Shown here in pieces: positions 1-64,000 of a DNA stretch of 64,000 nucleotides; position 1 is the first letter of the stretch, and each line of letters opens with the position of its first letter. The stretch is from contig NC_016645.1 in the NCBI RefSeq assembly GCF_000234805.1, positions 2,332,391 through 2,396,390 of the forward strand. Reading direction: 5' to 3'. A model generated the notes under the pieces. It was not told where the DNA came from and searched no databases. It was given only the letters and a program-made list of their open reading frames with translations. This stretch comes from Pyrobaculum ferrireducens. GTDB lineage: Archaea > Thermoproteota > Thermoprotei > Thermoproteales > Thermoproteaceae. The position numbers and the translations under genes were made by a program.

Positions 1-897
1 CAGTACAGGGGGCCTAAGAGAGACGACGTGCTCAAGCTCTGCGCGGAGCTGGGCGGGCTGAGACATTTAGCGGTTAAGAACGTGGTGGAGCTGGCCCAGC
101 TCCTCGAGCTGGAGGACGACCTTGAGAAGGCCGAGGAGGTACTCGCCGCTGTTAGGAGAGCCGCCGGCGTGGGGGCGAGGGTTGTGCCGGTGTCGGAGGC
201 CGTTAAGTCATATGCCGTGGCTGAGGTGTTGAAGACTCATGTGAGCGAATTTGACGAGAAGACGCCTTGGGGCGGCCTGCGCTTCGGCTACATCTACGGG
301 CTGGCTGGCGAGTACGGGGCGGGGAAGTCCATGTTCGCCATACAGGCATCGGTACTGGCGGCCCTCGCCGGCAAGCGCGTTGTCTATATCGACACCGAGG
401 GGGCGCTGAACCTCTCCCTCTTCGAGAAAGTCGCCAAGAGATTCGGCTCCGACCTCACCGCGCTGTCTGACAGGCTACACATAACCCAGGTGATAGATCC
501 CATCGATCTGAAGGAGGTTCTGCTGTCGCTTAGGGGCGTCGACGTTGTCGTTGTGGACTCCATGGTGTCTCACGCCCTGCGCGCCCAGTTTAGGGGTAGA
601 GAAAGGCTGGCCGCCCGTCAGCAGTTGCTGGCCTACTTCCTTGACGTTCTGAGGAGGATGGCCGCCGTCTACGGCACCCTGTCTATACTGACGGATCAAG
701 TCATCGACGTGCCGGACTTCTTCAGTAGCAAGAGGCCCGCGGGAGGCAACGTCTTGCTTCACGGGGTCCACGCGCTGTTTCTCATGAGGAGGCCTAACAA
801 GCAGAAGGCTGAGGGCGTGATGATCCCGCTGGACGTGCCGGGGATGGCTCCCACAGTCGAGATTCGCTACGAGATTCGAGATGACGGCCTCTACTAG
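1..897 (+). CDS. RadA/RecA-like ATPase paralogue (5' end outside window)
   Basis: The frame is open to the left edge, so the start is missing; an in-frame GTG at 28 is probably internal. The residues before it and after it look like the end of a helix-hairpin-helix-type N-terminal domain. A P-loop ATPase core follows, with Walker A GEYGAGKS, a Walker B strand VVVVDS and a RecA-type region around LTDQV. RadA-family proteins form filaments on single-stranded DNA for strand exchange, or act as Rad55/RadC-like accessory factors. Near the C terminus the usual 'RK' and polymerisation features are hard to see, so I call a paralogue rather than RadA itself. The stop codon TAG overlaps the first base of the palindromic array that follows. 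Confidence 0.75.
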   Translation, partial: QYRGPKRDDVLKLCAELGGLRHLAVKNVVELAQLLELEDDLEKAEEVLAAVRRAAGVGARVVPVSEAVKSYAVAEVLKTHVSEFDEKTPWGGLRFGYIYGLAGEYGAGKSMFAIQASVLAALAGKRVVYIDTEGALNLSLFEKVAKRFGSDLTALSDRLHITQVIDPIDLKEVLLSLRGVDVVVVDSMVSHALRAQFRGRERLAARQQLLAYFLDVLRRMAAVYGTLSILTDQVIDVPDFFSSKRPAGGNVLLHGVHALFLMRRPNKQKAEGVMIPLDVPGMAPTVEIRYEIRDDGLY

Positions 898-1150
898 TTC
901 TCACTCGGCGTCTCCCCGCCGGGTTTTTCGGTTTGTGAGAACGGCGTGTCGACTGCAATACGCCGTTCCTCACACGCCGTCTCGGAGGCGGGTTCTCCGC
1001 TGTGTGAGAACTAGCGTCTGGCTCCGCGGCGCGGCGTTCTCACCCGGCGCCTCTTCGCCGGATTTCTCGGCTTGTGAGAACAGGCGTTTGAAAAACGGCG
1101 CCGCGTTCTCATCCCCCGTCTCTACGCCGAGCCTCTCGCTGTATGAGAAC
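897..1150. repeat. Array of four ~46 bp palindromic units, ~69 bp period
   Basis: Four units start at 897, 965, 1036 and 1105 and end at 942, 1011, 1081 and 1150. Each opens with GTTCTCAC (one has GTTCCTCAC, one GTTCTCAT) and closes with the inverted copy GTGAGAAC (one ATGAGAAC). Units are separated by 22-24 bp of unrelated sequence. Inside three units there is a second inverted repeat, for example CCGGCG..CGCCGG in unit 3. The eight half-sites alternate in orientation at about 38 and 31 bp. The frame across it is open from 881 to 1174, but the composition follows the repeats and I see no gene. It is not a CRISPR: repeats are too diverged and spacers too short. Confidence 0.85.
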
Positions 1151-1192
1151 CGGCGCGGCTGGAGTGAGGACTAGCCCCTCTTCTCGATAGAC

Positions 1193-1534
1193 ATGTCCTA
1201 CGCGTCTGTGGCTAGGGGCGTGGTGGGGGGTGTGTCTGTCTACGTCTGGCGCCGCGGCGACTCTCTCTACGCCACTCTCTACTACGGCGGGAGGAAGAGG
1301 ACAGTATACCTCGGCAGGTGGGAGCCCAGAGAAGCCTCAAACAAAGAGGGGGACTGCGTGGAGAAGCTGAGGGCCGTGCTGAGGGAGGTGGCTTGCCTCG
1401 TGGAGCTGGCCAGAAGAGCGAGGAACTCCGTGAGAGACCCCCTCGCCGCGGAGGCCCTTGGAGAGTGGGCCTACCCGCCTAAGGTGGTGAGAGACGCTCT
1501 GGAGGAGTTTGAAGTGACGTGTGGAGAGGTTTAA
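1193..1534 (+). CDS. Unrecognised 113-residue protein
   Basis: I do not recognise this family. The first ~45 residues are rich in Tyr and Val with paired basic residues (VYVWRRG, YYGGRKR), which suggests a small beta-sheet; the rest is charged helix, consistent with a small nucleic-acid-binding protein. The ATG at 1193 follows a CTCGATAGAC leader without a clear TATA box. The end overlaps the next gene by 16 bases, which suggests one operon. It lies between a palindromic array and a second unknown gene, so a role in the local replication or partition module is possible but unproven. Confidence 0.55.
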   Translation: MSYASVARGVVGGVSVYVWRRGDSLYATLYYGGRKRTVYLGRWEPREASNKEGDCVEKLRAVLREVACLVELARRARNSVRDPLAAEALGEWAYPPKVVRDALEEFEVTCGEV

Positions 1535-2499
1535 AATCGGAGGTATTTCTGTACGTGGTCTGCGGCCTCTTAAAGCGGATGTTCCGCCTCGCGGGCCTCC
1601 CGGAGGAGGAGGCCGAGGCTAGGGCTAGGTGGGTGGTGAGAGAGCTGGCGTCGAGGCACCCCAACTGCCGCCTCCTCTGCGACGACCTGCGGCGGGTGTA
1701 CAGAGATCTGTCTTCTTACGAGGTGTACGAGATGTGTAGACAGCGCCATCTGGACCAGGTGGCGCAGTCCGCCGACTGCACGGAGCCGATCGCCAAGTCG
1801 GAGCGCTGCGCCCCGCTTCCCATGGCCTCGCCTAGACGCGTCTACTACCCACGCTACATCTTGACAGACAGGACTAGGGTGGCGGAGGCCGTGGCTCTGG
1901 TGAAGGCAATCACGCTGAGGTTCTACCAAAGATTTCAAGAGTTTAGGACTGGGGGGAGGAGGAGGGATGTGGAGGCCTACGTCTACGCCCTCGTGGAGCC
2001 GTGGGAGCTGGACTGGAGGCGTGTTGGGAGGGCGGGGCGTGTGGAGAACTTGAGGACGGCTATGCTCCTCCTCTTGGAGAGCCTGGGCAACCCGGCGGCG
2101 GAGTCGCTCCTCTCCCAGGCCTACGTCTACAGAGACTCGGTAGTTCTGCTAGGCGAGCCGAGGGTGGAGCACGTCATGGCAACTGCGGCCGCCTGGCTTC
2201 TCTTCGGCGGCGTCTACACGCCGTGGCCCCCCACACTGGCGGCCGTGGGGGAGGCCGCCTACAGACTGGCAAGGGGGGTACTCAACATCTACAAGTGGGA
2301 GGATTTTGACAGAGAGCCTCAGCGTAGCGTCTTGAAGGCCTACAGAGAGCTGGCCCAGAGGGCTGAAGCCCCCTTCGACGACGCCGCCGCGGAGATGCTC
2401 ACGGCGCTGGGCCTCTGGGGAAACCCAGTGGTGGTGATGATAGAGACGGGGGCAGACTACCTAGAGACACTAAAAGCCTACTTCAAAATCAAACAATAG
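1519..2499 (+). CDS. Unrecognised 326-residue helical protein
   Basis: Not recognised. The first start is GTG 1519, inside the end of the preceding gene; an in-frame ATG at 1579 (reading MFRLAGLPEEE) is an alternative and would remove 20 residues. The protein is helix-rich, basic in the first third with several Cys (residues ~50-95), and ends with aromatic and charged helices. No transmembrane segment or catalytic motif stands out. Overlap with the preceding gene implies co-transcription. It is followed by short hairpins and then the 32 bp-period repeat array, so it could be a protein that acts on these repeats; that is only positional inference. Confidence 0.55.
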   Translation: MWRGLKSEVFLYVVCGLLKRMFRLAGLPEEEAEARARWVVRELASRHPNCRLLCDDLRRVYRDLSSYEVYEMCRQRHLDQVAQSADCTEPIAKSERCAPLPMASPRRVYYPRYILTDRTRVAEAVALVKAITLRFYQRFQEFRTGGRRRDVEAYVYALVEPWELDWRRVGRAGRVENLRTAMLLLLESLGNPAAESLLSQAYVYRDSVVLLGEPRVEHVMATAAAWLLFGGVYTPWPPTLAAVGEAAYRLARGVLNIYKWEDFDREPQRSVLKAYRELAQRAEAPFDDAAAEMLTALGLWGNPVVVMIETGADYLETLKAYFKIKQ

Positions 2500-2512
2500 A
2501 CCCTTATCCACC

Positions 2513-2710
2513 TGTAGAAAACTCTACACATGCCGAGGACCCCGGGCCGCCTCTGCTGTGAAAAGCTGAGGGAGGCGGCCGCCGTAGATAAAGCCGCGGT
2601 TGCTGTGGAGAAGTCTGCAAATATGCAGAAGGCCGGCGGAGGGGGCGCCGCCGAGAGGAGAGAAGCCGCCGAGAGGCCGGGCACTCCACCTGTAGACAAC
2701 GTCTGGGTGG
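2513..2710. repeat. Three short inverted repeats in a gene-free stretch
   Basis: Between the stop at 2499 and the phased array at 2765 there are three compact dyads: TGTAGA-AAAC-TCTACA at 2513-2528, TCTGCA-AATA-TGCAGA at 2614-2629, and CCACC..AGAC-AAC-GTCT..GGTGG at 2686-2710. The second recurs exactly, in reverse complement, at 27791-27806. Frames here are open in several directions because of GC bias, but none looks like a gene. The first dyad, right after the stop codon, could end the upstream transcript. Confidence 0.6.
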
Positions 2711-2764
2711 CGATTCTGAGGAGGAGGCTGAGCTCTAGCGCCGCAGACGAAAACGCCGGGTGAC

Positions 2765-3031
2765 GTCCACGGTGGGGACATTTTCCGCAGGATTTTGCTC
2801 ACGGCGTTGACATAAAACGGCGAGTTTTGTCCCCGCTGGGGATATTTCTCATCGGATTTTGTCCACGGCGCGGGCATTACACGCCGCGTTATATCCACAG
2901 CGGCTCCCCGCCTACATAGGGGCAACCCCCGTCGGCTGTCTACACCTGAGACACAAACGCTGGGTATTGCCCACGCCGTGGTCAATAAAGGCGGAGGATG
3001 CCAACGCCGTTGGCCGCTTTACACAGCTCGG
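2765..3031. repeat. Iteron-like array of 31-32 bp units upstream of pilin operon
   Basis: Units begin at 2765, 2797, 2829, 2861 and (weaker) 2893, exactly 32 bp apart, then at 2938, 2969 and 3000, 31 bp apart. Each begins with a ~15 bp dyad such as GTCCACGGTGGGGAC, GTCCCCGCTGGGGAT, GTCTACACCTGAGAC or GCCAACGCCGTTGGC. In the first block the dyad is followed by ATTT-like and GGATTTT-like segments. A 31-32 bp step is about three turns of B-DNA, so all dyads face the same side. This is the pattern of a binding array for a dimeric protein (origin, partition site or cooperative operator). A larger dyad (TATTGCCCAC..GTGGTCAATA, 2965-2987) overlaps one unit. The pilin operon starts 60 bp downstream. 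Confidence 0.8.
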
Positions 3032-3090
3032 CGCGTGGGGGAATTTAGGGGATTGGCAAGGTTTTTTCGGCCCTCCCGAGCGAGGCGTAC

Positions 3091-3645
3091 ATGCCCCCGA
3101 AAAACGTCTCCCAAATCAAAGACAAGGAGAAGGCTGGGGAGAAGGTTAAGAAGCTTGCAATAGCCGCGCTGGCGTTGCTGGTGCTGGCAATGCCCATACT
3201 CGCCCAGCAGGCTGGCAACGCCACTGGCGGTGGCGGCGGGGGCGGCGGCGTTAGTCAAGGTAGGGACCTCGTGCTTAAAAGCGGCGCGGTTCAGAGCGTC
3301 CAGTCAGCCGCCGGCGCTCTCATGGCCGTATGGGGCATAGCGTGGTGGGCGTCGCTCATAATCTTCGGCATCTACTACTTCGTAATGAGCAAGCTGGCAC
3401 CGGCAAGCTGGGCGAGGTGGGGATACATCAACGATCTAGTCGACAAGTACAAGTGGCTACTACTGGCTATGATACTGTCGCCCTTCGCTGTTGGCCTCGT
3501 GGTGCTTGGAGTAAACCTAGCCGCCGAGGCCTGGGGCCAGTCAGTTCAGAGCCAGCTAGACCCTCTGAAGACTGTGACGGACTTCCTAAGCAAAGTCCTC
3601 ATTCAGAGCGTCGTAGACGCGGCCAAGGCGCTGAGGTTCTGGTAA
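3091..3645 (+). CDS. VirB2/TedC-like pilin candidate with signal peptide
   Basis: The 184-residue product has a basic N terminus, a hydrophobic segment LAIAALALLVLAMPILA with a likely signal-peptidase site before QQAG, a glycine-rich stretch at residues ~46-53 and then two transmembrane helices (around 78-104 and 120-147) joined by a short basic loop. Two helices after a cleaved signal is the layout of VirB2-type conjugative pilins and of the archaeal CedA1 and TedC pilins that build DNA-import pili in Aeropyrum and Pyrobaculum. The mature form is longer than CedA1, mainly by a C-terminal helical tail. Its stop shares a base with the ATG of the next gene (TAATG), so the operon is coupled. The assignment rests on topology and context, not on alignment. 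Confidence 0.5.
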   Translation: MPPKNVSQIKDKEKAGEKVKKLAIAALALLVLAMPILAQQAGNATGGGGGGGGVSQGRDLVLKSGAVQSVQSAAGALMAVWGIAWWASLIIFGIYYFVMSKLAPASWARWGYINDLVDKYKWLLLAMILSPFAVGLVVLGVNLAAEAWGQSVQSQLDPLKTVTDFLSKVLIQSVVDAAKALRFW

Positions 3646-4499
3646 TGCTCACCACACCCGAAATAATCACTCTTTTTTCCTCCTCCATCATCTTCATCTA
3701 CGGCCTCTACGCCTCTATCCTATACGCCATTGGGGGGGCTAGGGAGAGGGAGGAGGCCCGCCACACTCTGTACAGAGCCCTAATCGCCGGGTTGCTCTTC
3801 GCCGCGGTTATGCTCTCCACTGCCTTCGTTGGCTTCGGCGTTAGGGGCTTTTTGGAGGCTGTGGAGGCGGCGGCAGACGAGACGGGGAGCAAGCCGCTTG
3901 AGCCCCACTGCCTCAAGTACTTCGACTTGGCGCCCTCCTTCAACATAGACGTGTATTTCGTCGCGGGGGCCAAGGCGCTTGAGTGCTCCGCCAAGACATT
4001 CAGCGAAAAGTTCAGCCGGTACGTAGACGCATACAGCACGATATTCTCCGCCACTACCATAACTGGGCTGGCCGGCGTAACCTCGCCGCTCTCCATGTCT
4101 CTATTCCAAGTAGCCATGCCCTTCTCGGGCGCGGCAAACGGGGCAATGCTCTCCCTGGCGACTGCATACGCCGCCTCTCTCTTAGCAATAGGCCTCATGG
4201 CGCTGGCAGGCCTCGCCGCGATTTTAATCGCCGTGGAGAGGCTTGAGCTACTCGGCGCCGTGATAGCCGCCTTCAACATGGCCATGCCCCCCGCCCTGGC
4301 GGCGTACGCAGACTACGTGAGAGAGGTGGAGGTGACCTCCTTCGGCTACCCAGTCCTATACGGCGCCGTGTTGAACGCAGTGGTGCCGGCCGCAAACATA
4401 GCCGCCGCCGCGGCCCTCGCCTTCACCATGGCCGGCGCGGTCACCGCCGCCATTACATACGCCATGACCAAGATACCAGAGAGAATCTCGGTGGAATGA
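3645..4499 (+). CDS. Polytopic membrane protein, VirB6/CedA-like candidate
   Basis: The frame extends upstream to 3330, but the ATG at 3645 overlaps the pilin stop (TAATG) and gives a sensible 284-residue protein. It has an N-terminal membrane helix (IIFIYGLYASILYAIG), a basic loop, a second helix (residues ~43-63), a soluble loop with two Cys (~residues 89 and 111) and at least four helices in the C-terminal half, rich in Ala. VirB6 and the archaeal CedA proteins are polytopic channel components of similar size encoded beside their pilins. The stop overlaps the next start by four bases (ATGA). I infer the function from neighbour and topology. Confidence 0.5.
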   Translation: MLTTPEIITLFSSSIIFIYGLYASILYAIGGAREREEARHTLYRALIAGLLFAAVMLSTAFVGFGVRGFLEAVEAAADETGSKPLEPHCLKYFDLAPSFNIDVYFVAGAKALECSAKTFSEKFSRYVDAYSTIFSATTITGLAGVTSPLSMSLFQVAMPFSGAANGAMLSLATAYAASLLAIGLMALAGLAAILIAVERLELLGAVIAAFNMAMPPALAAYADYVREVEVTSFGYPVLYGAVLNAVVPAANIAAAAALAFTMAGAVTAAITYAMTKIPERISVE

Positions 4500-7400
4500 T
4501 ACCCCTAACAGAAGCCCTAATTATCGCAGGAGTCCTCTCCGCCCTCTACCTACTCTTCGTCAGGGGAGACGAGGAGTGGTACTTCCCCCTCTTCGCCCTT
4601 GGGCTGGTTCTGCTTACGCCCTTTGTGGTGGACTTCGCCTTTAGGCTGGTGGCTCCCTTTGCCCCTACGCCGGTTTACCTCTACGGCTTCTACGACGTGT
4701 CGAAGATGCTGGAGGAGAGCGTGAGGCGTATGAAGGAGGCCTTCGACCTGGCCTACAGTACTGCACTGGCCTTTGCCTACGCCATTGAGGGCGCCGCCGT
4801 TGCCATGTCGGCGGCGCTGGCGGCCATCATCTTGGGGGTTGTTCTGGCGCCTCTCACTGGCGGAGGCTCTGTGGCTATCACAGCCGCCGCCACGCGTATC
4901 TACGAAATAGCAGATGCAATATACCACGTAGCCGCCACCGGCTACAACGTGTCCACCGGCGCCATGATGACCTACCACATCATGCACTGGCTCGGCGAAA
5001 TAGCAAAGACGTGGGTCCCCACCCTATTCTTCCTCGGCATGTTGTTAATGCTACTGCCGAGGGTTAGGGGTCTGGGGGCTCTTCTGTTTGGAGTCGGCCT
5101 CTTCCTCTACGTCGCAACGATAGCCGGCGCCTACACGACGGCGCAGGGCATCCCCCTACTGCAGTGGCTGAACGCGACAAGCCACTGGGCTAACAAGGCG
5201 CCGAAGCCGGAGCCCCAGATCTACACGGCATTAGCCGTCGAGGGTGACGGAATCGCGTTGTTGAGATACAACGCCACTGTGCGCCTAAGCCAGGTGAGGG
5301 AGGCAATTTTGGAGCTAAACAAATCGGCATACCCCTTCTCACTTGTAAACAACACGACGCTGGACTACGCGTTGCAGTTCTTCGCCTCTCTGGCGAAGAA
5401 CGGAAGCGACTGGGTGGCGGCGGGGTGGTGGACGCCGACATTAGTTGGCCACAAAAACTGGACCGGCCTCGGGCAGAGCCGTCCCTACGTCGTCCACACC
5501 TGGCTTGACGTGCCGCGGCCTGTCGAGACCCTATACTGGTGCCCAGACTACTCCATGATTGAGCCGTATTTCAGAGCGGCCGTCGGCAACGCCACCATTG
5601 CCAACGTATCGGCCCAGGAGTGGATGGACAAGATGAAGAAGGCTGAATGCGACTTCTACAAAAAGCTCCTCCCCTGGGCCAAGATATACGCCGGGCCGCA
5701 GGACTTCTGGCGGATGCTCACCGCAGACGTCAACGTCACCGTCGTCTACAGCAACAAGACTCTGCTTAACGAAAGCCGCATAGGCTACGTCGGGGTCTGG
5801 GGCTGGCTGGTGCCGCCCGCCTCCGAGGACTACAAAGGCGGCAACGTCACCGCCGCGAAAGGCGTTTTGAGGTACGACGTAGGCCTCAACGCGACAAACT
5901 ACACGAAGCCTGTTACGAAGTCCACCTACTCCAACTTCACCATCCTTGTGCCAAACGCCGGTAAGCCCCAGAAGGGCGGCTCGGAGGACTTCTACAAGTG
6001 GACTAGGGTGTGTGAGTGGTGTTGTGGGTGGACGTGTGATCCCAATGGCTACTGTTGGTGTGACGAGTGGTGCTCCACTTCGCGGGAGGAGTGGGAGGAG
6101 CCCCGCTACGAGAAGGTGCTGAAGCCGTCGGCCGCGTCGCTGGCGGCGCTGTCCTACAGAAGGCCTTGGGTGCCGGAGAACCGAAGCGACGCCGTGCTGT
6201 CTATCCCATTCACCTACAGAGACTGGCGGGTTTGGGCTGAGGAGAAGTACGGCGAGTGGAGCAACGGGCCGCCTCCCGCGGGGGCGAGTTGCTGGATTGA
6301 GAACAAGCACGTCTACAAACGGGTGGTGTTCTGGGACGTACAGCGCAACTTCGCATATGTGTACGGCTTCGCGTGGCTTGGCGGAGTGGAGCTTTCCGTA
6401 AACCCCCAGAGCGTCCAGCTACCGGATACATACGACGAGGCGCCGGCGAGCGAAGACGGAGTCGAGTTGATAAACCTTCTGAGAGGCGCCGAGTACGACC
6501 AGGAGTGCTCCGCATTTGTAATGACGGCAGACGAGCCCAACTGGCGGCTTGTGCCTAGGGCGGCTGAGAACATGACCCGGGTAAATAGAGACCTCTTCTT
6601 CGCCCTCCTCGCCAGCGGAAACTACAGCAGGGCGTACCTGAACTTCCTCAGGATGTTTGCCCCGGTTGACCAGGTGGAGCCCGCCGCCTCTGTCTACCGA
6701 TACTACCAAGACGCGGTGAGGCCGAGGCCCCTCCACCCAATGCCAGAGGTTACGCCGAGGGGCTACACGCCTTACAACTTCTACGTGGCGTGTGTTAGGT
6801 TTGACTGGAGGCCCGTAGGCGTGGACAACGCCAAGGAGGCCTACGGCCGTGTAGTCCTCTACCCCGGAAACGCCACGTGGCTGGTGTACTTTCCAATGGG
6901 CGACTCCAACACCACGAGGAGGCTCATAGGCGTGTGGATCCAGAGGTGGAGGTGGATTATGAACAACCCGCCCCCGCCGCCGCCGAGGGAGCTGGCGGCT
7001 TACTGGCCAATCCCGTGGAACGGCTCGGTGCCCCTCTCCTACAAGCCCGCCGACACCCCGCCCATGCCTAAGCCGGACAAGAGGTGGGGTGTGTCGATTT
7101 GGGATGTTGGCTTTACGCTGAACATACCCTGGGCCATCTCGGAGATATGGGGGAGGCTCTTCGTTGCGCTGTTTGTCGCCGTATTCGCGCCGGTGGTGGT
7201 GCTGGAGGTGCTCTCCGCGGTGTTTGGCTTTCCGTCGTTTGGGCAGTACCTCATGCGCCTCGCGGTGCACGTGGTGCAGGAGCTGGCCTTCTGGTTTCAG
7301 ATTAGGTTGTTGTTGAGGTCGAAGTGGTTCACCCGTCTGGCGAGGTTCATGAGCTCTCCTGTGAAGAGGGCCTCTATACGCCTCGTTAGGCGCCTCGCGC

Positions 7401-10400
7401 TGAAGGGGGCCGTAATCGCCAAGCGGTATAGGGACTCGGCGAGGGAGTACGTGGAGAGGAGATTCGGCGTACACCCAGACGCCGTCAATGAGCAGGTGAG
7501 GAGGAGGATAGAGGAGGCGGTGTGGCAGAGGCTGAGGCAGGCCGAGGAGGCTCTGGTGAGGGGAGGCAGAAGAGCCGCCGAGGTTGCTAAAGAGGCGGCT
7601 AAGGTGGGGTATAGAGTAGCCAAGACGGTGCATGAGTACACTCGTGGCGATTTGCTACACCTACTTAGGAGGATTTTGCCGAAGGTTGACTACGCCATAG
7701 ACGCCCTCATGGACGAAGTGGCTAGGCGCCACCCCTGGCTATACTACACGTTACTCTGGCACCTAGACGACAAGCCGAGGTGGGTGGCGTTGATAAACCC
7801 GGCCTACATTCGGAGGCTGTATTTGGAGGGCAGAATCACAAGGGAGAGGTACGAAGAGCTCATGGCCCTGAGGGAGTACATCCTGGCTAGGAGGGCGGCG
7901 GCGAAGGCGAGGGCCGTCGCCGAGCGTGTTGAGGAATTCGCTGTGGCTCAGAAGATGAGGGAGATAGAGCGCGAGGCTGTCCAGCGCTCTAGACAAGCGT
8001 ATATGGAGCTCATCAGAAAGCTGGCGGTTAAGGACTGGGAGAGGGAGATTGAGAAGCGCGTAGAGGAGCTGGTGAAAGCCGGCGTGTCGAGAGAGGAGGC
8101 GGCGAGGAGGGCTGTGGCTAACGTGGTTGGAGACGTGGAGAAGCTGGTGAGGGGGGTATACGAGCCGTTTCTGGAGATGCACATGGGGGCCTTTTCGAAA
8201 TTCGCCGCGTTCTTCAGACAAATCACGGGAGTGGAGCCTAAAACTGCTAGAGAGGCGGCTGAGCTGTTGGTGGGGGCTAGGGTGGAGGGTGAGAGAATAG
8301 TCGTAGACCCCTCTCTCAGAGCTAGGTTCCTCAGACACGCTGAGCAGTTCTGGGCGCTTTGGGAGGAGTACTGGCTCTCTAGGCCGGTGCCATACGACGC
8401 CCGTAGATACGCAAGGGCTGTGGCGGTGGACGAGATAAGGGCTTCGCTCCCCACTCTGAGGGTGGTGGCTGTTGCCAGGGCGGTGGCCATAGGCGCGGTG
8501 AGGCCGGAGGAGGCGGAGAGGATGCTCAGGCCTCCCGTGAGGGAGCTCACCCTCGGCGCCGAGGAGTACGTAGGGAGGCGCACGCCTCTTGAGAGAGGCG
8601 CCTCGGTCAAGCCGTACGCGTCTACACGGGGGCTGGCGGAGAGGCTTGCTCTGTTGAGGGCCGAGAGAATGGCGGAGTCGGCGTATAGAGACGTCTACGT
8701 CGTCTCCGCCTTGGCGCCAATGGCCGCCGAGCCGTGGGCCGTCAAGCTTCTGGAGAAGGCCGTCAAGGCTGTGAAAGAAGGCGATGAAAAGGCTAGGAGG
8801 GAGGTGCTTAGGGAGTCTTTCGAATACTTCCGTAGATTCGGAATGGAGCACTCGTGGCTGGCCCACATGAAGCGGGTCTACGCGGTGGAGAAGCCGGAGG
8901 CTGTTGAGGTGCTGAGGGCGTTTGAGAGAGCCGTCAAGACGGCGCTCTCCGGCGACAGAGAGGGGGCAGTTAGGCAGTTCAAAGCCGAGGTGGAGAGGCT
9001 GAAGGAGTTCTACACCGCCAGGGGAGGGGAGTCGGCGGTGAAGACTATTGAAAAACTAGAAAGGGAGTACGTCAAGCTTCTGGAGAAGGTCAAGCCGGAG
9101 GTCCTTAGGGACCTGGCGCCTGTTGAACAGTCGGCGAGGGAGGCCCAGAGGCTGAGGGCTGTCCTCGAGAGGCTTTCAGATGTAAGAGCGGCTAGGGAGG
9201 GCTGGGAGCTTTTCAGAGAGGGCGACGTCGGCGCCGCTGGGCTGTCGCTACTCTACAGAGGGCTTGTGCGGCGCGTCGAGGAGGCCGCCAGTAGGCATAG
9301 AGCTGTGGTGGAGGCGGCTTCTGAGGCGCGGGAGGTGGTTAGGCAGTACGAGTCGCTTAGGCCTCTGCTTCGCATGTACGCGGAGGCCTCCCCCGCTGAG
9401 AGGGGGAGGCTGGAGGCCGCGGTTCTGCAGACAGCAGAGGCGCTGAGGAGGAGGGCTGGGGCCGTGTCTGGGCGGCTGAGCGTGGTCGAGCCTCCGCCTG
9501 AGTTTTATGTAAAGCTCGCCGAGGCGTATGTACGGCTGTACAGACTGAGAATCGCCGATAGGGAGGAGAGGCTGAGGGCGGCGGCGCAGATCGGCGAGGA
9601 GCTGAGAAAGACCTACTCGCCCAAGCCTCTGGCTGACTACTGGATTCCCGACCCGTTGCTCTACGCAATTGCGGCGGAGTACAGAAGACTTGTGGAGGAG
9701 CTGAGAGCCGCCAAGGCGGCCGGCGGCGGTGAAGCTGTAAAACGGATAGCCGGTGAGCTATCCGCCCTCGTCGAGCTGGCCCACAGACACGCCTCAGCGA
9801 AGGAGGCGGCGGAGGTGTTCAAGGCGGTTTACCAGGGCAGAGAGCCGTACGTAGCGGTGAGAGAGGCGCATTACGACGTGGTGCTGAGGCTCTGGCACGT
9901 CGCTGAAAAAGCCGCCTCTCTCGAAAAAGTGAAGCGGGACGTCTCCAGAGAGCTTGAGCCTTTGAGAAAGGTCGAAATCAGGCTACCGAGCTACAGAGAG
10001 GCCCTGGAGAGAGTTCAGAGGCTTGTAGGCGAAGCCGAGGCGCTTGCTAGAGCCGGCAGATACACAGAGGCTGAGAGGCTTCTGAAGCAAGCACGCTCCG
10101 TAGCGGAGGCTCTTAACAGGATTGAAAAAGCCGTAGGTGCCAGGCTGACGAGAGTGGAGGCCCCCGGCGACGTCTCGCTCTACCTAGACGCGTGGACAGC
10201 CGTTAGGCTCTCCGCCACAGCCTCTCTGCTGTATACAGAGGGGGAGAGGCGTGCCTTGTCTAACGCATTTAGAGAGCTGTACAGGGGCAGAGAGAGGCGG
10301 CTGGCTGAGGCGGTGGCCGCGGTGAGGCGGCAGTACGAGCCGTACTTCACAACGGTGAGGCTGTTGGGGAGGGAGGCAGAGGTCCCGGTGTTTAAACAGC

Positions 10401-13400
10401 CCACCGTGCCGGCGGAGGTCTTCGAGAGGGCTCTCGCCGTGGTGTTGCTGGCGGAGCTGGCTAGGCGCGACAGAGCCGTCGCGGAGCACGTGGGCAAGAG
10501 GATAGAGGCCATCGCCATAAACGCCCTTACAGAGCTCGGGCAGAGGGTAGGGGTAGAGGAGGCTAAGCGCATCTGGGCTAAGGCGATTAGAGAGGCTAGA
10601 GAGGCCCTCCAGCATCCCTTTGCGAGAGTGGCGGCGGGAGACGCCGACGTACACGCCTTGAGGAGGGCGGCCGAGGCAGTTCTCGAAGTAGCTGGGAGGC
10701 TCGGCGTGAGGACGAAGGCCGTGGAGGCGGCTGTCGAATTGACGAAGCCCGGAGCCGCCGAGGCTGTTATCAGGTATTTCAAAACTCTAGAAGAATTTAG
10801 AAAGACGCCGACGAGAGAGAGGGAGGAAGAGCTTAGGCGCCTAAGCCAAGAGGCGCCTAATGCCATTTCGCTGTTGTTGAAAGCCGGCACCAAGCCTGGC
10901 GAGGAGTCGGCTAAGTTGGTTGAAGTATTTAGGAAGGAGGCTGTTGAAGCCGCGGCGGCTGAGCTGTCTAGACTGCGCGCGGAGCTTGAGAAGTACCTAG
11001 ACCCCGACTCGGCGAGGCTGTTGATAAAAATAGCCTCGATTTCGCCCTCCGCGGCGGAGGCGGCTCTGGCTCTGTACTCAGCGAGGGAGGTTGTAGCCGG
11101 CGCCAAGGACGTGGAGAGGGCGAGGGCTGTGCTGAGGGAGTACGTCAAGGCCCTTGAGGCCTATCCACGCCTTGTGGAGTATCTGAGGTCTCCCGTGCTG
11201 GGGGAGAGGGAGCTGGCCTACGTGATATGGGCCGCCGAGAGGCTTGGCCTCAGAACCGCGTCTGAGATGCTTAGGGCGTTGGGGAGGGCTTACGAGCTTT
11301 TCGACGCCTACGGCCGGGAGAGGCTTTTCAACACGCTGTACGACCAGCTTCTGCCGTATCTGGGGTGGGAGCCTGAGAGGGCTTTGCTTAGGGCCCCTGT
11401 GGATGCCCACGTGATGAACCGCCTGGGGGCCTCCCTGGTCAAGAGCGCCTACAGCCGCTGGCTTTTCTTCGACGCCTTAGGCGAGGCCCTCAGGGAGTCG
11501 GCCACGCTGGTAGACCTCCCCATCACCGTGGGCATGCCCGTCAAAGTTGAGGCGGCGGACTTCCTCTTCTTCCTGCCGAGAAGGGAGTACCCCGACAAAG
11601 TGGCTAGACACGTAAAGAGGTGGGACTGGGGCGGCGTTAGGGAGGGCATCCAGCGCTACTACAAGACGGAGGGGAGGCAACACAGGGCGCTTGCTGAGCT
11701 GTTGGCTAGGGCTGGCAGAGTCCTGGCGCTTGAGGGCGCCGCCGAGGCGCTGAGGGGCAAGGCGCCCGACGTCGTCGCGGCCGCGGCGGCGGCCAGGGCC
11801 GCGCTGGAGGAGGCCCAGATGCTGTCAAAAGCCAAGAAGCTGACCGGGAGGGATGTAGACGCCTCCAAAGCAGGGGAGAGGTACAGCCAGTACACAAGGC
11901 AGTTGAGAGAGGCCCTGGCGCAGATAGACAGAGAGAAGGCAGAGGAGTTGCGGAGGTGGTTCGGCCCTGGAGCCCTGTCTTTGACTAGGTTGGATCCGGA
12001 GGAGGCTGTCGCTAGGTTGATCAAGTGGGCCGCGCCTGAGAGGGTTTTGGCGTGGCTGATTGATCTGAAGCTGGAGGGCGCGGCTGATATAGTTGCCAAG
12101 GCTGTGGAGGCCTACCGCCTCTACAAGAGGTTTGAGCGTTGGATGGAGCCGAGGCGCGGCTACGTGAGGGAGGGCGGCGTCCTCTCCGTGGCAAAGGCTC
12201 TTGACGTAGAGGCGAAGTACCAGCCCTCCAGGCTAGAAGACGCTGTTGTTAGAAACGTAGCCAAGTGGGCCTCCCGGCGGATCAAGAGGCTTGAGGAGGA
12301 GGTGGGCAGAATAGCGTCTCAGCTGGCGAGGCACCACTCGGAGGGCCGTGTGGAGCTACCCAGCGCCGTGGCGCAGTGGCTGGCTGAGAGGGGCTACTAC
12401 GACCTCGGCAGGTTGCTGAGGGAGGTTCAGCCGGCCGAGGATGTCTACCGCGTGTATAAAGAGGCTGTTAGGGGCGTCGTCGAGGAGCTTAAGGCAGTGG
12501 CCAAGTTCTCGCCTGGGGCAAGACACGAGGTTGAGAGGGTGGCGAGGGAGTGGTACGCCGAGGGAGGCCTTAGGCGCTACGTAGCTGTAGTCGCACTGCA
12601 GGAGTTGGCAAGGCTGGAGCCAGCGCGTGCGAGGGAAGCCGCGCTCTACAAGCAACTGCCAGAGGAGCTTAGGCGGATGGCGGAGGCTGAGGTGGAGAAT
12701 GTGGAGAGGACCCTCGTTAGGGAGGGCTTCTACGACTCCGCGCTAAAGCCGATGTGGAGAGCCCTCTGGCTGAGGGGGAGGGAAGGTAGAGATCCGAGGG
12801 CCTACGCCGAGAGGCTTATTGCCAGGGTCGAGGCGTTGGCAGGTAGGGGCGATCTCCCAGACGAAGTGGCGGAGAAGGCGGTTTCCGCCTTGAGGGAGTT
12901 TGCGGAGACGTCTCTAGACGACCCGGCCCTCTACGAGAGGGCTGTCAAGGCGGGCGACGCCGTTGCTGATGTGGCGGCTTATCTGGTGTGGACAAACAGC
13001 CTCGGCGTGGGGTACAGCGCCGCGAAGCTTCTGAGGAAGGCGGCGGAGGCGGTGGGCCGCATAGCCAAGTCCAGAGAGCTGTTGCTGGAGGCGCTGTATA
13101 GGGCAATGGATAGAGACGTGGCGGAGGCTCTCGAGACGTACCGCCAGTATCTGGCGGAGGGGAGGATGCCCGCCCCGCGGGGCCTTGTCCAGGCCTACGT
13201 GACGAGGAGTGGGAAGGTGGCCGACTTCTTGGCTAGGCGCCTTGCATTGGAGACTGCTCTTCACGCCCAGGAGGGGGAGGTGCTCCGCTTCTACTTTGTG
13301 TACCACCCGGCTCTGGGCGGTGTGCTGAGGGAGGTGGTTGGGCGCTTCGCCGCCGGGGTGAGAGACGCCCAAAAGGTTGAGCTGGGCGTCGCGCCTCCCG

Positions 13401-16400
13401 AATACGTATTCACCACAAAGGCGGTGGGCGCCGTCTTGGCGAAAGACGGCGTCGTTGCGTACAGCAAGCACCTAGACGAGGTGTTGAAGAAGCTCTACCA
13501 CCTCTCCGAGTGGTGGCGGGTTGAGAGGTTCGTAAAGCCGGAGATGCACGAGGCGCTGAGGGCGACAAACCAACACTACAGAGACCTCCTGAGGAAGCTT
13601 GAGGTGGAGTGGTACGAGCCGAAGGCCCTGGAGCTGTACCTATCCTCCATAGCCGCACACGGCTTCATACTGCGGTTGATAGAAGAGGCCAGGCAGAGGA
13701 GGGAGGCTTTGTGGAGCTGGCCCGACGGAAACGCCTTGGCTCTGCTGTACAGACTGTCAGTCGAGACGGGGGTGGAGGCCTTCGACGCCCTGATTTCCTA
13801 CGCCAAGAAGATGTCTCGGGTGAGCGGGAGGCCCCTACTAGAGGAGGCTAAGCTTGCCCTCAACCTGGGCTATCTGCGGAGGTGGCTGGAGTTTATGGCG
13901 GGGGAGACGATGGCGCCTGCGGCGAGGAGGGAGCCGTATTTCACACTGGCGGCCCGTCTATACGCGGCGGCTTCTGGGGAGGAGGTGGAGAAGGTGATAC
14001 GCCGCGCCGAGGAGAAGCTCGAAGGACTCGGCCTGCCGCCCGGCTTTCGGATTGAGGACGAGCCCTGGTGGACGGAGTGGATAAGGGCGAAGAAGGCGGA
14101 GGCGCTGGAGAGGGCTGGGCAGACGGTGAAGCCGGCGGAGGCGGCTAAAGCCGCGGAGGCTGTCAAGCCGAAGACGGCTGAGGCCGCCGAGGCTGTGGGG
14201 CGGAGGGAGGAGTATGTAAAACTCCCGGAGACTAAGCCTCCAGAGGAGGCTGTAAAGCCAGCGGAGGTCTTGAGGCCTCCGGAGGTGGCCTTAAAGAGGC
14301 CTTCTGAGGAGGTTAAGGAGAAACTGAAGGAAGCCACCGGCTTCATCCCCGAGAGGTACAGAGGCGTATCCGCCGTCTCCTGGCTGGCCTCGGTGAAGGG
14401 CCGTGTCGAGCTTTCGAGGGAGGCTCTGGAGGCTGTGGATAAGGCTGTGAGGAGGGCTGTGGAGAGGGTGAAGGCGAGGTACGCCGAGAGGCTGGCGAAG
14501 AGAGGCGGCATGGCCCTCGTAGAGGCGGCCGAGTCTCTGGCGGGAGACGTCTACAGCTTGATATGGCACGCCGTTGACTCGCCGGAGGCCCTCCACTACC
14601 TGGCGGTCCTCCTCGAAAGGGCCGAGGACGTTGTCCACGGCCTTGAGCCGAGAAGCCCAGTGGAGGCAGACGCGGCTAGGGTGTTCGCCGACATACGCGA
14701 AAGGCTTGAGAGGATTAGGGCTGAGCTGGGCGAAGAAATGGCGGGGGAGGCTTGGCGCTACGCCTACGCCGTGGGTAGGGAGGTGCTGAAGGCGCTGATC
14801 TCGGTGCACGAGGGCGCCCTCAAGGCGGTGGCCACTGTTGAGCAAGCCTTGAGGCTTACCGCATTTGCCGCGGCGGCCACGGAGTCCTTAATTGCGCTTC
14901 ACCACGGCTTGTACAGCGAGGCCGTGGTATCGGCGGTGGCCGGCGCGCTGGCGCTTGTCGAGGAGGGTAGGTTTGAGAGGGCGGTTGAGTACGTAAAGAG
15001 GGCGGCGGAGTTTGCCTACGAAACACTGCGTGAGTGGCTGGAGAGGGCTAAAATCGCGCTTGAGAGGCTTTACGAACTGTTTGTAGAGGCTGTAGCTCGC
15101 ATAATCGCGTGGGTGGATGAGCACAGGGCTTGGCTTTTCCTCGCCGCGGCCGCCTCCGCCGGCGTAGTCACGTGGGCCTTCGCCCACGACGTCTTAGGCT
15201 CGGTGCAACTCGGCAAGCTGGCCCTAGCGGCTGGGCTGATTAAGCACGGCGAGTTTAAGAAGCCTCCCGCCGCAGGTGAGCTGGTGGAGGAGGCTAAAAA
15301 GAGAAGTGTAGATGTGGGCGAGGCGCTTGAGGAGCTGTTTAGCGTTGTGGACGAGCTTTATAGGGGCGTAGCCGAGGTAGACGAGGAAAGGCTGTTGAAG
15401 CTGGTGAATATGCTTGGGGCTACTAGAGGCGTTAGGGTGCCTTGGCTGGGGCCGGCGGCTGAGGCGCTTATGTACTGGGAGAGGGGTGAGCGTAGCGACA
15501 AGGAGAAGAACGCATATGCCAAGGCGGCTTTTCTAATCGTTTGGGCTGTGCTTCAGCGCCGCGCCCATGATGTGTACAAGATGCTTGAGAAGATGTGGAA
15601 TGCGAGAGAGAAAGCCGCCGAGGTTTTGAAGGAGGCGCTGGGGGGCGACGACAGAGAGAAGTGGAGGAAGTTCTACAGCGAATTGAAGAAGCTGGTGGAG
15701 GCCAGGGGGGAGGTGTTGAAAATCGCTGAGGAGGTGGCGGGCGAGCTTAACACCATAGCCGTGAACCTAAAGACCGCAACTGAGATGAAGGGCATAAAGG
15801 GGCTGGGGGAGATCGCGAAGTGGATAGAGGTAAATGCTATAGAGGCGAGGAGGCTGGCTGAGGCGACTGCCGATAGGTTGGCCGTGTTCTCAGACGTTAG
15901 CTACGGCACTAGGGCCGTGGCGTATCTGAGGGCAATTGTAGAGGACAACGTGGTGGGTTTGACGGCGCTGAGGGCCCTAGCCGCGGAGGACTTGGCTTCG
16001 CTTGTGGCTAATACGCCGTACGGTGCGTACAACAAGTTGCTGGGGAGGGCGCGAAGCGTCAGACGTGGACGGATAGGGGAGCTCTCGCTTGAGGAGAGGC
16101 TAGTGGTGGAGCTGGGCCGAGTTCTGAAAGACGCGGAGGAGCGCGGAGAGCTGAAGCACCTGGCGGAGGCGTTTGAGAGGGGCGAGGCGAGGGTGGAGAA
16201 GACAGAGAAGGAGGGCGTGTACATCATCTACGCCGGCGGCATGAAGGCTAAGCTGGAGCTTATCAGAACCGGCGGCGCCCGGCTATACGTCGGCGAGCTG
16301 ACCCGCCCGCTGGCGGAGAGGAAGCTGGAGGAGGCCAGGGCGGCTGTGTTAAAGTACGAGGAGATGCGTATCGCCGGCACAGCGCCTCCGCCCAGCCGCG

Positions 16401-18424
16401 AGGCGCAGGACGGCTGGCTGTTGAGCGATGTGCATGTAAGTGAGGAGGGGAATGTGATTACGATGGAGACCGCCTCCTTGGAGCAGGTGGTGGTGTATCT
16501 CTCAGCCTTCGGCGTGGGGGCGGGGGAGATACACTGGGGAGGCGGCGAGAGGGAGGGGAAGCCGGTCCGCGTTGACATCGAGCGCTTCAGCGTAACTAGC
16601 GAGGGGCTGAAGGCCGTGTACCGCGTAGAGCTACACGACGAGTACTTCAAGAAGGTGTGGGATAGGCTTTCGGCGGCGCGTAGCATGTCTAAGGAGGAGA
16701 AGGAGAGGTTTATCGACTTCGTGGCTAAGCTTCTGGAGGGCTCCGGCCGCGCGGTGTCTAGAGAGAGGCTAGAGAAGTGGATCGGCGAGTGGCTTGCAAA
16801 GGCTCCGGGCTTAAAGCAACACCGCGTCTTCCACACCCTGGTGAACTCCTTGAGAGAGCTGATGCATGACGAACAAGATGCCGAAAAGCGCGGGGAGGCT
16901 GGGAGACGCGCGGTGGGGATGCTCCTATACGACGTGCTGGGCGATGGGACTGTGAGGGCAAACGAAGTTGTGCTGACCGTCGGCGGCGGAAAGGAGATGT
17001 CAGCAGAGGACAAGGCAACGCTGTACTACACATTGCTGAGGAGATTGGGGTACCAGCCGAAGATAACGAAAGCTGAGAAAGCAGTCCACATAAGGCTGTA
17101 CGGCGGGGAGGCCAAAAGGTTCGCGAGGGAGGCTCTGCCGTATCTAGTGGGGCTTGAGCGCCTACTTGAGGTGGTGAGGGGCGATGAGCAAATTTATTCC
17201 AAAGTTGTAAAGATGATTGACATGGCTAGGGCAGAAAAAGTGAAGGCGTGGATAAAGGAATTCACCACAGAGGGCAAGAGGCCGAGGGCTAGGCTGGTTG
17301 TCGAGGCGGACGGCGCAACGGCGGAGTTCTCAATACGCTTGGATGAAACCAACACAGTACAACTTCGTTTCCGCACAACCAGCCGCGAGGAGGCTGAGCG
17401 GAAGGCGGCGGTGCTGAGGGCGGTGGGCATAAAGGCGGAAATCGGCAAGACATACGATAAATACCGCAACCGCGACGAGTGGCGCGTAGATATCACCACG
17501 AACGCCCTAGCCGCCGACTCTGTCCACGAAGAGGTGAGGAGAGCCATTGCGGAATTCCTCAAACAGTGCAAAGAGGTTGGCGTCCTCGAAGAGGAGGCGT
17601 ACAGATACCTCGCCGGGAAGTTTGAGAGGGGCGTGCCGGAGTGGGGAGAGGTGAGATTCTCCGTAAAGCTGTCGAGAAGCGGCTCCGTGGTTGTGGAGTA
17701 CAGACCCAGCGATCCGGAGTCCTTCAGCAAGGCGGTGGAGCTTCTGAGGGGGCTGGGCATGAGGGACGCATGCGAAGGCGACTGGTGCATCGTGCACTTC
17801 ACGGCTAAAGAGCCGGAGGGCGGCAGGCCTGGCTCCGTGCACATCACCGTAGACGGCCTTAGGTACATCGGCTGGCTCGCCCTACACGGCGATGAGAGGG
17901 CGCAGTGGCTGAAGGAAATGTTGCTAAAGGAGGCCGAGGCAAAGGGTGTGGAGGTGCGCCAACGGCTGGAGCAGTATTTCCGCGAGGGGGAGCAGTGGGG
18001 CACGGCCAAACCGCCCATTGAAAGAGAGGTGGAGGTAGAGGGCAGGAGGATGAAGGTGCGTGTTGAGGAGGTGGAGGCGTGGAGGGAGAAGAACAAGACA
18101 AAGGAGCACTTGGTCGTCAAGATAAAGGCAAAGGTGGTTGAGGGGAACAGCGAAGTCGCGGTGGAGAAGGAGGCCAAGTTCTTCAAGAGCGGCGGCGAGA
18201 TAGTGGGCTACGTCAACATACACGCCAGCGCAGAGGGAGGCCGCGAGGCGGACTACATACGCACCGCCGCCGTGCTGAAGGCCCTAGGCGTAGACAAGTG
18301 GCGCAGAGAAAAAGGACGGATTCGCCTCACAGGCAGTGCCCTTGACGCCTACCTGCGCCTAGAGTCGGTGTGCATAGCGCTGGACATATGCCAGAGAAAA
18401 TCATTAAAAAGCGAAAACACATAA
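4496..18424 (+). CDS. Giant 4,642-residue membrane protein with PaRep2b-like C terminus
   Basis: One open frame of 13.9 kb, roughly 520 kDa, starts with an ATGA overlap to the VirB6-like gene. Visible layout: membrane helices in residues ~5-210; an outside domain (~215-875) with many N-x-S/T sequons, a seven-Cys cluster at ~504-527 (CxxCC..C..CxC..C) and a proline run at ~824; a hydrophobic block at ~887-940; about 2,250 residues of Glu/Arg/Ala-rich helix, probably cytoplasmic and coiled or solenoid; a Lys/Pro/Glu/Ala linker at ~3205-3275; a hydrophobic hairpin at ~3540-3575; and from about 4045 to the end a region I recognise as resembling PaRep2b of Pyrobaculum aerophilum (motifs LGDGTVRANEVVL, LRRLGYQPK, RRRLEQYFREGEQWG-like). 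It may be the scaffold or giant channel of a Ted/Ced-like system. The PaRep2b identity is from memory of the family; the middle is unassigned. Confidence 0.8.
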   Translation: MIPLTEALIIAGVLSALYLLFVRGDEEWYFPLFALGLVLLTPFVVDFAFRLVAPFAPTPVYLYGFYDVSKMLEESVRRMKEAFDLAYSTALAFAYAIEGAAVAMSAALAAIILGVVLAPLTGGGSVAITAAATRIYEIADAIYHVAATGYNVSTGAMMTYHIMHWLGEIAKTWVPTLFFLGMLLMLLPRVRGLGALLFGVGLFLYVATIAGAYTTAQGIPLLQWLNATSHWANKAPKPEPQIYTALAVEGDGIALLRYNATVRLSQVREAILELNKSAYPFSLVNNTTLDYALQFFASLAKNGSDWVAAGWWTPTLVGHKNWTGLGQSRPYVVHTWLDVPRPVETLYWCPDYSMIEPYFRAAVGNATIANVSAQEWMDKMKKAECDFYKKLLPWAKIYAGPQDFWRMLTADVNVTVVYSNKTLLNESRIGYVGVWGWLVPPASEDYKGGNVTAAKGVLRYDVGLNATNYTKPVTKSTYSNFTILVPNAGKPQKGGSEDFYKWTRVCEWCCGWTCDPNGYCWCDEWCSTSREEWEEPRYEKVLKPSAASLAALSYRRPWVPENRSDAVLSIPFTYRDWRVWAEEKYGEWSNGPPPAGASCWIENKHVYKRVVFWDVQRNFAYVYGFAWLGGVELSVNPQSVQLPDTYDEAPASEDGVELINLLRGAEYDQECSAFVMTADEPNWRLVPRAAENMTRVNRDLFFALLASGNYSRAYLNFLRMFAPVDQVEPAASVYRYYQDAVRPRPLHPMPEVTPRGYTPYNFYVACVRFDWRPVGVDNAKEAYGRVVLYPGNATWLVYFPMGDSNTTRRLIGVWIQRWRWIMNNPPPPPPRELAAYWPIPWNGSVPLSYKPADTPPMPKPDKRWGVSIWDVGFTLNIPWAISEIWGRLFVALFVAVFAPVVVLEVLSAVFGFPSFGQYLMRLAVHVVQELAFWFQIRLLLRSKWFTRLARFMSSPVKRASIRLVRRLALKGAVIAKRYRDSAREYVERRFGVHPDAVNEQVRRRIEEAVWQRLRQAEEALVRGGRRAAEVAKEAAKVGYRVAKTVHEYTRGDLLHLLRRILPKVDYAIDALMDEVARRHPWLYYTLLWHLDDKPRWVALINPAYIRRLYLEGRITRERYEELMALREYILARRAAAKARAVAERVEEFAVAQKMREIEREAVQRSRQAYMELIRKLAVKDWEREIEKRVEELVKAGVSREEAARRAVANVVGDVEKLVRGVYEPFLEMHMGAFSKFAAFFRQITGVEPKTAREAAELLVGARVEGERIVVDPSLRARFLRHAEQFWALWEEYWLSRPVPYDARRYARAVAVDEIRASLPTLRVVAVARAVAIGAVRPEEAERMLRPPVRELTLGAEEYVGRRTPLERGASVKPYASTRGLAERLALLRAERMAESAYRDVYVVSALAPMAAEPWAVKLLEKAVKAVKEGDEKARREVLRESFEYFRRFGMEHSWLAHMKRVYAVEKPEAVEVLRAFERAVKTALSGDREGAVRQFKAEVERLKEFYTARGGESAVKTIEKLEREYVKLLEKVKPEVLRDLAPVEQSAREAQRLRAVLERLSDVRAAREGWELFREGDVGAAGLSLLYRGLVRRVEEAASRHRAVVEAASEAREVVRQYESLRPLLRMYAEASPAERGRLEAAVLQTAEALRRRAGAVSGRLSVVEPPPEFYVKLAEAYVRLYRLRIADREERLRAAAQIGEELRKTYSPKPLADYWIPDPLLYAIAAEYRRLVEELRAAKAAGGGEAVKRIAGELSALVELAHRHASAKEAAEVFKAVYQGREPYVAVREAHYDVVLRLWHVAEKAASLEKVKRDVSRELEPLRKVEIRLPSYREALERVQRLVGEAEALARAGRYTEAERLLKQARSVAEALNRIEKAVGARLTRVEAPGDVSLYLDAWTAVRLSATASLLYTEGERRALSNAFRELYRGRERRLAEAVAAVRRQYEPYFTTVRLLGREAEVPVFKQPTVPAEVFERALAVVLLAELARRDRAVAEHVGKRIEAIAINALTELGQRVGVEEAKRIWAKAIREAREALQHPFARVAAGDADVHALRRAAEAVLEVAGRLGVRTKAVEAAVELTKPGAAEAVIRYFKTLEEFRKTPTREREEELRRLSQEAPNAISLLLKAGTKPGEESAKLVEVFRKEAVEAAAAELSRLRAELEKYLDPDSARLLIKIASISPSAAEAALALYSAREVVAGAKDVERARAVLREYVKALEAYPRLVEYLRSPVLGERELAYVIWAAERLGLRTASEMLRALGRAYELFDAYGRERLFNTLYDQLLPYLGWEPERALLRAPVDAHVMNRLGASLVKSAYSRWLFFDALGEALRESATLVDLPITVGMPVKVEAADFLFFLPRREYPDKVARHVKRWDWGGVREGIQRYYKTEGRQHRALAELLARAGRVLALEGAAEALRGKAPDVVAAAAAARAALEEAQMLSKAKKLTGRDVDASKAGERYSQYTRQLREALAQIDREKAEELRRWFGPGALSLTRLDPEEAVARLIKWAAPERVLAWLIDLKLEGAADIVAKAVEAYRLYKRFERWMEPRRGYVREGGVLSVAKALDVEAKYQPSRLEDAVVRNVAKWASRRIKRLEEEVGRIASQLARHHSEGRVELPSAVAQWLAERGYYDLGRLLREVQPAEDVYRVYKEAVRGVVEELKAVAKFSPGARHEVERVAREWYAEGGLRRYVAVVALQELARLEPARAREAALYKQLPEELRRMAEAEVENVERTLVREGFYDSALKPMWRALWLRGREGRDPRAYAERLIARVEALAGRGDLPDEVAEKAVSALREFAETSLDDPALYERAVKAGDAVADVAAYLVWTNSLGVGYSAAKLLRKAAEAVGRIAKSRELLLEALYRAMDRDVAEALETYRQYLAEGRMPAPRGLVQAYVTRSGKVADFLARRLALETALHAQEGEVLRFYFVYHPALGGVLREVVGRFAAGVRDAQKVELGVAPPEYVFTTKAVGAVLAKDGVVAYSKHLDEVLKKLYHLSEWWRVERFVKPEMHEALRATNQHYRDLLRKLEVEWYEPKALELYLSSIAAHGFILRLIEEARQRREALWSWPDGNALALLYRLSVETGVEAFDALISYAKKMSRVSGRPLLEEAKLALNLGYLRRWLEFMAGETMAPAARREPYFTLAARLYAAASGEEVEKVIRRAEEKLEGLGLPPGFRIEDEPWWTEWIRAKKAEALERAGQTVKPAEAAKAAEAVKPKTAEAAEAVGRREEYVKLPETKPPEEAVKPAEVLRPPEVALKRPSEEVKEKLKEATGFIPERYRGVSAVSWLASVKGRVELSREALEAVDKAVRRAVERVKARYAERLAKRGGMALVEAAESLAGDVYSLIWHAVDSPEALHYLAVLLERAEDVVHGLEPRSPVEADAARVFADIRERLERIRAELGEEMAGEAWRYAYAVGREVLKALISVHEGALKAVATVEQALRLTAFAAAATESLIALHHGLYSEAVVSAVAGALALVEEGRFERAVEYVKRAAEFAYETLREWLERAKIALERLYELFVEAVARIIAWVDEHRAWLFLAAAASAGVVTWAFAHDVLGSVQLGKLALAAGLIKHGEFKKPPAAGELVEEAKKRSVDVGEALEELFSVVDELYRGVAEVDEERLLKLVNMLGATRGVRVPWLGPAAEALMYWERGERSDKEKNAYAKAAFLIVWAVLQRRAHDVYKMLEKMWNAREKAAEVLKEALGGDDREKWRKFYSELKKLVEARGEVLKIAEEVAGELNTIAVNLKTATEMKGIKGLGEIAKWIEVNAIEARRLAEATADRLAVFSDVSYGTRAVAYLRAIVEDNVVGLTALRALAAEDLASLVANTPYGAYNKLLGRARSVRRGRIGELSLEERLVVELGRVLKDAEERGELKHLAEAFERGEARVEKTEKEGVYIIYAGGMKAKLELIRTGGARLYVGELTRPLAERKLEEARAAVLKYEEMRIAGTAPPPSREAQDGWLLSDVHVSEEGNVITMETASLEQVVVYLSAFGVGAGEIHWGGGEREGKPVRVDIERFSVTSEGLKAVYRVELHDEYFKKVWDRLSAARSMSKEEKERFIDFVAKLLEGSGRAVSRERLEKWIGEWLAKAPGLKQHRVFHTLVNSLRELMHDEQDAEKRGEAGRRAVGMLLYDVLGDGTVRANEVVLTVGGGKEMSAEDKATLYYTLLRRLGYQPKITKAEKAVHIRLYGGEAKRFAREALPYLVGLERLLEVVRGDEQIYSKVVKMIDMARAEKVKAWIKEFTTEGKRPRARLVVEADGATAEFSIRLDETNTVQLRFRTTSREEAERKAAVLRAVGIKAEIGKTYDKYRNRDEWRVDITTNALAADSVHEEVRRAIAEFLKQCKEVGVLEEEAYRYLAGKFERGVPEWGEVRFSVKLSRSGSVVVEYRPSDPESFSKAVELLRGLGMRDACEGDWCIVHFTAKEPEGGRPGSVHITVDGLRYIGWLALHGDERAQWLKEMLLKEAEAKGVEVRQRLEQYFREGEQWGTAKPPIEREVEVEGRRMKVRVEEVEAWREKNKTKEHLVVKIKAKVVEGNSEVAVEKEAKFFKSGGEIVGYVNIHASAEGGREADYIRTAAVLKALGVDKWRREKGRIRLTGSALDAYLRLESVCIALDICQRKSLKSENT

Positions 18425-18620
18425 CGGCTGCATACCTATCAATATCTAGAACTGAGAACCGTTTTTAAGAATAGTTTTCAATCTCTTCATCGCACGTATT
18501 GCAGACTTCGCCACGCCGCCCTCGCCCGGCGCCGGGCTTCTCCACGCCGCTACACACTATATATGGAGGGAAATTTTCGAAATTCAACGGAGTCCATAGA
18601 TGAGTTATTACAAGAAACAT
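18425..18620. other. Short spacer between giant gene and tpiA
   Basis: No convincing gene. It contains an A/T-rich block (TTTTTAAGAATAG near 18462), a GC-rich dyad CCGGCGCCGG (18528-18537) that could act as a terminator stem, and a TATA-like ACTATATATGG near 18566 with no open frame at the expected distance. Confidence 0.4.
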
Positions 18621-18650
18621 AATTTTAAACCCCGCCCCGCGACATCGGAT
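18621..18650 (+). promoter_or_regulatory. TATA box that fixes the tpiA start
   Basis: AATTTTAAA at 18621-18629 lies about 25 bases before ATG 18651, the spacing of a leaderless crenarchaeal promoter. It rules out the earlier in-frame ATG at 18600. Confidence 0.65.
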
Positions 18651-19325
18651 ATGAAGTTCCCCATACTAATCATAAATTTCAAATCATACAAGGAGGCCGC
18701 CGGGCCCAGGGCTGTGGAAATAGCAAAAGCCGCCGAGAGAGCTGCAAAGGAGCTGGGGGTAAACATAGCCGTGGCTCCCAACCACTTCGAGCTCGCCCTA
18801 GTCGCCCAGTCTGTGGAAATTCCGGTCTACGCCCAGGGCGTCGACGTCGAGAGCGCCGGCGCCTACACGGCCCATACGGCGCTTGAAAACGTCAAGGAGG
18901 TGGGGGCCTCCGGGGTTATTCTAAACCACAGCGAGGCACCCCTCCGCCTAAACGATCTAGGCAGATTCATCCCCAAGGCGAGGGCGCTGGGGCTCGACGT
19001 GGTGACGTGCGCCCCCGACCCGAGGACCAGCCTCGCCGCGGCCGCCCTGGGGCCCAGCGCGGTGGCGGTGGAGCCGCCGGAGCTAATAGGCACCGGCAAG
19101 GCGGTCTCTAAATACAAGCCAGAAACCGTCGTGGAGACTGTGCAACTGGTAAGCAAACACTTCCCCGATGTCGCCGTCATCACCGGCGCCGGTATTGAAA
19201 GTGGTGAGGACGTGGAAGCCGCGCTGAGGCTAGGCACCAAGGGGGTGTTGCTGGCGAGCGCCGCGGTCAAGGCGAAGAACCACTACCAGAAAATAATGGA
19301 GCTGGCGAAGCCCCTGGTGAGGTAG
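18651..19325 (+). CDS. tpiA: Triosephosphate isomerase
   Basis: Interconverts dihydroxyacetone phosphate and glyceraldehyde-3-phosphate in glycolysis and gluconeogenesis. The product is 224 residues, the short archaeal form. Seen in the sequence: the N-terminal INFKSY with Lys11, catalytic His93 in LNHSE, Glu141 in [10 protein letters not shown], and the phosphate-binding [10 protein letters not shown] and GVLLASA segments near the C terminus. An ATG at 18600 is in frame, but its 17 extra residues contain the TATA box. It is monocistronic, followed by a strong hairpin, and converges on the gene at 19403. Confidence 0.96.
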
Positions 19326-19364
19326 TCGCGGCGGGGCCGCCTTTGAGTGTCCGCCGCTCATGAG

Positions 19365-19379
19365 CCCCCGCTCCGGGGG
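19365..19379. terminator. GC hairpin between convergent genes
   Basis: CCCCCG-CTC-CGGGGG forms a six-pair stem between the tpiA stop and the end of the convergent gene at 19403. It could end transcription in either direction; there is no long T-run, so I call it a candidate only. Confidence 0.4.
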
Positions 19380-19402
19380 TCAGACCCACACTACGCCCCT
19401 CC

Positions 19403-19681
19403 TTATAAGGTTTTTACGTAGTCGACCCAGAGCTCGAGATCCCGTATATCTATCCGGCGGCGGGCGCCGCCCTCCTCCTCTACATAGGCGTCGGTGAGCC
19501 TCACCACGTCGCCCTCGACGACGCCCCTCACCACGATGCGCCGCCTCTCGCTACCCACCTCTGGGTTCGACGCCGCCTCCCCCACCGTGGGCGTGGTGAA
19601 GTACAGCTCCACGTCGCGCCCCTTGACAACCACGTCGTAGCCCCAGTCGCGGAGTTTTTCCAGTTTCTCCAGGGGAACCAT
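19403..19681 (-). CDS. Unrecognised 92-residue protein
   Basis: Start taken at the ATG at 19681; a longer frame starts at 19720 but includes the likely TATA (AAATTTATA on the minus strand). The protein begins MVPLEKLEKLRDWGYDVVV and continues as alternating beta strands with an Arg pair and acidic loop (VEEEGGARRRIDI). It looks like a small beta-rich domain with a preceding helix. No family recognised. It is divergent from the gene at 19747, from which it is separated by 65 bases holding promoters for both. Confidence 0.6.
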   Translation of the reverse strand: MVPLEKLEKLRDWGYDVVVKGRDVELYFTTPTVGEAASNPEVGSERRRIVVRGVVEGDVVRLTDAYVEEEGGARRRIDIRDLELWVDYVKTL

Positions 19682-19746
19682 AGATATCGAATTCACTATA
19701 AATTTTTGGCTAATGCACATATATTAACGCGGACTTCGGACCAGCT

Positions 19747-20100
19747 ATGCTCCCACCAGCGGTGTTGAGACAGCTGTATGTCCAGGGGAGTCTCACAAAC
19801 ACGCCAGAGGGGGCTACCTTTAAGTTGAGGAACTCCCTGGCGCCGGCTACAGTAATTGGGCTAGACATCGCCGTAGACGGCCAGAAGGTGCCCGCCGAGA
19901 ATATCGCGGTTATCGCCGGGGGCCAGAAGAGGGCCGCCCAGGAGCTGGCTACGGCTGGCTACAAGTTCAACGTCAGAGACGAGGTCACCATCCTGCTACA
20001 AGGCCTCGCCCTGCAACCCGGCGCGCACAAAATCGACATAAAGGCGAAGACCAAGGAGTGGGGCGAGCTCGCCTTCGACGTCACCGACACGCCGAGATAG
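19747..20100 (+). CDS. Small beta-sandwich-like protein, function unknown
   Basis: The 117-residue product alternates short polar turns with hydrophobic strands (TFKLRNSLAPATVIG, GAHKIDIKAKT, GELAFDVTD), which suggests an all-beta, Ig-like fold. No catalytic motif is visible. TATA-like ATATATTAA at 19720-19728 lies about 24 bases before ATG 19747. Its last 20 bases overlap the end of the convergent gene on the other strand. I recall similar small proteins in Thermoproteales with misleading annotations, so I assign nothing. Confidence 0.65.
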   Translation: MLPPAVLRQLYVQGSLTNTPEGATFKLRNSLAPATVIGLDIAVDGQKVPAENIAVIAGGQKRAAQELATAGYKFNVRDEVTILLQGLALQPGAHKIDIKAKTKEWGELAFDVTDTPR

Positions 20101-20707
20101 CCCTAAACCTCTCCACAAAACCCTCCAGCGCCTTTTTCAACTCCCCAAGTTCTGGACGTAGCTCCGGCGCCGCCTGCGCCAGTAGCAACGCCCCGGCCAG
20201 AGTCCGCACTCCCGCCGACGCCACCTTCACCCCTCCCCACTCCACCACTACGCTACCAATAGCCATCGTCCTGCCCTTGTTCTCCGCGGCTACGATGGCA
20301 TCTGGATATGGATACGCCACGTAGGTAAGCGTCAGCGAGTGGCCGATGTAGGGCATGTACACCCTCTTCACAAAACGCCTAACCGAGAAGGGCCCCACGC
20401 CGTCCACCAGCCTCCCCCACCTGGCGTTCGCGGAGACGATAAACGCCACGTGGCTCCTCAGCCACTGGAAAAGCCCCGCACTGTCAGGGCCATACTCGAC
20501 GCCGAGGACCCTCCCCACCTCCGAAGCAAACCAGTCGTAGAGCTCGACGTAGGGCCTAACGACGTCCGCCACATCCCCAACATCCACAACCCTCTCGTCG
20601 AACGAATCGCCCACCCGGCCCACCACAGTGACGACGCTCTCCCTCACGATAAGAGTCGCCTCCTGGAACTCCCTCCAGGTCCCGCAGAGGGGGACAACCA
20701 GCTCCAC
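20081..20707 (-). CDS. Unrecognised 208-residue protein, divergent from rpS6e
   Basis: The open frame runs back to 20962 inside rpS6e, but a TATA-like TATTTTTAAACATT on the minus strand sits ~25 bases before GTG 20707, so I start there (MELVVPLCGTW). The product mixes beta strands and helices: VRESVVTVVG, DVGDVADVVRPYV, a Trp/Arg-containing central part, and a C-terminal helix ELGELKKALEGFVERF. No motif I can name. It shares the 48-base spacer with rpS6e, and its 3' end overlaps the convergent gene by 20 bases. Confidence 0.6.
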   Translation of the reverse strand: MELVVPLCGTWREFQEATLIVRESVVTVVGRVGDSFDERVVDVGDVADVVRPYVELYDWFASEVGRVLGVEYGPDSAGLFQWLRSHVAFIVSANARWGRLVDGVGPFSVRRFVKRVYMPYIGHSLTLTYVAYPYPDAIVAAENKGRTMAIGSVVVEWGGVKVASAGVRTLAGALLLAQAAPELRPELGELKKALEGFVERFRAISACR

Positions 20708-20755
20708 ACCTGTATAAAGGAAAATGTTTAAAAATAGGTGGGTCCGACCCCCCAC

Positions 20756-21205
20756 ATGCCTACGTTTAAGCTCGTGCTTTCCGACCCCGTCTCTGGAAAG
20801 GCGAGGCAGTTCGAGATCAAGGACCCACTCGCCCAGAGGTTCGTAGGTCTCAAGATAGGCGACGAGATCGACGGCGTAGTTCTCAAAGACCTCATCGAGT
20901 TGCCAAAAGGCGCAAAAATCAGGATCACCGGCGGCAGCGGCGTGGAGGGCGCCCCCATGCACCCAGGCATCCCCGGCCCCGTGAAGAAGTACATCCTGGC
21001 AGACAGCCCGCCGGGGTACCGGCCCCCCAAGAAGGGCATGAAAAAGAAGAAGCTAGCCAGAGGCAACACCATCACAGACACAATAGTACAGATAAACGCC
21101 GTGGTGGTCTACCCAAAAGACTACTCCGGACCCCCCGCCATCCCCCTCGGGGCCAAGGAGCTCGAAAAGAAGAAGGAAAAAACCGAAGAAGCCGCCGCCC
21201 AGTAA
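20756..21205 (+). CDS. rps6e: 30S ribosomal protein S6e
   Basis: Small-subunit protein shared by archaea and eukaryotes. The 149-residue product begins MPTFKLVLSDP and has the S6e signature region around FVGLKIGDEIDG, GGSGVEGAPMHPG and RPPKKGMKKKKLARGN. The C terminus is a short Lys/Glu-rich tail, as usual for archaea. An earlier GTG at 20738 is in frame but lies only a few bases after the TATA box (TTTAAAAATA, 20728-20737), so ATG 20756 is preferred. It ends one base before the convergent Lrp-type gene. Confidence 0.95.
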   Translation: MPTFKLVLSDPVSGKARQFEIKDPLAQRFVGLKIGDEIDGVVLKDLIELPKGAKIRITGGSGVEGAPMHPGIPGPVKKYILADSPPGYRPPKKGMKKKKLARGNTITDTIVQINAVVVYPKDYSGPPAIPLGAKELEKKKEKTEEAAAQ

Positions 21206-21448
21206 CTACTTTACAATAGACTTGGCAATTATCAACGTAGTCGTACTCTTAATCTTCGGCAACTTCCTAATCTTCTCACTAATAAGCTTTCTCAAACTCT
21301 CCGCAGTATCCGTCGAAATCTTGACCACAAGGTCATACGGCCCATATACAATCATCGCCTCCTTCACCTCAGGCATCTTAACCAACGCATCCATCACCTC
21401 GTCCTCCGCCCCAATCTCCGTGTTTATGAACACAAACGCCTCTACCAT
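21206..21448 (-). CDS. Stand-alone Lrp/AsnC ligand-binding (RAM) domain
   Basis: The 80-residue product is only the C-terminal alpha-beta sandwich of Lrp/AsnC regulators, with no helix-turn-helix. It starts VEAFVFINTEIGAEDEVM and continues with VKEAMIVYGPYDLVVKI, the usual effector-pocket strand pair. Such single-domain proteins form octamers that bind amino acids and can pair with full-length Lrp proteins. It ends one base from the convergent rpS6e stop. A minus-strand TATA (TTATAAGTG) lies about 25 bases upstream of the ATG at 21448. Confidence 0.88.
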   Translation of the reverse strand: MVEAFVFINTEIGAEDEVMDALVKMPEVKEAMIVYGPYDLVVKISTDTAESLRKLISEKIRKLPKIKSTTTLIIAKSIVK

Positions 21449-21595
21449 GTGATTAACTAACTACACACTTATAAATATTACCCCCACCATTGAAAAAATA
21501 CAAAGAGGTAGGCCTCTTCAAAACACGCCAAACAACCCCCAGATCCAAGCTCTCTAACACCGCGCGTAACTAGAAGGTCTATAATAATAAAGTTG

Positions 21596-21699
21596 TGGTG
21601 CGGGGGGTGGGATTTCTGGGCGGCGCCGCCTGAACCCACGCAGGCCTACGCCACAGGGTCTTGAGCCCTGCCCCTTTGGCCTGGCTCGGGCACCCCCGC
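21596..21699 (-). tRNA. tRNA-Leu (CAA) with a 16-base intron in the T loop
   Basis: Reading the minus strand from 21699: acceptor GCGGGGG, D arm with CCC/GGG pairing, anticodon stem CAGGG/CCCTG around loop CTCAAGA (anticodon CAA), long variable arm, T stem GTGGG/CCCAC, acceptor CCCCCGC, discriminator A and an encoded CCA (21598-21596). The T loop is not TTCAAAT but TTC-plus-16-bases-plus-AAAT; the insert (about 21616-21631, GC-rich and self-complementary) is a typical mini-intron at a non-canonical site, as described for Pyrobaculum tRNAs. Removing it leaves an 85-base tRNA plus CCA. Confidence 0.92.
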
Positions 21700-21806
21700 C
21701 TGTATTTACATTATTTTAGAGGTTTTTTAGCTTTTTCGGCGCCGCGCTGGCATTTATTTAGCGATAGGCGTCGGCCCTGGCTTCGCTAACGGATCCACCT
21801 CGGTCT

Positions 21807-23582
21807 TTACCCCGACCCTCTTCTCCTTGCCTTTAGATACTCCTCTAGAGCCTTAATCTCGTCTTCGCGGAGGTGTTGCTTGTACTGGAATAGCCACTGC
21901 CGGGCCTGCTCGTCTGGGATGTATACGTAGAGCACGTCTCCCTCCTTGATCTGGCGGCCTACTATGACGTCGCCTTGGATGGAGATTGCAACCTCGTCGC
22001 CTGCGACGGCTTCGTTTACCGGCTTTCCCTGCTTCTGGATCTGCATCACCCTGCCCACCTCTCTGCCGTCTTTCACGAGGGTGACGCCGGGCTTCAAAGT
22101 GCCGGCAAGCACCTTCACCCCAACGATGGCCGGGTCGCTACGGCGGAAGACGTAGCCGGGGAGTAGCTGTATCTTGGCGGGCCTCGTGAGCTGGGATAGT
22201 ATCTGCTCCACGGTCTTGGTCTTGACCTCGTGGGACCACTTGATATACTCGTCGAAGATGCGGTAGAGTATCTCCCCCTTGATGATCTTCACGCCGGAGG
22301 ACGCCGCCTCCTTCTCGACGTCGGGCGGCACCTTGACGTTGAAGGCTAGTATTACGCCGAACGCCGGGTTCCTGCGCCTGCTGAGTACTGCCTCGACCAC
22401 GTCCTTGTGGGTCGGGGGCCCGACGTCGGCCTTCCTCACGGGGACGCCTTGCTGTCTGAGGAAGAGGATTGTGCTCTCCAGGGTGCCGAAGGTGTCCGCC
22501 CTCACTATGACGCCCTCCCTGTCGGACTCGATTTTTATCTCGGCTATCTCCTCTTTTATCTGCTTCTGGACGTGGGGGATGGCTTGGGGGTCCCACACCG
22601 CGTATATCGGCGCGCCGGCCACCACGCCCTCTAGGCCGTCTGCCACTATGCGGACTCCTGCGGCTGCTCTGACCTCCTCCACCGCCATATACCTGTCCTC
22701 GGGATCTCTCATCTCCTCTAGCGGCTTGGGCATGACGAGCATCCTGACGCGGGCCTCTCTGGGGCCGTCTAGGCCTGCGGTGACCACCACGTCGCCTTTT
22801 CTAATCCTCCCGTCGTATATAATGGCGTCGGCCACCACGCCGAGGCCCTTCTCCTCCTTTACCTCCATGACGACGCCTCTGGCGGGGCCGTCTGCGACTT
22901 GGAGCCTCTCCCGGGGGATGAAGCGCTGGCTCACCCCGGCCAGGACCACGAGGAGGTCTGCGATTCCCTCCCCCGTCACGGCGCTTGTGGGGACGATGGG
23001 GACCTGGCGGGAGAAGTCTCTGACGCGGTCGTATCTGTCGGCCTCTATGCCGAATCGGGAGAGCTCGTCTATCAGCTTGCCTATCCTCTCCTCGAGCGTG
23101 GCGACGGCGTGCCACTCCTGCTCCTCCACGGCGAATAGGAAGGGCCTGTTCTCCACAGACCTCCACCCGTAGATCCTGTCCAGCTTGTTGGCGGCGATTA
23201 CGAAGGGCACCCCGCGGCTCTGGATTAGCTTAAGCGACTCGGCGCCCTGGTCCTCGAGGCCGGAGGTTATGTCCACGACGAGAACGGCCAAATCCGCGAC
23301 GGAGCCGCCCCTCTTCCTCAGGTTTGAAAAAGCGGCGTGGCCCGGCGTGTCTATGAAGAGGAAGCCGGGGACCCATATCCTCCCCCTAAGCTTTAGGCGG
23401 TCCACCAGAGGCCCCGCAAACCTCTCCACCGCCGGCCACGGCACCAGGCTCATGCCTATGTGTTGCGTGATCATGCCGGGCTCCCGGTAGGCCACAGAGG
23501 TGCCCCTGATCTTGTCCAGCAGGAGGGTCTTCCCCACATCCACGTGGCCCATCACCACGACGAAAGGCGACCTCACAGACAT
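21807..23582 (-). CDS. infB: Translation initiation factor aIF5B
   Basis: GTPase that promotes ribosomal subunit joining, homologue of bacterial IF2 and eukaryotic eIF5B. The 591-residue product has G1 GHVDVGKT (residues 12-19), G3 DTPGHAAF, G4 NKLD and G5 SAVTGEG, then the beta-barrel domains and a C-terminal [13 protein letters not shown] helix. There is no intein. ATG 23582 is chosen over GTG 23594 because the minus-strand TATA (TTTTTTAAAT, plus-strand 23601-23610) lies 22-27 bases before it. Monocistronic. Confidence 0.96.
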
Positions 23583-24077
23583 GGCCAAACCCACGTCACT
23601 ATTTAAAAAAGATTAGCCGCCGAGGGGCCGGACAACGGCCTGCCGGAGTCGACCCCCCCCCCGCCGCGGATACCCTTTCATGGAGTACTCCCGCGCCTCC
23701 CGGCAACCCGGTGCGGGCTCCCCACGGCCCCAAGGCGCCGAAGCAACGCTCATCCACACGCAACGAGTGAGGACAACCAGCCGCGCCGGCGCGCCGTGTT
23801 CCCTGAAAAGCAACTCGCCGCTCACAGCCCACGCAGTGACAGAGATCTCCTCCCCAGAGGCCTCGATTAGCATAGACCCGCGATAGCCGCGCATTCTACA
23901 GGTCGGTTGGAGGGGCCGGGGGGCCGGGCCTCCATAAACCCCTTTCCGCCGGCTGGATCTTCCGCTGGAGGCGCGCGGGGGGCGTGGAGCGCCGTGGATG
24001 ATACCTCAGCCTCTGGCGCCGAGGGTGGCCGGCGTGTCCAGCGGCACATGTTTTTAAAACGAGAGGTGTGGGCGGTT
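23583..24077. other. Gene-poor 495-base stretch with a poly-C tract
   Basis: I see no supported gene. On the minus strand the frame from ATG 23873 to 23613 is open and starts MLIEASGEEISVTAWAVSG, which is not implausible as protein, but it has no TATA box and its second half is repeat-like Arg/Gly. A run of ten C at 23653-23662 is a possible slippage site. The plus-strand frame upstream of the ATPase is open by chance and contains that gene's TATA (TTTTTAAAAC near 24050). Confidence 0.35.
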
Positions 24078-25064
24078 GTGGAGTTTAGGATTAGGGGGTA
24101 TAGGTGTCTTGAAGATTTCGTCGTAGACGTCGAGGATCTGTTGGTGATCTTGGGGCCTAATGGCGCTGGGAAGTCTTCTCTTCTTGAGGCCCTCTACCTG
24201 GCGGCTTCTGGCGGCGGGGCCACCCCGCCGGGGCCCCAAACGCCCTTGAAAATTGTGTTGATGGCGCGGGGGGAGCCTTTCAGCCCGGACTTTGGCCGGG
24301 ACCGCGCCCAGCTTAACGAGACTGTGTTGTCTAGAGTTGAGTGCGCCCCGGGCGGCGACGCGGAGTTGAGCAAGTTGTTGCAGGGAATCTCCGTACAGCT
24401 TTTCTTCGGGTGGCTGGCCAAATTGTCCGGGTTGCCGGTGTCGGAATTTGCATATCGGGAGCTCGGTAGGCTTTACCTCTGCGGGCCGGGCGGCGCCTCC
24501 GCCGCCGCGGTTTTCGCGAACTTCGTGGTGGACTGGCGTACAGGCGGTGTTGGGGAGGCCTTGCTCGTGACGCCTAGGCTAGCCGCCGAGATGGACTACG
24601 TGGCGCCGCTTGTCGACACCATAGCAGTGGGGAACCCCGGCTGGTTTAGCGAAGCAATGAGGCTTTTTGAGAAATACGGCGTGAGGGACGTGAGGAATAT
24701 CAACGGCATACCACATGTGGTGGGGAGGAGCATCCTGCCGATGAGCGCCGCGCCGGCAGGTCTTGCGTACGCCCTCGTAATATCCCTTGCCCTCGGCGGT
24801 GGCCGATTTATCTTCATCGACGAGCCGGAGGCGCATATGCACCCCACGCTTATCAACACCGTGCGGGACGCGGTGGAACGCGCCCTCGACGCGGGGAGAA
24901 AGGTGGTGGTGGCTACGCAGAGCATTGAGGTAGTTGACAAGCTTGCCTCAATGGGGAGGGGGCGGGTGTTGAGGATGCGCGACTGTAAGAAATACGACGA
25001 GATAGAAATGCCGGAGGCTAGGAGGCGCCTCGACGAGCTTTATGAAGACCTCAGATATTACTGA
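24078..25064 (+). CDS. SMC/RecF-type AAA ATPase, first gene of an ATPase-TOPRIM pair
   Basis: The leaderless GTG 24078 sits ~25 bases after TTTTTAAAAC and gives a 328-residue protein starting MEFRIRGYRCLEDFVV. Walker A is GPNGAGKS at residues ~25-32, the ABC-like signature region is LPMSAAPAGLAYALV, and Walker B with D-loop is FIFIDEPEAHMHP, followed by the His-switch-like strand KVVVATQS. This is the short-insert AAA_21/OLD-type ATPase, without its own nuclease domain. A TOPRIM-like gene starts inside its 3' end. ATPase plus TOPRIM pairs occur in defence systems (OLD, Gabija, PARIS), but many are uncharacterised. Confidence 0.85.
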   Translation: MEFRIRGYRCLEDFVVDVEDLLVILGPNGAGKSSLLEALYLAASGGGATPPGPQTPLKIVLMARGEPFSPDFGRDRAQLNETVLSRVECAPGGDAELSKLLQGISVQLFFGWLAKLSGLPVSEFAYRELGRLYLCGPGGASAAAVFANFVVDWRTGGVGEALLVTPRLAAEMDYVAPLVDTIAVGNPGWFSEAMRLFEKYGVRDVRNINGIPHVVGRSILPMSAAPAGLAYALVISLALGGGRFIFIDEPEAHMHPTLINTVRDAVERALDAGRKVVVATQSIEVVDKLASMGRGRVLRMRDCKKYDEIEMPEARRRLDELYEDLRYY

Positions 25065-25616
25065 CATCTGCATATATTTTGTAGAGGGTGACGACGACGA
25101 GGAGGCGCTTCTGGCTTGGTGCGGCTGGTCGCGGCCCGAGGCGCCGTCACAGGCGAGCAGTCGAGGAGGATTAGCGCGGTGGAGGAGCTGTTGGGCAGAT
25201 ACCGACGCATCACAGCGGGTGGGCGCCATTCGGTGAAGAAGTACAATCCTGTGAAAAAGTACGTCGCCAGCGGCAGGGCTGTCGTGGTGGTCAAATTTGC
25301 GCAGATCTCCAACTGGAGAAGCGTGTTTCACTACGTCAGAGAGCGGAGGGAGAGACTCAACGACTACGCCCGATGCGTCACGATTGTTTTCGACTGCGAT
25401 GCGCCTGCTGAGTCCTGCGCCAGGTTGAGGGACGGGATTGAGATCTTAAATTGCGCCGATCCCCGGCAGTGCTGTGCCGGAGCTAGCGGCGTTGCTCACC
25501 TATCCATATGTGACGGCGTCTCCCTCCTCTCCTTCGCGCCCAGGCTTGAGGACTTGTCCAATGTCACGTGTAGCTGCGCCTATTGTGAACACTGCGGGGG
25601 GAGACACATACCTTAA
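25042..25616 (+). pseudogene. TOPRIM-like nuclease partner, frameshifted
   Basis: The frame starting at ATG 25042, overlapping the ATPase end by 23 bases, reads CIYFVEGDDDEEALLA, the acidic first TOPRIM motif, then runs into unrelated sequence. From about 25105 the next frame continues as LVRLVAARGAV and later VTIVFDCDAP, the DxD motif, up to the TAA at 25614-25616. A single-base change near 25100-25116 would join them into about 190 residues. The C-terminal part has several Cys (CADPRQCC, CSCAYCEHC), perhaps a metal site. Either a recent inactivating mutation, a sequencing error or programmed frameshifting; there is no obvious slippery heptamer. Confidence 0.7.
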
Positions 25617-25766
25617 ACTTGGCGCAGACGGCCCCCTCAGAGGGGCACTTCGGCACGCGGCGACTGCCAGAGACTCTACGCCAACAGCCGCGTGGAGGTA
25701 GAGAGATCCGCCACCTCATCCAGCCGGGGGCCCAATAAATTTATAAGCTGGCCGCGCTTTCTATAT

Positions 25767-25946
25767 GTGGCTGAGGAGATTTTGAACCGGGAGTATGAGG
25801 TGGAGTGGGGGGGCCGCGTCTATAGGCTAAGGCCCGTGAAGGCGTGGATCCTCCAGCCGCCTGGCAAGCCGGGCGTAGTGGTGGCCTTGTTTAGACTGCC
25901 AGACGGCAGAACTGTCAGGAGGGTCATAATGAGGTTGCCGCCTTGA
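25767..25946 (+). CDS. Unrecognised 59-residue protein
   Basis: The longer frame opens at 25692, but TATA ATAAATTTATAA (25734-25745) points to a start near 25765. GTG 25767 in the same frame gives [20 protein letters not shown] followed by beta strands ([26 protein letters not shown]). This looks like a small beta-barrel or RNA-binding fold. It converges on the gene at 25956, nine bases away. Confidence 0.55.
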
Positions 25947-25955
25947 GCCGGGGCT

Positions 25956-26333
25956 CTACCTGCGCTCTGTGAGTGCGTTGATTAGCATCCTCACCGCTAT
26001 GTGTGACCTCTCCAGAGACTTCTCCACCGCGGCGACGAGCTCCAGCTCCAGCGGCGTCTTGGCGGATTCTCTTAGTTTTCTAACCTCGGCGAGGTGCTCC
26101 TCGTAGTGTTTACACATCTCCTCAAGCGCCTCCACCACCTCCTCCAGGGGCTTGGCGTCCGGGGCGCTTAGCGATATGTCGGGGAGAGACAGCAGATCCA
26201 TCAGCCTAATCCTTAGATACGTCTCCCTAATTATGCCGTTTATAAACTCCCTCAGATATTCGGACTCGACGGCGCCCCTGAGCTTCATGAGCTCCACTAG
26301 GTGTAGAAGCTCGTCGCTTGTAAACCTATCCAC
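25956..26333 (-). CDS. Helical protein, 125 residues, unknown function
   Basis: Start set at GTG 26333 (MDRFTSDELLHLVELMKL); an upstream ATG at 26378 is in frame but overlaps the probable TATA (TTAAAATATATA on the minus strand). The product is nearly all helix, with heptad-like EEVVEALEEMCKHYEEHL and a final amphipathic helix. It could be a coiled-coil dimer. It is divergent from the CBS protein at 26387, and the two share a short A/T-rich promoter region. Confidence 0.65.
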   Translation of the reverse strand: MDRFTSDELLHLVELMKLRGAVESEYLREFINGIIRETYLRIRLMDLLSLPDISLSAPDAKPLEEVVEALEEMCKHYEEHLAEVRKLRESAKTPLELELVAAVEKSLERSHIAVRMLINALTERR

Positions 26334-26386
26334 GTAGTCCAGCCGTTGGCGACATATATATTTTAATCCCCTCTGCATTTATAGAC

Positions 26387-26812
26387 ATGATTGGGGACTA
26401 CGCCAAGACAGACGTCGTCAAGGCCTTCCCCACCACGCCTATTAGAGAGGTGGCGAAGCTAATGGCCGAGAGGAGGGTTGGCCTCGTTGTTCTAGTCGAC
26501 CCCAAGCAACAGGACAGAGTCGTCGGCGTCGTGTCTGAACGCGACGTTGTTAAGGCCGTCGCCTTCGACGCCGACTTGAACTCGCCTGTGGACACCATAG
26601 CCACTAAAAACGTGGTCACGCTCGACTACGGCGAAAACGTGGCGAAGGCCGCCGAGGTGTTTAAAAAGTACGGCATACGCCACGTGGTAGTTACGAAAGA
26701 TGGCAAGCTCTACGGCGTCTTGTCTATAAGAGATATAATAAGGGAAGACGCGATACTCAAAGAAGTGGCTGAGTTCTACGAGTGGACTTTCGAGCCCGGC
26801 ATGTCCGCGTAA
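26387..26812 (+). CDS. Twin CBS-domain protein
   Basis: The 141-residue protein is two CBS domains and little else: the first around VRGVVSERDVVKA-like VVGVVSERDVVKAVAF (residues ~45-60), the second ending YGVLSIRDIIREDA. CBS pairs bind AMP, ATP or related nucleotides and act as sensors. It starts MIGDYAKTDVVKAFPTT at ATG 26387. The stop TAA shares its last base with the ATG of the flavoprotein gene downstream, so the two are coupled. Confidence 0.92.
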   Translation: MIGDYAKTDVVKAFPTTPIREVAKLMAERRVGLVVLVDPKQQDRVVGVVSERDVVKAVAFDADLNSPVDTIATKNVVTLDYGENVAKAAEVFKKYGIRHVVVTKDGKLYGVLSIRDIIREDAILKEVAEFYEWTFEPGMSA

Positions 26813-27774
26813 TGAAGCCCCAGGCGAAGGTATTGGGTCTAGGCCCCTCGGGATCGGCGTTCCTGAAGTTCTACGGCAGGGCCTACGGTGCCGACCGGGC
26901 GAGGCGCTACTTCAAGGCCTGCGGCGAGGCGGTCCCCGTCGAGACCCCCCTCGTCGACATGAAGTACGTGGTGGATAAGGTGAAGAGGTACAGGTTCTAC
27001 CGCTGGCGGAGGGAGGTGGGGGAGGTCGCCTATGCAAAGGCGAGGTGGTACATAGTGGACAAAGGCGCCTGGGTGGAGTCCATGAGAGGCGGCGGGGAGG
27101 GCGGCGGGGAGTGGGAGGTCTTGGTCAAGGCGGGCGGTCCATACCAAAGCGAGGGGGATAAGATTACGATAGCCAGGGCGTACGTCGACGGGGTGAAGCT
27201 AGAGGAGGAGGCGGCGTACTTCATCTTTCCGGAAAACGCCGTGGGGTTCTACTGGGTATTCCCCCACGGCGGGGTCTACAACGTCGGCGGGGGCTTCGTC
27301 GGCGTGGCTAACCCAGTCCCCCACGTGCTTCAGTTTATCGAGAAGTGGCTGGGCGGGGGGCGGGTTCTGGAGGTGAGAGGCGCCCCCTTCACCGTGATCC
27401 CCAGGGTGGTTCTCCACGACGGCGAGGGGTTTAGAGTCGGCGAGGCGGCGGGGCTGGTCTACCCCCTCACCGGGGAGGGAATTCGGCCGGGGATACTCTC
27501 CGCAAGGGCCCTCGCCGAGGCCCTGGCAACGAAAAACCCGCTGGAGACGTATAGACGCGCCGTGGAGCCCCTTGTGAGGCAGATAGAGTTTCAGAAGAAG
27601 TTGCTGAAAACCGCCGAGAGGCTCGCCGCGAGGGGGGAGGCCCTCATCGAGCTGGCCGACGACCGGATACTGAGAGACTACATCGAGGAGAACCTATCGG
27701 CGAGGTCCCTGTTCACTGTACTCGCCAAGAGGCCAGCCGCGGGGATTAGGCTGGTGGCGGCGTTGGTTAAGTAG
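26812..27774 (+). CDS. Geranylgeranyl reductase family flavoprotein
   Basis: The 320-residue protein begins with a weak dinucleotide-binding motif VLGLGPSGSAFLK and later has GFYWVFPHGGVYNVGGGFVG, then VGEAAGLVYPLTGEGIRPG, both hallmarks of geranylgeranyl reductase/FAD monooxygenase-like proteins that saturate archaeal isoprenoid lipids or quinone side chains. The N-terminal glycine motif lacks the usual CAG and ER(K) features of digeranylgeranylglycerophospholipid reductase, so the substrate is unsettled. It overlaps the CBS gene by one base, which hints at nucleotide-sensed regulation of the enzyme. Confidence 0.8.
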   Translation: MKPQAKVLGLGPSGSAFLKFYGRAYGADRARRYFKACGEAVPVETPLVDMKYVVDKVKRYRFYRWRREVGEVAYAKARWYIVDKGAWVESMRGGGEGGGEWEVLVKAGGPYQSEGDKITIARAYVDGVKLEEEAAYFIFPENAVGFYWVFPHGGVYNVGGGFVGVANPVPHVLQFIEKWLGGGRVLEVRGAPFTVIPRVVLHDGEGFRVGEAAGLVYPLTGEGIRPGILSARALAEALATKNPLETYRRAVEPLVRQIEFQKKLLKTAERLAARGEALIELADDRILRDYIEENLSARSLFTVLAKRPAAGIRLVAALVK

Positions 27775-27790
27775 TCAGCGGCCTATGTCC

Positions 27791-27806
27791 TCTGCATATT
27801 TGCAGA
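27791..27806. repeat. 16-base dyad identical to 2614-2629
   Basis: TCTGCA-TATT-TGCAGA, 17 bases after the flavoprotein stop, is the exact reverse complement of the dyad at 2614-2629. The arms are six bases with a four-base loop. It may be a transcript-end structure or a protein site. Confidence 0.6.
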
Positions 27807-27851
27807 CCCAGGTTCCTCATCACCGCCACAACCGCCTCTCGGGTTTTTAAA

Positions 27852-27998
27852 TCACGAGGCGTCGCCAAGCCTCTTCGCCAGCTTGGGGGCTATGGTGAAG
27901 AGCTTGGGAGTCAGTAAATGCGCCGGGTAGTAGGGGTCTATTCCGAGTTCCTGTAAAATTTTTGATATTGGGCCGAGGATTTCGATAACCCTCCTCAT
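27852..27998 (-). CDS. Unrecognised 48-residue protein
   Basis: A short gene that is easily overlooked. ATG 27998 is followed by MRRVIEILGPISKILQELGI, then DPYYPAHLLTPKLFTIAPKL and a stop at 27852. A minus-strand TATA (AATTTTTAAG, plus-strand ~28016-28026) lies 22-25 bases upstream, matching the leaderless rule used by its neighbours. Composition is normal for protein: amphipathic helices separated by a proline-rich turn. It is divergent from the presenilin-like gene at 28076. No function can be given. Confidence 0.6.
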   Translation of the reverse strand: MRRVIEILGPISKILQELGIDPYYPAHLLTPKLFTIAPKLAKRLGDAS

Positions 27999-28075
27999 GC
28001 CCCGCCGAGAGTCCAACTTAAAAATTTTTACGTAGCGCCGTTGGAAAGTATATATCTCAACATCTGAGGGGGATC

Positions 28076-28942
28076 GTGGTCGTCCTCGCGCTGGCCCTCG
28101 TCGCCATCGCCGTACTGCTGGGGACAGCCCCGCTGTTTTTTGAAATAAAGGTGGAGCCGCTCCCCGTCCAGTCGACGCCTTATGTACGCGCAGAGGACGC
28201 AGGAGCGACTGTTCACAACCTCGTCATATTTTTCGTACTGCTCCTAGGGGCCACCGCCGCGATTTACATACTGTTCACGAGGAGGAGGTTGCTGAACCTG
28301 TTTCTATACTTCGTGTGGTACGTCCTCGCCGTCGGCGTGGTGCAGTTCTACACAATCCTGTACTACTGGACGGGGCTTCTCGACGAGATAAACGCCGTCA
28401 GACTCATGTGGGCGTCTCTCCTATTCGGCCTAGCTGTGGCGTTTCTAATCCACAGAAGGAGAGGCGACTTGTTGCTGGGCTTCCTAGGCGCCTTGGCCGG
28501 GGTTATGTTTGTGTGGCTCCTCCCAGAGCCCACCGTGGCGGCGTTGCTAGTCGCACTCCCGGTGTACGACTACGTGATGGTAAGCAGAGGCCTCCTAGGC
28601 AAGCTAGTTAGAAAATCTAAGGAGGCCGCCAGCGGGGGCGGCGGGGGGGCCAGAGGCGACACGCCCCTCTTCGGGTTCGTGGTTCGGCTGAGAAACATGT
28701 CGCTGGGGGTGGGCGACTTCGTAGTCTACGCCATGGCGCTGTCGTACATAGTAACGAAGCTAGTCCACCTGGGGGGTGGCGCGGCCCTACTCTCCCTCGC
28801 GGCTGGCGTGGCGTTGATATACCTAGGGCTCCGCCTGACGGTGTCGGTTTTCCTAAAGCGCTGGGGCTACGGCCCGGCGCTACCCCTCCCCATCCTCCTG
28901 CTCTCCCCCCTGATAGCCGCCGCCTGGTTGCTACACGCCTAG
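28076..28942 (+). CDS. GxGD intramembrane aspartyl protease, presenilin homologue
   Basis: Presenilin/signal-peptide-peptidase family enzyme that cuts transmembrane segments inside the membrane. The 288-residue protein has about nine hydrophobic segments. The three family signatures are all present: YD with Asp165 (VYDYVMV), GxGD with Asp214 (LGVGDFVVYA) and PAL at 267-269 (PALPLPI). The cytoplasmic loop between them has a glycine run (residues ~185-190), as in other archaeal homologues. The GTG at 28076 is ~25 bases after TATA (AGTATATATC, 28048-28057). The natural substrates of archaeal members are unknown. Confidence 0.9.
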   Translation: MVVLALALVAIAVLLGTAPLFFEIKVEPLPVQSTPYVRAEDAGATVHNLVIFFVLLLGATAAIYILFTRRRLLNLFLYFVWYVLAVGVVQFYTILYYWTGLLDEINAVRLMWASLLFGLAVAFLIHRRRGDLLLGFLGALAGVMFVWLLPEPTVAALLVALPVYDYVMVSRGLLGKLVRKSKEAASGGGGGARGDTPLFGFVVRLRNMSLGVGDFVVYAMALSYIVTKLVHLGGGAALLSLAAGVALIYLGLRLTVSVFLKRWGYGPALPLPILLLSPLIAAAWLLHA

Positions 28943-28992
28943 CCGGCCGCCGGCGCCGGGGCAATTTTATAAACCCCGGCGTGGGTGCCGCC

Positions 28993-29580
28993 ATGCTCGA
29001 CGTCAAGAAGCTATACGACGAGCTGAGGCGCTACGAGCAGGTCAAGGACGAGGTTGTCCAGACGTCGATAAAGGTGGCGAGGCTTTCCAAGGCCGTGGTG
29101 TACTCCACAATTAGGAAAGACTTCGCGTCTGCCGAGAGGGCTATGCGAGACATGGAGGAGGCTGTGGCGAAGTTGAAAAGGCTCCTAGAGGAGTGGCCCA
29201 TGTTCTACGGAAGCGCCACCACGGGGCTTCAGGAGTATGTAGAGGCCACGGCGCTGTACAAATACCTAAAAGAGGGGAGGCTACCCACCAGAGAGGAGCT
29301 GGGGGTAGACGTCTACACCTACCTAATGGGCATCGCCGAGATCGCCGGCGAGCTAGGCAGAACCGCCACAGAGGAGTTGTTGAGGAAAGAGGTGGAGCCG
29401 GCGCGGCGGCTTAAAGAAGCCGTCGAGAGGCTGTACCTCGACCTACTGGCGCTGGAGCCCAGAGACTTCGAGCTAAGGAAAAAAGTGGACTACGTGGGGT
29501 CCCAAGCCAATTGGATCATCGAGAAGCTTTTCTACGCCACCTCATGCAGGCGGGAGGAGGGCCCACCTGCGACACCTTGA
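28993..29580 (+). CDS. Translin family protein
   Basis: Archaeal translin/TRAX-like RNA- and DNA-binding protein of 195 residues. It is all-helical and shows the family pattern: SIKVARLSKAVVYSTIRKDF near the N terminus, then SATTGLQEYVEATALYKYL and LMGIAEIAGELGRTATEEL. Translin forms octameric shells; the Asp/Glu triad of TRAX ribonucleases is not obvious here. ATG 28993 is used rather than 28981 because TATA (ATTTTATAAA, 28964-28973) is ~24 bases before it. Monocistronic. Confidence 0.85.
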   Translation: MLDVKKLYDELRRYEQVKDEVVQTSIKVARLSKAVVYSTIRKDFASAERAMRDMEEAVAKLKRLLEEWPMFYGSATTGLQEYVEATALYKYLKEGRLPTREELGVDVYTYLMGIAEIAGELGRTATEELLRKEVEPARRLKEAVERLYLDLLALEPRDFELRKKVDYVGSQANWIIEKLFYATSCRREEGPPATP

Positions 29581-30451
29581 CGCCGGCGGTAGAGCGGCTA
29601 CCATCTGCCGGCCATGTGTTAGAAGCGCCTCGCAAGGCGGAGCTTCCCGCAGACCTTCCCGGGACTTTCTGAGTGTTGAAACACCAGGCGCACCTCCTCG
29701 CCAAGCCGGCGCAGAACTAAGCCTCAGGTGAGGGCCCCACATCTGCCGGACGGGACCTCCCCCGCAGAGCGGCGCCGCATCTTCCGCACACCTCAACCCA
29801 ACGTCGCACCGGCCTTGCACACACGGCTACATCTAAGTGCGTAGACTTATAAGGGCGCTGGACGGGGCTGTAAAGCGCAGAACCACTCTATTTTGTGCTG
29901 ACGATTGTGCCGACTACGACGTTGCCGAGGTGCTTACAGCGGCGAGGGGCGGCCGATGCCCTCCCAACCGTGAGGCAAGCCGACGCAGTGGAGACTCTGC
30001 GTAAACAAGATCCAAAAGACCAGCCCCCAGGCTTTCAGGCCCAGACCCCCCACAGCTACGTCGCTGGACGCGGCGCAGAGGGCTGGCTGGCGTGCTGGTT
30101 TAAATATGTGGCACCGCTTTCTAGAAATGCGACTTTTTTGGATATACTTTGAATACATCAGATTTTTTAGAGGCGGCGCGCGTCAGCAGTATGACGCTCC
30201 GGCCGAGGATCGCCGCAGACACGCCTCCAGTGAGCATAAGCGGCAGACCGCGTTTACGTAGAGATGAAATCTGCAATGGGGAGGCGGGTAGTTGCGTTGT
30301 ACCTCCACGGCGTGCGAGTCTAGCCAGTCAAAGACACAGCGCCGCCCTCCCCGAGAGGGACAGCCCCCGCTTGGAGTTCAGAGCTGCAAGCACGTTACCC
30401 CTCGTCTTATGCTGTGGAGCCACCTAGAAAGACTAACAATAAACAACGATA
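29581..30451. other. 870-base stretch without a supported gene
   Basis: GC-rich, with several short open frames but no convincing gene. One stretch reads like protein: from GTG 29837 to the stop at 30002-30004, with LFCADDCADYDVAEVLTAAR; it has no promoter at the right distance and degrades into Arg/Ser, so it may be a decayed gene. TATA-like CTTATAAGG (29846-29854) and TTTAAATATG (30101-30110) are present without matching starts. It marks the boundary between housekeeping genes and the accessory island. Confidence 0.4.
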
Positions 30452-30484
30452 CGAATACGATTCGTATTGAGTCGGATTTATATC
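30452..30484 (+). promoter_or_regulatory. Palindromic operator (copy 1) plus TATA box
   Basis: AATACGATTCGTATT at 30454-30468, within CGAATACGATTCGTATTGAGT, is followed by TTTATATC (30477-30484). Palindrome centre to TATA centre is ~19 bases, and TATA centre to the protease ATG ~25. The same arrangement recurs at 35377 and 37093. Confidence 0.8.
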
Positions 30485-30504
30485 ATAAAATATTTCAAAA
30501 TCAC

Positions 30505-31416
30505 ATGTTACTAAAAAGTATAATACAAAAAAGTGTACGTCTCAGAGGTGAGAGGCCTTGGAGGGAAATGTTAGTTGGTAAAGATGCTTTTAGGAAAGGC
30601 GCGCCGGGGCTTGGTGAGCTGGGAGTTGCTGTGTCGTTGTTTCTCGCGGTGTCTGTATATGGGCTGTCGCTTACAGATAGGTGGGATAACCTCGCTGGAG
30701 GTGTCCAAATCGAGGTAGGTTATTACCAGACCCCCGATCGGTACTTCCTATATGGGTACTGCAGTCTTGGGGCGCCGGTGTATTGGTACGAAGGCGGGGC
30801 GCGGGTATTTGGCTACCTCACAGCTGGACACTGCACAAATAGTCAATATCAAGACGTCGTGCACCAGCCGTACAGAGATTTAAATGCGCCTGACAGCAAC
30901 TATATTGGAGATGTGATTAAAGACAGCTACTATACAGGCCCTACTCCGGTGGTGGACGCAGCTCTAATAAAAGTAACAACATCAAGCAGAACTGTAAAGC
31001 CGTGGATCGCCACCTCCTCAGTGGGATTCCAGACAGACGCGCTCGTAAACTGGTACTACACAGTGACTAATGCGCCACGAGACCCGGGAGGTAGCGGATA
31101 TTCAAAACTCGGATTTAGATGCCAATACGACTCAAGTCTCATTATCTACGATCTTTACATAACGCAGGACAATGCCTTGGTCTATAGAGTAATTAAAAGA
31201 GGCGGAGGAACTATAAATGCTTGCCTAGGTGATAGCGGAGGCCCTGTGTTCTACATGTGGAGCCAAAGAATCGACTTTATGACTGTGTATTATGCAAATA
31301 TACTTGGTATCGTAAAGGGCGGCAACGCATACGCATATCCTACAGTGCTATATGTAACTCCCATTGACGAATCTTTAAATAGGTTACAAGTATATCTATA
31401 TACGTATAGGTCATGA
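30505..31416 (+). CDS. Exported trypsin-like (S1) serine protease
   Basis: The leaderless ATG 30505 gives a 303-residue protein. An unusually long, basic N-terminal segment (~34 residues) precedes a hydrophobic helix (GVAVSLFLAVSVYGLSL), so it is exported or anchored. The catalytic triad is complete: His109 in LTAGHC, Asp151 in VVDAALIKV and Ser244 in CLGDSGGPVF. The chymotrypsin-like barrel is most like streptogrisin-type proteases by the GHC and GDSGG context. S1 proteases are uncommon in archaea. The gene is AT-richer than the housekeeping region, suggesting acquisition. Its stop overlaps the next ATG by four bases (ATGA), so the partner protein is translated with it. Confidence 0.88.
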   Translation: MLLKSIIQKSVRLRGERPWREMLVGKDAFRKGAPGLGELGVAVSLFLAVSVYGLSLTDRWDNLAGGVQIEVGYYQTPDRYFLYGYCSLGAPVYWYEGGARVFGYLTAGHCTNSQYQDVVHQPYRDLNAPDSNYIGDVIKDSYYTGPTPVVDAALIKVTTSSRTVKPWIATSSVGFQTDALVNWYYTVTNAPRDPGGSGYSKLGFRCQYDSSLIIYDLYITQDNALVYRVIKRGGGTINACLGDSGGPVFYMWSQRIDFMTVYYANILGIVKGGNAYAYPTVLYVTPIDESLNRLQVYLYTYRS

Positions 31417-33341
31417 GATCAGTATTATTTTTACTAATTATAACAGTGATAGTATTAGCGGCGCCTCAGATTAAAGTCGTATATGACTTCAATGGCGTGG
31501 TTGTAAACAAAACTTGTTATTTAGTCAAAACACAAGGTCTACCTGTATATATCATCGTCTCCTCAGTGAATGTTAACGAATCTGCTAAAATATCACTCGT
31601 AAGGTCCTTTATAAGTGAGTTGAAGAATATGCCGGGGGTATACATTCGCGGAGATGAGACACTCAGCGAGGACGTTTTGCGGAGACTAAAGGAAGAGGGC
31701 GGCAGGGCAGAGGTATGGCTTGAAGTGTACGTATTTAGTAACAGGTCGTTAGTGAACCATATTGCGGAGAGGGGTAGAAGACTAGGCGTCGGGCTGACTA
31801 TTTACTACATCAACGCCGCAGATCCGGGCCCGTGGCAAGGCCGTGAAAAAGCTGTTGAAATGATGAGCTCTTGGGTAAATGAGTATGTTAAGAGATATGG
31901 AAAAGACGTCTACTTCGGCATTGGGTTTATACTAGATATGCCTATAGTAACTCTCACAATCTTTAACGCCACTGAGGAAGAGGCCGATAAAGTTGCGACA
32001 CGAGTCAGAGAGATCGTGCCGTGTAGATATCCTGTGGTGTACTTTACAGACAAGCTATTTCTATTGCGAACCGCATCTATAGGCGAGGCGACTGCCGCCG
32101 CCCCCCAGGGGCGCGGGGAAAACGCCACCGTGGCTCCGACCTCAGATGTGAATGACGCCAATATGAACGTCATATCGGGTATCTATATATGGCCAATAGC
32201 GCTGTTGGCAATTTCAGCCGCATTGATAATACTACTATTGCATAAGAGAACGAAGATTAAGTCAGGCGTAGTAATGAGATCTCTTTTCGTCTCGCTCCTA
32301 CTGGCGTTATTTGCACTGGCGGCGCCGCCTGTGTTGGTGTTTCCAGACGACTTCAACATAACGGCGGCGGGGAATTACTTAATCATCGAGCCTAAGTCTC
32401 CGGAGGGCATCTGGCTGGTCATAGGCGGCTTGGAGGGCGCGGCGAAGTCGTATATGGGGGCTGTGTTTAACTACACAGATCCACGCCTCTCCTACTGGCT
32501 CAAGGGGGTGGTGGACGAGTTGTTCCCAGACGCCTTGAGCACCGGCGTCTTTTCCCACAAGCCGCCGGTGGCCTACGCCGTGGTTAAAAAGAGGCCGAGC
32601 GAACTTAAGCCGGTCAACGCCACCATAGTCGTGGTAGTAGTGCCGTGGGCAGACAGGAGGCCGGAGAACGCCACGAAGTACCTCGACATGGTGCTGAAGA
32701 GACTCTATAACACGAGGTGGGGAAACGAGACGAGGAAGATCACCGACAAGATAAACCTAGCCCTATTCAGACAGCTGTGTGAAGAGAGGCGGGAGCACGT
32801 AGAGAGGATAATAAAAGAATCTGACAAGCTCCAGCGTATTAAATGCGGCGGGGATCTAGATATAAACGACACAGAGACGAGAAGAGAGCTAGTACTCCTT
32901 CTCTCTCTGCTTGAGTGGAGCGCCGCGTCGATAGGGGCTGTGTCTGAAAAAGGCGACTGGGGCGTCCCGACGGTTAGTGTGGGGTTTGCCAAATCTGTCT
33001 GCCGCGGGATGAACAAGACGGAGCTTGCCGAGGCCGTTGCTAAAATTGCCGAGGAGGCGGGAGGCTACCCCTTCATACTAGAGGTGGGATGCGGCGTGGG
33101 GCCCTTCAAGTTCTTGGCAGAAATCATAGGCTATTCGCCCCTATACCCCGACCCGCCCCGGGATCCTGAGGAATGGCTCGCCTCTGTCGGCGCGGCGTAT
33201 TTAGACGAGGCACACGGCGTAGGGGCAGTGGAGGGGAGCACGTGGAGCCCCGCCGCGGCCGCAGTCCTCGCGTCCACAGCCGCCCTAGCGGCGATGGGCG
33301 TCTTGGCGGCGAAAGCCCGGCGCAGAAGGCAGACCCCCTAA
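31413..33341 (+). CDS. Tandem membrane-anchored ectodomain protein (two proteins in one frame)
   Basis: A single 642-residue frame that looks like two genes joined. Part 1 (residues 1-~285): signal MRSVLFLLIITVIVLAAP, an outside alpha/beta domain with sequons, and a membrane helix (WPIALLAISAALIILLL) with a basic stop-transfer. Part 2 restarts at internal ATG 32275 with a second signal (MRSLFVSLLLALFALAAP), a second ectodomain with Cys pairs, and a final anchor (AAVLASTAALAAMGVLAAKARRRR). No stop separates them. The two ectodomains share a core (IVTLTIF..ADKVATRVREIV / PTVSVGFA..LAEAVAKIAEEA). Either a lost stop codon or independent initiation at 32275. GC content rises sharply near 32280. 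Coupled to the protease, so a protease partner, inhibitor or receptor is plausible. Confidence 0.7.
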   Translation: MRSVLFLLIITVIVLAAPQIKVVYDFNGVVVNKTCYLVKTQGLPVYIIVSSVNVNESAKISLVRSFISELKNMPGVYIRGDETLSEDVLRRLKEEGGRAEVWLEVYVFSNRSLVNHIAERGRRLGVGLTIYYINAADPGPWQGREKAVEMMSSWVNEYVKRYGKDVYFGIGFILDMPIVTLTIFNATEEEADKVATRVREIVPCRYPVVYFTDKLFLLRTASIGEATAAAPQGRGENATVAPTSDVNDANMNVISGIYIWPIALLAISAALIILLLHKRTKIKSGVVMRSLFVSLLLALFALAAPPVLVFPDDFNITAAGNYLIIEPKSPEGIWLVIGGLEGAAKSYMGAVFNYTDPRLSYWLKGVVDELFPDALSTGVFSHKPPVAYAVVKKRPSELKPVNATIVVVVVPWADRRPENATKYLDMVLKRLYNTRWGNETRKITDKINLALFRQLCEERREHVERIIKESDKLQRIKCGGDLDINDTETRRELVLLLSLLEWSAASIGAVSEKGDWGVPTVSVGFAKSVCRGMNKTELAEAVAKIAEEAGGYPFILEVGCGVGPFKFLAEIIGYSPLYPDPPRDPEEWLASVGAAYLDEAHGVGAVEGSTWSPAAAAVLASTAALAAMGVLAAKARRRRQTP

Positions 33342-33361
33342 AACTAGTTTTTTCCATACTC

Positions 33362-33411
33362 AATACGAATCGTATTCCTATCCCTACAAATGGACGTAGC
33401 AACTTATATAT
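33362..33411 (+). promoter_or_regulatory. Palindromic operator (copy 2, inverted) and TATA of the 33431 operon
   Basis: AATACGAATCGTATT at 33362-33376 is the reverse complement of the other copies, with the flanking GAGT on its left side. The TATA (CTTATATATT, 33403-33412) is ~37 bases from the palindrome centre, about two helical turns further than in copies 1, 3 and 4. It sits ~25 bases before ATG 33431. Confidence 0.7.
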
Positions 33412-33430
33412 TCGTTCTTATCCTTTCCAT

Positions 33431-33787
33431 ATGAGTAGGATATTGCTGTTGTTTATCGTCTTGACATTTTTAATAATAGCGGCAGAGCCAGACGTCACGA
33501 GGGTTGAAGTGCCTATCTCCGGAACCTTAAGCGCGTCAGCGTCGCGGCTCTACGGGCCTTATAGTAGCGTAACCGCTGTCACAATTTCGCTAGATTTCAA
33601 GGGCGGAGAGTTGTGCGCCGGGTACGTGTATGCCGATGACTTCAAGGGGGAGTATAGTTGCTCCACCTCCGGTCGCCTCTACGTCTCGTATTCTGTGGAC
33701 TGGACTAGGGATGTATACATCCTCGTCTACAACCCCTCCTCCAGCTCGGTGAGCTACAGCGGCACGGCGACGTTGTATATATGGTAG
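33431..33787 (+). CDS. Small secreted beta-rich protein
   Basis: ATG 33431 is 25 bases after the TATA centre, although the frame is open further upstream. The 118-residue product has a signal peptide (MSRILLLFIVLTFLIIAAEP) and a beta-rich, Ser/Tyr-rich domain with two Cys (ELCAGYVYAD..EYSCST) that could form a disulfide. The end, SYSGTATLYIW, resembles the closing strand of small pre-peptidase-type beta-sandwich domains. It overlaps the next start by seven bases. First gene of a three-gene operon with a membrane protein and a regulator. Confidence 0.7.
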   Translation: MSRILLLFIVLTFLIIAAEPDVTRVEVPISGTLSASASRLYGPYSSVTAVTISLDFKGGELCAGYVYADDFKGEYSCSTSGRLYVSYSVDWTRDVYILVYNPSSSSVSYSGTATLYIW

Positions 33788-34341
33788 ACGTATTTAAGGC
33801 GTATAGGATGTGCGTAGGCGGCTTTGCCTCATATGTCGCCTCAGCGGCGTGGCTGTGGCTTGCGGCGTTTTTGGCGTATCTAGGTCTGTGGGGGATCAGG
33901 CTGGCGGTGGTGCTGGCGGCTGGCCTTGCCGTAGCCGCGGCCCTCGGCCGCGTCTGGCGGGTGGAGCGTAGCGTGTTGGGGGTACTAAAAGCGGCGAGCC
34001 TCTTTGCGAACCACGGCGATGTCTGCATCGCGGCGCCTTTAGCTAGACGCTTCGCCTTGGCCGTCATGGCGGTGGCTTTGGCATACGCCCTTTACGAAAG
34101 CTACTTGTTAGCGTCTATAGGGGCAACCGTGACTGTCGCCACCACGTCAGACGGGCGGGCTGTGCCGCTGGTGGTCGGCGGCGGCGTCGTGTTGGGGATG
34201 TGGCAAGGCCCTCTTCTATACGTCGCCTTCGCCAGCGCGGCTACGCTCTCCGCGTTTGTTTTTAGGGGGGTCTCCGCCTATGTCGAGTCTTATGTAAAGC
34301 TGAGAGAGGTTTATGGAAGGGCGAAGGAAATTCTTACCTGA
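33781..34341 (+). CDS. Membrane protein, about four helices, unknown
   Basis: The 186-residue product has hydrophobic helices near residues 15-35 and 38-58, a cytoplasmic stretch with Cys and Arg, then helices at ~95-115 and ~145-170, and a charged C-terminal tail. No family recognised. The start ATG 33781 overlaps the preceding stop, and its end overlaps the regulator gene by 29 bases, so all three are one transcript. Confidence 0.7.
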   Translation: MVDVFKAYRMCVGGFASYVASAAWLWLAAFLAYLGLWGIRLAVVLAAGLAVAAALGRVWRVERSVLGVLKAASLFANHGDVCIAAPLARRFALAVMAVALAYALYESYLLASIGATVTVATTSDGRAVPLVVGGGVVLGMWQGPLLYVAFASAATLSAFVFRGVSAYVESYVKLREVYGRAKEILT

Positions 34342-34600
34342 CGTATACACGGCGGCTAGGATTCTACACGTCCTTAGCCAAAGCCCTCTGCCAACCGCCA
34401 GCGTAGCCGCCGCGGCTAGGACAAGCTACGAAAAGGCTCTCCAGTACCTAACCCACCTGGCGCAGAGAGGCTTGGTGGCCAGCGTAGACGGCAGATGGCA
34501 CCTAACAAAAGAGGGGCAAGCCGCCCTACTAAAACTTGAAGAGGTGGTAAAAACGCTAGCCGGCATAAACCTCAGCGACGCGGTAAGAAAGAGACGCTAG
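34313..34600 (+). CDS. Winged-helix DNA-binding regulator
   Basis: The 95-residue protein has a helix-turn-helix (ILHVLSQSPLPTASVAAAAR), a recognition helix (TSYEKALQYLTHLAQRGLV) and a wing (ASVDGRWHLTKEGQAALLKL), as in small MarR/PadR/ArnR-type archaeal regulators. It is the last gene of an operon whose promoter carries palindrome copy 2, so it is the best candidate in the window for the protein that binds the four palindromes. Direct evidence is lacking. Confidence 0.8.
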   Translation: MEGRRKFLPDVYTAARILHVLSQSPLPTASVAAAARTSYEKALQYLTHLAQRGLVASVDGRWHLTKEGQAALLKLEEVVKTLAGINLSDAVRKRR

Positions 34601-34608
34601 ATATGTCT

Positions 34609-34642
34609 GACCCACCCCGCTCCCCGGCGCTCGGGGCGGGTC
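34609..34642. terminator. Strong hairpin between regulator gene and TnpB remnant
   Basis: GACCC-A-CCCCG pairs with CGGGG-C-GGGTC across a 12-base loop, ten pairs with one mismatch. It can end transcripts from both sides. It may also be the subterminal hairpin of the decayed IS element to its right. Confidence 0.45.
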
Positions 34643-35221
34643 ATAGACGCCCTCTTCCCCTTGGCGGGGTCATGGGGCCGGCCCGGCACGGCGGGCTCTT
34701 TCGGCTCCCTGGGCTCCATTTCGTAGGTGAAGATAGCATATAACCTGTGCTTCACTCTTCTTAACCTAATCGTCGACGATCTCTCGGCCTTGCCCATTCT
34801 GACAAGCCACTCGAATTTCCAGAACCGCATGTGGGGCCAGAGCTCCGCGGCGTGCCTCCCAGACATGAGGCGTATGGACACCTCCGTGAGGGAGCTGAGG
34901 TGCTACGCGGTTTCGACAACGTATGGCGCCACACGCCTCACCTCCGGGGGCTTCCCTCCAGTTTCAACCCAGGCGTTGTAGGTCTCGACCGCATTTTTCA
35001 CTGTTTATTGCTGGTAGGCGAAGGGGGGCCGAGCCGACTCACGGCCTCCTCGCCTCGTGCCATATGCTGAAGTAGCTGGCTCTTCTCCCGCCGTAGTTCT
35101 GGACTAGGTACTCCACCACGGCCCTCTTCGCCCTCCTATACGCCCTTTTAAGCACAAGAAAGTTAAGGAACTGGTTGCCGTCCAGCAGAAGCGGCACCGC
35201 GGCAGACCCCGTTGCCGCCAC
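34643..35221 (-). pseudogene. Remnant of TnpB/OrfB-type transposon gene
   Basis: Minus-strand reading from 35221 starts FLNFLVLKRAYRRAKRAVVEYLV, then breaks. Further on, from about 35015, AVETYNAWVETGGKPPEVRR runs into an in-frame TAG near 34903 and continues as SIRLMSGRHAAELWPHMRFW and RLRRVKHRLYAIFTYEMEP to about 34700. The last motif matches the strand after the N-terminal region of IS605-family TnpB proteins. The RuvC-like nuclease half is missing. So this is a truncated, frame-broken relic, flanked by hairpins at 34609 and 35251 that may be the element's ends. Confidence 0.5.
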
Positions 35222-35250
35222 GTCTAAATTGAAGCTTGCTAAAAACCTTA

Positions 35251-35270
35251 CCCCGCCCTAAAGAGCGGGG
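35251..35270. repeat. Hairpin upstream of TnpB remnant
   Basis: CCCCGC-CCTAAAGA-GCGGGG. IS200/IS605 elements carry subterminal hairpins of this kind, so it may mark the left end of the decayed element. Confidence 0.4.
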
Positions 35271-35376
35271 TTTGCAGTCGCCCTATCAAGGCCTACACGG
35301 CCCCCATTTTTAACGTAGAAGTGGCCCGGGCAACCTGCAATCGTGATGCTGAAGAAACTGATGATGGACGGCAATG

Positions 35377-35408
35377 CGAATACGATTCGTATTGAGTCAA
35401 ATTTATTA
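35377..35408 (+). promoter_or_regulatory. Palindromic operator (copy 3) plus TATA box
   Basis: AATACGATTCGTATT at 35379-35393, again followed by GAGTCAAA and then TTTATTA (35402-35408). GTG 35431 is 26 bases after the TATA centre. Confidence 0.8.
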
Positions 35409-35430
35409 CAGATAACTTTCAAAAGCTGTC

Positions 35431-36207
35431 GTGAAACACCACGGATCAGATAGAAATAGTTCCAGTAGAGTTAAAGTTGTTGCAATGCGGATAATTGCGC
35501 TCGTAATCTTAGCGCTCAGCGCGGCCCAGCTATATGCGGACACTTGGCAGAACTGCAATAATATATACATAGTAAATAAAGAGCGGTATGACTCCTATGG
35601 GAATTATATGAAAATTGATTATGGAGTTTGTTTACAGACCCAGTACTATAACTACGTGAACGGGATGAAGATGTATCCGTGGATATTTGTAATGGCTGTG
35701 CATACAGATCCCAATGAGTTAGCTGGATGGAGAGTAACCGCCTCGGGAGTCAACGACAGATGCGGCGCCACAATGCAAGACGTCAGGATAGATCTTATGT
35801 CTTCAAATGCCCTATACTCCGGGCTTCTAGGCACATACTACGCTCCGGTGCCCGGGAGGACAATAGACGACACGTCGAGAAAATGGCAGTCGTTCGAAGT
35901 CTATGTAATACTGGGAAATGTTCAAATCGGTATCAAATACTCATGGGAAGATTTGATCACAAAGAACGAAACTAGAGTGTCTGCCCTCACCACCACGAGG
36001 ACCATGTGGGATAGGGCGCTGGCTACGGGCGGTTTATATTCAGACAGCGCATGGGCTTGGAAATTCGCGGCGGCTGCCTACGTAGATCCCTCGCCCGGAA
36101 GCGTGAGGGTGGTATACGCCGCGAGAACCAACTACTGGAAGGACGAGTGGCCGTCGTATCCATGTACCTATATGGCATACGCATACGACGTCTCGTGGAC
36201 AGTATGA
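35431..36207 (+). CDS. Exported protein of unknown function, palindrome-controlled
   Basis: GTG 35431 is fixed by its TATA box; an internal ATG (MRIIALVILALSAAQLYAD) at 35485 would also give a normal signal peptide. The 258-residue product is Tyr/Trp-rich, with paired Cys (NCNN, GVCLQT, RCGATM, YPCTYM) suited to disulfides outside the cell. The mature part is beta-rich. No family recognised. Like the serine protease, it is the first gene under the palindrome and overlaps a downstream anchored protein by four bases (ATGA). Confidence 0.7.
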   Translation: MKHHGSDRNSSSRVKVVAMRIIALVILALSAAQLYADTWQNCNNIYIVNKERYDSYGNYMKIDYGVCLQTQYYNYVNGMKMYPWIFVMAVHTDPNELAGWRVTASGVNDRCGATMQDVRIDLMSSNALYSGLLGTYYAPVPGRTIDDTSRKWQSFEVYVILGNVQIGIKYSWEDLITKNETRVSALTTTRTMWDRALATGGLYSDSAWAWKFAAAAYVDPSPGSVRVVYAARTNYWKDEWPSYPCTYMAYAYDVSWTV

Positions 36208-36809
36208 GAACCGCGGTGTTGTTAATCGCCGTCGTCGCTGTTGTGTTCGTTGCCATATACGCCTCTGGCTATCTACAGCCCCAGGCTCCCGAGCCTCCCA
36301 TCGGCGAGCTGGAGGAGCTCCGCCTCTTCATAACGCCTGAAAACGGCACCAAGACCTCGAGGTGGGAGCTCTGCGGCATGAAGATCTACGGCAAGGGGGC
36401 GTACTATAAGAAGGGCGACATCATAACGTCGCCTATCAAAGACATAGAAGAGCTACCGGAGAAAATTAGAAAGGACTACTCAGACCCCGTGAGGGCATAC
36501 GTCGCGGGGGGTATAAGAGCGGATAAAGACGGCTACATCTACTCCATATACTTCCACAGGCCGGAGGGAGGTGCGGGTCTGGCAAGTACGTCCGTACTGA
36601 TAGAGGAGCATAACGTAACGGCGATAGGGTCGGGCGGCGTAGAGTCAGCTACGCTGAGGGTACGCGGCGTTGAGTACAGCTTCTGGCTAGGCACGGTGGA
36701 GAAGGTCACGTCTAGAAACGCCACTGTGTACATAGTCTGCGGCATAGATAAGGAAAAGGTGGAGAAAAGGCTAGGAGAGATAAGAAACGAGCTAGTAGGC
36801 AAGAAGTAA
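36204..36809 (+). CDS. Membrane-anchored exported protein, unknown
   Basis: The 201-residue product has an N-terminal anchor (MRTAVLLIAVVAVVFVAIYA), a proline-rich spacer (QPQAPEPPIG) and an outside domain with two Cys and several sequons. The C-terminal half has beta strands (SATLRVRGVEYSFWLGTVEKV) and a basic helix. It follows the secreted protein with an ATGA overlap, so it belongs to the copy-3 operon. Function unknown; the secreted-plus-anchored pairing repeats that of the protease operon. Confidence 0.7.
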   Translation: MRTAVLLIAVVAVVFVAIYASGYLQPQAPEPPIGELEELRLFITPENGTKTSRWELCGMKIYGKGAYYKKGDIITSPIKDIEELPEKIRKDYSDPVRAYVAGGIRADKDGYIYSIYFHRPEGGAGLASTSVLIEEHNVTAIGSGGVESATLRVRGVEYSFWLGTVEKVTSRNATVYIVCGIDKEKVEKRLGEIRNELVGKK

Positions 36810-37092
36810 ACCTAAAATCTTTTTTAACCCTCCTTCTCCCCTTCCCCCGTATACCACAGAAGTGACTGCGCATTCGCAACGCCGCTGTCGCAGAATTCCA
36901 GAGCGGAGCGCTGGGTTGTGCTGGAGGAATCTATCTGCGAGGGTCAGATTCGCCGGTAGGCGCGGATTTTACATCCTGTCGGGGGGCGTCGGATCCACTA
37001 CATCTTCACGAGGCTATCTACCCCAACCGAACACCCCCCCCCCATGCGTGACTGAGATGGCCGCATCTGCGATCATATAGCAAATAGCGAGA
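36810..37092. other. Spacer without a gene, contains a poly-C tract
   Basis: GC-rich with no supported frame. It has TTTTTTAA directly after the preceding stop, possibly a transcript end, and a run of ten C at 37033-37042 that could be prone to slippage. Confidence 0.4.
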
Positions 37093-37125
37093 CGAATACG
37101 ATTCGTATTGAGTCAAGTTTATACC
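37093..37125 (+). promoter_or_regulatory. Palindromic operator (copy 4) plus TATA box
   Basis: AATACGATTCGTATT at 37095-37109, followed by GAGTCAAG and TTTATACC (37118-37125), with the same ~19-base spacing as copies 1 and 3. An ATG lies 26 bases downstream at 37147. Confidence 0.8.
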
Positions 37126-37146
37126 GTAGAATATTATCAAGATTAT

Positions 37147-37329
37147 ATGTCTGGAAGAAATGTATCAAATAATTTCCGCGGCAACCGGAGTTCCCTACAG
37201 CATAGGCACTGGGAAGTGTTGCAGGTCATTTACGGCGCGGGAGGGAGTGAGGAGTATGGCTGTGATAATTTCTTCTTCCGTAGTGTTGATGCTGTTAATC
37301 AAGCTCTCGGCGTAGTGGGGTGGAGATGA
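37147..37329 (+). CDS. Small ORF under operator copy 4, frame uncertain
   Basis: ATG 37147 is at the leaderless distance and gives 60 polar residues (MSGRNVSNNFRGNRSSLQHR and on) without a signal. A second frame from ATG 37160 to the stop at 37313-37315 gives 51 residues ending in a membrane segment (MAVIISSSVVLMLLIKLSA), more like the exported proteins of the other operons. Which frame is used cannot be decided by eye. By position it replaces the secreted first gene of the other palindrome-controlled operons and may be a remnant. Confidence 0.35.
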   Translation: MSGRNVSNNFRGNRSSLQHRHWEVLQVIYGAGGSEEYGCDNFFFRSVDAVNQALGVVGWR

Positions 37330-38180
37330 GGTTTTTGGTTTTGTTGGTTTTGGGTGGCGTGTTGCTCGGCGCGGGTGTGTTGTATGTAGACATGTCTAGG
37401 TATGTGGTTGAGGTTGAGACGGCTTGCGGCCCCTCCTACATATTTACGGCGCCGCTAGACGACTACGTTAATCTCCACAAGTGGCTTGAGGAAGCTGGCC
37501 TTGTGGAGAGGTACGACAGCCCTATTCGCAAAAAGGCTAGGGAGGCGCTCGGCATAAGATCGGAGGAGAATGCAACTATAGAGCAGTGGAATGCCCTTGT
37601 TAACCTCAGCCTCTACATGCTGGGCGACGGGCTGAATGCGGTGGAGGAGGCGCTGAGGAGAGCCGGCGTCGAGGTTTTGGGAGTAGGTCCCGGCTCCGGC
37701 AAGCCGCCTGTAGACAAGGCGAACAGCGGCACTGTAGTCGCCTTTGTCAGGCTGGGCGGGAGGGGGGAGGTTTTAAAAGAGCTGGAGAAGGTGGCCGCCG
37801 TATATAACATATCTGTAGTCGTGGTGGATCTGCCTAGAGTTAGGGCTTTTGAAGGGAATAAGACTGTGGACTCGGTGCCCGGCCTCGGCGCGCCTGCACA
37901 CGGCCTGGTTTCCATCACGATCTTTGGCCGTTTTGGCGACGTGGCCTACTATGTAGGGAAGCCGGACGAGGAAACGGTTAAGTCTGTGGCTAGGTATCTA
38001 CGGGAGAGGGAGCTCTGCGGCGTCGCCGTGGTGTTTGTACCCAGCGAGAGGTACATCCCACGCCTAGCCCCCGCAGGCGGAGGCGGCCCCGGAGAACGCC
38101 AAAGCCTCCTAACAGCACTTGCCGCAGTGGCCACACTAGCGGCCGCCGCCCTCCTACTACACAGAGGCTCTAGACGTTAA
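37326..38180 (+). CDS. Membrane-anchored ectodomain protein, homologous to 31413 product
   Basis: Starts at ATG 37326 (GTG 37320 is an alternative), overlapping the small ORF. The 284-residue protein has a signal or anchor (MRFLVLLVLGGVLLGAGVLY), an outside alpha/beta domain with sequons, and a C-terminal anchor (LLTALAAVATLAAAALLL) with RGSRR. The stretch GLVSITIFGRFG..DEETVKSVARYLRERE..GVAVVFV aligns by eye with part 1 of the 31413 protein. So the protease operon and this one encode related anchored partners. Role unknown. Confidence 0.7.
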   Translation: MRFLVLLVLGGVLLGAGVLYVDMSRYVVEVETACGPSYIFTAPLDDYVNLHKWLEEAGLVERYDSPIRKKAREALGIRSEENATIEQWNALVNLSLYMLGDGLNAVEEALRRAGVEVLGVGPGSGKPPVDKANSGTVVAFVRLGGRGEVLKELEKVAAVYNISVVVVDLPRVRAFEGNKTVDSVPGLGAPAHGLVSITIFGRFGDVAYYVGKPDEETVKSVARYLRERELCGVAVVFVPSERYIPRLAPAGGGGPGERQSLLTALAAVATLAAAALLLHRGSRR

Positions 38181-38546
38181 ATCGTCACTCTTTTTCCTAC
38201 TTTAGGCTTTCTCGTCTCTCAGGCTGGTATAAGCGGCTTGGTGGGGCTATAGGGGTGGACACATCGATTATAGGCATATGGCACTCATTTCCCCGGCACA
38301 GCCACATATGTCTGAGCACCTCCTCTCGTCTGCGAGCCCCGCCGCGGGAAATTTGCCCACTCCACAACGGGGGGAGGCTTGAAGCGCGTCGTCCCCTCAC
38401 CATGTTAATTCGCTGAGTTGCTTGACATATGAGAACTGCCTCAAGTCCCGCGCGCCCCGTCCTCATCCGCCGCCCTTCCGGCGTGTGTGGGCCGTGTTGA
38501 TTTTTATATTAATCGTATAGTTAAAAACCCGCACTGAGGCCTATCT
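38181..38546. other. Spacer without a supported gene
   Basis: No frame looks coding. The last part holds the promoter for the gatC candidate: GTTAAAAA at 38519-38526 is ~25 bases before ATG 38547. Confidence 0.4.
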
Positions 38547-38654
38547 ATGGACTACGTGGAGGCATTGCTTCGTAGCCTCAACATCCCGGTTGTCAACGCC
38601 GAGGAGGTCAAGAGACAGGTGGAGAAGATTTTGAGAGGTCTACAGCTGGTATGA
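38547..38654 (+). CDS. gatC: Very short GatC-like subunit candidate
   Basis: A 35-residue frame (MDYVEALLRSLNIPVVNAEE, then VKRQVEKILRGL) directly before gatA, with an ATGA overlap. GatC normally wraps GatA and is ~90 residues. Position and coupling suggest a minimal GatC, of which only two helices remain; the sequence itself is too short to prove it. TATA spacing supports the start. An upstream leader peptide is the main alternative. Confidence 0.45.
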   Translation: MDYVEALLRSLNIPVVNAEEVKRQVEKILRGLQLV

Positions 38655-39856
38655 GCGAGGTGGAGAGGAAGATAGCGGAGGCTAGGCGGCGCGCCGACTT
38701 GAACTACTTTATCTACCTAAACGAGGGGGCGGCGCGGGAGCTGGAGTCTCTGCAGAGGGCTGGTAGATGCGGGGCGCTGTGCGGCCTCGCCGTCGCCGTC
38801 AAGGACAACATCGAGATTGCGGGGATGCCCATCACAAACGGGGCGCCGTATATGAAGAGGGTTTCTGACAAGACGGCGCCGGTGGTCAGGAGGCTGATGG
38901 CCGAAGGGGCCGTGGTTATCGGCAAGACTAATATGCACGAGCTGGCCCTAGGCGCCACCAATCTCAACCCCCACTTCGGCCCCACCAGAAACCCGCACGA
39001 CCCCAGCCGCATAACCGGCGGGTCCAGCGGCGGCAGCGCCGGGGCTGTGGCCGCCGGGATGGCCGACCTGGGCATTGGGACAGACACCGGGGGGTCTGTC
39101 AGGATACCGGCCGCCCTCTGCGGAGTAGTGGGCTACAAGCCGCCCTACGGCAAAATACCCACCGAAGGCGTCCTCCCCCTAGCCCAGTCCCTGGACCACA
39201 TCGGCTTCATCACAAAGACAGTTGCCGACCTTGTAAGCGTGCTGGCGGCGGCGGGCTGGGGGCCCCGGGAGCTCCCCACTCCCAAGAGGTTTAGATTCGC
39301 CGTCTTGATGGGGATCACGGAAAACACCCGGCACGTAGAGAAGGCGTTCTGGAGGGCCGTCGCCGCCCTCGAGGCCGTGGGGGGCCTGCGGGACGAGGTC
39401 TTTATAGACGCGGGGAGGTACTCGGCGGCCCGCGCCGCGATACTCCTCTCAGAAGCCGCCGCGAATTACTACGACTACTTGAGGAGCTCGGCGGAGCAGA
39501 TGGGCCGCGACGTCGCCGTCCTCTTAAGCGCAGGCGCCGCCCTCCCCGCCGTGGCCTACGTCACCGCGAAGAGGGTAAAGGAGGAGGCCGTCAGATTTTT
39601 CGAAACTCTCTTCAAGAAATACGACGTCGTGGTCACCCCCACCACCGCCACCGAGGCAGTTGAGATTGAGGAAGCCGCCTCCATAGCGGTGAGGCCGAAG
39701 CTCCTCGCCTATACGGAGCTCTTCAACCTCACCGGCCACCCCGCCATCTCCGTGCCGGCCCCCACCTCCGGCCTACCCGTAGGCCTCCAGATAGCCGCCA
39801 GAGACGAGGAGGTTCTGCTAGCCGTGGCCAAGGCCTACGAAGAAGAGAGTAGGTAG
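38651..39856 (+). CDS. gatA: Amidase, probable tRNA amidotransferase subunit A
   Basis: Amidase-signature enzyme that releases ammonia from glutamine or asparagine for transamidation of misacylated tRNA (in archaea GatCAB mainly makes Asn-tRNA). The 401-residue product has Lys51 in VAVKDNIE, the Gly/Ser motif ITGGSSGGSAG with the cis-Ser at 125/126, and the nucleophile Ser149 in TDTGGSVR. It is shorter than bacterial GatA (~480), mostly at the C terminus. It is preceded by the GatC-like ORF; GatB is not in this window. A stand-alone amidase is the alternative. Confidence 0.85.
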   Translation: MSEVERKIAEARRRADLNYFIYLNEGAARELESLQRAGRCGALCGLAVAVKDNIEIAGMPITNGAPYMKRVSDKTAPVVRRLMAEGAVVIGKTNMHELALGATNLNPHFGPTRNPHDPSRITGGSSGGSAGAVAAGMADLGIGTDTGGSVRIPAALCGVVGYKPPYGKIPTEGVLPLAQSLDHIGFITKTVADLVSVLAAAGWGPRELPTPKRFRFAVLMGITENTRHVEKAFWRAVAALEAVGGLRDEVFIDAGRYSAARAAILLSEAAANYYDYLRSSAEQMGRDVAVLLSAGAALPAVAYVTAKRVKEEAVRFFETLFKKYDVVVTPTTATEAVEIEEAASIAVRPKLLAYTELFNLTGHPAISVPAPTSGLPVGLQIAARDEEVLLAVAKAYEEESR

Positions 39857-39859
39857 CGC

Positions 39860-40663
39860 TCACCCCGGCTTTCCCACGCCGCGTAGATACTCCAAGAAGC
39901 CCAGCACCGTGAACCTCAGGTAGAACTCTAGGTAGAGGCCCCCCACCTCCAGCACCTTCGCGACGTTTTCATCCACCCTCGCCAACATCCGCAACGCCTC
40001 GTCGACTGAGAGGTCCAGCCTCCCCTCCAGCGCCTCCACCCACGACTTCACCTGCTCCACGTGCCTCCTCAAAACCTCCACATCCCTCGTACAGCCGTAG
40101 TGCGGGAAGCACACCGCCTCTGCGCCGAGGCCCATGACGCGGCTCAGCGACTGGAGGTAGGCATCCAGCCTAAAGGGCGGGGGCGTGGTGGGTATAACCA
40201 CGCCCAGCTCTGAGATGTACACCCCCCCGCCGTCCCCCGTGAAGAGGATTTTCCCATCCCTGTAGAAGTACATCACGTGGTGAGGCGCGTGCCCCGGCGT
40301 GTGAAACGCGTCAAACGCGTCGAAAAGCCTCGCCCCGTCGGCCACGCCCACCGCCTGCCCATTAGGCAGAGGCCTGCCGAACTTCTCCGCAAACACCCCC
40401 AGCACGGATCTGCTCGACTCGTACAGCTTGGAGGGGTCAACCACATGCTTCACATACCGCTCGTGGACGTACGTCGGCTTGCCTATGTGGCCCGCCGAGC
40501 CGCAGTGGTCGAGGTGTATGTGGGTACAAACCACAGCGTCCACGTCCAGAGGCTCGTGTAGAGAGGCGGGGCCTGGGTCGACCACCACCCTCACCCCACC
40601 CACGTCGAGAATATACGAAGTCACCAGCGGCGCCCCCTCCAAATACTTCGTAACAATCCTCAT
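39860..40663 (-). CDS. MBL-fold metallohydrolase
   Basis: The 267-residue product has CTHIHLDHCG (HxHxDH), HTPGHAPHHV and TGDGGGVYI, the metal ligands of the metallo-beta-lactamase fold, binding two Zn or Fe. The C-terminal ~90 residues are helical, as in the SoxH/glyoxalase II-like group. ATG 40663 (MRIVTKYLEGAPL) is 25 bases from the minus-strand TATA (TATTAATA). Its stop is three bases from the convergent gatA stop. Substrate unknown; a thioester hydrolase is most likely. Confidence 0.88.
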   Translation of the reverse strand: MRIVTKYLEGAPLVTSYILDVGGVRVVVDPGPASLHEPLDVDAVVCTHIHLDHCGSAGHIGKPTYVHERYVKHVVDPSKLYESSRSVLGVFAEKFGRPLPNGQAVGVADGARLFDAFDAFHTPGHAPHHVMYFYRDGKILFTGDGGGVYISELGVVIPTTPPPFRLDAYLQSLSRVMGLGAEAVCFPHYGCTRDVEVLRRHVEQVKSWVEALEGRLDLSVDEALRMLARVDENVAKVLEVGGLYLEFYLRFTVLGFLEYLRGVGKPG

Positions 40664-40850
40664 AAGCAAAATCGCACATCAGTATTAATACGTTACCCAC
40701 AACCGGGGCGCCGGCGGTAGACCCGCGGCGCGACGCCGCAGTCCACATACGCTCCGGGATGGCAGAAGCGGTGTTGCTGGCAATTGAGTTGCGCAGAGGG
40801 CGGGCTTGCCTCAGGCGCCAAGATATATAACACCACCTCCCAGTGGGTAT

Positions 40851-41357
40851 GTGGAAAAGGTGATACATGTATCTTACACAATTTGGGCTCTGGGAATCAC
40901 CGCGGCCGAGTTGCTAGACGAGGGGGACCTGGGCTTTGAGACTAGGGTTGCGGTGCAGAAGGTAGTGTACTTCCTACAGAGGCTGGGGCTTGTGAAAGGC
41001 TACGTATTTGGGCCATACCTCCACGGACCCTACTCACGTGAGCTAGCAGACGACTACATGTGGCTGGCGAGGAAAGGCGACAAGTTTATCGAAGAGCTGG
41101 CGGCGCAGTGCCGCTGCCAAGAGCTTGAAAAGTGGGTTAACTATCTGGGCGAGGTGGACATCCGCACCCTAGCCACAGCCTCAACCCTCGACTGGCTACT
41201 CCAATTCAAAAAAGATCTAGAGGCGGCGCGTAGACACCTCAAACTCATCAAGCCGTGGATAACCGACGAAGACGTCTCGGCGGCTGAAACCGTCCTAAGA
41301 GACCTAGGCCTCCTAACGGACGCAAATTCTCAAAAAGCATATATAGCTCTAACTTAG
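40851..41357 (+). CDS. Panacea/SocA-like (DUF4065-type) protein
   Basis: Start GTG 40851 is 25 bases after TATA (GATATATAAC, 40822-40831). The 168-residue product contains VAVQKVVYFLQRLGL, YVFGPYLHGPYSRELADDY and a helical C terminus. The K-x-x-YFlq and hGPYS motifs are those of the Panacea/SocA domain found in antitoxins and phage-encoded proteins. No toxin gene lies beside it (the nearest downstream frame is decayed, 41371-41586), so it may be an orphan or act with the metallopeptidase gene at 41714. Confidence 0.6.
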   Translation: MEKVIHVSYTIWALGITAAELLDEGDLGFETRVAVQKVVYFLQRLGLVKGYVFGPYLHGPYSRELADDYMWLARKGDKFIEELAAQCRCQELEKWVNYLGEVDIRTLATASTLDWLLQFKKDLEAARRHLKLIKPWITDEDVSAAETVLRDLGLLTDANSQKAYIALT

Positions 41358-41370
41358 ATGCTACGAACTT

Positions 41371-41586
41371 CTATTCTAAGTTTTGTATTGTTGATTTAGT
41401 CACGGCACCCGCCACACCTATAGAGGCTGATTTAATAGACCCCTCATCTCTTTTAGTCACAAGTAGATAAAATGGCGCCGCTAGCGAGGTGAGGAAATCT
41501 CCCAACTCAACAAATAACTTGAGTAAAACATGGTTAGAGTGATTTGCACTAAGGATATTGCAAGGAATAAGACAGCCGATCCCCTT
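41371..41586 (-). pseudogene. Decayed ORF remnant, AT-rich
   Basis: On the minus strand a stop-free run ends at TAG (41371-41373) and reads KLFVELGDFLTSLAAPFYLL and then VTKRDEGSIKSASIGVAGAV, protein-like with a membrane segment. No start codon is available and upstream in-frame stops cluster around 41585-41600; the frame before those also looks protein-like (SNSTTYVKTKITEGHQSQT). I read this as the tail of a dead gene between the Panacea-like and metallopeptidase genes. Identity unknown. Confidence 0.3.
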
Positions 41587-41713
41587 TCATCAATTCATCA
41601 ACTAGCCCCTTGTTTTCTCCGCTGTTTGGCTTTGGTGGCCCTCAGTAATTTTTGTCTTTACATATGTTGTGGAATTTGAGGTTTTATCAGGTTTGAAACC
41701 TCCCTTTACCAGG

Positions 41714-44413
41714 TTATCTTATATCTCTTTCCCCATCTTGTACATTAATTTGGGTATCAATTGAGATATATGCTGGATCTGGGTACACATGGACTACTAC
41801 GAATCTAATGGCGCCTCCGTAGAAGGGTACGTCTATGGCTTGTCCTCTGGCTACTGGCTTGCCTAGTAGTATCTGTTTTTTGAGGTATTCGGGGTCTACC
41901 CGTACCGGCTCTGTGGGGGCTAGCACCACTCTCTGGGCGGCTTTAAGCACAGCCTTCCTCACCTTGACTGTGTCGCCTATCCCCACCCCCGCGTTTTGTC
42001 TAATAATACCGTCCATTCTAATAACTTCCTTGTCCTCGTCTTCGGGGTAGGCGGGCCACACCTGGGCGTAGGCAGACTTCCTCCCAATAATCTCCACATA
42101 ATCCCCAGGCTCAATCCCCAACTTCTTCATCACCCTAACAGGAACCCTCACAATAGAGCGGCCGACATCCCGAGGTCTGGCATCGGCAACCATTAGGAAA
42201 TGGTCAGGCGGCTCCTTGGCCTCAGCAGAGGCGTCGGCGACTTCTAGTGCTTTATCAGCTTGCTTTCCAGCAACTGCCTCTTCCTTTTGAATAACAATTT
42301 CTGTGTTATGCGAGACGTATGCCGGGTTAGGCTCCACGTGCGTTACTAAGAACCTAAACGCTCCGCCTCGAAACGGGATTTCTATCTTTTGATTTAGATA
42401 CACCGCCTTGCCAAGCAACACATCTCTTATAGACTCGGCATCTACCGCGCCAAGTCCCTTTTGCACCAGCACGACTTTTACGGCGGGCCCCAAGACGGCC
42501 CTTTTCACTTTAACCGTGTCGCTAATTTTGACTCCTAGGTTTTGTCTCATAACGTAGTCCATTCTAATGACTTCTCTACCTTCGTCGCTAGTATAGGCTT
42601 TCTGAGCTTGCGCATAGACGACCTTTTTTCCAGCGATAGCCACGTAATCGCCGGGCCTGATTTTCAGCTTCTCCATTATGTAAGAGGGTATCAACACCAC
42701 GTTGCCGCCCACGTGGTGTGGCTCAACGTCGGCAACAGTTAGCTCCACTACTTCATCTCCGTCGCCGCGAGGGTGCTGGCTCTGCGCATGTAGATGGAGA
42801 GTGGACGACTCCTTGCTAGTGTGTTTAGAATCTTGCTGGACTCTACTCAGCTGTTGACTAAGTTGCGGTATGTCCCTTAGTATGTCGAGTATTTCTGGGG
42901 GCTTTATTTCTCTAGTGTCTATGTCTACTGCGGTGGCTGTGTACTTCAGCTTCTCCCTAAGCACAGCGGCTACGTAACTCTTGGCTTTTTCATAATCGTC
43001 GAGCTCTCTCAGCGCCTTTGAGAAGCCAAGCCACGTCAGCGAAGCCACGTGGGCAGGGAGTAGCCTCCCCCTCTGGTACTGAGCGGCAAAGTAGGCGTAC
43101 TCACGCAGGAAATCCACGTCGCGAGACAAGTCAACTCCGCGGGCCGCTCTCGGCCTCGCCCCGCCGATCCGCCTAGAGAAGAGTCTTAGGAGGACGTCTG
43201 CCAGTAGTGGAGATCTCCTCTCGGCGTATAGATGGACTATGTTGTGGAGCATGGTGAGACCTGGGGGCAACTCCCCAAGCCCTCGGTAGTACTGCGCCCA
43301 TGCTGGGATTGCCTTGAGGCTGACCCCCTCCAATGTGTAGTTAAGCGCGGCGATATCCACCCCCGAGCCAGCAAAAGCCTCTCTCACCCCGTCCACAGTC
43401 ATCGAAGCTATGTAGGAACCCATGCCTCCTCTTACAGCCTCGGCAATTTTCCGGGCGGTTTCGTCGCCCCCCATCGCCAGCATCACCAGCCTCTCTACTG
43501 AATGAGCCTCCAGCTCCATGGCGGCTCTGTCGGCCACTCTGCCCTCGGCCTGCTGGGCGCAGTGGATAAGCTCGTGGGCGAAAACCGCCGGGGAGTACGT
43601 CTTGTAGGCGACGCCGCACCCCTCCCCCAAGCCCTCCGCCGACATATCCACGGCGTAGCCCTCCACCACCGCCACGTCGAAACTTGTAAATCGCCGCCAG
43701 TTCTGCCACTGGTAATCTACGATGTATATGGGATACCTCTTCACGCTTTCGTACAGCTGAGCCACTGCCGAGAAGATGCGCCACTTGTCCTCCTCGACAA
43801 AAACCATGCCGATGGGTTGGTAAAGCGCGGCGCGGGACAAGACGTTGACAACGGCGGCGCCCGGGACAACCAACTCACCATCCTCCACCACCAGCTCCAA
43901 GTCGGCTGTGTCCCACGGCGCCAGCTCCTTAAGGACTCTATTCACCCCCTCGTCACACGTCTCCTCCACACCCCAGCTCCTAAGCAAAACCGCCACCTCC
44001 CCCGTCCCAAGCCGCTCCACAGCTCTTTCTAGATAGGCACACGGCCCGCCACCAACATAGGACTGAAGCATTATGTACACATCATGTGAAAGCACTACCC
44101 GCCTCCGCCCAGCCCTCCCCCTCGGCACGTCGACGTGGGGGCGCGGCGCCAGGACGCCGGCCCTGGCGGCTGTCTTAACAGCACTAAGGACCTCTTCTTC
44201 AGAGGCCTTAACGCGATTTAGATCAAGTATGCCCTTGATTCTAGAGGCTATGTAGCTCAACAGCCTCTCATCGACACCGCAACCCTCCCGCAGAGCCTCC
44301 TCGATGTAGAGCCTTGCGATGTAAGAAAGTTCCGAGAAGTCGGGGACGCCGCCCCTCCACCTAGCCACAGCACTAATCAAATACTGGTCGCCAGAGCTAG
44401 GCAGACAAGACAT
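41714..44413 (-). CDS. HExxH metallopeptidase fused to two Cdc48-type N domains
   Basis: The 899-residue protein has three parts. Residues ~20-105 are a helical module like the repeats in the 46529 protein. A metallopeptidase domain follows, with HELIH at 280-284 and a downstream MELEAHSVE that can give the third zinc ligand (gluzincin pattern). After a polar linker (~515-550) come two tandem copies (~555-715 and ~734-895) of the double-psi-barrel plus second subdomain of Cdc48/VAT N domains: KLKIRPGDYVAIAGKK..DYVMRQNLGVKISDTVKV and KLGIEPGDYVEIIGRK..DGIIRQNAGVGIGDTVKV. There is no AAA+ ATPase domain. It may present substrates to its own protease or compete with Cdc48/VAT. Start ATG 44413 has a TATA at the usual distance. 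Confidence 0.85.
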   Translation of the reverse strand: MSCLPSSGDQYLISAVARWRGGVPDFSELSYIARLYIEEALREGCGVDERLLSYIASRIKGILDLNRVKASEEEVLSAVKTAARAGVLAPRPHVDVPRGRAGRRRVVLSHDVYIMLQSYVGGGPCAYLERAVERLGTGEVAVLLRSWGVEETCDEGVNRVLKELAPWDTADLELVVEDGELVVPGAAVVNVLSRAALYQPIGMVFVEEDKWRIFSAVAQLYESVKRYPIYIVDYQWQNWRRFTSFDVAVVEGYAVDMSAEGLGEGCGVAYKTYSPAVFAHELIHCAQQAEGRVADRAAMELEAHSVERLVMLAMGGDETARKIAEAVRGGMGSYIASMTVDGVREAFAGSGVDIAALNYTLEGVSLKAIPAWAQYYRGLGELPPGLTMLHNIVHLYAERRSPLLADVLLRLFSRRIGGARPRAARGVDLSRDVDFLREYAYFAAQYQRGRLLPAHVASLTWLGFSKALRELDDYEKAKSYVAAVLREKLKYTATAVDIDTREIKPPEILDILRDIPQLSQQLSRVQQDSKHTSKESSTLHLHAQSQHPRGDGDEVVELTVADVEPHHVGGNVVLIPSYIMEKLKIRPGDYVAIAGKKVVYAQAQKAYTSDEGREVIRMDYVMRQNLGVKISDTVKVKRAVLGPAVKVVLVQKGLGAVDAESIRDVLLGKAVYLNQKIEIPFRGGAFRFLVTHVEPNPAYVSHNTEIVIQKEEAVAGKQADKALEVADASAEAKEPPDHFLMVADARPRDVGRSIVRVPVRVMKKLGIEPGDYVEIIGRKSAYAQVWPAYPEDEDKEVIRMDGIIRQNAGVGIGDTVKVRKAVLKAAQRVVLAPTEPVRVDPEYLKKQILLGKPVARGQAIDVPFYGGAIRFVVVHVYPDPAYISIDTQINVQDGERDIR

Positions 44414-44552
44414 TATATTAAGGTAGCATTTTGGCTTAAAAGATTGCCTTCATTAATAATTATTTCGCTAGATTGCTCGGAGAGCAATAAACATAAATTT
44501 CTAAAAACATGAAGATTTATAGCGTACTAGACATAATTAAGCATGAAATGGT

Positions 44553-46529
44553 CTATCCCTCTATAACGTAGTTCAACACTCTGCAGTATTTCAATCTGCC
44601 CTCTCCCCAAGGTGCCATGGGACTCCACTTAACGCCGGTGGAGCCGGCGTAGATGATAACCGTAGCTATGGTGCCAGGAGGTGGCTTATACCTAAACTTT
44701 AAATCAATGAGCCAACTATCGCCAGATTTTACGACAGTATATACATCGGCGTATATTGTCTGTATGTTTGGGTATTGCCCTACATTCTGGGGGAGTACAC
44801 CGGCGCAGATCTCACCCGTGCTGTAGGAATGCCTCCAGTAGTAATCCGGATTAGGTTTGTCGCAATGGATTACGACTGGGTAGAGCGATCTGCCATCATA
44901 TAGTTTTTCAGGTGGGGGAAGCTTGACGTATCCCTTGACGTGGAACACGCCATCTCTATAGAGAGGTCCCTCCACCCATTGGGCCCACTCCCCCACCATG
45001 TAAACCACAGCATATACGCTGGTGCCGTTCCTCGCAACCGCCACTGCTACACGGTTGTGGCAGGGATTGAGGATGGAGTCTCTGTGGCCCCAGAGAGATA
45101 AAGCGTCGTTATGAACCATCTCCCTCACCATCTCCCTCCCCCACTTGGCAGAGACAGAACAGCCAAAACAGGCGAAGCCGTTTTCTTCCACCGCGTAGAG
45201 TCCGCCGTCTAGCTTTGTGTAGTAGTAAATTGGGTGCCTCCCCTCCTTGTCGTAGTGGGAGAGGTGGTTGTTCTGCGCCATGTACCGGGCCTTGAACTCC
45301 GCCGCCTTCAGCACCGTCGGCGTCGCCGGCGGTATGCCTAGAGCGGCGCGCTCATTGTTAATAGCCTCCACCGCCGCGCTGATGAAGCCGGCGGCGTCGT
45401 CAAGCCCCTCTATTTCTCGTGAAGTGATAGCTGAAGTTGTAATCTGCCATGTAGTGAAGGAGGAATGAGTGGTGAAATGCGTCAATGATGTAGTAGTGGT
45501 TGTATACACTATGGATATTTGGCTAGTGGTATATGTTAGAGGAACAGAGGACCTGCTTAACTCAGTCGACAAGCCTCTTGAAGAGTATAAAGTTTCTACA
45601 TTTGCAGGCTTGTGCAGTACTAGGCTTATAATCTCCGAGTAGCTGTGCAACACGGCGACAGCGATAATGAGTGCGGCAAGCGCCGCTACAGCTCTGCCAA
45701 CTGCTTTTCTACCTCTTGGTTTCCACGGAGGCTTTGCGCTGGCGGCCAGGGACGCGGGCCGGGAGGCTGGTGCCCGCACCCTCTCTAGCTGGCGCCATCG
45801 GTGCGGAGGCGAAGGCCTCTCTACTTCAGCCACCGCGTAGGGCCGCCTAATCTCAGCAAGGTAGGGGAAGATCTGCCGCACCACCCTTAACACGTCTTCC
45901 CTCGTGCCGTGGAGGTAGGCGCGGTAGGTTTTGAACCTGTCTATGCCCGCCCTCTCCAGGGCCTCTGTTATGTAAGTCAAGGCGGCTGACGCTCCGTCAC
46001 ATCCGTTTTCCTTCCCCTCTTCAATGAATGTATAGACGACGTGTGTAATCCTGCTGACTAACTGCCAGTCGTCTAGTAGATGCGCCTTGGCCATGACCTC
46101 CCCAAGCTCCATGAAAGCCTTGGCAAAACAGTCGGGGGCAAAGCCCCCTTTTGGCCCCTCCTCAGCGGCATGCAGACTGGGTTGCTCGCTACGCGCAGTC
46201 CTCCTCGGCGACGCGGGCGCGTGTCCCCTAACGTCTACAAGATTTGGAAATATGTCGCGAAGCACCTCGACAACGTCTTCCCTCGTGCCGTGGAGGTATG
46301 CATAGTACGGCTTATACAGATCCACCCCGGCCTCTCTCAACGCCTTCGCCAGGTAGTACCTAGCCGCAGAGGCTCCGTCGCACCCCTTTTCCCTCCCCTC
46401 CTCGATAAAAGTCCAGATTACCGACGCCACTCTACTAATCAACTGCCAATCTTCCAAAATGTGTACCTTAGCCAATACGCTGTCTAGCTCTGCAAAAGCT
46501 CTTGAAAAACAGTCATCAAATTGATCCAC
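44553..46529 (-). CDS. Transmembrane CAP/SCP-domain protein with tandem cytoplasmic module
   Basis: The 658-residue protein starts with two repeats (~7-95 and ~131-222) of a helical module: DWQLISRVASVIWTFIEEG..GCDGASAA..AYLHGTREDV. A basic linker, one membrane helix (~277-300, AVAALAALIIAVAVL), a Thr/Ser-rich stalk (~310-375) and a CAP domain (~385-530; INNERAALG, HLSHYDKEGRHP, WGHRDSILNPCHNRV, AVVYMVGEW) follow, then ~125 residues of beta-rich outside domain with Cys. CAP proteins are secreted in many lineages; a signalling-like layout with inside repeats is unusual. It lies head-to-tail behind the metallopeptidase gene on the same strand, 139 bases away. Confidence 0.85.
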   Translation of the reverse strand: MDQFDDCFSRAFAELDSVLAKVHILEDWQLISRVASVIWTFIEEGREKGCDGASAARYYLAKALREAGVDLYKPYYAYLHGTREDVVEVLRDIFPNLVDVRGHAPASPRRTARSEQPSLHAAEEGPKGGFAPDCFAKAFMELGEVMAKAHLLDDWQLVSRITHVVYTFIEEGKENGCDGASAALTYITEALERAGIDRFKTYRAYLHGTREDVLRVVRQIFPYLAEIRRPYAVAEVERPSPPHRWRQLERVRAPASRPASLAASAKPPWKPRGRKAVGRAVAALAALIIAVAVLHSYSEIISLVLHKPANVETLYSSRGLSTELSRSSVPLTYTTSQISIVYTTTTTSLTHFTTHSSFTTWQITTSAITSREIEGLDDAAGFISAAVEAINNERAALGIPPATPTVLKAAEFKARYMAQNNHLSHYDKEGRHPIYYYTKLDGGLYAVEENGFACFGCSVSAKWGREMVREMVHNDALSLWGHRDSILNPCHNRVAVAVARNGTSVYAVVYMVGEWAQWVEGPLYRDGVFHVKGYVKLPPPEKLYDGRSLYPVVIHCDKPNPDYYWRHSYSTGEICAGVLPQNVGQYPNIQTIYADVYTVVKSGDSWLIDLKFRYKPPPGTIATVIIYAGSTGVKWSPMAPWGEGRLKYCRVLNYVIEG

Positions 46530-46546
46530 TACGTATTGTAGCTACA

Positions 46547-46556
46547 TTTTTAAAAT
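46547..46556. promoter_or_regulatory. Symmetric TATA box shared by divergent genes
   Basis: TTTTAAAATA is ~23 bases from both ATG 46575 (plus) and ATG 46529 (minus). One near-palindromic box may drive both the CAP-domain gene and the membrane protein at 46575. Confidence 0.55.
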
Positions 46557-46574
46557 AATTATTTTATAGACAAT

Positions 46575-47471
46575 ATGGCGAACTACGTCAAGCTTGGGTC
46601 GCTGGCAATTATCACAGGCTTCGTCCTGGGCCTGGTCGTGGTTGTGGGCGTGTTGCTGAGCTCGCCGTCGGGCGTCGCAACGTCGGCGGCCTTGGCGGCC
46701 GCGCTACTGGCCGGGGTGATTTTTGTAGCTGGCTTCGTCCTCCTGGCGCTGGGTCTGAGGGGCTACGGCAGAGCAGGCGCCGTCCTCTACCTAGCTGGCG
46801 TGTTGCTAGCTGTGTTTGTGCTCTCCACTCCACTAGATCTATTTCAAAAACTCCTACTAACCCTCCCACTGAGCCTAGCCGCGCTCGCGGGCCTGGTCCT
46901 CACCAGCATAGCCCTCATAAAAACCAGAGAAGCCCTGGCCAAGACCGCAGGAGCCTTGCTTATCGCAAGCCTCGCCATACTGGTATTCGCCGAAATCGGC
47001 TATATACTTTGGACACCACCTCCTCAACCTCTACCCCCACCTGGCTCTAGTGGCTCTTCAAGTTTTAGCGACGTTGTTGGGGTGTCTACTGCTTATGTCT
47101 TCTTTAACGGGTCTGTTTCGCGGGGGGTGCCTCGGCTGTATGGCGATGCCTATGTCTACGTCGTGGCTTACCAGCCCGGGGTGGCGCTTCCAGACGCCGT
47201 GGCTAGGCAGATAGCACTAGACGCCGGGGAGAAGCCAGTGTACATACTACCCATCCCCATCTACAACACCCCCATAAACCCAGAAGACTACATAGACACA
47301 CTCCCCACAAACACCAAAAACCCAGTGATACTGCTCACATACCCGCTTGACAAAATAACTGTAGTGAACTCATGGCTCCGGCAGATACAGAGCAAATTCG
47401 GCCAGCTACAAAGCAACTACATCAGAATAGAACTAAGCGCAGGACAGCCAAAAAGCATCAGTTTCTTCTGA
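46575..47471 (+). CDS. Membrane protein with C-terminal outside domain, unknown
   Basis: The 298-residue protein has five hydrophobic helices in the first ~150 residues (the first four very Ala/Leu/Val-rich), a proline-rich spacer (PPPQPLPPPGSSGSSS) and a ~130-residue beta-containing outside domain (DAYVYVVAYQPG, PVYILPIPIYN, NPVILLTYPLDKITVV). No family recognised. It is divergent from the CAP-domain gene and shares its promoter region, so the two surface proteins may be co-regulated. Confidence 0.7.
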   Translation: MANYVKLGSLAIITGFVLGLVVVVGVLLSSPSGVATSAALAAALLAGVIFVAGFVLLALGLRGYGRAGAVLYLAGVLLAVFVLSTPLDLFQKLLLTLPLSLAALAGLVLTSIALIKTREALAKTAGALLIASLAILVFAEIGYILWTPPPQPLPPPGSSGSSSFSDVVGVSTAYVFFNGSVSRGVPRLYGDAYVYVVAYQPGVALPDAVARQIALDAGEKPVYILPIPIYNTPINPEDYIDTLPTNTKNPVILLTYPLDKITVVNSWLRQIQSKFGQLQSNYIRIELSAGQPKSISFF

Positions 47472-47662
47472 TAGCGCCGTGTGCAGTCGCCCCCTTACTC
47501 AATCCGGTTGAAGAAGTGTCAACCATGTAAAAATTTCCGTAGCGCTAGAAACGCTCAGTATAGTGAGGCATAACGCATCTCTTGAACGGCGTCCCAGCCG
47601 AATTACAAGTCATCAGATGAGCGCCAAGAAAAAGCTTATAAATAACCAAAATAGGCAACTCA

Positions 47663-47779
47663 GCCCCGGCGAAGAATCGGGGAGCCGCGGCGTGCCGGCC
47701 GCTCCAACCGGTAGTCTAGCCCGGTCAAGGATGCGGGCCTCTCGAGCCCGTGACCCGGGTTCAAATCCCGGCCGGGGCA
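47663..47779 (+). tRNA. tRNA-Glu (CTC) with a 42-base intron after the acceptor stem
   Basis: The 5' acceptor strand GCCCCGG (47663-47669) pairs with CCGGGGC (47772-47778), discriminator A. The T arm is CCGGG-TTCAAAT-CCCGG, and anticodon loop CTCTCGA (anticodon CTC) has stem CGGGC/GCCCG. Between position 7 and TAGTCTAGCC of the D arm lies an extra ~42 bases (about 47670-47711), GC-rich and self-pairing. Because CCGG occurs at both borders the exact splice sites can shift by up to four bases. A TATA box (CTTATAAATA, ~47635-47644) is ~24 bases before the 5' end. CCA is not encoded. Confidence 0.88.
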
Positions 47780-47917
47780 CTCCCCCCATTAGGTTTAATT
47801 CTGTAAAATAGCACTTATTGAAACATAGCGCGCAATTTCAAAAACGGTAGAAACCTTCAAAAGGGGGAGGGTGAACGGAGAACTTCCTCGCGGTTGGGGG
47901 AACTCCGAGCTCGAGAA

Positions 47918-49249
47918 CTAACTAGCCTGATTAATTCCGGCGGCTTTTATCTCTACGTAGGTAAGAAGCTCTTTCACCTTCTCTGTAGCCTTTCCCCAAG
48001 TTATTAGGCCTATTAGAGTTATATGTTCCTGTCCCCCTTTAGAGTCGCTACTATACAGCTCGCAAAAACACAGCCTTTCCCCTAACACATCTGGCATGCG
48101 CGTCCTAGTCCTTTCCGCTGGAATTGTCATAGGTATCCTGGTGTCAATCACTACTTTGAAAATGGCAAGAAACTCTTCCATGCTGGCGTAACTCCTTTGA
48201 AGCGAGTTAGCAATTCCCCTTATGAGACAATTTTTGCTAACCTGATGGGAGAGGTAATCCCCCATTTCACTACACTTTATCTGTGGGATTTCATTTAACC
48301 CCGTTATAGACATAATTCCCCCGATTAATAGATCAATGCTTTTCTTCTCAAGTATCCGCACGTCAAGGCCTCTGTACCCCTCCAGTAACTTGGCTAAGAC
48401 GCGGCTGGCGAAGAGCCCTCTCCTTATCTTATCGCTATTTCTTATAGCTTTACATAAATGATTGACATCACCCTGCGGCATACCGTAACACCTCACATCG
48501 ATAGGCTCAGATGTAATGACTATGATCTCTACCTTATCTTTTGGTAAGCGTGGAGTGATAGCCACGGGTGCGTATAGCGCCGCGAACCTAATGAGTAATT
48601 CCGGAAAATTAGGTATTCGAGCTTTTAGAACGCCGCGCGCTAAGGCGATAGCATGTGGGGAGATTAGTGGGTATTTACTAAGTATTAAAGGTAACACAAC
48701 CCATATAGTAACTAGTAGTGGCTTAAGATGGCTCGCCACATCGATGCTGAGTATTGGGTACCAAAATTTGTGCACCACTAAGAATAAGTCTATCAGCGAG
48801 CCGTAATACAATATGAGGATGAGAAGGAACTTTAACCACATGCCTTTCAAATTATGTGCATATTTTTCACCTAGTATTTCAAGAGCTTTTTCGTAACTTA
48901 GAATACCACTCTTAATAATTTTCTCAATAATTTCTTTAATAAAGTCACCAGAAATCATAAACTTAGTTTCACCCTCCCAGACATACCATATGGTGTAGGC
49001 TAAAGCAAACGCCACAGGCACGAGGAGCAATCTTCCTACACATGGGGGGATTTCAACTAGCAAAGTTGGAAGTTCTACTTTGAATGGTAAGAGGCTTGCA
49101 ATAAAACTTGCAATAAATGGTATATAGATGATGATTATATAGATTGTTAGTATTTGAATACAACATCTAATGACTAAATCATAACCCAGATGTCGTAATT
49201 TATGTAGAAGTTCGGCAACAGATAGGACGCTAGAAAAAATCTCAGACAT
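47918..49249 (-). CDS. AT-rich membrane protein, unknown, next to tRNA-Glu
   Basis: The 443-residue product has hydrophobic helices around residues 30-55, 73-90, 135-160 and 175-190, then a soluble part with Cys pairs (CYGMPQGDVNHLCKAI, CFCELYSS). Its codons are distinctly AT-rich beside the flanking GC-rich genes, a sign of recent transfer, and its 3' end lies ~140 bases from a tRNA gene, a common insertion site. ATG 49249 overlaps the end of the upstream gene by eight bases, so it is expressed from that gene's promoter. No family recognised. Confidence 0.7.
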   Translation of the reverse strand: MSEIFSSVLSVAELLHKLRHLGYDLVIRCCIQILTIYIIIIYIPFIASFIASLLPFKVELPTLLVEIPPCVGRLLLVPVAFALAYTIWYVWEGETKFMISGDFIKEIIEKIIKSGILSYEKALEILGEKYAHNLKGMWLKFLLILILYYGSLIDLFLVVHKFWYPILSIDVASHLKPLLVTIWVVLPLILSKYPLISPHAIALARGVLKARIPNFPELLIRFAALYAPVAITPRLPKDKVEIIVITSEPIDVRCYGMPQGDVNHLCKAIRNSDKIRRGLFASRVLAKLLEGYRGLDVRILEKKSIDLLIGGIMSITGLNEIPQIKCSEMGDYLSHQVSKNCLIRGIANSLQRSYASMEEFLAIFKVVIDTRIPMTIPAERTRTRMPDVLGERLCFCELYSSDSKGGQEHITLIGLITWGKATEKVKELLTYVEIKAAGINQAS

Positions 49250-50015
49250 AAGCGTTTGGTGGGCCTTCGCAAGTCATCGCGGGTTTTGCCCGCCTTGGTT
49301 TTAGGCATAGGGCTCCTCCGCGCATGGCGATGATGTAGTCGCGGGGGGTCCAGGCGAGGGCGGCTAGCGACGCGGCGCCTCCTATCAAGGTGAGGAGTAG
49401 GGTGGCGTGTGTGGCCAAGGCGACGCCCGCGGCGGCTGCGGCGGCGCCGGCTAGGGCTAGGTAGATTTTCTTCTTTAGTCCGCGGCGGCGGTAGGCGCGG
49501 GCCGCGTCGGGGGTGACGGCTTCCTGGGCGAATCTGGCTAGGAGGGTTTTTGTCTGTTGGTAGGCGTGGCAGAGGGCGTTTACCGGGTTGTTGGATCTGC
49601 CGGGCTTCGCCTCTCTGCATATGTGGGGTAGCTCTGCGGCTAGCGCATCCATCCTCTGCTCAACTTCGTCGTGTACGTCTAGGATGAGCCACTTTCTGGT
49701 TTTGACAGCGCCGTCGTGGACGTAGTGCAACGCCCTGCCGAGGGCCCTGCCTGCGTTGTACAGATCGCCGCGGGCCCGGTGGTAGTGGGCTAGGTTGTAG
49801 TAGTACTCGACCAGGCCGGGCTGGGGCTTGTGATGTGCTGGCCTGGCCTCCGACCTGCGGCACCTCCCCCTTCTGCATCTCTCCACGTATACCCTGTCCT
49901 CCTCTACGTCGGGCTCCACGACGCCCCTCATGACGCCTCTGTACAGCTCGCCTCTGGGGAGGCTCTCGGGCCAGGCCTTGTCCACAAGGACGCGGTGGGT
50001 ATTCCACGTGGGCAC
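49242..50015 (-). CDS. Zinc-dependent phospholipase C / S1-P1 nuclease-like membrane protein
   Basis: The protein starts MPTWNTHRVLVDKAW from GTG 50015, ~25 bases after TTTAAA (50037-50042 on the plus strand); GTG 50021 is two codons further up. The soluble part has YYYNLAHYHRARGDLYNAGR and LGRALHYVHDGAVK, the Trp/His..HxxxD pattern of metal-binding helices in zinc-dependent phospholipase C. The C terminus has two membrane helices (LAGAAAAAAGVALATHATLL and a Leu/Ala segment). The metal-site comparison is by eye. It is coupled to the AT-rich gene at 49249. Confidence 0.55.
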   Translation of the reverse strand: MPTWNTHRVLVDKAWPESLPRGELYRGVMRGVVEPDVEEDRVYVERCRRGRCRRSEARPAHHKPQPGLVEYYYNLAHYHRARGDLYNAGRALGRALHYVHDGAVKTRKWLILDVHDEVEQRMDALAAELPHICREAKPGRSNNPVNALCHAYQQTKTLLARFAQEAVTPDAARAYRRRGLKKKIYLALAGAAAAAAGVALATHATLLLTLIGGAASLAALAWTPRDYIIAMRGGALCLKPRRAKPAMTCEGPPNAYV

Positions 50016-50189
50016 GTACACCTCCGCCTGGAGTGTTTAAAGAGTTTGGCATGGGGTCCAGCCGACACCGGCTCGCAGTGCAGAGCTTTGACGTGTTTTA
50101 TAGCTTTGTCTTATTTATAATTTGTCTCGTATCTTTATATATGGCGATGTCGTTGGAAAGATTTATATATGTGTATGTATCTTATAATT

Positions 50190-50330
50190 GCCCGGTGGGC
50201 GGGTTAGGTCTAGTAACTCTTACGTGTCTGGTAATGGGCGGTCTGCCGTGAGGGGCTCGGGAGCCGCTTCGCGGCGTAGAGAGACATGGCTGGTAGGTGG
50301 CTGGGGCGAGCCCCTCGAGACCCGCCGGGC
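50190..50330 (+). ncRNA. Candidate structured non-coding RNA, ~141 bases
   Basis: A TATA box (ATTTATATATG, 50161-50171) lies ~25 bases before a segment with strong nested pairing and no convincing gene. The outer stem GCCCGG..GCGGGT (50190-50204) pairs with ACCCGC-CGGGC (50320-50330). Inside, a perfect ten-pair stem GAGGGGCTCG (50250-50259) pairs with CGAGCCCCTC (50307-50316), enclosing the hairpin GCCGC-TTC-GCGGC (50263-50275). I checked for RNase P RNA (no GGAAAG-type CR-I), SRP RNA, 5S rRNA, tRNA and C/D boxes and found no match. The direction follows the TATA box. Confidence 0.55.
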
Positions 50331-50416
50331 CTATCTCTATCAAATTGGTTGCTTAGGCCTTTGGGGGCTAGCGGAGTTTCTGGAGCGGGTGTTTGTAGAT
50401 GGGGCTGGGCGGTGCG

Positions 50417-50920
50417 TTACGTGCGGGGAGTTTGGCCTCCTCCGCAGTGGTCTCTATATGCGGCTTCGATTTCGAGCAGAGCGTAGTACTGCTCGTCGGT
50501 GAGGGCGACGGCTGGGTTTACCTTCTCTACCTCTCTTATTGCGTCGTCTGCCTTTATACACTTCGTGGCTATTAGGTAGGCCGCCAGTGTTGTGGGGGTC
50601 CTCCCCATGCCCCCCACGCAGTGGACCACGACTGCGCCTCTGGCGGCCTCCCTTTTGATTGTCTCTACCAGCTCGTCGAGTCTCCTGGGTGGGTACCCGT
50701 CGGGGGTTGGCCAGTGGATCCACTCCATGCCCCTCTCGGCCAGGGCCCTGCGGAGCTCCGCCAGCCCCCAGCGGCCGTAGTACTCGATTTCCCAGGCCTC
50801 GGCCAGCGAGATCACCGTCCTTATCCCCAGCTCCCCCCACTTCTCTATGTCCTCTTTTCTAGGCATGCATGACCCAGCCAGCCTGGGGGTGACCCAGTAG
50901 GGGCACTCTATCTTCGCCAC
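50417..50920 (-). CDS. Protein tyrosine / dual-specificity phosphatase
   Basis: The 167-residue protein has the Cx5R loop VHCVGGMGRT (Cys101, Arg107) preceded by TVISLAEAWEI and WIHWPTPDGYPP, whose Asp can be the general acid. The fold is the small Cdc14/DSP-like type found in Crenarchaeota, removing phosphate from Tyr or Ser/Thr. GTG 50920 is ~25 bases after a minus-strand TATA (AGTTAAAACC). Monocistronic. Confidence 0.92.
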   Translation of the reverse strand: MAKIECPYWVTPRLAGSCMPRKEDIEKWGELGIRTVISLAEAWEIEYYGRWGLAELRRALAERGMEWIHWPTPDGYPPRRLDELVETIKREAARGAVVVHCVGGMGRTPTTLAAYLIATKCIKADDAIREVEKVNPAVALTDEQYYALLEIEAAYRDHCGGGQTPRT

Positions 50921-50957
50921 GGCGGGTTCGCTACGTGTGGTTTTAACTGTTTGTCTG

Positions 50958-51680
50958 CTAGAGCCACTCTGTTAATTTTTTCTCTAGGGCCGACATTGCG
51001 GCGTAGGTGAGGACCCCGGCGGCGCTTAGGGTGAGGATGGCGGCGTACATCTCTGCGAAGTCCAGCCTGTGCCAGCTGTCGTATATCAAGGCGCCGAGTC
51101 CGTCGGTCAGCGCGAGGCTCTCTGCTATGAAGGAGACTGAGTAGGCGGTGTTTAGGGCTATTTTCAGCCCCGTTATTATGCCGGGGAGGGCGGAGGGGAG
51201 GACTGCGTACCTCACGACGGCCAGCCTCCCGCCGCCCATGGTGTAGATCAGCGCGGCGAGGTCCCGGGGGAATCTCTGTGTCCACTCCATCACCGAGAGG
51301 GCCACCGGGTAGAAGGCTATTAGCGACATCAGCGCCACTTTACTGGCCTCGATGCCGAATAGGTGTAGGAGGATGGGGAGGAGGGCGACGTGGGGTATTG
51401 GGTAGGTCAAGAGCACCGCGGCTTTAAGCAGATTTGCGCTTACACGCTCGGAGAGCCAGCTCGCCGCCAGCCCCGCCGCTATGCCGCTAGCCAGCGCTAT
51501 CGACGCCGCGGCGCCCACCCTGGCCAGCGTTGCGGCTAGGTTCTTCGCCAGCGTCGGGCCGTCGCGGAGGGCCCGGGCTACGACGTCGGCGAGGGGCGGG
51601 AGGTATGGCTTGTTCACCACGTACGCAACCGCCTGCCAAAGGGCTAGGAGTAATACGAGGGCCGCTAGGTAGTACCTCAC
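50958..51680 (-). CDS. ABC transporter permease (SsuC/TauC type)
   Basis: Start GTG 51680 overlaps the ATPase stop by four bases (GTGA); the open frame upstream is a shadow. The 240-residue protein has six membrane helices and the EAA-type loop (YTMGGGRLAVVRYAVLPSALP) that contacts the ATPase. It is the permease of a nitrate/sulfonate/taurine-type importer whose ATPase and binding protein lie just upstream. Confidence 0.92.
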   Translation of the reverse strand: MRYYLAALVLLLALWQAVAYVVNKPYLPPLADVVARALRDGPTLAKNLAATLARVGAAASIALASGIAAGLAASWLSERVSANLLKAAVLLTYPIPHVALLPILLHLFGIEASKVALMSLIAFYPVALSVMEWTQRFPRDLAALIYTMGGGRLAVVRYAVLPSALPGIITGLKIALNTAYSVSFIAESLALTDGLGALIYDSWHRLDFAEMYAAILTLSAAGVLTYAAMSALEKKLTEWL

Positions 51681-52372
51681 GGCTTGTACGCCTGCCTGAC
51701 GGCGTTTGCCAGCTCTGCCGCGTCTCTGCTGTACTGGCCGGGCGCCAGGCTTGACACCACAGTTAGCGGGGGGCCCCGCACAATGTATATATAGCCCCCG
51801 AGGTCTACTGCGTCTTGTACATTGTGGGTGATCACCAGCATCGTCTTGCCGAGTTTCCGCAGGGCCTCTATGACGTCGCGTCTGTAGTCTATGTCGATCA
51901 TGGAGAGCGGCTCGTCCAGCAACCACACGTCTGCGCCTGAGGCCACCGCCCTTGCTATTAGGACTTTCTGTTGCTCTCCCCCGGAGACCTCCCTGGGGTA
52001 TCTGTCTAGTAGGTGGCTTATCCCCAGCGCCTCGGCGACGTCTCTAACTCTCTGGCTTATTTCGGCGGGCTGGAGACCCCTAATCTTTAAGGGTATGGCG
52101 ATGTTGTCCCGTATCTTCATCCACGGGTAGAGGCCGCCGGTCTGGGGTATGTAGGCTATCCTCCCTCTGAGCTCGGCGGGGGGCCTCCCCATCACCTCTA
52201 CATAGCCTCTCTGGGGGGTTAACACGCCGGCTACCAGCTTTAGGAGCGTCGTCTTGCCGCTTCCGTTAGAGCCGAGTATGGTCGTGATGCCCTTGGGGAA
52301 CTCGGCGGTGAAGTCGTCTAAAATAGCTGGGCCTCTTCTATACCTGAAGTACACCGCGCGCAGGGCGATCAC
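51677..52372 (-). CDS. ABC transporter ATP-binding protein (SsuB/TauB type)
   Basis: Start GTG 52372 overlaps the binding-protein stop (GTGA). The 231-residue ATPase has Walker A GSNGSGKT, Q-loop IPQTGGLYPW, signature REVSGGEQQKV (VSGGEQQ), Walker B VWLLDEP and the His switch VITHN. It powers the permease encoded at 50958. All three genes overlap by four bases, a tightly coupled operon in the order binding protein, ATPase, permease. Confidence 0.94.
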   Translation of the reverse strand: MIALRAVYFRYRRGPAILDDFTAEFPKGITTILGSNGSGKTTLLKLVAGVLTPQRGYVEVMGRPPAELRGRIAYIPQTGGLYPWMKIRDNIAIPLKIRGLQPAEISQRVRDVAEALGISHLLDRYPREVSGGEQQKVLIARAVASGADVWLLDEPLSMIDIDYRRDVIEALRKLGKTMLVITHNVQDAVDLGGYIYIVRGPPLTVVSSLAPGQYSRDAAELANAVRQAYKP

Positions 52373-53277
52373 GAGACGCAGTCTTCGTATCTCAGTTGCT
52401 GTTTTACGAGGCCTTTCTGGAGCAACCAGCTGGAGGCGTCGTTGAATACATCCCGGGGGAGCTGGGCGATGTGCGCTCTCCATACTATCTGGTACCTCTG
52501 CCTAAGGGGCGCTGGCAGGTTGAGCCTCTCGGCGAGTATATCTCTGTACTTTGCCGGGTCTGTGTTGTAGATATCTACTGCCTTGTTGAGGGCTGTTATT
52601 AATTTCTCCAGAGCCCGCCTCCCCTCGGGGGTGCTTGTTATGGAGCTACCTGCCACCAGCACCACGAGATCTCTGTGCTTGGCGAGCAACGTGGCGTTGT
52701 TTAGCAAGGCGAGGGTGCCCCAGGGGTCGGGCATCACGGCGGCGTCCACCTTCCCCTCTATCAAGAGCTGGTATCTATTGGCTATGCTGGGCACGTCGAC
52801 GAACTCCACGTCGCCCTTCACGAGCTTGGAGGCGACGTATTCAATAATGGTATTTTTCGAAATTGCCACATTCCTAACCTGCGCGGCGCCGGGGGCCTTT
52901 ACGTAGTAAAACCCCACGTTTGACTCGTTCTCGGAGAGGCAACAGACAAAGCCCACTATCTTGATGGGCACGCCGTTGCCGATCAACATGAGGGCGCCCA
53001 CGGGGTCGTGTATAGCCACGTCTATCTGCCCGCTGGCGATTGCGGCGTCGCGGTCCCTGGCTGAGCCGAAGTATGTAATCTCCACAGCGACGCCCTCCTT
53101 TTGGAAGAGCCCCTCCCTCTCGGCAACCACAAAGGGGAGGGCGTCGACTATGGGCAGGAGCCCGACTCGTATCTTTACCGTGGGGACCTCCCCGGCCTGT
53201 TGCGGCTTTAGCATGAAAAACATGGAGATTGCGAGGACTGCTACCAACACAGCCAACGCTATGAGAATCCGCCTCAC
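52369..53277 (-). CDS. ABC substrate-binding protein (NMT1/SsuA type)
   Basis: GTG 53277 is ~25 bases after TATA (AATTTTTATC on the minus strand). The 302-residue protein has an N-terminal anchor (ILIALAVLVAVLAISMFFML) and then the periplasmic-binding fold: RVGLLPIVDALPFVVAEREG, LFQKEGVAVEITYFGSARDR, GQIDVAIHDPVGAL and KVDAAVMPDPW. It resembles binding proteins for sulfonates, nitrate or thiamine precursors. A Cys pair (FVCCLSEN) is unusual. The ligand cannot be told from sequence. Confidence 0.88.
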   Translation of the reverse strand: MRRILIALAVLVAVLAISMFFMLKPQQAGEVPTVKIRVGLLPIVDALPFVVAEREGLFQKEGVAVEITYFGSARDRDAAIASGQIDVAIHDPVGALMLIGNGVPIKIVGFVCCLSENESNVGFYYVKAPGAAQVRNVAISKNTIIEYVASKLVKGDVEFVDVPSIANRYQLLIEGKVDAAVMPDPWGTLALLNNATLLAKHRDLVVLVAGSSITSTPEGRRALEKLITALNKAVDIYNTDPAKYRDILAERLNLPAPLRQRYQIVWRAHIAQLPRDVFNDASSWLLQKGLVKQQLRYEDCVS

Positions 53278-53312
53278 GGCCGGTGGTTTTTTCCGAGATA
53301 AAAATTTGAGTT

Positions 53313-54602
53313 CTACAGCTTGAAGAGGGCTGAGAAGGTGCCTAGGCCCAGGGCTTCGCCGATGAGCAGTATGCCGAAGGCTATGGATAGGATGCCCACT
53401 ATATACTCCACCCGCCTGCCCCACATGCTCCACTTCATGCTTCTAGAGGCCTTGAGGGCTCCTCTCCTCGCCACGTTGATTAGGGCGTATACCACGGCGG
53501 CGAGCCCCGCGGCGTAGGCGAGCGTGGAGGCGAAGAGGGCTATGTAGTTCCCCGTCACCGCCGACGCCACGAGGTTGGCCACGACCACCGCCCCGAATAG
53601 AGGCGCTATGCAGGGGGTCCACACGGCGCCTAGGGAGAGGCCAAGGGCCACGTCGCTTAGCTTGCCCAGCTGGAGCTTCGAGGCTTTGTAGGCAGAGGTC
53701 TGGAATCTCGAGGCCCACACCATGAAGGCATTGTTCAGCCTCTCCACCACGAGGACGGCGCCCATTGCGATTAGGGCGGCCCCTCCCACGGCGTACAGGA
53801 CGGTGTTTACAACTGACCCAGCCCAGGTGGCCGCCGCGGTTACTACGGTGGCTATCGCGGCGAATGACAGCGTCATGCCAGCCAGCACCAAGGCGAGGCT
53901 ACGGCGGGCTAGGTAGGTGGTGGCGGCGATAGTGAGAACCGGCAGTACACACGGCGAGAACACGCTCGCGGCACCCGCGGCGAAGGAGACGAGTAGCTGG
54001 AGGTAGGCGCCAGGCGTAAGCGGGGATGCCTCCGCGCTGGGAGTGGGCTGCGTCATTTGTGCGGCGCCTTTCTCTGGGGTAGGCGGAGGCGTATTGGCGG
54101 GTTGCGGCGTCTGCTGAGTCTGGACGTTGGCGTAGGCCGTCTTTACGAGCTGTAGGAATACGTCGGGAGGGGCGGCGCCTACCATTATGAGGGTGACGTG
54201 TATCTCGCCGTTTTTTACGTAGCCCATTACCACGGTGGGGGTGCCTATCACCGGCACGTTCTGCCTCCCGCTCGCCTTGGCGACGCGTAGAGATCCCTCG
54301 CTGTAGATATACACCTGGCCGTCAGCCACCACCTCAAGCCCCCGTATGAGGTACTTGGCGAGGTCTATCGAAATTAGGTTGACGCCGCTTAGGGCAGACG
54401 CCACCTGCGGCTGGGTGAAGACCTGTGTTTTTAGGTACTGGCAACCGGGGCAGTCGGGCTGGTGTATAAAGATGAGCAACGGCCCGTCTCTCAACGCCGA
54501 GGCGAGGTCCTGCGCGGAATTGACATCGGTGAACTGTAGCTGTCCAATCTGCAAGGCGAGGACCAGAGGCGCGAGGAGTAGTAGCGGCGCGAGACGCGTC
54601 AT
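53313..54602 (-). CDS. Thioredoxin-like domain fused to CcdA membrane protein
   Basis: A 429-residue two-part protein. The N-terminal part has a signal peptide and an outside thioredoxin fold with the redox pair Cys51-x-x-Cys54 (DCPGCQ) and cis-Pro region VIGTPTVVM. After a Pro/Thr/Gln-rich linker come six membrane helices of CcdA/DsbD-beta type, with its two conserved Cys in FSPCVLPVL and WTPCIAPLF. It should carry electrons from cytoplasmic thioredoxin across the membrane to the outside domain, for disulfide reduction or cytochrome c assembly. ATG 54602 shares a 30-base spacer with the divergent gene. Confidence 0.9.
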   Translation of the reverse strand: MTRLAPLLLLAPLVLALQIGQLQFTDVNSAQDLASALRDGPLLIFIHQPDCPGCQYLKTQVFTQPQVASALSGVNLISIDLAKYLIRGLEVVADGQVYIYSEGSLRVAKASGRQNVPVIGTPTVVMGYVKNGEIHVTLIMVGAAPPDVFLQLVKTAYANVQTQQTPQPANTPPPTPEKGAAQMTQPTPSAEASPLTPGAYLQLLVSFAAGAASVFSPCVLPVLTIAATTYLARRSLALVLAGMTLSFAAIATVVTAAATWAGSVVNTVLYAVGGAALIAMGAVLVVERLNNAFMVWASRFQTSAYKASKLQLGKLSDVALGLSLGAVWTPCIAPLFGAVVVANLVASAVTGNYIALFASTLAYAAGLAAVVYALINVARRGALKASRSMKWSMWGRRVEYIVGILSIAFGILLIGEALGLGTFSALFKL

Positions 54603-54632
54603 GTTTTATTTGCATAATTTGCATATAAAAGC
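54603..54632. promoter_or_regulatory. Very short divergent promoter region
   Basis: Only 30 bases separate two ATGs. The plus-strand TATA (TTTTATTTG, 54602-54610) abuts the minus-strand start codon, and the minus-strand TATA (TTTTATATGC on that strand, plus 54621-54630) abuts the plus-strand start. Each box is ~25 bases from its own start. Confidence 0.6.
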
Positions 54633-55256
54633 ATGGAGGTGGTCAGAGTCGTCGTGGGCCCGCTGGCCACGAATTCGTACGTGGTGTGCCAGGGCGACGA
54701 GTGTGTGGTGGTGGACCCCGGCGACGAGGGCGAGAGATTGCTTAGGGCTCTGGGCGGGAGATCTCTGGTGGCCGTCGTGGCGACGCACCTCCACTTCGAC
54801 CACGTGGGGGCGGTGGCGCACCTCGTGGAGGCCACAGGGGCGCCTTTCTACGCCCACCCAGCCGACTGGCGTATCTACAAGGCGCTGAACGAGGTGGCGC
54901 CTAGCTGGGGCTTTGAGGTGCCTGAGTTGCCTACCCCTAGAGATCCCGGCGAGAGGCTGTGGCTCTTCGACGTGTTGCACACCCCTGGGCACACCCCCGG
55001 CTCCATATCCCTCGTCGCCGGCGACGCGGTCTTCACGGGGGACACGCTGTTCCGCGGGTCGGTGGGGAGGACGGACCTCCCCCACGGCGACTGGAGGGAG
55101 CTGACGCGCTCAGTCTGCCGCCTATACCAGCTCCCCGGCCACCTAGTCGTTTACCCCGGCCACGGGCCCCCTACCACAATCGGCTCCGAGGCCGCCGGCA
55201 ACCCCTTTATCAACGCCGACGTTTGTGGCAACGAGCGACAAAGCAACAGATATTAA
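54633..55256 (+). CDS. Glyoxalase II-like MBL-fold hydrolase
   Basis: The 207-residue protein has THLHFDHVGAV (HxHxDH), HTPGHTPGSISL, FTGDTLFRGSVGRTD and YPGHGPPTTIG, the full metal-ligand set of small glyoxalase II/YcbL-type hydrolases, which split thioesters. It is divergent from the thioredoxin-CcdA gene, which may point to thiol metabolism. The GTDxxF and VGRTD motifs match closely to YcbL proteins. Confidence 0.92.
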   Translation: MEVVRVVVGPLATNSYVVCQGDECVVVDPGDEGERLLRALGGRSLVAVVATHLHFDHVGAVAHLVEATGAPFYAHPADWRIYKALNEVAPSWGFEVPELPTPRDPGERLWLFDVLHTPGHTPGSISLVAGDAVFTGDTLFRGSVGRTDLPHGDWRELTRSVCRLYQLPGHLVVYPGHGPPTTIGSEAAGNPFINADVCGNERQSNRY

Positions 55257-55269
55257 CAGCCTACCGGTG

Positions 55270-55944
55270 ATGGACGTGCAGACCTCTGGCAGAGCTAAGC
55301 TTCTTCAGTACCCGCCGCCCCCCGTGCTCACGCCGCAACTTATCACCACCGTTTCGCTGATCTCAACGCGGCTGTATGGGCTCTTCGACCTTGGGATGTT
55401 CATCGCGAAGCTCGTGGAGGCCGGCGTGCAGAAGTACGGCGAGCCTCTGGACCCCTGCTGGCTGTACATAGTGCTCCCAAATGGGTATAAACACTTCGCC
55501 TACTTCTCCGCAGACGTGCCCCACGGCGACGAGTTCGCCTCCATTTACCCAGACCCCTACCTCGGGGCTTTGTTCATAGCGGCGTCTGGCAGGAGGGCGG
55601 CCTTCAGGCCGCTTGGCAATGACTACCTAGACGGCCTCTTCGAGACCTTGGCCCAGGCCGAGGGGTGGAATATCCACATCTCCAACTACCTGGAGTTTGA
55701 ATACTACCAAAACAGCCACATGGTGAACGAGCAGTGCATAATCGAGAAGCTGAAGACTGTGCTCCCCAGAGAGGCTACATATGAAAAAGACGCGTTGCTC
55801 TCGATTCTGGTGCCGACGATGCCTCAGGCCTTCCTCACAGATCCCCACCTCACGAAGCTGATAGCGCTGGGGTTAATGGAGTACCGGGAGACGACGATAG
55901 TCCCCACCCAGCTCCTGGTCTCGTTGCTCGGGATGCTTTTTTAA
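55270..55944 (+). CDS. Unrecognised 224-residue protein
   Basis: ATG 55270 (MDVQTSGRAKLLQY) is chosen because TATA (GATATTAAC, 55247-55255) is ~20 bases before it; the frame starts at 55225. The product has helix-rich segments (LITTVSLISTRLYGLFDLGM), a middle with FAYFSADVPHGDEFAS, and a C terminus (LLSILVPTMPQAFLTDPHLT, KLIALGLMEYRETTI) that could be a winged helix. No family recognised; it may be a regulator or an archaeal-specific sensor. Confidence 0.65.
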   Translation: MDVQTSGRAKLLQYPPPPVLTPQLITTVSLISTRLYGLFDLGMFIAKLVEAGVQKYGEPLDPCWLYIVLPNGYKHFAYFSADVPHGDEFASIYPDPYLGALFIAASGRRAAFRPLGNDYLDGLFETLAQAEGWNIHISNYLEFEYYQNSHMVNEQCIIEKLKTVLPREATYEKDALLSILVPTMPQAFLTDPHLTKLIALGLMEYRETTIVPTQLLVSLLGMLF

Positions 55945-55967
55945 ACCCGGCCGCACCCGCCGGTAAC

Positions 55968-56999
55968 GTGAAGGTGGTGGTGCTCGGGGGAGGTATAGCG
56001 GGGGTCTTCGTAGCTTACTTCCTCAGAGAGCGCGGTTTCGACGTCATCGGGATCGGCGGCGAGTTGACGTACCCCCTAACCTCGCTCGTCCTCACCACCT
56101 CCATGCCGCATGTAGAAGATGTGGAGCTAGCCTGGGAAAGCTTGGAGATTTACAGGCGATTTACACATCTCAGTGAGGTGACGTCTGTCGACATACTCCC
56201 CAGGTGGGTTGACCTGTCGCCGCTCAGCCGCGTGCCGCACGACGTGGTGGATAGAGTGGAGGGGCTGCGGCTAGATCCCGACGAAATTGCCGTCGTCACC
56301 ACCGACTACCTAGTGCCGGTGAGGCGCGTGGTCAACGCGTTGCGGAAGATGCTGGGCTTCTCAGAGGACTACGGGCTACTTAAAGTGGAGGGGGGCAGGG
56401 CGTACGTGGTGGCGAACGGCAGAAAGATTGAGGGGGATGTGGTGGTGCTCGCCGCCGGGTATAGAAACAGCCTAATAGCGAGGGAGGTCGGCTTGGAGGT
56501 CCCCCTGGCGCCCTACGAGTGCTACGCCGTGCTTTCCATCGTCAGCTGGAGGGCGAGGCGCTACAGCATCGGCGACTACGTGCTCGGCTGGTACGGGAGG
56601 CCCGCCGCGCCGCCGTTTTACATTGCGGGGGATGGCTGCGGGAGGTACGGCGAGGGGCCGCCGCCGAACTACGCCGATAGGATGGGAAACTTAATGTCGA
56701 AGAGGCTCGGCGTGGCTGTGCCTCTCTACGTGAAGACGGGGTACTGCGAGGTGGGGCCCCACGGCGGGCCGCTGTACGGCAAGTACCCAGGTCTGGAGAA
56801 TCTATACGTTATAGGGGGGTTCAACGGCTACGGAAGCATGGTCGGCCCCGCCCTCGCGCGGCGCCTGGCGGATCTCGTGGCGGGAGGCGGCGCAGACGAC
56901 GTTTTTAGACTTGAAAAAATGCCCCTCCAGAGGCGGATCAACCCATGTGAGGTGGCCGAGAGGCACGACTGGGGCGGCGTGCTACTACGCAACAGTTAA
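55968..56999 (+). CDS. FAD-dependent oxidoreductase (DAO family)
   Basis: The 343-residue protein starts VVVLGGGIAGVFVAYFLRER, a dinucleotide-binding motif, and has the second FAD region GDVVVLAAGYRNS and the C-terminal GGFNGYGSMVGPALARRLAD. This is the D-amino-acid oxidase/glycine oxidase/sarcosine oxidase superfamily; the substrate cannot be told. GTG 55968 is ~25 bases after TTTTTTAAAC. It lies 22 bases before the RHH gene, on the same strand but with its own promoter. Confidence 0.85.
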   Translation: MKVVVLGGGIAGVFVAYFLRERGFDVIGIGGELTYPLTSLVLTTSMPHVEDVELAWESLEIYRRFTHLSEVTSVDILPRWVDLSPLSRVPHDVVDRVEGLRLDPDEIAVVTTDYLVPVRRVVNALRKMLGFSEDYGLLKVEGGRAYVVANGRKIEGDVVVLAAGYRNSLIAREVGLEVPLAPYECYAVLSIVSWRARRYSIGDYVLGWYGRPAAPPFYIAGDGCGRYGEGPPPNYADRMGNLMSKRLGVAVPLYVKTGYCEVGPHGGPLYGKYPGLENLYVIGGFNGYGSMVGPALARRLADLVAGGGADDVFRLEKMPLQRRINPCEVAERHDWGGVLLRNS

Positions 57000-57021
57000 A
57001 AATTGCGTGATCTGACGAAAC

Positions 57022-57189
57022 GTGGACAAGTCGAGGGAGAAGATGATCCTCATATCTTTCCACATACCCCAGCCGTATCTAGAGGCGCTGGACGAGCTTG
57101 TGAAAGCCGGGGCCTACCCCAGCCGTAGCGAGGCCATCAGAGCGGCGCTTAGGGAACTACTGGCCAGGTATAAGCTGGACGGGGTCTAG
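57022..57189 (+). CDS. Ribbon-helix-helix (CopG/NikR-type) DNA-binding protein
   Basis: A 55-residue protein starting MDKSREKMILISFHIPQPYL, followed by EALDELVKAG and YPSRSEAIRAALRELLARY. A beta strand plus two helices with S-R-S-E-A-I-R is the classic RHH fold. Start GTG 57022 is ~25 bases after GTTAAAAAT. It may regulate the adjacent oxidoreductase or EamA transporter. Confidence 0.85.
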   Translation: MDKSREKMILISFHIPQPYLEALDELVKAGAYPSRSEAIRAALRELLARYKLDGV

Positions 57190-57218
57190 ATTTATATCAA
57201 AACCTTTACCGGGGAGCC

Positions 57219-58031
57219 ATGTTTGGTCTACTCTCTGCGCTGGTCGCGGCTCTCGCTTTTTCTATCAACGCGCCGCTGGCATACGCCGCGTCTAGGAGAG
57301 GCGTGTCTTCACAAGCTCTGGTGGCTGTGCGCAACGCCGTGGCTCTAGTAGCGCTCCTCCCACTGGCGGATTTCAAAATAGGCGCCGCCGCTGTGTTGTT
57401 AGTAGCGGCCTCGGCGCTTTTAGGCCCCGGCTTGGGGGACTACGCCTACTTCAAGGCGTTGACGCACAGCGGCGTGGCCACCGCGGTGACTGTGAGCTAT
57501 ACGTACATATTCACAGCGCAGCTATTCGCAACGGCGCTGGGCCTAGAGGGCGCGAGGCTTGGGGCCGCGGCGGGCGCCTTGCTGGCGTTTGCAGGTATAT
57601 ACATAGCCCTTGGCGGGAGGCCTAGGGGGGTCGGCGTCTTCTACGGGGCTCTGGCCTCCCTGAGCTGGGGGGCCGCCTCCGCGTTGCTCGGCGTCGCGTC
57701 TAGAGAGGCAAGTCCCTACACCATCGCCGTAGTTAGGTCGGCCGTGTTGGCCCCCCTCTTCTCGCTGTTCACCAATTTCAACGGGGCTCAGAGGCTGGGT
57801 ATCTTATACGCGATTTTGTCGGGCGTGGTGGGCCTAGCCCTTGGATCCACCGCGTTTATATACGCCATGTCGCAGATCGGAGTAGCCGCCACCGTAATAG
57901 CAACCTCCCTAACCCCAATACTCTCCCAGATACTCGACAGAGTCGTTAACAAGTCGGAGATCTCTCCGAAACACATATTAGGAGCGGCTCTGGTGGGGCT
58001 TGGCATAGCGATTAGTGTGATGAATAACTAG
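57219..58031 (+). CDS. EamA/DMT-family transporter
   Basis: The 270-residue membrane protein has ten helices in two EamA repeats (~1-130 and ~137-270). Family features are the ISLALxPL-type GVATAVTVSYTYIFTAQLFA in the first half and GVAATVIATSLTPILSQILD in the second. It is an exporter of metabolites or amino acids by family. TATA (GATTTATATC) is 25 bases before ATG 57219. Confidence 0.9.
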   Translation: MFGLLSALVAALAFSINAPLAYAASRRGVSSQALVAVRNAVALVALLPLADFKIGAAAVLLVAASALLGPGLGDYAYFKALTHSGVATAVTVSYTYIFTAQLFATALGLEGARLGAAAGALLAFAGIYIALGGRPRGVGVFYGALASLSWGAASALLGVASREASPYTIAVVRSAVLAPLFSLFTNFNGAQRLGILYAILSGVVGLALGSTAFIYAMSQIGVAATVIATSLTPILSQILDRVVNKSEISPKHILGAALVGLGIAISVMNN

Positions 58032-58065
58032 ACACCGGAAAAATGAAGATCTGACGACGGACTGA

Positions 58066-58365
58066 CTAGCTCTTCTTTAACTCGGCAAGCCTTTTATTCA
58101 CCTCGTCGAGGATCTGCTCCTTGGTCTTCCCCTCGGTGGAGATCCCAAGCGACTTGGCTAACTCGATTATTTTCTGATCTATCTCCTCCCTCCTCTCAGC
58201 TCTTTTTGGCTCCTCCTCTATCCCGGAGGCAGCTTTTCTAAACTCCCTTATTGCCTCGCCCATGCCGCGGGCTAGGGATGGCAGTTTTGAGGGGCCCCAG
58301 ATTAGTATAATCACGATGGCGATAAGGACTATTATCCACTCTTGTCCGGCCAGTATTAGATACAT
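58066..58365 (-). CDS. tatA: Twin-arginine translocase protein TatA
   Basis: The 99-residue protein has the short N-terminal helix (WIIVLIAIVIILIWG), the hinge GPSKLPSLARGMGEAIREFR and a charged, helical tail. TatA oligomerises to let folded proteins cross the membrane, with TatC as receptor. tatC is transcribed divergently from 58437. ATG 58365 has a TATA (GATTTATTAA on the plus strand, 58384-58393) at the usual distance. Confidence 0.95.
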   Translation of the reverse strand: MYLILAGQEWIIVLIAIVIILIWGPSKLPSLARGMGEAIREFRKAASGIEEEPKRAERREEIDQKIIELAKSLGISTEGKTKEQILDEVNKRLAELKKS

Positions 58366-58436
58366 GTGGATCTAGGTGGCACTGATTTATTAATCTTTCT
58401 CGATAAAGAGATTTTTATACAGACTTGGTACACCAC

Positions 58437-59282
58437 GTGGATAAGCCCCCGAGGGATAAGGAGATGCCGCTGTGGGAACATCTAGCTGAGCTTGGACAGC
58501 GCCTTAAGCGTGTGTTTGTCGCCTTTCTAATTGTGTTTATTATCATGTGGATGCCGGCGCCCAACGTGACGGACGGCAATATCCTCAGCGTATTCGTCTC
58601 CTTCTTCTCCACCGGCGAGTACAACCCCCTTGCGTATTGGATATTTATGCAGACCCTAAACCCGATGATAGAGGGGCTCAACAAGACGGGAAATATCAGA
58701 ATTGCTCTCATCGCGGGGGAGGTTTGGAATCCCTTATCCGCAGTTATGTACGCCTCCCTCTACCTAGCATTGCTGGTTGTATTTCCCTACGTTGTGTATG
58801 AAATATGGCTGTATGTCCAGCCGGCTCTATACCCCCATGAGGAGAGAGCTGTGAAGAAGTACCTATGGGCCGCGCTTGTCTTATTCTACGCCGGAAATTT
58901 ATTCGGCATCTACATCGTATATCCAGCTATCTTCCGCTTTATCGTGGGGCTTTCACAAGTTTTAAAAGTTGAGCAGATCTTCAGCGTCTCATCTGTAGTG
59001 AGCTCCTGGGTCCAAATGGCATTTTGGACCGGGGTCATTTTCGAAACGCCAATCGTCATCGCAATACTGTCTGAAATCTGCCTCTTAGATCCCTGGCGTG
59101 TTTCTGAATACCGGCCGCTGATCTACGCTGCGGCACTCATCTTTATCGCAGTGGTCACACCAGACACCACCTTGGTGTCTACCTTCCTCACCTTCATACC
59201 ATTCGCCGTGCTATTCGAACTGGGGATTATGTGGAGCAAGAGAATCGTCCGCAAGTGTCCAGACATTAGGCCTCCCAAGTAG
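58437..59282 (+). CDS. tatC: Twin-arginine translocase protein TatC
   Basis: Start GTG 58437 (MDKPPRDKEMPLWEHLAELG) is ~22 bases after TTTTTATAC; the TTG at 58425 is too close to the TATA. The 281-residue product has the signature MPLWEHLAELGQRLKR, six helices, and the conserved VYEIWLYVQPALYPHEERAVK. It contains an expanded first outside loop (~residues 38-85). TatC recognises the twin-Arg signal. It is divergent from tatA. Confidence 0.95.
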   Translation: MDKPPRDKEMPLWEHLAELGQRLKRVFVAFLIVFIIMWMPAPNVTDGNILSVFVSFFSTGEYNPLAYWIFMQTLNPMIEGLNKTGNIRIALIAGEVWNPLSAVMYASLYLALLVVFPYVVYEIWLYVQPALYPHEERAVKKYLWAALVLFYAGNLFGIYIVYPAIFRFIVGLSQVLKVEQIFSVSSVVSSWVQMAFWTGVIFETPIVIAILSEICLLDPWRVSEYRPLIYAAALIFIAVVTPDTTLVSTFLTFIPFAVLFELGIMWSKRIVRKCPDIRPPK

Positions 59283-59348
59283 AGCCACGGAGAGCCCCGA
59301 AGCCGACAAATCACATACGCGGGACGCCGTCCGCCTCTAATCTCTCGA

Positions 59349-60176
59349 TTATCTACTTTTATACAGACCGTAGAGATAGACCAGTTTAGGAGTCGGCAAC
59401 CAGCCGCCGGGCGTCTGTCTAATGATATCCCATTTTACCAGGTAGCCGAGTTGCCGGGGATCTGCAAAGTCTTGTAGGTAGCTTTGGCTGAGCACTCCTT
59501 GAGAAACTAAATCGTCGAATATGCCCATGTCGAGGCCAAGCACCATGGCGACTCTCTCCAACGCCTTGGCGAAGTCCCTTTGTTGCGAGCTACATGTCTC
59601 TTCGCCTAGGCCTATTGACCCCAGCTGGACAGCTCCTTTGCTTATAGAGACGTCTCCCACCGCCTTGATGTATCTCTCTCTTAGATATGGCGGAACCGAA
59701 GAGTGGAAAACCACGTCCCCCGGCAGGTTCAGCGGCCGCGTCACCAATAACTGAAGCTCGGCGCCGACGGACTCTGCATATTCCGCAATTAGGTGGGCAT
59801 ACCTCTCGTAGCCGAAGCGTAGATCTACAGCAAGAGAGCCAACGCCCGTAGAGGCGAGTGCTATAGCCGCCGTGATTGGGTCAGGCCATGGGGCTACACA
59901 CTTCGCGGCGCCCTCCCCACTGGGCATCAGCTTAGCGATCCACGAGTCGCCAAGGGGGAGCTGGCTGTAGAGCAGGAGGGAGTCTAGATAGGGGAGCCCC
60001 AAGTCGAGTTGATCCAGTAACGCGTCTGTTATATCTACGCCGTGTATCTGCCTGATAGACTTGGCAAGGTAATAGTACGAGTGGGGCAACGGCGTCGGCG
60101 GCTGGCACCTGCACTTCGGCGAAACTAAAGCGGCGACCTCGCCAAGGGCGTGCAGCCCCCCGCTGTGATCAACCAC
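59349..60176 (-). CDS. Unrecognised 275-residue protein
   Basis: Start GTG 60176 (MVDHSGGLHALGEV) is ~24 bases from the centre of a bidirectional TATA (TTTATATAAA, 60195-60204); the frame opens at GTG 60188. The product has Cys (SPKCRCQP), a middle with VGSLAVDLRFGYERYAHLIAEYA, a strand LQLLVTRPLNL and a C-terminal winged-helix-like end (LGYLVKWDIIRQTPGGWLPT). The uroporphyrinogen decarboxylase/methionine-synthase-like barrel is a guess from its WPDPITAAIALASTG. Unassigned. Confidence 0.6.
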   Translation of the reverse strand: MVDHSGGLHALGEVAALVSPKCRCQPPTPLPHSYYYLAKSIRQIHGVDITDALLDQLDLGLPYLDSLLLYSQLPLGDSWIAKLMPSGEGAAKCVAPWPDPITAAIALASTGVGSLAVDLRFGYERYAHLIAEYAESVGAELQLLVTRPLNLPGDVVFHSSVPPYLRERYIKAVGDVSISKGAVQLGSIGLGEETCSSQQRDFAKALERVAMVLGLDMGIFDDLVSQGVLSQSYLQDFADPRQLGYLVKWDIIRQTPGGWLPTPKLVYLYGLYKSR

Positions 60177-60221
60177 CTGCAGCACCACATCAGGTTTATA
60201 TAAATGGGCTATTTAAGAGAC

Positions 60222-60587
60222 ATGAGCGTCGCCGGCATTAGGTTTGACTACATCCACGCAGAGAGGCTGGGGATCCCACCCCCCGGCGCCCAGCTACAGA
60301 TGAACATGCAGGTGATGATCGAGGGCGAAAGGGCGGTTAAGAGAAGCGGAGTGACGGAGATCCCCTTCACTGTGAGCATCTCCTCAACCCCCGGCGTGGT
60401 GACTGTCACCATCAGAGGAGTCGCGGCGGTGCAGGGCGAGGTAGACGTGAAGAACCTCCCGCCCCAGGTGGCGGGGCCGATCATGCAGGCAGCCCTCTTC
60501 GAGGCCGCCCTCATAATGAGAGAGCTGGGATTCCCGCCGCCCCTGCCAGTGCAACCACAGCCCCCGCAGACACCCCACTACGCGTAA
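60222..60587 (+). CDS. SecB-like fold candidate
   Basis: ATG 60222 (MSVAGIRFDYIHAERLG) is ~23 bases from the TATA at 60195-60204 shared with the divergent gene; ATG 60204 overlaps that box. The 121-residue product has alternating strands (IPFTVSISSTPGVVTVTIRG) and ends with a helix PPQVAGPIMQAALFEAALIM and RELGFPPPLPVQPQPP, the helix-plus-G-F-P-P-L pattern seen at the end of SecB export chaperones. The match is by pattern only. It would fit with its Tat neighbours as an export factor. Confidence 0.45.
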   Translation: MSVAGIRFDYIHAERLGIPPPGAQLQMNMQVMIEGERAVKRSGVTEIPFTVSISSTPGVVTVTIRGVAAVQGEVDVKNLPPQVAGPIMQAALFEAALIMRELGFPPPLPVQPQPPQTPHYA

Positions 60588-60895
60588 CGGATCCAAGTGA
60601 TGTATCACATAAAATCTGTCTCCTACGCACACTCTTCTACTACAAGTAGAGCTGGGATTGCATTGTGATACCATAATCTTAAACAAATACAAGATCTGTA
60701 AGAGTTAAATAATATCTTGGTCTCTATCTATGATAATTAATCTTGAACACTAGAACCATCAAAACCCCCGCTAATTCGCTTGACTGAGTCCTATATAGTG
60801 CTTTCTTAGCTTTCATGATGTCAATAGCTTAGAACTATATAAGTTTTATGAAACAAAAAATAAATTTTAGAAATTTACATACCAGCTCATGTAAT
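60588..60895. other. AT-rich spacer, no gene seen
   Basis: Convergent region between 60587 and 60896. A short dyad GTGAT-GT-ATCAC (60598-60609) follows the SecB-like gene. No supported frame; base composition is distinctly AT-rich to 62780. Confidence 0.4.
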
Positions 60896-62272
60896 TTATT
60901 CTAGTGTAGTCAATCCATCTATGAAAATCACATTGTAAGGCTCTGTAGTAGAGAGCCCTTTGTCTACTATATTTACAATGTTGTAGGTGTCAATTAATAC
61001 ATATGTTTCATAACTTGCTGATCGCTTAAATTCTTGCGTCCTGATAAGTACCCTACCTATTGGAAGCGTTTTTGAATAGCGGTGTACAGTACTGCTGGCC
61101 CCAATATCAGAGACAAACTTCACACGGACAATAGCAGAGCTTGGAGCAAACACATTCTCCCAGTCGGTGCCTATGGCGGCGAAAGATACGTCAAAGCCGG
61201 CGTCTTTAAGAAGAGCGGCCAGGCTAAGGGCGTATAGGGTGGGCTTGTCTAGGCTTTGCACAGCTGGTTGAAAAGCTGTGTTGCCAGCGGCGCCTAGCTG
61301 TTTTTCAACCTCGGCGGCAAGCGCCTCTCTATTCTCAAGCCAGTAGTTGTATATGGCATACATCCGGAATATATCTCTACTGGGAACCCCCGGAGCGCCG
61401 ACCACATAAGGCCTCTGTGGGGAAGGTGGCGGCGTATCGTAGTAGTGCCATTTTTGTATGTACTTCGTACTGAGGTTAAATATAACATTACGGCCTAGAT
61501 CATTAGAGATTACAACAAAATATGTCTCATTGCTAGGTGAGGTAAATCTTAAATATCCTCTTCCCTCTGCTACAGGTCGTTTTTCTTCCACGTAATCTAT
61601 TAATCGATATACAGCAATCTTTAGATTTTCAGACGTACGTATCTCAACCACTTCATCCTTAGTCAACCAGTAAGCCCAAATGTCGTAACGCCCGTTAGAT
61701 AAGTTCAGATTGCTGTACACGTAGGTTCTTGTGAAATTCCATGTATAGCCTACTTGTGGGGCTTTTAGTATAATTCTGCTCAGTACAAGTTTTAATTTTT
61801 CCACATAGTTGCGGCCGCTGTGAATTCTCTCTCTTAGTTCCTGCATAGTGGCGTTGAGCGCCTTTATCTCTGCTTCTAGGGCGTCTCTCTGCTTAGTCAG
61901 CTGGTCTCTCTGCCGTGTCAGGTCTTGTATCTGGGACTGGGCGTCTCTCAGCCGGTTTTGTACGTCTTGGAGCTGGGCTGTGGTGCTTTCCAGCTCGCGC
62001 CTAGTCTGCTCAAGTCTTCTATTAGCCTCGTCTAGCTGTTGTTGTGTAGTCTGTAGCTTGCCCTGGACGTCAAGTAGCTGAGCCGTAGTCTTCTGCAACT
62101 CCTCACTCCTCGCAGTGAGCTGACGCTGAAGATCCTGAATCTGGCCCCTAGCCGCGTCCAGCTCCCTCTTCAAGGCTCCATTTTCTACAGAGGCCCCGTA
62201 CCAAAGTACAGCAAAAGTCCCAGCAATTACGGTTATTATGGCAACAGCAATTATTTGTGGCTTTAAATTCAT
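60896..62272 (-). CDS. Membrane-anchored coiled-coil protein
   Basis: The 458-residue product has an N-terminal anchor (IIAVAIITVIAGTFAVLWYG), about 120 residues of heptad coiled coil rich in Gln/Leu/Arg (LQDVQNRLRDAQSQIQDLTR) with near-repeats of 28-35 residues, and a C-terminal globular domain of ~290 residues with sequons. In the globular part, LYALSLAALLKDAGFDVSFA resembles the helix of transglutaminase-like domains, but the catalytic Cys is not at that site. Start ATG 62272 is 25 bases after TATA (AATATATAAAAACG). AT-rich. Probably an outside stalk with a sensor or binding domain. Confidence 0.7.
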   Translation of the reverse strand: MNLKPQIIAVAIITVIAGTFAVLWYGASVENGALKRELDAARGQIQDLQRQLTARSEELQKTTAQLLDVQGKLQTTQQQLDEANRRLEQTRRELESTTAQLQDVQNRLRDAQSQIQDLTRQRDQLTKQRDALEAEIKALNATMQELRERIHSGRNYVEKLKLVLSRIILKAPQVGYTWNFTRTYVYSNLNLSNGRYDIWAYWLTKDEVVEIRTSENLKIAVYRLIDYVEEKRPVAEGRGYLRFTSPSNETYFVVISNDLGRNVIFNLSTKYIQKWHYYDTPPPSPQRPYVVGAPGVPSRDIFRMYAIYNYWLENREALAAEVEKQLGAAGNTAFQPAVQSLDKPTLYALSLAALLKDAGFDVSFAAIGTDWENVFAPSSAIVRVKFVSDIGASSTVHRYSKTLPIGRVLIRTQEFKRSASYETYVLIDTYNIVNIVDKGLSTTEPYNVIFIDGLTTLE

Positions 62273-62780
62273 AACAGTCTGGATAGATCGTTTTTATATA
62301 TTTTGTTGTCGTAACTAAGTACAACTACTGTTCTACGCCCTTTACTAAAAATAGTGATTTTAGATCTCGCTTCATGCCTGTGGAGGTGCTTAGTAGCTAC
62401 CTTAACCCCACCCACACCGAGAAAGCACGATGTCGCCAGCACTACCCCTATACATACTCGTAACTATGCTCACAAGGCACAACAGTTAATACATTATATA
62501 ACACGCTACCCGTAATTAAAGACTATTCCGAGATAGGCTAAGATGACTAAATAAGTACATACTCTAAATTGTGTAACAGCAAACTCTTAAAAAGCGAGAT
62601 ATATCCAAGCACCGGAACTGGGATAAGGTAGCCTTTGCATGGACTCTGTACGCTTTCTCGCCGCATCGCTAAAGCTCATAGAATAATAGAGCTCAGTATA
62701 TGTAGTGAGGTAACCGTTGTCATGAAATATGTAGATTTTGTAGCTCAGAAAAAGTTAAATAGTTAAATTAGCAAGGAGAT
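62273..62780. other. 508-base AT-rich spacer, no gene seen
   Basis: Short open frames only. Promoters for both flanking genes are at its ends: a minus-strand TATA near 62298 and AGTTAAATA near 62753-62761. Confidence 0.4.
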
Positions 62781-64000
62781 ATGGGAAGGGTTGCCGTGCT
62801 ATTGCTACTACTGGTTGTGCTAGCTTTTTCACAACAAGCGTCTCCGCAGAATCAGCTTGGACCCTCACTAAATTGGGTCGTCGAGTCAAATCCATCGGAT
62901 AAAGATGATGGCGCATTGGGCATCTGCCACGGAGATGAATATCTGTATATTGTTGGATACGACGAGGCGCCAGGCGACGCAGAGTGGCGAATTGAGATGA
63001 GGGATAAGAAGAGCGGGAGATTAGTAAAGATGTGGATATACAACCCCAGCAAGGGGGAAGATAAACTGAGTGATTGTGTAGTCATCGGCGATAGGTTGTA
63101 CGTCGTGGGCTCTGACGTAACACCGGGCAACGCCGAGTGGGCTATTCTGATCTTTGACCTTAACTTGACCCTTCTTAGGTTAGAGAGATCAAATCCGTCA
63201 AGGGGGTGGGACAGGGCAGAGAGGGTGACTACAGACGGCAAGCATCTCTACATAGCAGGGGAAGAGGATGGCGTTTGGTGGCGCGTAGAGAAAAGAACCC
63301 TAAACCTCTCGTTAGTCAAGACGTATACGTCTAGACGCGCAGAAGGCTCTATGACGGGCATCGGAATAAACCCGGTTACTGGGCGTATATGGGCTGTGGG
63401 CTTTGTAATTACTGATAAGGGACTTGTAGGTAGAATCGAAATCCTTACAAGTGACTTAAATCTTAGTAACTGGTTTGGAGTGCTGGAGTACATACCGGAG
63501 GGTGTAGTTTTTGATAGTGAGGGTAATAGCTATGTGTATGGCGCGTTTGCCATTTTGAAATTCAGCTCAAAGAGCGAGTTGCTCGCGTACAGACCGGATG
63601 AGCCGGCTTTTGCAAGTGTGGTAGTAGGCAAGCGACTATATTCACTAGACTTTGATGTGTTGAATATGAGGGAGTTGAACTATTTGCTTCCCTTAGGCAA
63701 GAACGTTACTATTTTTGCTAATGTCTCTAATATAAGTCCTATGTGGAAGGCTGTCTTTGATGGCTATAGCATCTATCTGGCTGGCACTATAAATAGGACC
63801 AATGACCATAGATGGTTAATTGCCTCGGTTTCTGTGCCAGTCGTTGTGAATATAATTGAGATTGATGGGTTTGGGCGACTTCGCGACTGGGGGATCGAGG
63901 TGGTAAACTCGACTGGGGGCGTGGTGGCGCGTGGCCGTGGGAACGTCACCGTTGAGCTTCTCAGCGGGAGGACGTATGTCGCAAAGGTGGAAGGCCTCGG
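62781..64000 (+). CDS. Exported beta-propeller-like protein (3' end outside window)
   Basis: From ATG 62781, preceded by AAGGAGAT, the frame stays open for 406 codons to the window edge. It has a signal peptide (VAVLLLLLVVLAFSQQ) and about six repeats of ~50 residues with cores such as DEYLYIVGYDEAPGDAEWRI, DRLYVVGSDVTPGNAEWAIL and KHLYIAGEEDGVWWRVEKR, the pattern of propeller blades. Near the visible end (~residue 360 on) an Ig/CNA-like segment starts (VNIIEIDGFGRLRDWGIEVV, GRTYVAKVEG). Function unknown; a cell-surface binding protein is likely. AT-rich at first, GC-rich at the end. Confidence 0.75.
   Translation, partial: MGRVAVLLLLLVVLAFSQQASPQNQLGPSLNWVVESNPSDKDDGALGICHGDEYLYIVGYDEAPGDAEWRIEMRDKKSGRLVKMWIYNPSKGEDKLSDCVVIGDRLYVVGSDVTPGNAEWAILIFDLNLTLLRLERSNPSRGWDRAERVTTDGKHLYIAGEEDGVWWRVEKRTLNLSLVKTYTSRRAEGSMTGIGINPVTGRIWAVGFVITDKGLVGRIEILTSDLNLSNWFGVLEYIPEGVVFDSEGNSYVYGAFAILKFSSKSELLAYRPDEPAFASVVVGKRLYSLDFDVLNMRELNYLLPLGKNVTIFANVSNISPMWKAVFDGYSIYLAGTINRTNDHRWLIASVSVPVVVNIIEIDGFGRLRDWGIEVVNSTGGVVARGRGNVTVELLSGRTYVAKVEGL

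What the first reader, a model, noticed from the sequence alone, without database searches (positions are those of the whole stretch)
30505..33341. Exported serine protease translated together with an anchored partner
The S1 protease has a full triad and an ATGA overlap with a membrane-anchored ectodomain gene. Secreted-plus-anchored pairs recur at 35431-36809 and probably 37147-38180. A protease with a dedicated membrane partner could be a surface-processing, defence or competition system.
Basis: inference. Interest (0 to 1): 0.7.

Follow-up and report, generated by a model that had tools for sequence, protein, structure and literature searches.

The report
Secreted protease with anchored partner
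A heat-loving archaeon makes a secreted trypsin-like protease from the same message as a membrane-anchored partner protein; every relative of this protease that I found has such a partner, the protease has been broken about ten times while the partner stayed intact, and neighbouring gene units share one DNA switch, so the partner is probably the protease's built-in guard.

Summary
30505-31416 encodes an exported S1 (trypsin-fold) protease with a complete triad. It overlaps by ATGA with 31413-33341, a membrane-anchored protein that is really two fused units. The pair is not local. The 13 relatives that lack a pro-region and have an open catalytic frame (Pyrobaculum-type genomes plus three more families) all have a downstream gene with hydrophobic segments at both ends. 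None of 15 S1 proteases with a long N-terminal (pro-like) region has one, although this contrast may be a single evolutionary change.

New evidence: (1) At ten loci the protease is disrupted while the partner is open; the reverse was never seen. (2) A perfect 15-bp palindrome, AATACGAWTCGTATT, lies before four units of the cluster. Genome-wide it occurs five times exactly and once with one mismatch. At five of the six sites it sits 36-38 nt before the start codon of an exported protein. Only the two genomes with the local wHTH gene carry the array.

Best explanation: the partner is a cognate guard (inhibitor and perhaps folding aid) that works like a pro-domain in trans. Homology to cis pro-regions is suggestive only; the two structure models were too weak to decide. 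Defence, competition and surface processing remain untested.

The parts
30454..30468 (.). Palindrome AATACGATTCGTATT, operator-like, before unit 1 (protease)
   Evidence: exact palindrome, 4 in window against 0.57 expected with up to 3 mismatches; start codon 37 nt downstream of its end
30505..31416 (+). Exported S1 protease, 303 aa, triad H109/D151/S244, no pro-region
   Evidence: Pfam Trypsin over cut-off; profile match to streptogrisin B; alignment
31413..32273 (+). Partner first unit (half 1): signal-like segment, ectodomain, TM; the part that always follows the orthologous protease
   Evidence: ATGA overlap; orthologues in G009, G001, G005
32274..33341 (+). Partner second unit (half 2), fused in frame: second signal-like segment, ectodomain, TM
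   Evidence: relatives as free genes in G002 and G009
33362..33376 (.). Palindrome AATACGAATCGTATT before unit 2, inverted relative to the others, 55 nt from the start codon
33431..33787 (+). Unit 2: small exported protein, 118 aa, no family
   Evidence: ORF read from sequence; no Pfam match
33781..34341 (+). Unit 2: hydrophobic membrane protein, 186 aa, overlaps the previous gene
   Evidence: no Pfam match
34313..34600 (+). Winged-helix (HTH_45) regulator, 95 aa; candidate reader of the palindrome (inferred)
   Evidence: Pfam PF14947 E 2.9e-8; near-identical orthologue only in G009, the other genome with the array
35379..35393 (.). Palindrome before unit 3, 38 nt from the start codon
35431..36207 (+). 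Unit 3: exported protein, 258 aa, GTG start, no family
36204..36809 (+). Unit 3: N-anchored protein about 201 aa, ATGA overlap with the previous gene; not related to the protease partner
   Evidence: sequence; no BLAST match to the other partners
37095..37109 (.). Palindrome before unit 4, 38 nt from the start codon
37147..37329 (+). Relic of a second S1 protease: 60-aa ORF still running from the start codon to the junction with the partner
   Evidence: tblastn of the G009 protease; frames; full-length form in G009 L151:2113-2910
37326..38180 (+). Unit 4 partner, 284 aa, SP-ectodomain-TM, homologous to partner half 1
   Evidence: 28% identity over the ectodomain, profile match; orthologues in G009, G001, G005, G007

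Best explanation
Each unit makes an S1 protease that is exported and a cognate membrane-anchored protein that is translated with it and faces the same outer side of the cell. SHOWN: the pairing, the gene overlap, the hydrophobic anchors, the absence of a pro-region in these proteases, and the one-sided loss of the protease. INFERRED: the anchored ectodomain binds its own protease and holds it inactive close to the membrane, so that the producer's envelope is not cut; it probably does the job a pro-domain does elsewhere (inhibition, perhaps also folding) but in trans. The protease then acts away from the cell, in scavenging, matrix turnover or attack on neighbours. The palindrome beside the TATA box switches several secreted-plus-anchored units together; the wHTH protein of the cluster is the best candidate for its reader.
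For: All 13 pro-less proteases with an open catalytic ORF are followed at -28 to +13 nt by a gene with hydrophobic segments at both ends; none of 15 with a long N-terminal region is (loci). Protease disrupted with partner open at ten loci, the reverse never. Two independent internal deletions (window unit 4, G001 unit 4) leave a short ORF that still runs into the partner start. Partner evolves faster than protease (74 against 50, 66 against 41, 75 against 44, 51 against 41 % identity), as pro-regions and guards do. Cis pro-region profile matches the unit-4 partner family (33.7 against shuffles 13.8+-2.8). Nearest solved relative is streptogrisin B, a kind of enzyme made with a pro-domain (general knowledge).
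Against: No binding or inhibition data. Cis/trans contrast needs only one change on the tree. Pro-domain homology is absent for most partner families and the two models are too poor to decide. The window's unit-4 partner, whose protease is lost, shows dN/dS 0.68 against 0.30 and 0.28 for the fused halves, hinting at relaxed constraint (few changes). Some frameshifts could be assembly errors or programmed.
Confidence: 0.45

Rival explanations
1. Dedicated steric chaperone only: the anchored partner folds the exported protease and lets it go, as LipH does for lipase LipA; it is not a guard.
For: Pro-less proteases of a kind that normally needs a pro-domain to fold (general knowledge); one anchored partner per protease; LipH precedent (PMC13381987).
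Against: A folding helper should decay with its client, but at ten loci the partner is open and the protease is not.
Confidence: 0.22
2. Surface tether or subunit: the partner anchors the protease on the cell surface as part of a processing or feeding complex.
For: Co-translation, C-terminal anchor, similar size in all pairs.
Against: Same asymmetry problem as the foldase reading; the proteases have their own hydrophobic N-terminal segment and could be held without help.
Confidence: 0.13
3. The partner is the substrate: the protease sheds or matures its anchored partner, as the metzincin does with the TIMP-like lipoprotein in Listeria.
For: Retention of the partner without the protease fits a partner with a function of its own; precedent PMC8235301.
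Against: Partner ectodomains evolve faster than the proteases and the partner families share no evident motif; no cleavage data.
Confidence: 0.12
4. No special relation: an operon of exported proteins in which gene order is conserved by descent and the protease is simply lost more easily.
For: The cis/trans states may be one change on the tree; unit 3 and the 571-aa gene show that the same operator also serves unrelated exported proteins.
Against: Pairing holds across genomes, paralogues and four families with partner sequences diverged beyond recognition.
Confidence: 0.08

Closest known systems
Streptogrisin / alpha-lytic protease group of family S1 (N-terminal pro-domain, Pfam PF02983)
   Same: Trypsin fold, triad, matches around the catalytic His and from before the Ser to the C-terminus; mature start motif GGVQI...CSLG resembles that of the cis-pro relatives in the same genus.
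   Different: No pro-domain in the chain; no PF02983 match over cut-off in the genome; instead a second, membrane-anchored gene.
Lipase-specific foldase LipH with lipase LipA (PMC13381987)
   Same: Secreted enzyme with a cognate membrane-anchored helper.
   Different: Different enzyme and no evident sequence relation; here the partner outlives the enzyme; folding role untested.
Metzincin / TIMP-like pair Mtz-Tim of Listeria (PMC8235301)
   Same: Secreted protease encoded with a membrane-held, inhibitor-like partner and local regulators.
   Different: Metalloprotease, lipoprotein, phage origin; there the protease probably cuts the partner.
Toxin-immunity pairs, and halolysin-dependent antagonism in haloarchaea (PMC12893001)
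   Same: Secreted active protein followed by a gene that outlives it; extracellular serine proteases do take part in archaeal antagonism.
   Different: No toxicity known here; no delivery module; in haloarchaea the protease acts by cutting a precursor, with no anchored partner described in the abstract read.

Membership tests
Peptidase family S1 (trypsin fold) | family profile over its curated cut-off | tested here: met
   PF00089 26.7 bits, cut-off 20.6; more distant relatives fall below it
Peptidase family S1 (trypsin fold) | His-Asp-Ser triad in order | tested here: met
   H109, D151, S244 conserved
Streptogrisin / alpha-lytic group with pro-domain | mature domain nearest to this group | tested here: met
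   streptogrisin B best PDB match, E 1.1e-5
Streptogrisin / alpha-lytic group with pro-domain | N-terminal pro-domain in the same chain | tested here: not met
   signal segment is followed directly by the mature start; no PF02983 over cut-off in the genome
Pro-domain acting in trans | homology of the partner to cis pro-regions | tested here: inconclusive
   unit-4 partner family above all shuffles, half 1 marginal, other families no; models too weak
Pro-domain acting in trans | binds, folds or inhibits its protease | not testable with these tools
   needs protein work
Membrane-anchored foldase system (LipH type) | client does not fold without the partner | not testable with these tools
   needs refolding assay
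Toxin-immunity pair | protective gene directly downstream and kept when the effector is lost | tested here: met
   ten loci with protease disrupted and partner open, none reversed
Toxin-immunity pair | effector harms cells that lack the partner | not testable with these tools
   needs expression test
Known anti-phage defence system | match to a PADLOC model | tested here: not met
   no hit for protease or partners; only a weak wHTH hit for the regulator

The most novel reading that the evidence does not exclude
An archaeal lineage has split the pro-domain off its S1 proteases and turned it into a membrane-anchored, co-translated guard, creating protease-immunity pairs that diversify quickly, often lose the protease while keeping the guard, and are run as a regulon by a palindrome beside the TATA box.
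Probability: 0.3. Interest if true: 0.8.

Novelty: new variant of a known kind. Interest (0 to 1): 0.6.

Why it matters
S1 proteases are sparse in archaea and how they mature there is little described. Here enzymes of the streptogrisin kind have no pro-domain but always a second, anchored gene, so the question of how they fold and are kept harmless becomes testable with two proteins. The one-sided loss of the protease is the signature expected of a harmful enzyme and its guard, which would be an unusual protease-based self-protection or competition system in hyperthermophiles. The shared operator gives an archaeal regulon with a clear site and a candidate reader.

Tried and rejected
PF02983 search of the genome: nothing over cut-off. 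Profile search of partners against solved structures: nothing credible. I first took the 13/13 against 0/15 contrast as independent proof of a cis/trans swap and withdrew that, because the tree needs only one change. The second half of the partner was considered as another protease partner: the stretches upstream of its free relatives show no protease remnant that BLAST supports. Viral origin: one search of viral contigs found no relative; the alignment search could not be run. Defence system: no PADLOC model. G265 looked like a far relative but carries Pyrobaculum-like copies of two loci and is probably contamination. The two genomes without the array that were checked (G001, G005) have no palindrome of their own upstream of the same units.

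Full report
OBSERVATION. The protease starts at ATG 30505, about 25 nt after a TATA-like box, and ends at 31416. The partner starts at 31413 inside the ATGA overlap and ends at 33341. The protease is a true S1 enzyme: Pfam Trypsin over its cut-off, triad H109/D151/S244, nearest solved structure streptogrisin B (two stretches, around the His and from before the Ser to the C-terminus). The genome is Pyrobaculum-like: an Rfam Pyrobaculum antisense RNA lies in the window; organism names beyond that are inference.

THE PARTNER IS DOUBLE. Its 642 residues hold two signal-ectodomain-TM units joined at M288. G001 and G005 carry only the first unit behind the orthologous protease. A relative of the second unit is a free gene in G002 and in G009. 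The fusion is seen only here and in G009.

THE PAIR IS GENERAL. Profile searches of 81 genomes of the class and an even sample of 398 of the phylum found S1 relatives in few genomes. Read one by one, all 13 without a pro-region and with an open catalytic ORF have a next gene at -28 to +13 nt with hydrophobic segments at both ends. They include G023, G359 and G368, from other families. A second kind, with a roughly 200-aa pro-region in the same chain, occurs in the same genus, and further S1 proteases with a long N-terminal region occur elsewhere in the phylum; none of these 15 has such a partner, although for one of them (G290) the contig piece ends inside the gene and for five others under 900 bases of downstream sequence were at hand. 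Five of the Pyrobaculum ones are followed instead by a different, N-anchored protein. On a tree of 28 proteases the two states need only one change, support 55/67, so the contrast is consistent with, but not independent proof of, functional replacement.

ONE-SIDED LOSS. The protease is disrupted and the partner open at ten loci. These are: window unit 4 (internal loss, 60-aa relic); G001 unit 4 (in-frame deletion that keeps signal and tail); G005 three times, G007 and G001:1127k (frameshifts); G178 (stop). To these add G368 (signal segment in another frame) and the group L186/L187/L188 (signal segment in another frame in all three copies, counted once). G368 and the L186-L188 group keep an open catalytic ORF and are therefore also among the 13 above; only nine of those 13 have an in-frame signal segment. 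One locus (G001, second copy) has both genes disrupted; none has an intact protease beside a disrupted partner. The search used the protease as bait, so the reverse case would have been easier to find. If lesions fell on either gene with equal chance, 10:0 has probability about 0.001 (my arithmetic). Assembly errors should hit both genes alike. Against over-reading: the window's unit-4 partner shows dN/dS 0.68 against 0.30 and 0.28 for the fused halves, on few changes.

PRO-DOMAIN LIKENESS. Cis pro-regions end in what reads as a strand-strand-helix-strand element just before the mature N-terminus, and the partners end in a similar element just before their TM (inspection; the models agree at low confidence). 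Profile comparison supports homology for the unit-4 partner family (33.7 against 13.8+-2.8 in shuffles), is marginal for the protease's own partner (21.6 against at most 20.7) and absent for the rest. The aligned stretch for the unit-4 family is 69 columns with a long gap. I therefore claim 'works like', not 'is', a pro-domain.

SHARED SWITCH. AATACGAWTCGTATT occurs four times in the window, before all four units; 0 of 100 shuffles reach four even with three mismatches allowed. In the genome there are five exact sites and one with a single mismatch, against about 0.0015 exact sites expected from base composition. At five of the six, GAGT(C) and a TATA-like box follow and the start codon is 36-38 nt away (the figure 40 printed for unit 4 used a start codon two bases off; the correct start 37147 gives 38). 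The two sites outside the window precede a 571-aa exported protein and another exported protein of 161 aa with an anchored-looking gene further downstream. The fourth site in the window is inverted and 55 nt away. G009 has the same array; of the other nine genomes of the genus only G005 has a site, one, with a mismatch, on its 17-kb second contig. The wHTH gene of unit 2 has a near-identical orthologue only in G009. Its role as reader is inference.

MECHANISM. Best supported: anchored cognate guard of an exported protease, possibly also its folding aid (0.45). Foldase alone, tether and shedding enzyme remain open. Defence and competition are possible uses, with no direct evidence here. Archaeal extracellular serine proteases are known to take part in antagonism in haloarchaea (PMC12893001), and membrane-anchored cognate helpers or inhibitors of secreted enzymes are known in bacteria (PMC13381987; PMC8235301); the 2008 survey of prokaryotic serine proteases counts one trypsin-family protein in Pyrobaculum aerophilum and the passages read mention no partner (PMC2605481).

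Noticed in passing
L205 (G001) 465-2268, minus strand: A free-standing pro-region-like ORF overlaps, in another frame, a clear serpin gene (PF00079, E 5.9e-74). Pyrobaculum serpins are studied as inhibitors (PMC5297747); S1 proteases like these are candidate native targets.
   Followed up: partly
L204 (G006) 1402-2172; L200 (G014) 823-2148, minus strand: Stand-alone copies of the cis pro-region with an N-terminal TM and no protease domain; in G014 one is followed directly by the N-anchored protein that normally follows cis-pro proteases.
   Followed up: partly
L186, L187, L188 (protease N-terminus): In all three copies, from two genomes, the signal segment and first residues of the protease lie in one frame and the catalytic body in another, with the shift at the same place; programmed frameshift or old lesion.
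   Followed up: partly
window 34313-34600; L158 2835-3143; G009:C1:910436; G006:C1:950832: Small wHTH genes of one family lie within about 2-10 kb of protease-partner loci in several genomes.
   Followed up: no
L157 3265-4935; L155 2029-4095; L153 3141-4856; L156 8768-10111: Large exported proteins of 450-690 aa recur near protease-partner loci; possible substrates or matrix proteins. They share almost no detectable similarity.
   Followed up: partly
window 35250-35271, minus strand: GC-rich hairpin with a T-rich tail in the gene-poor stretch 34600-35400.
   Followed up: no
window 19323-19380: Rfam Pyrobaculum asRNA3; also tRNA-Glu at 47706-47778.
   Followed up: no
G265:C8 (L215): A genome of a distant family carries near copies of two G001 loci: probably contamination of that assembly.
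   Followed up: no
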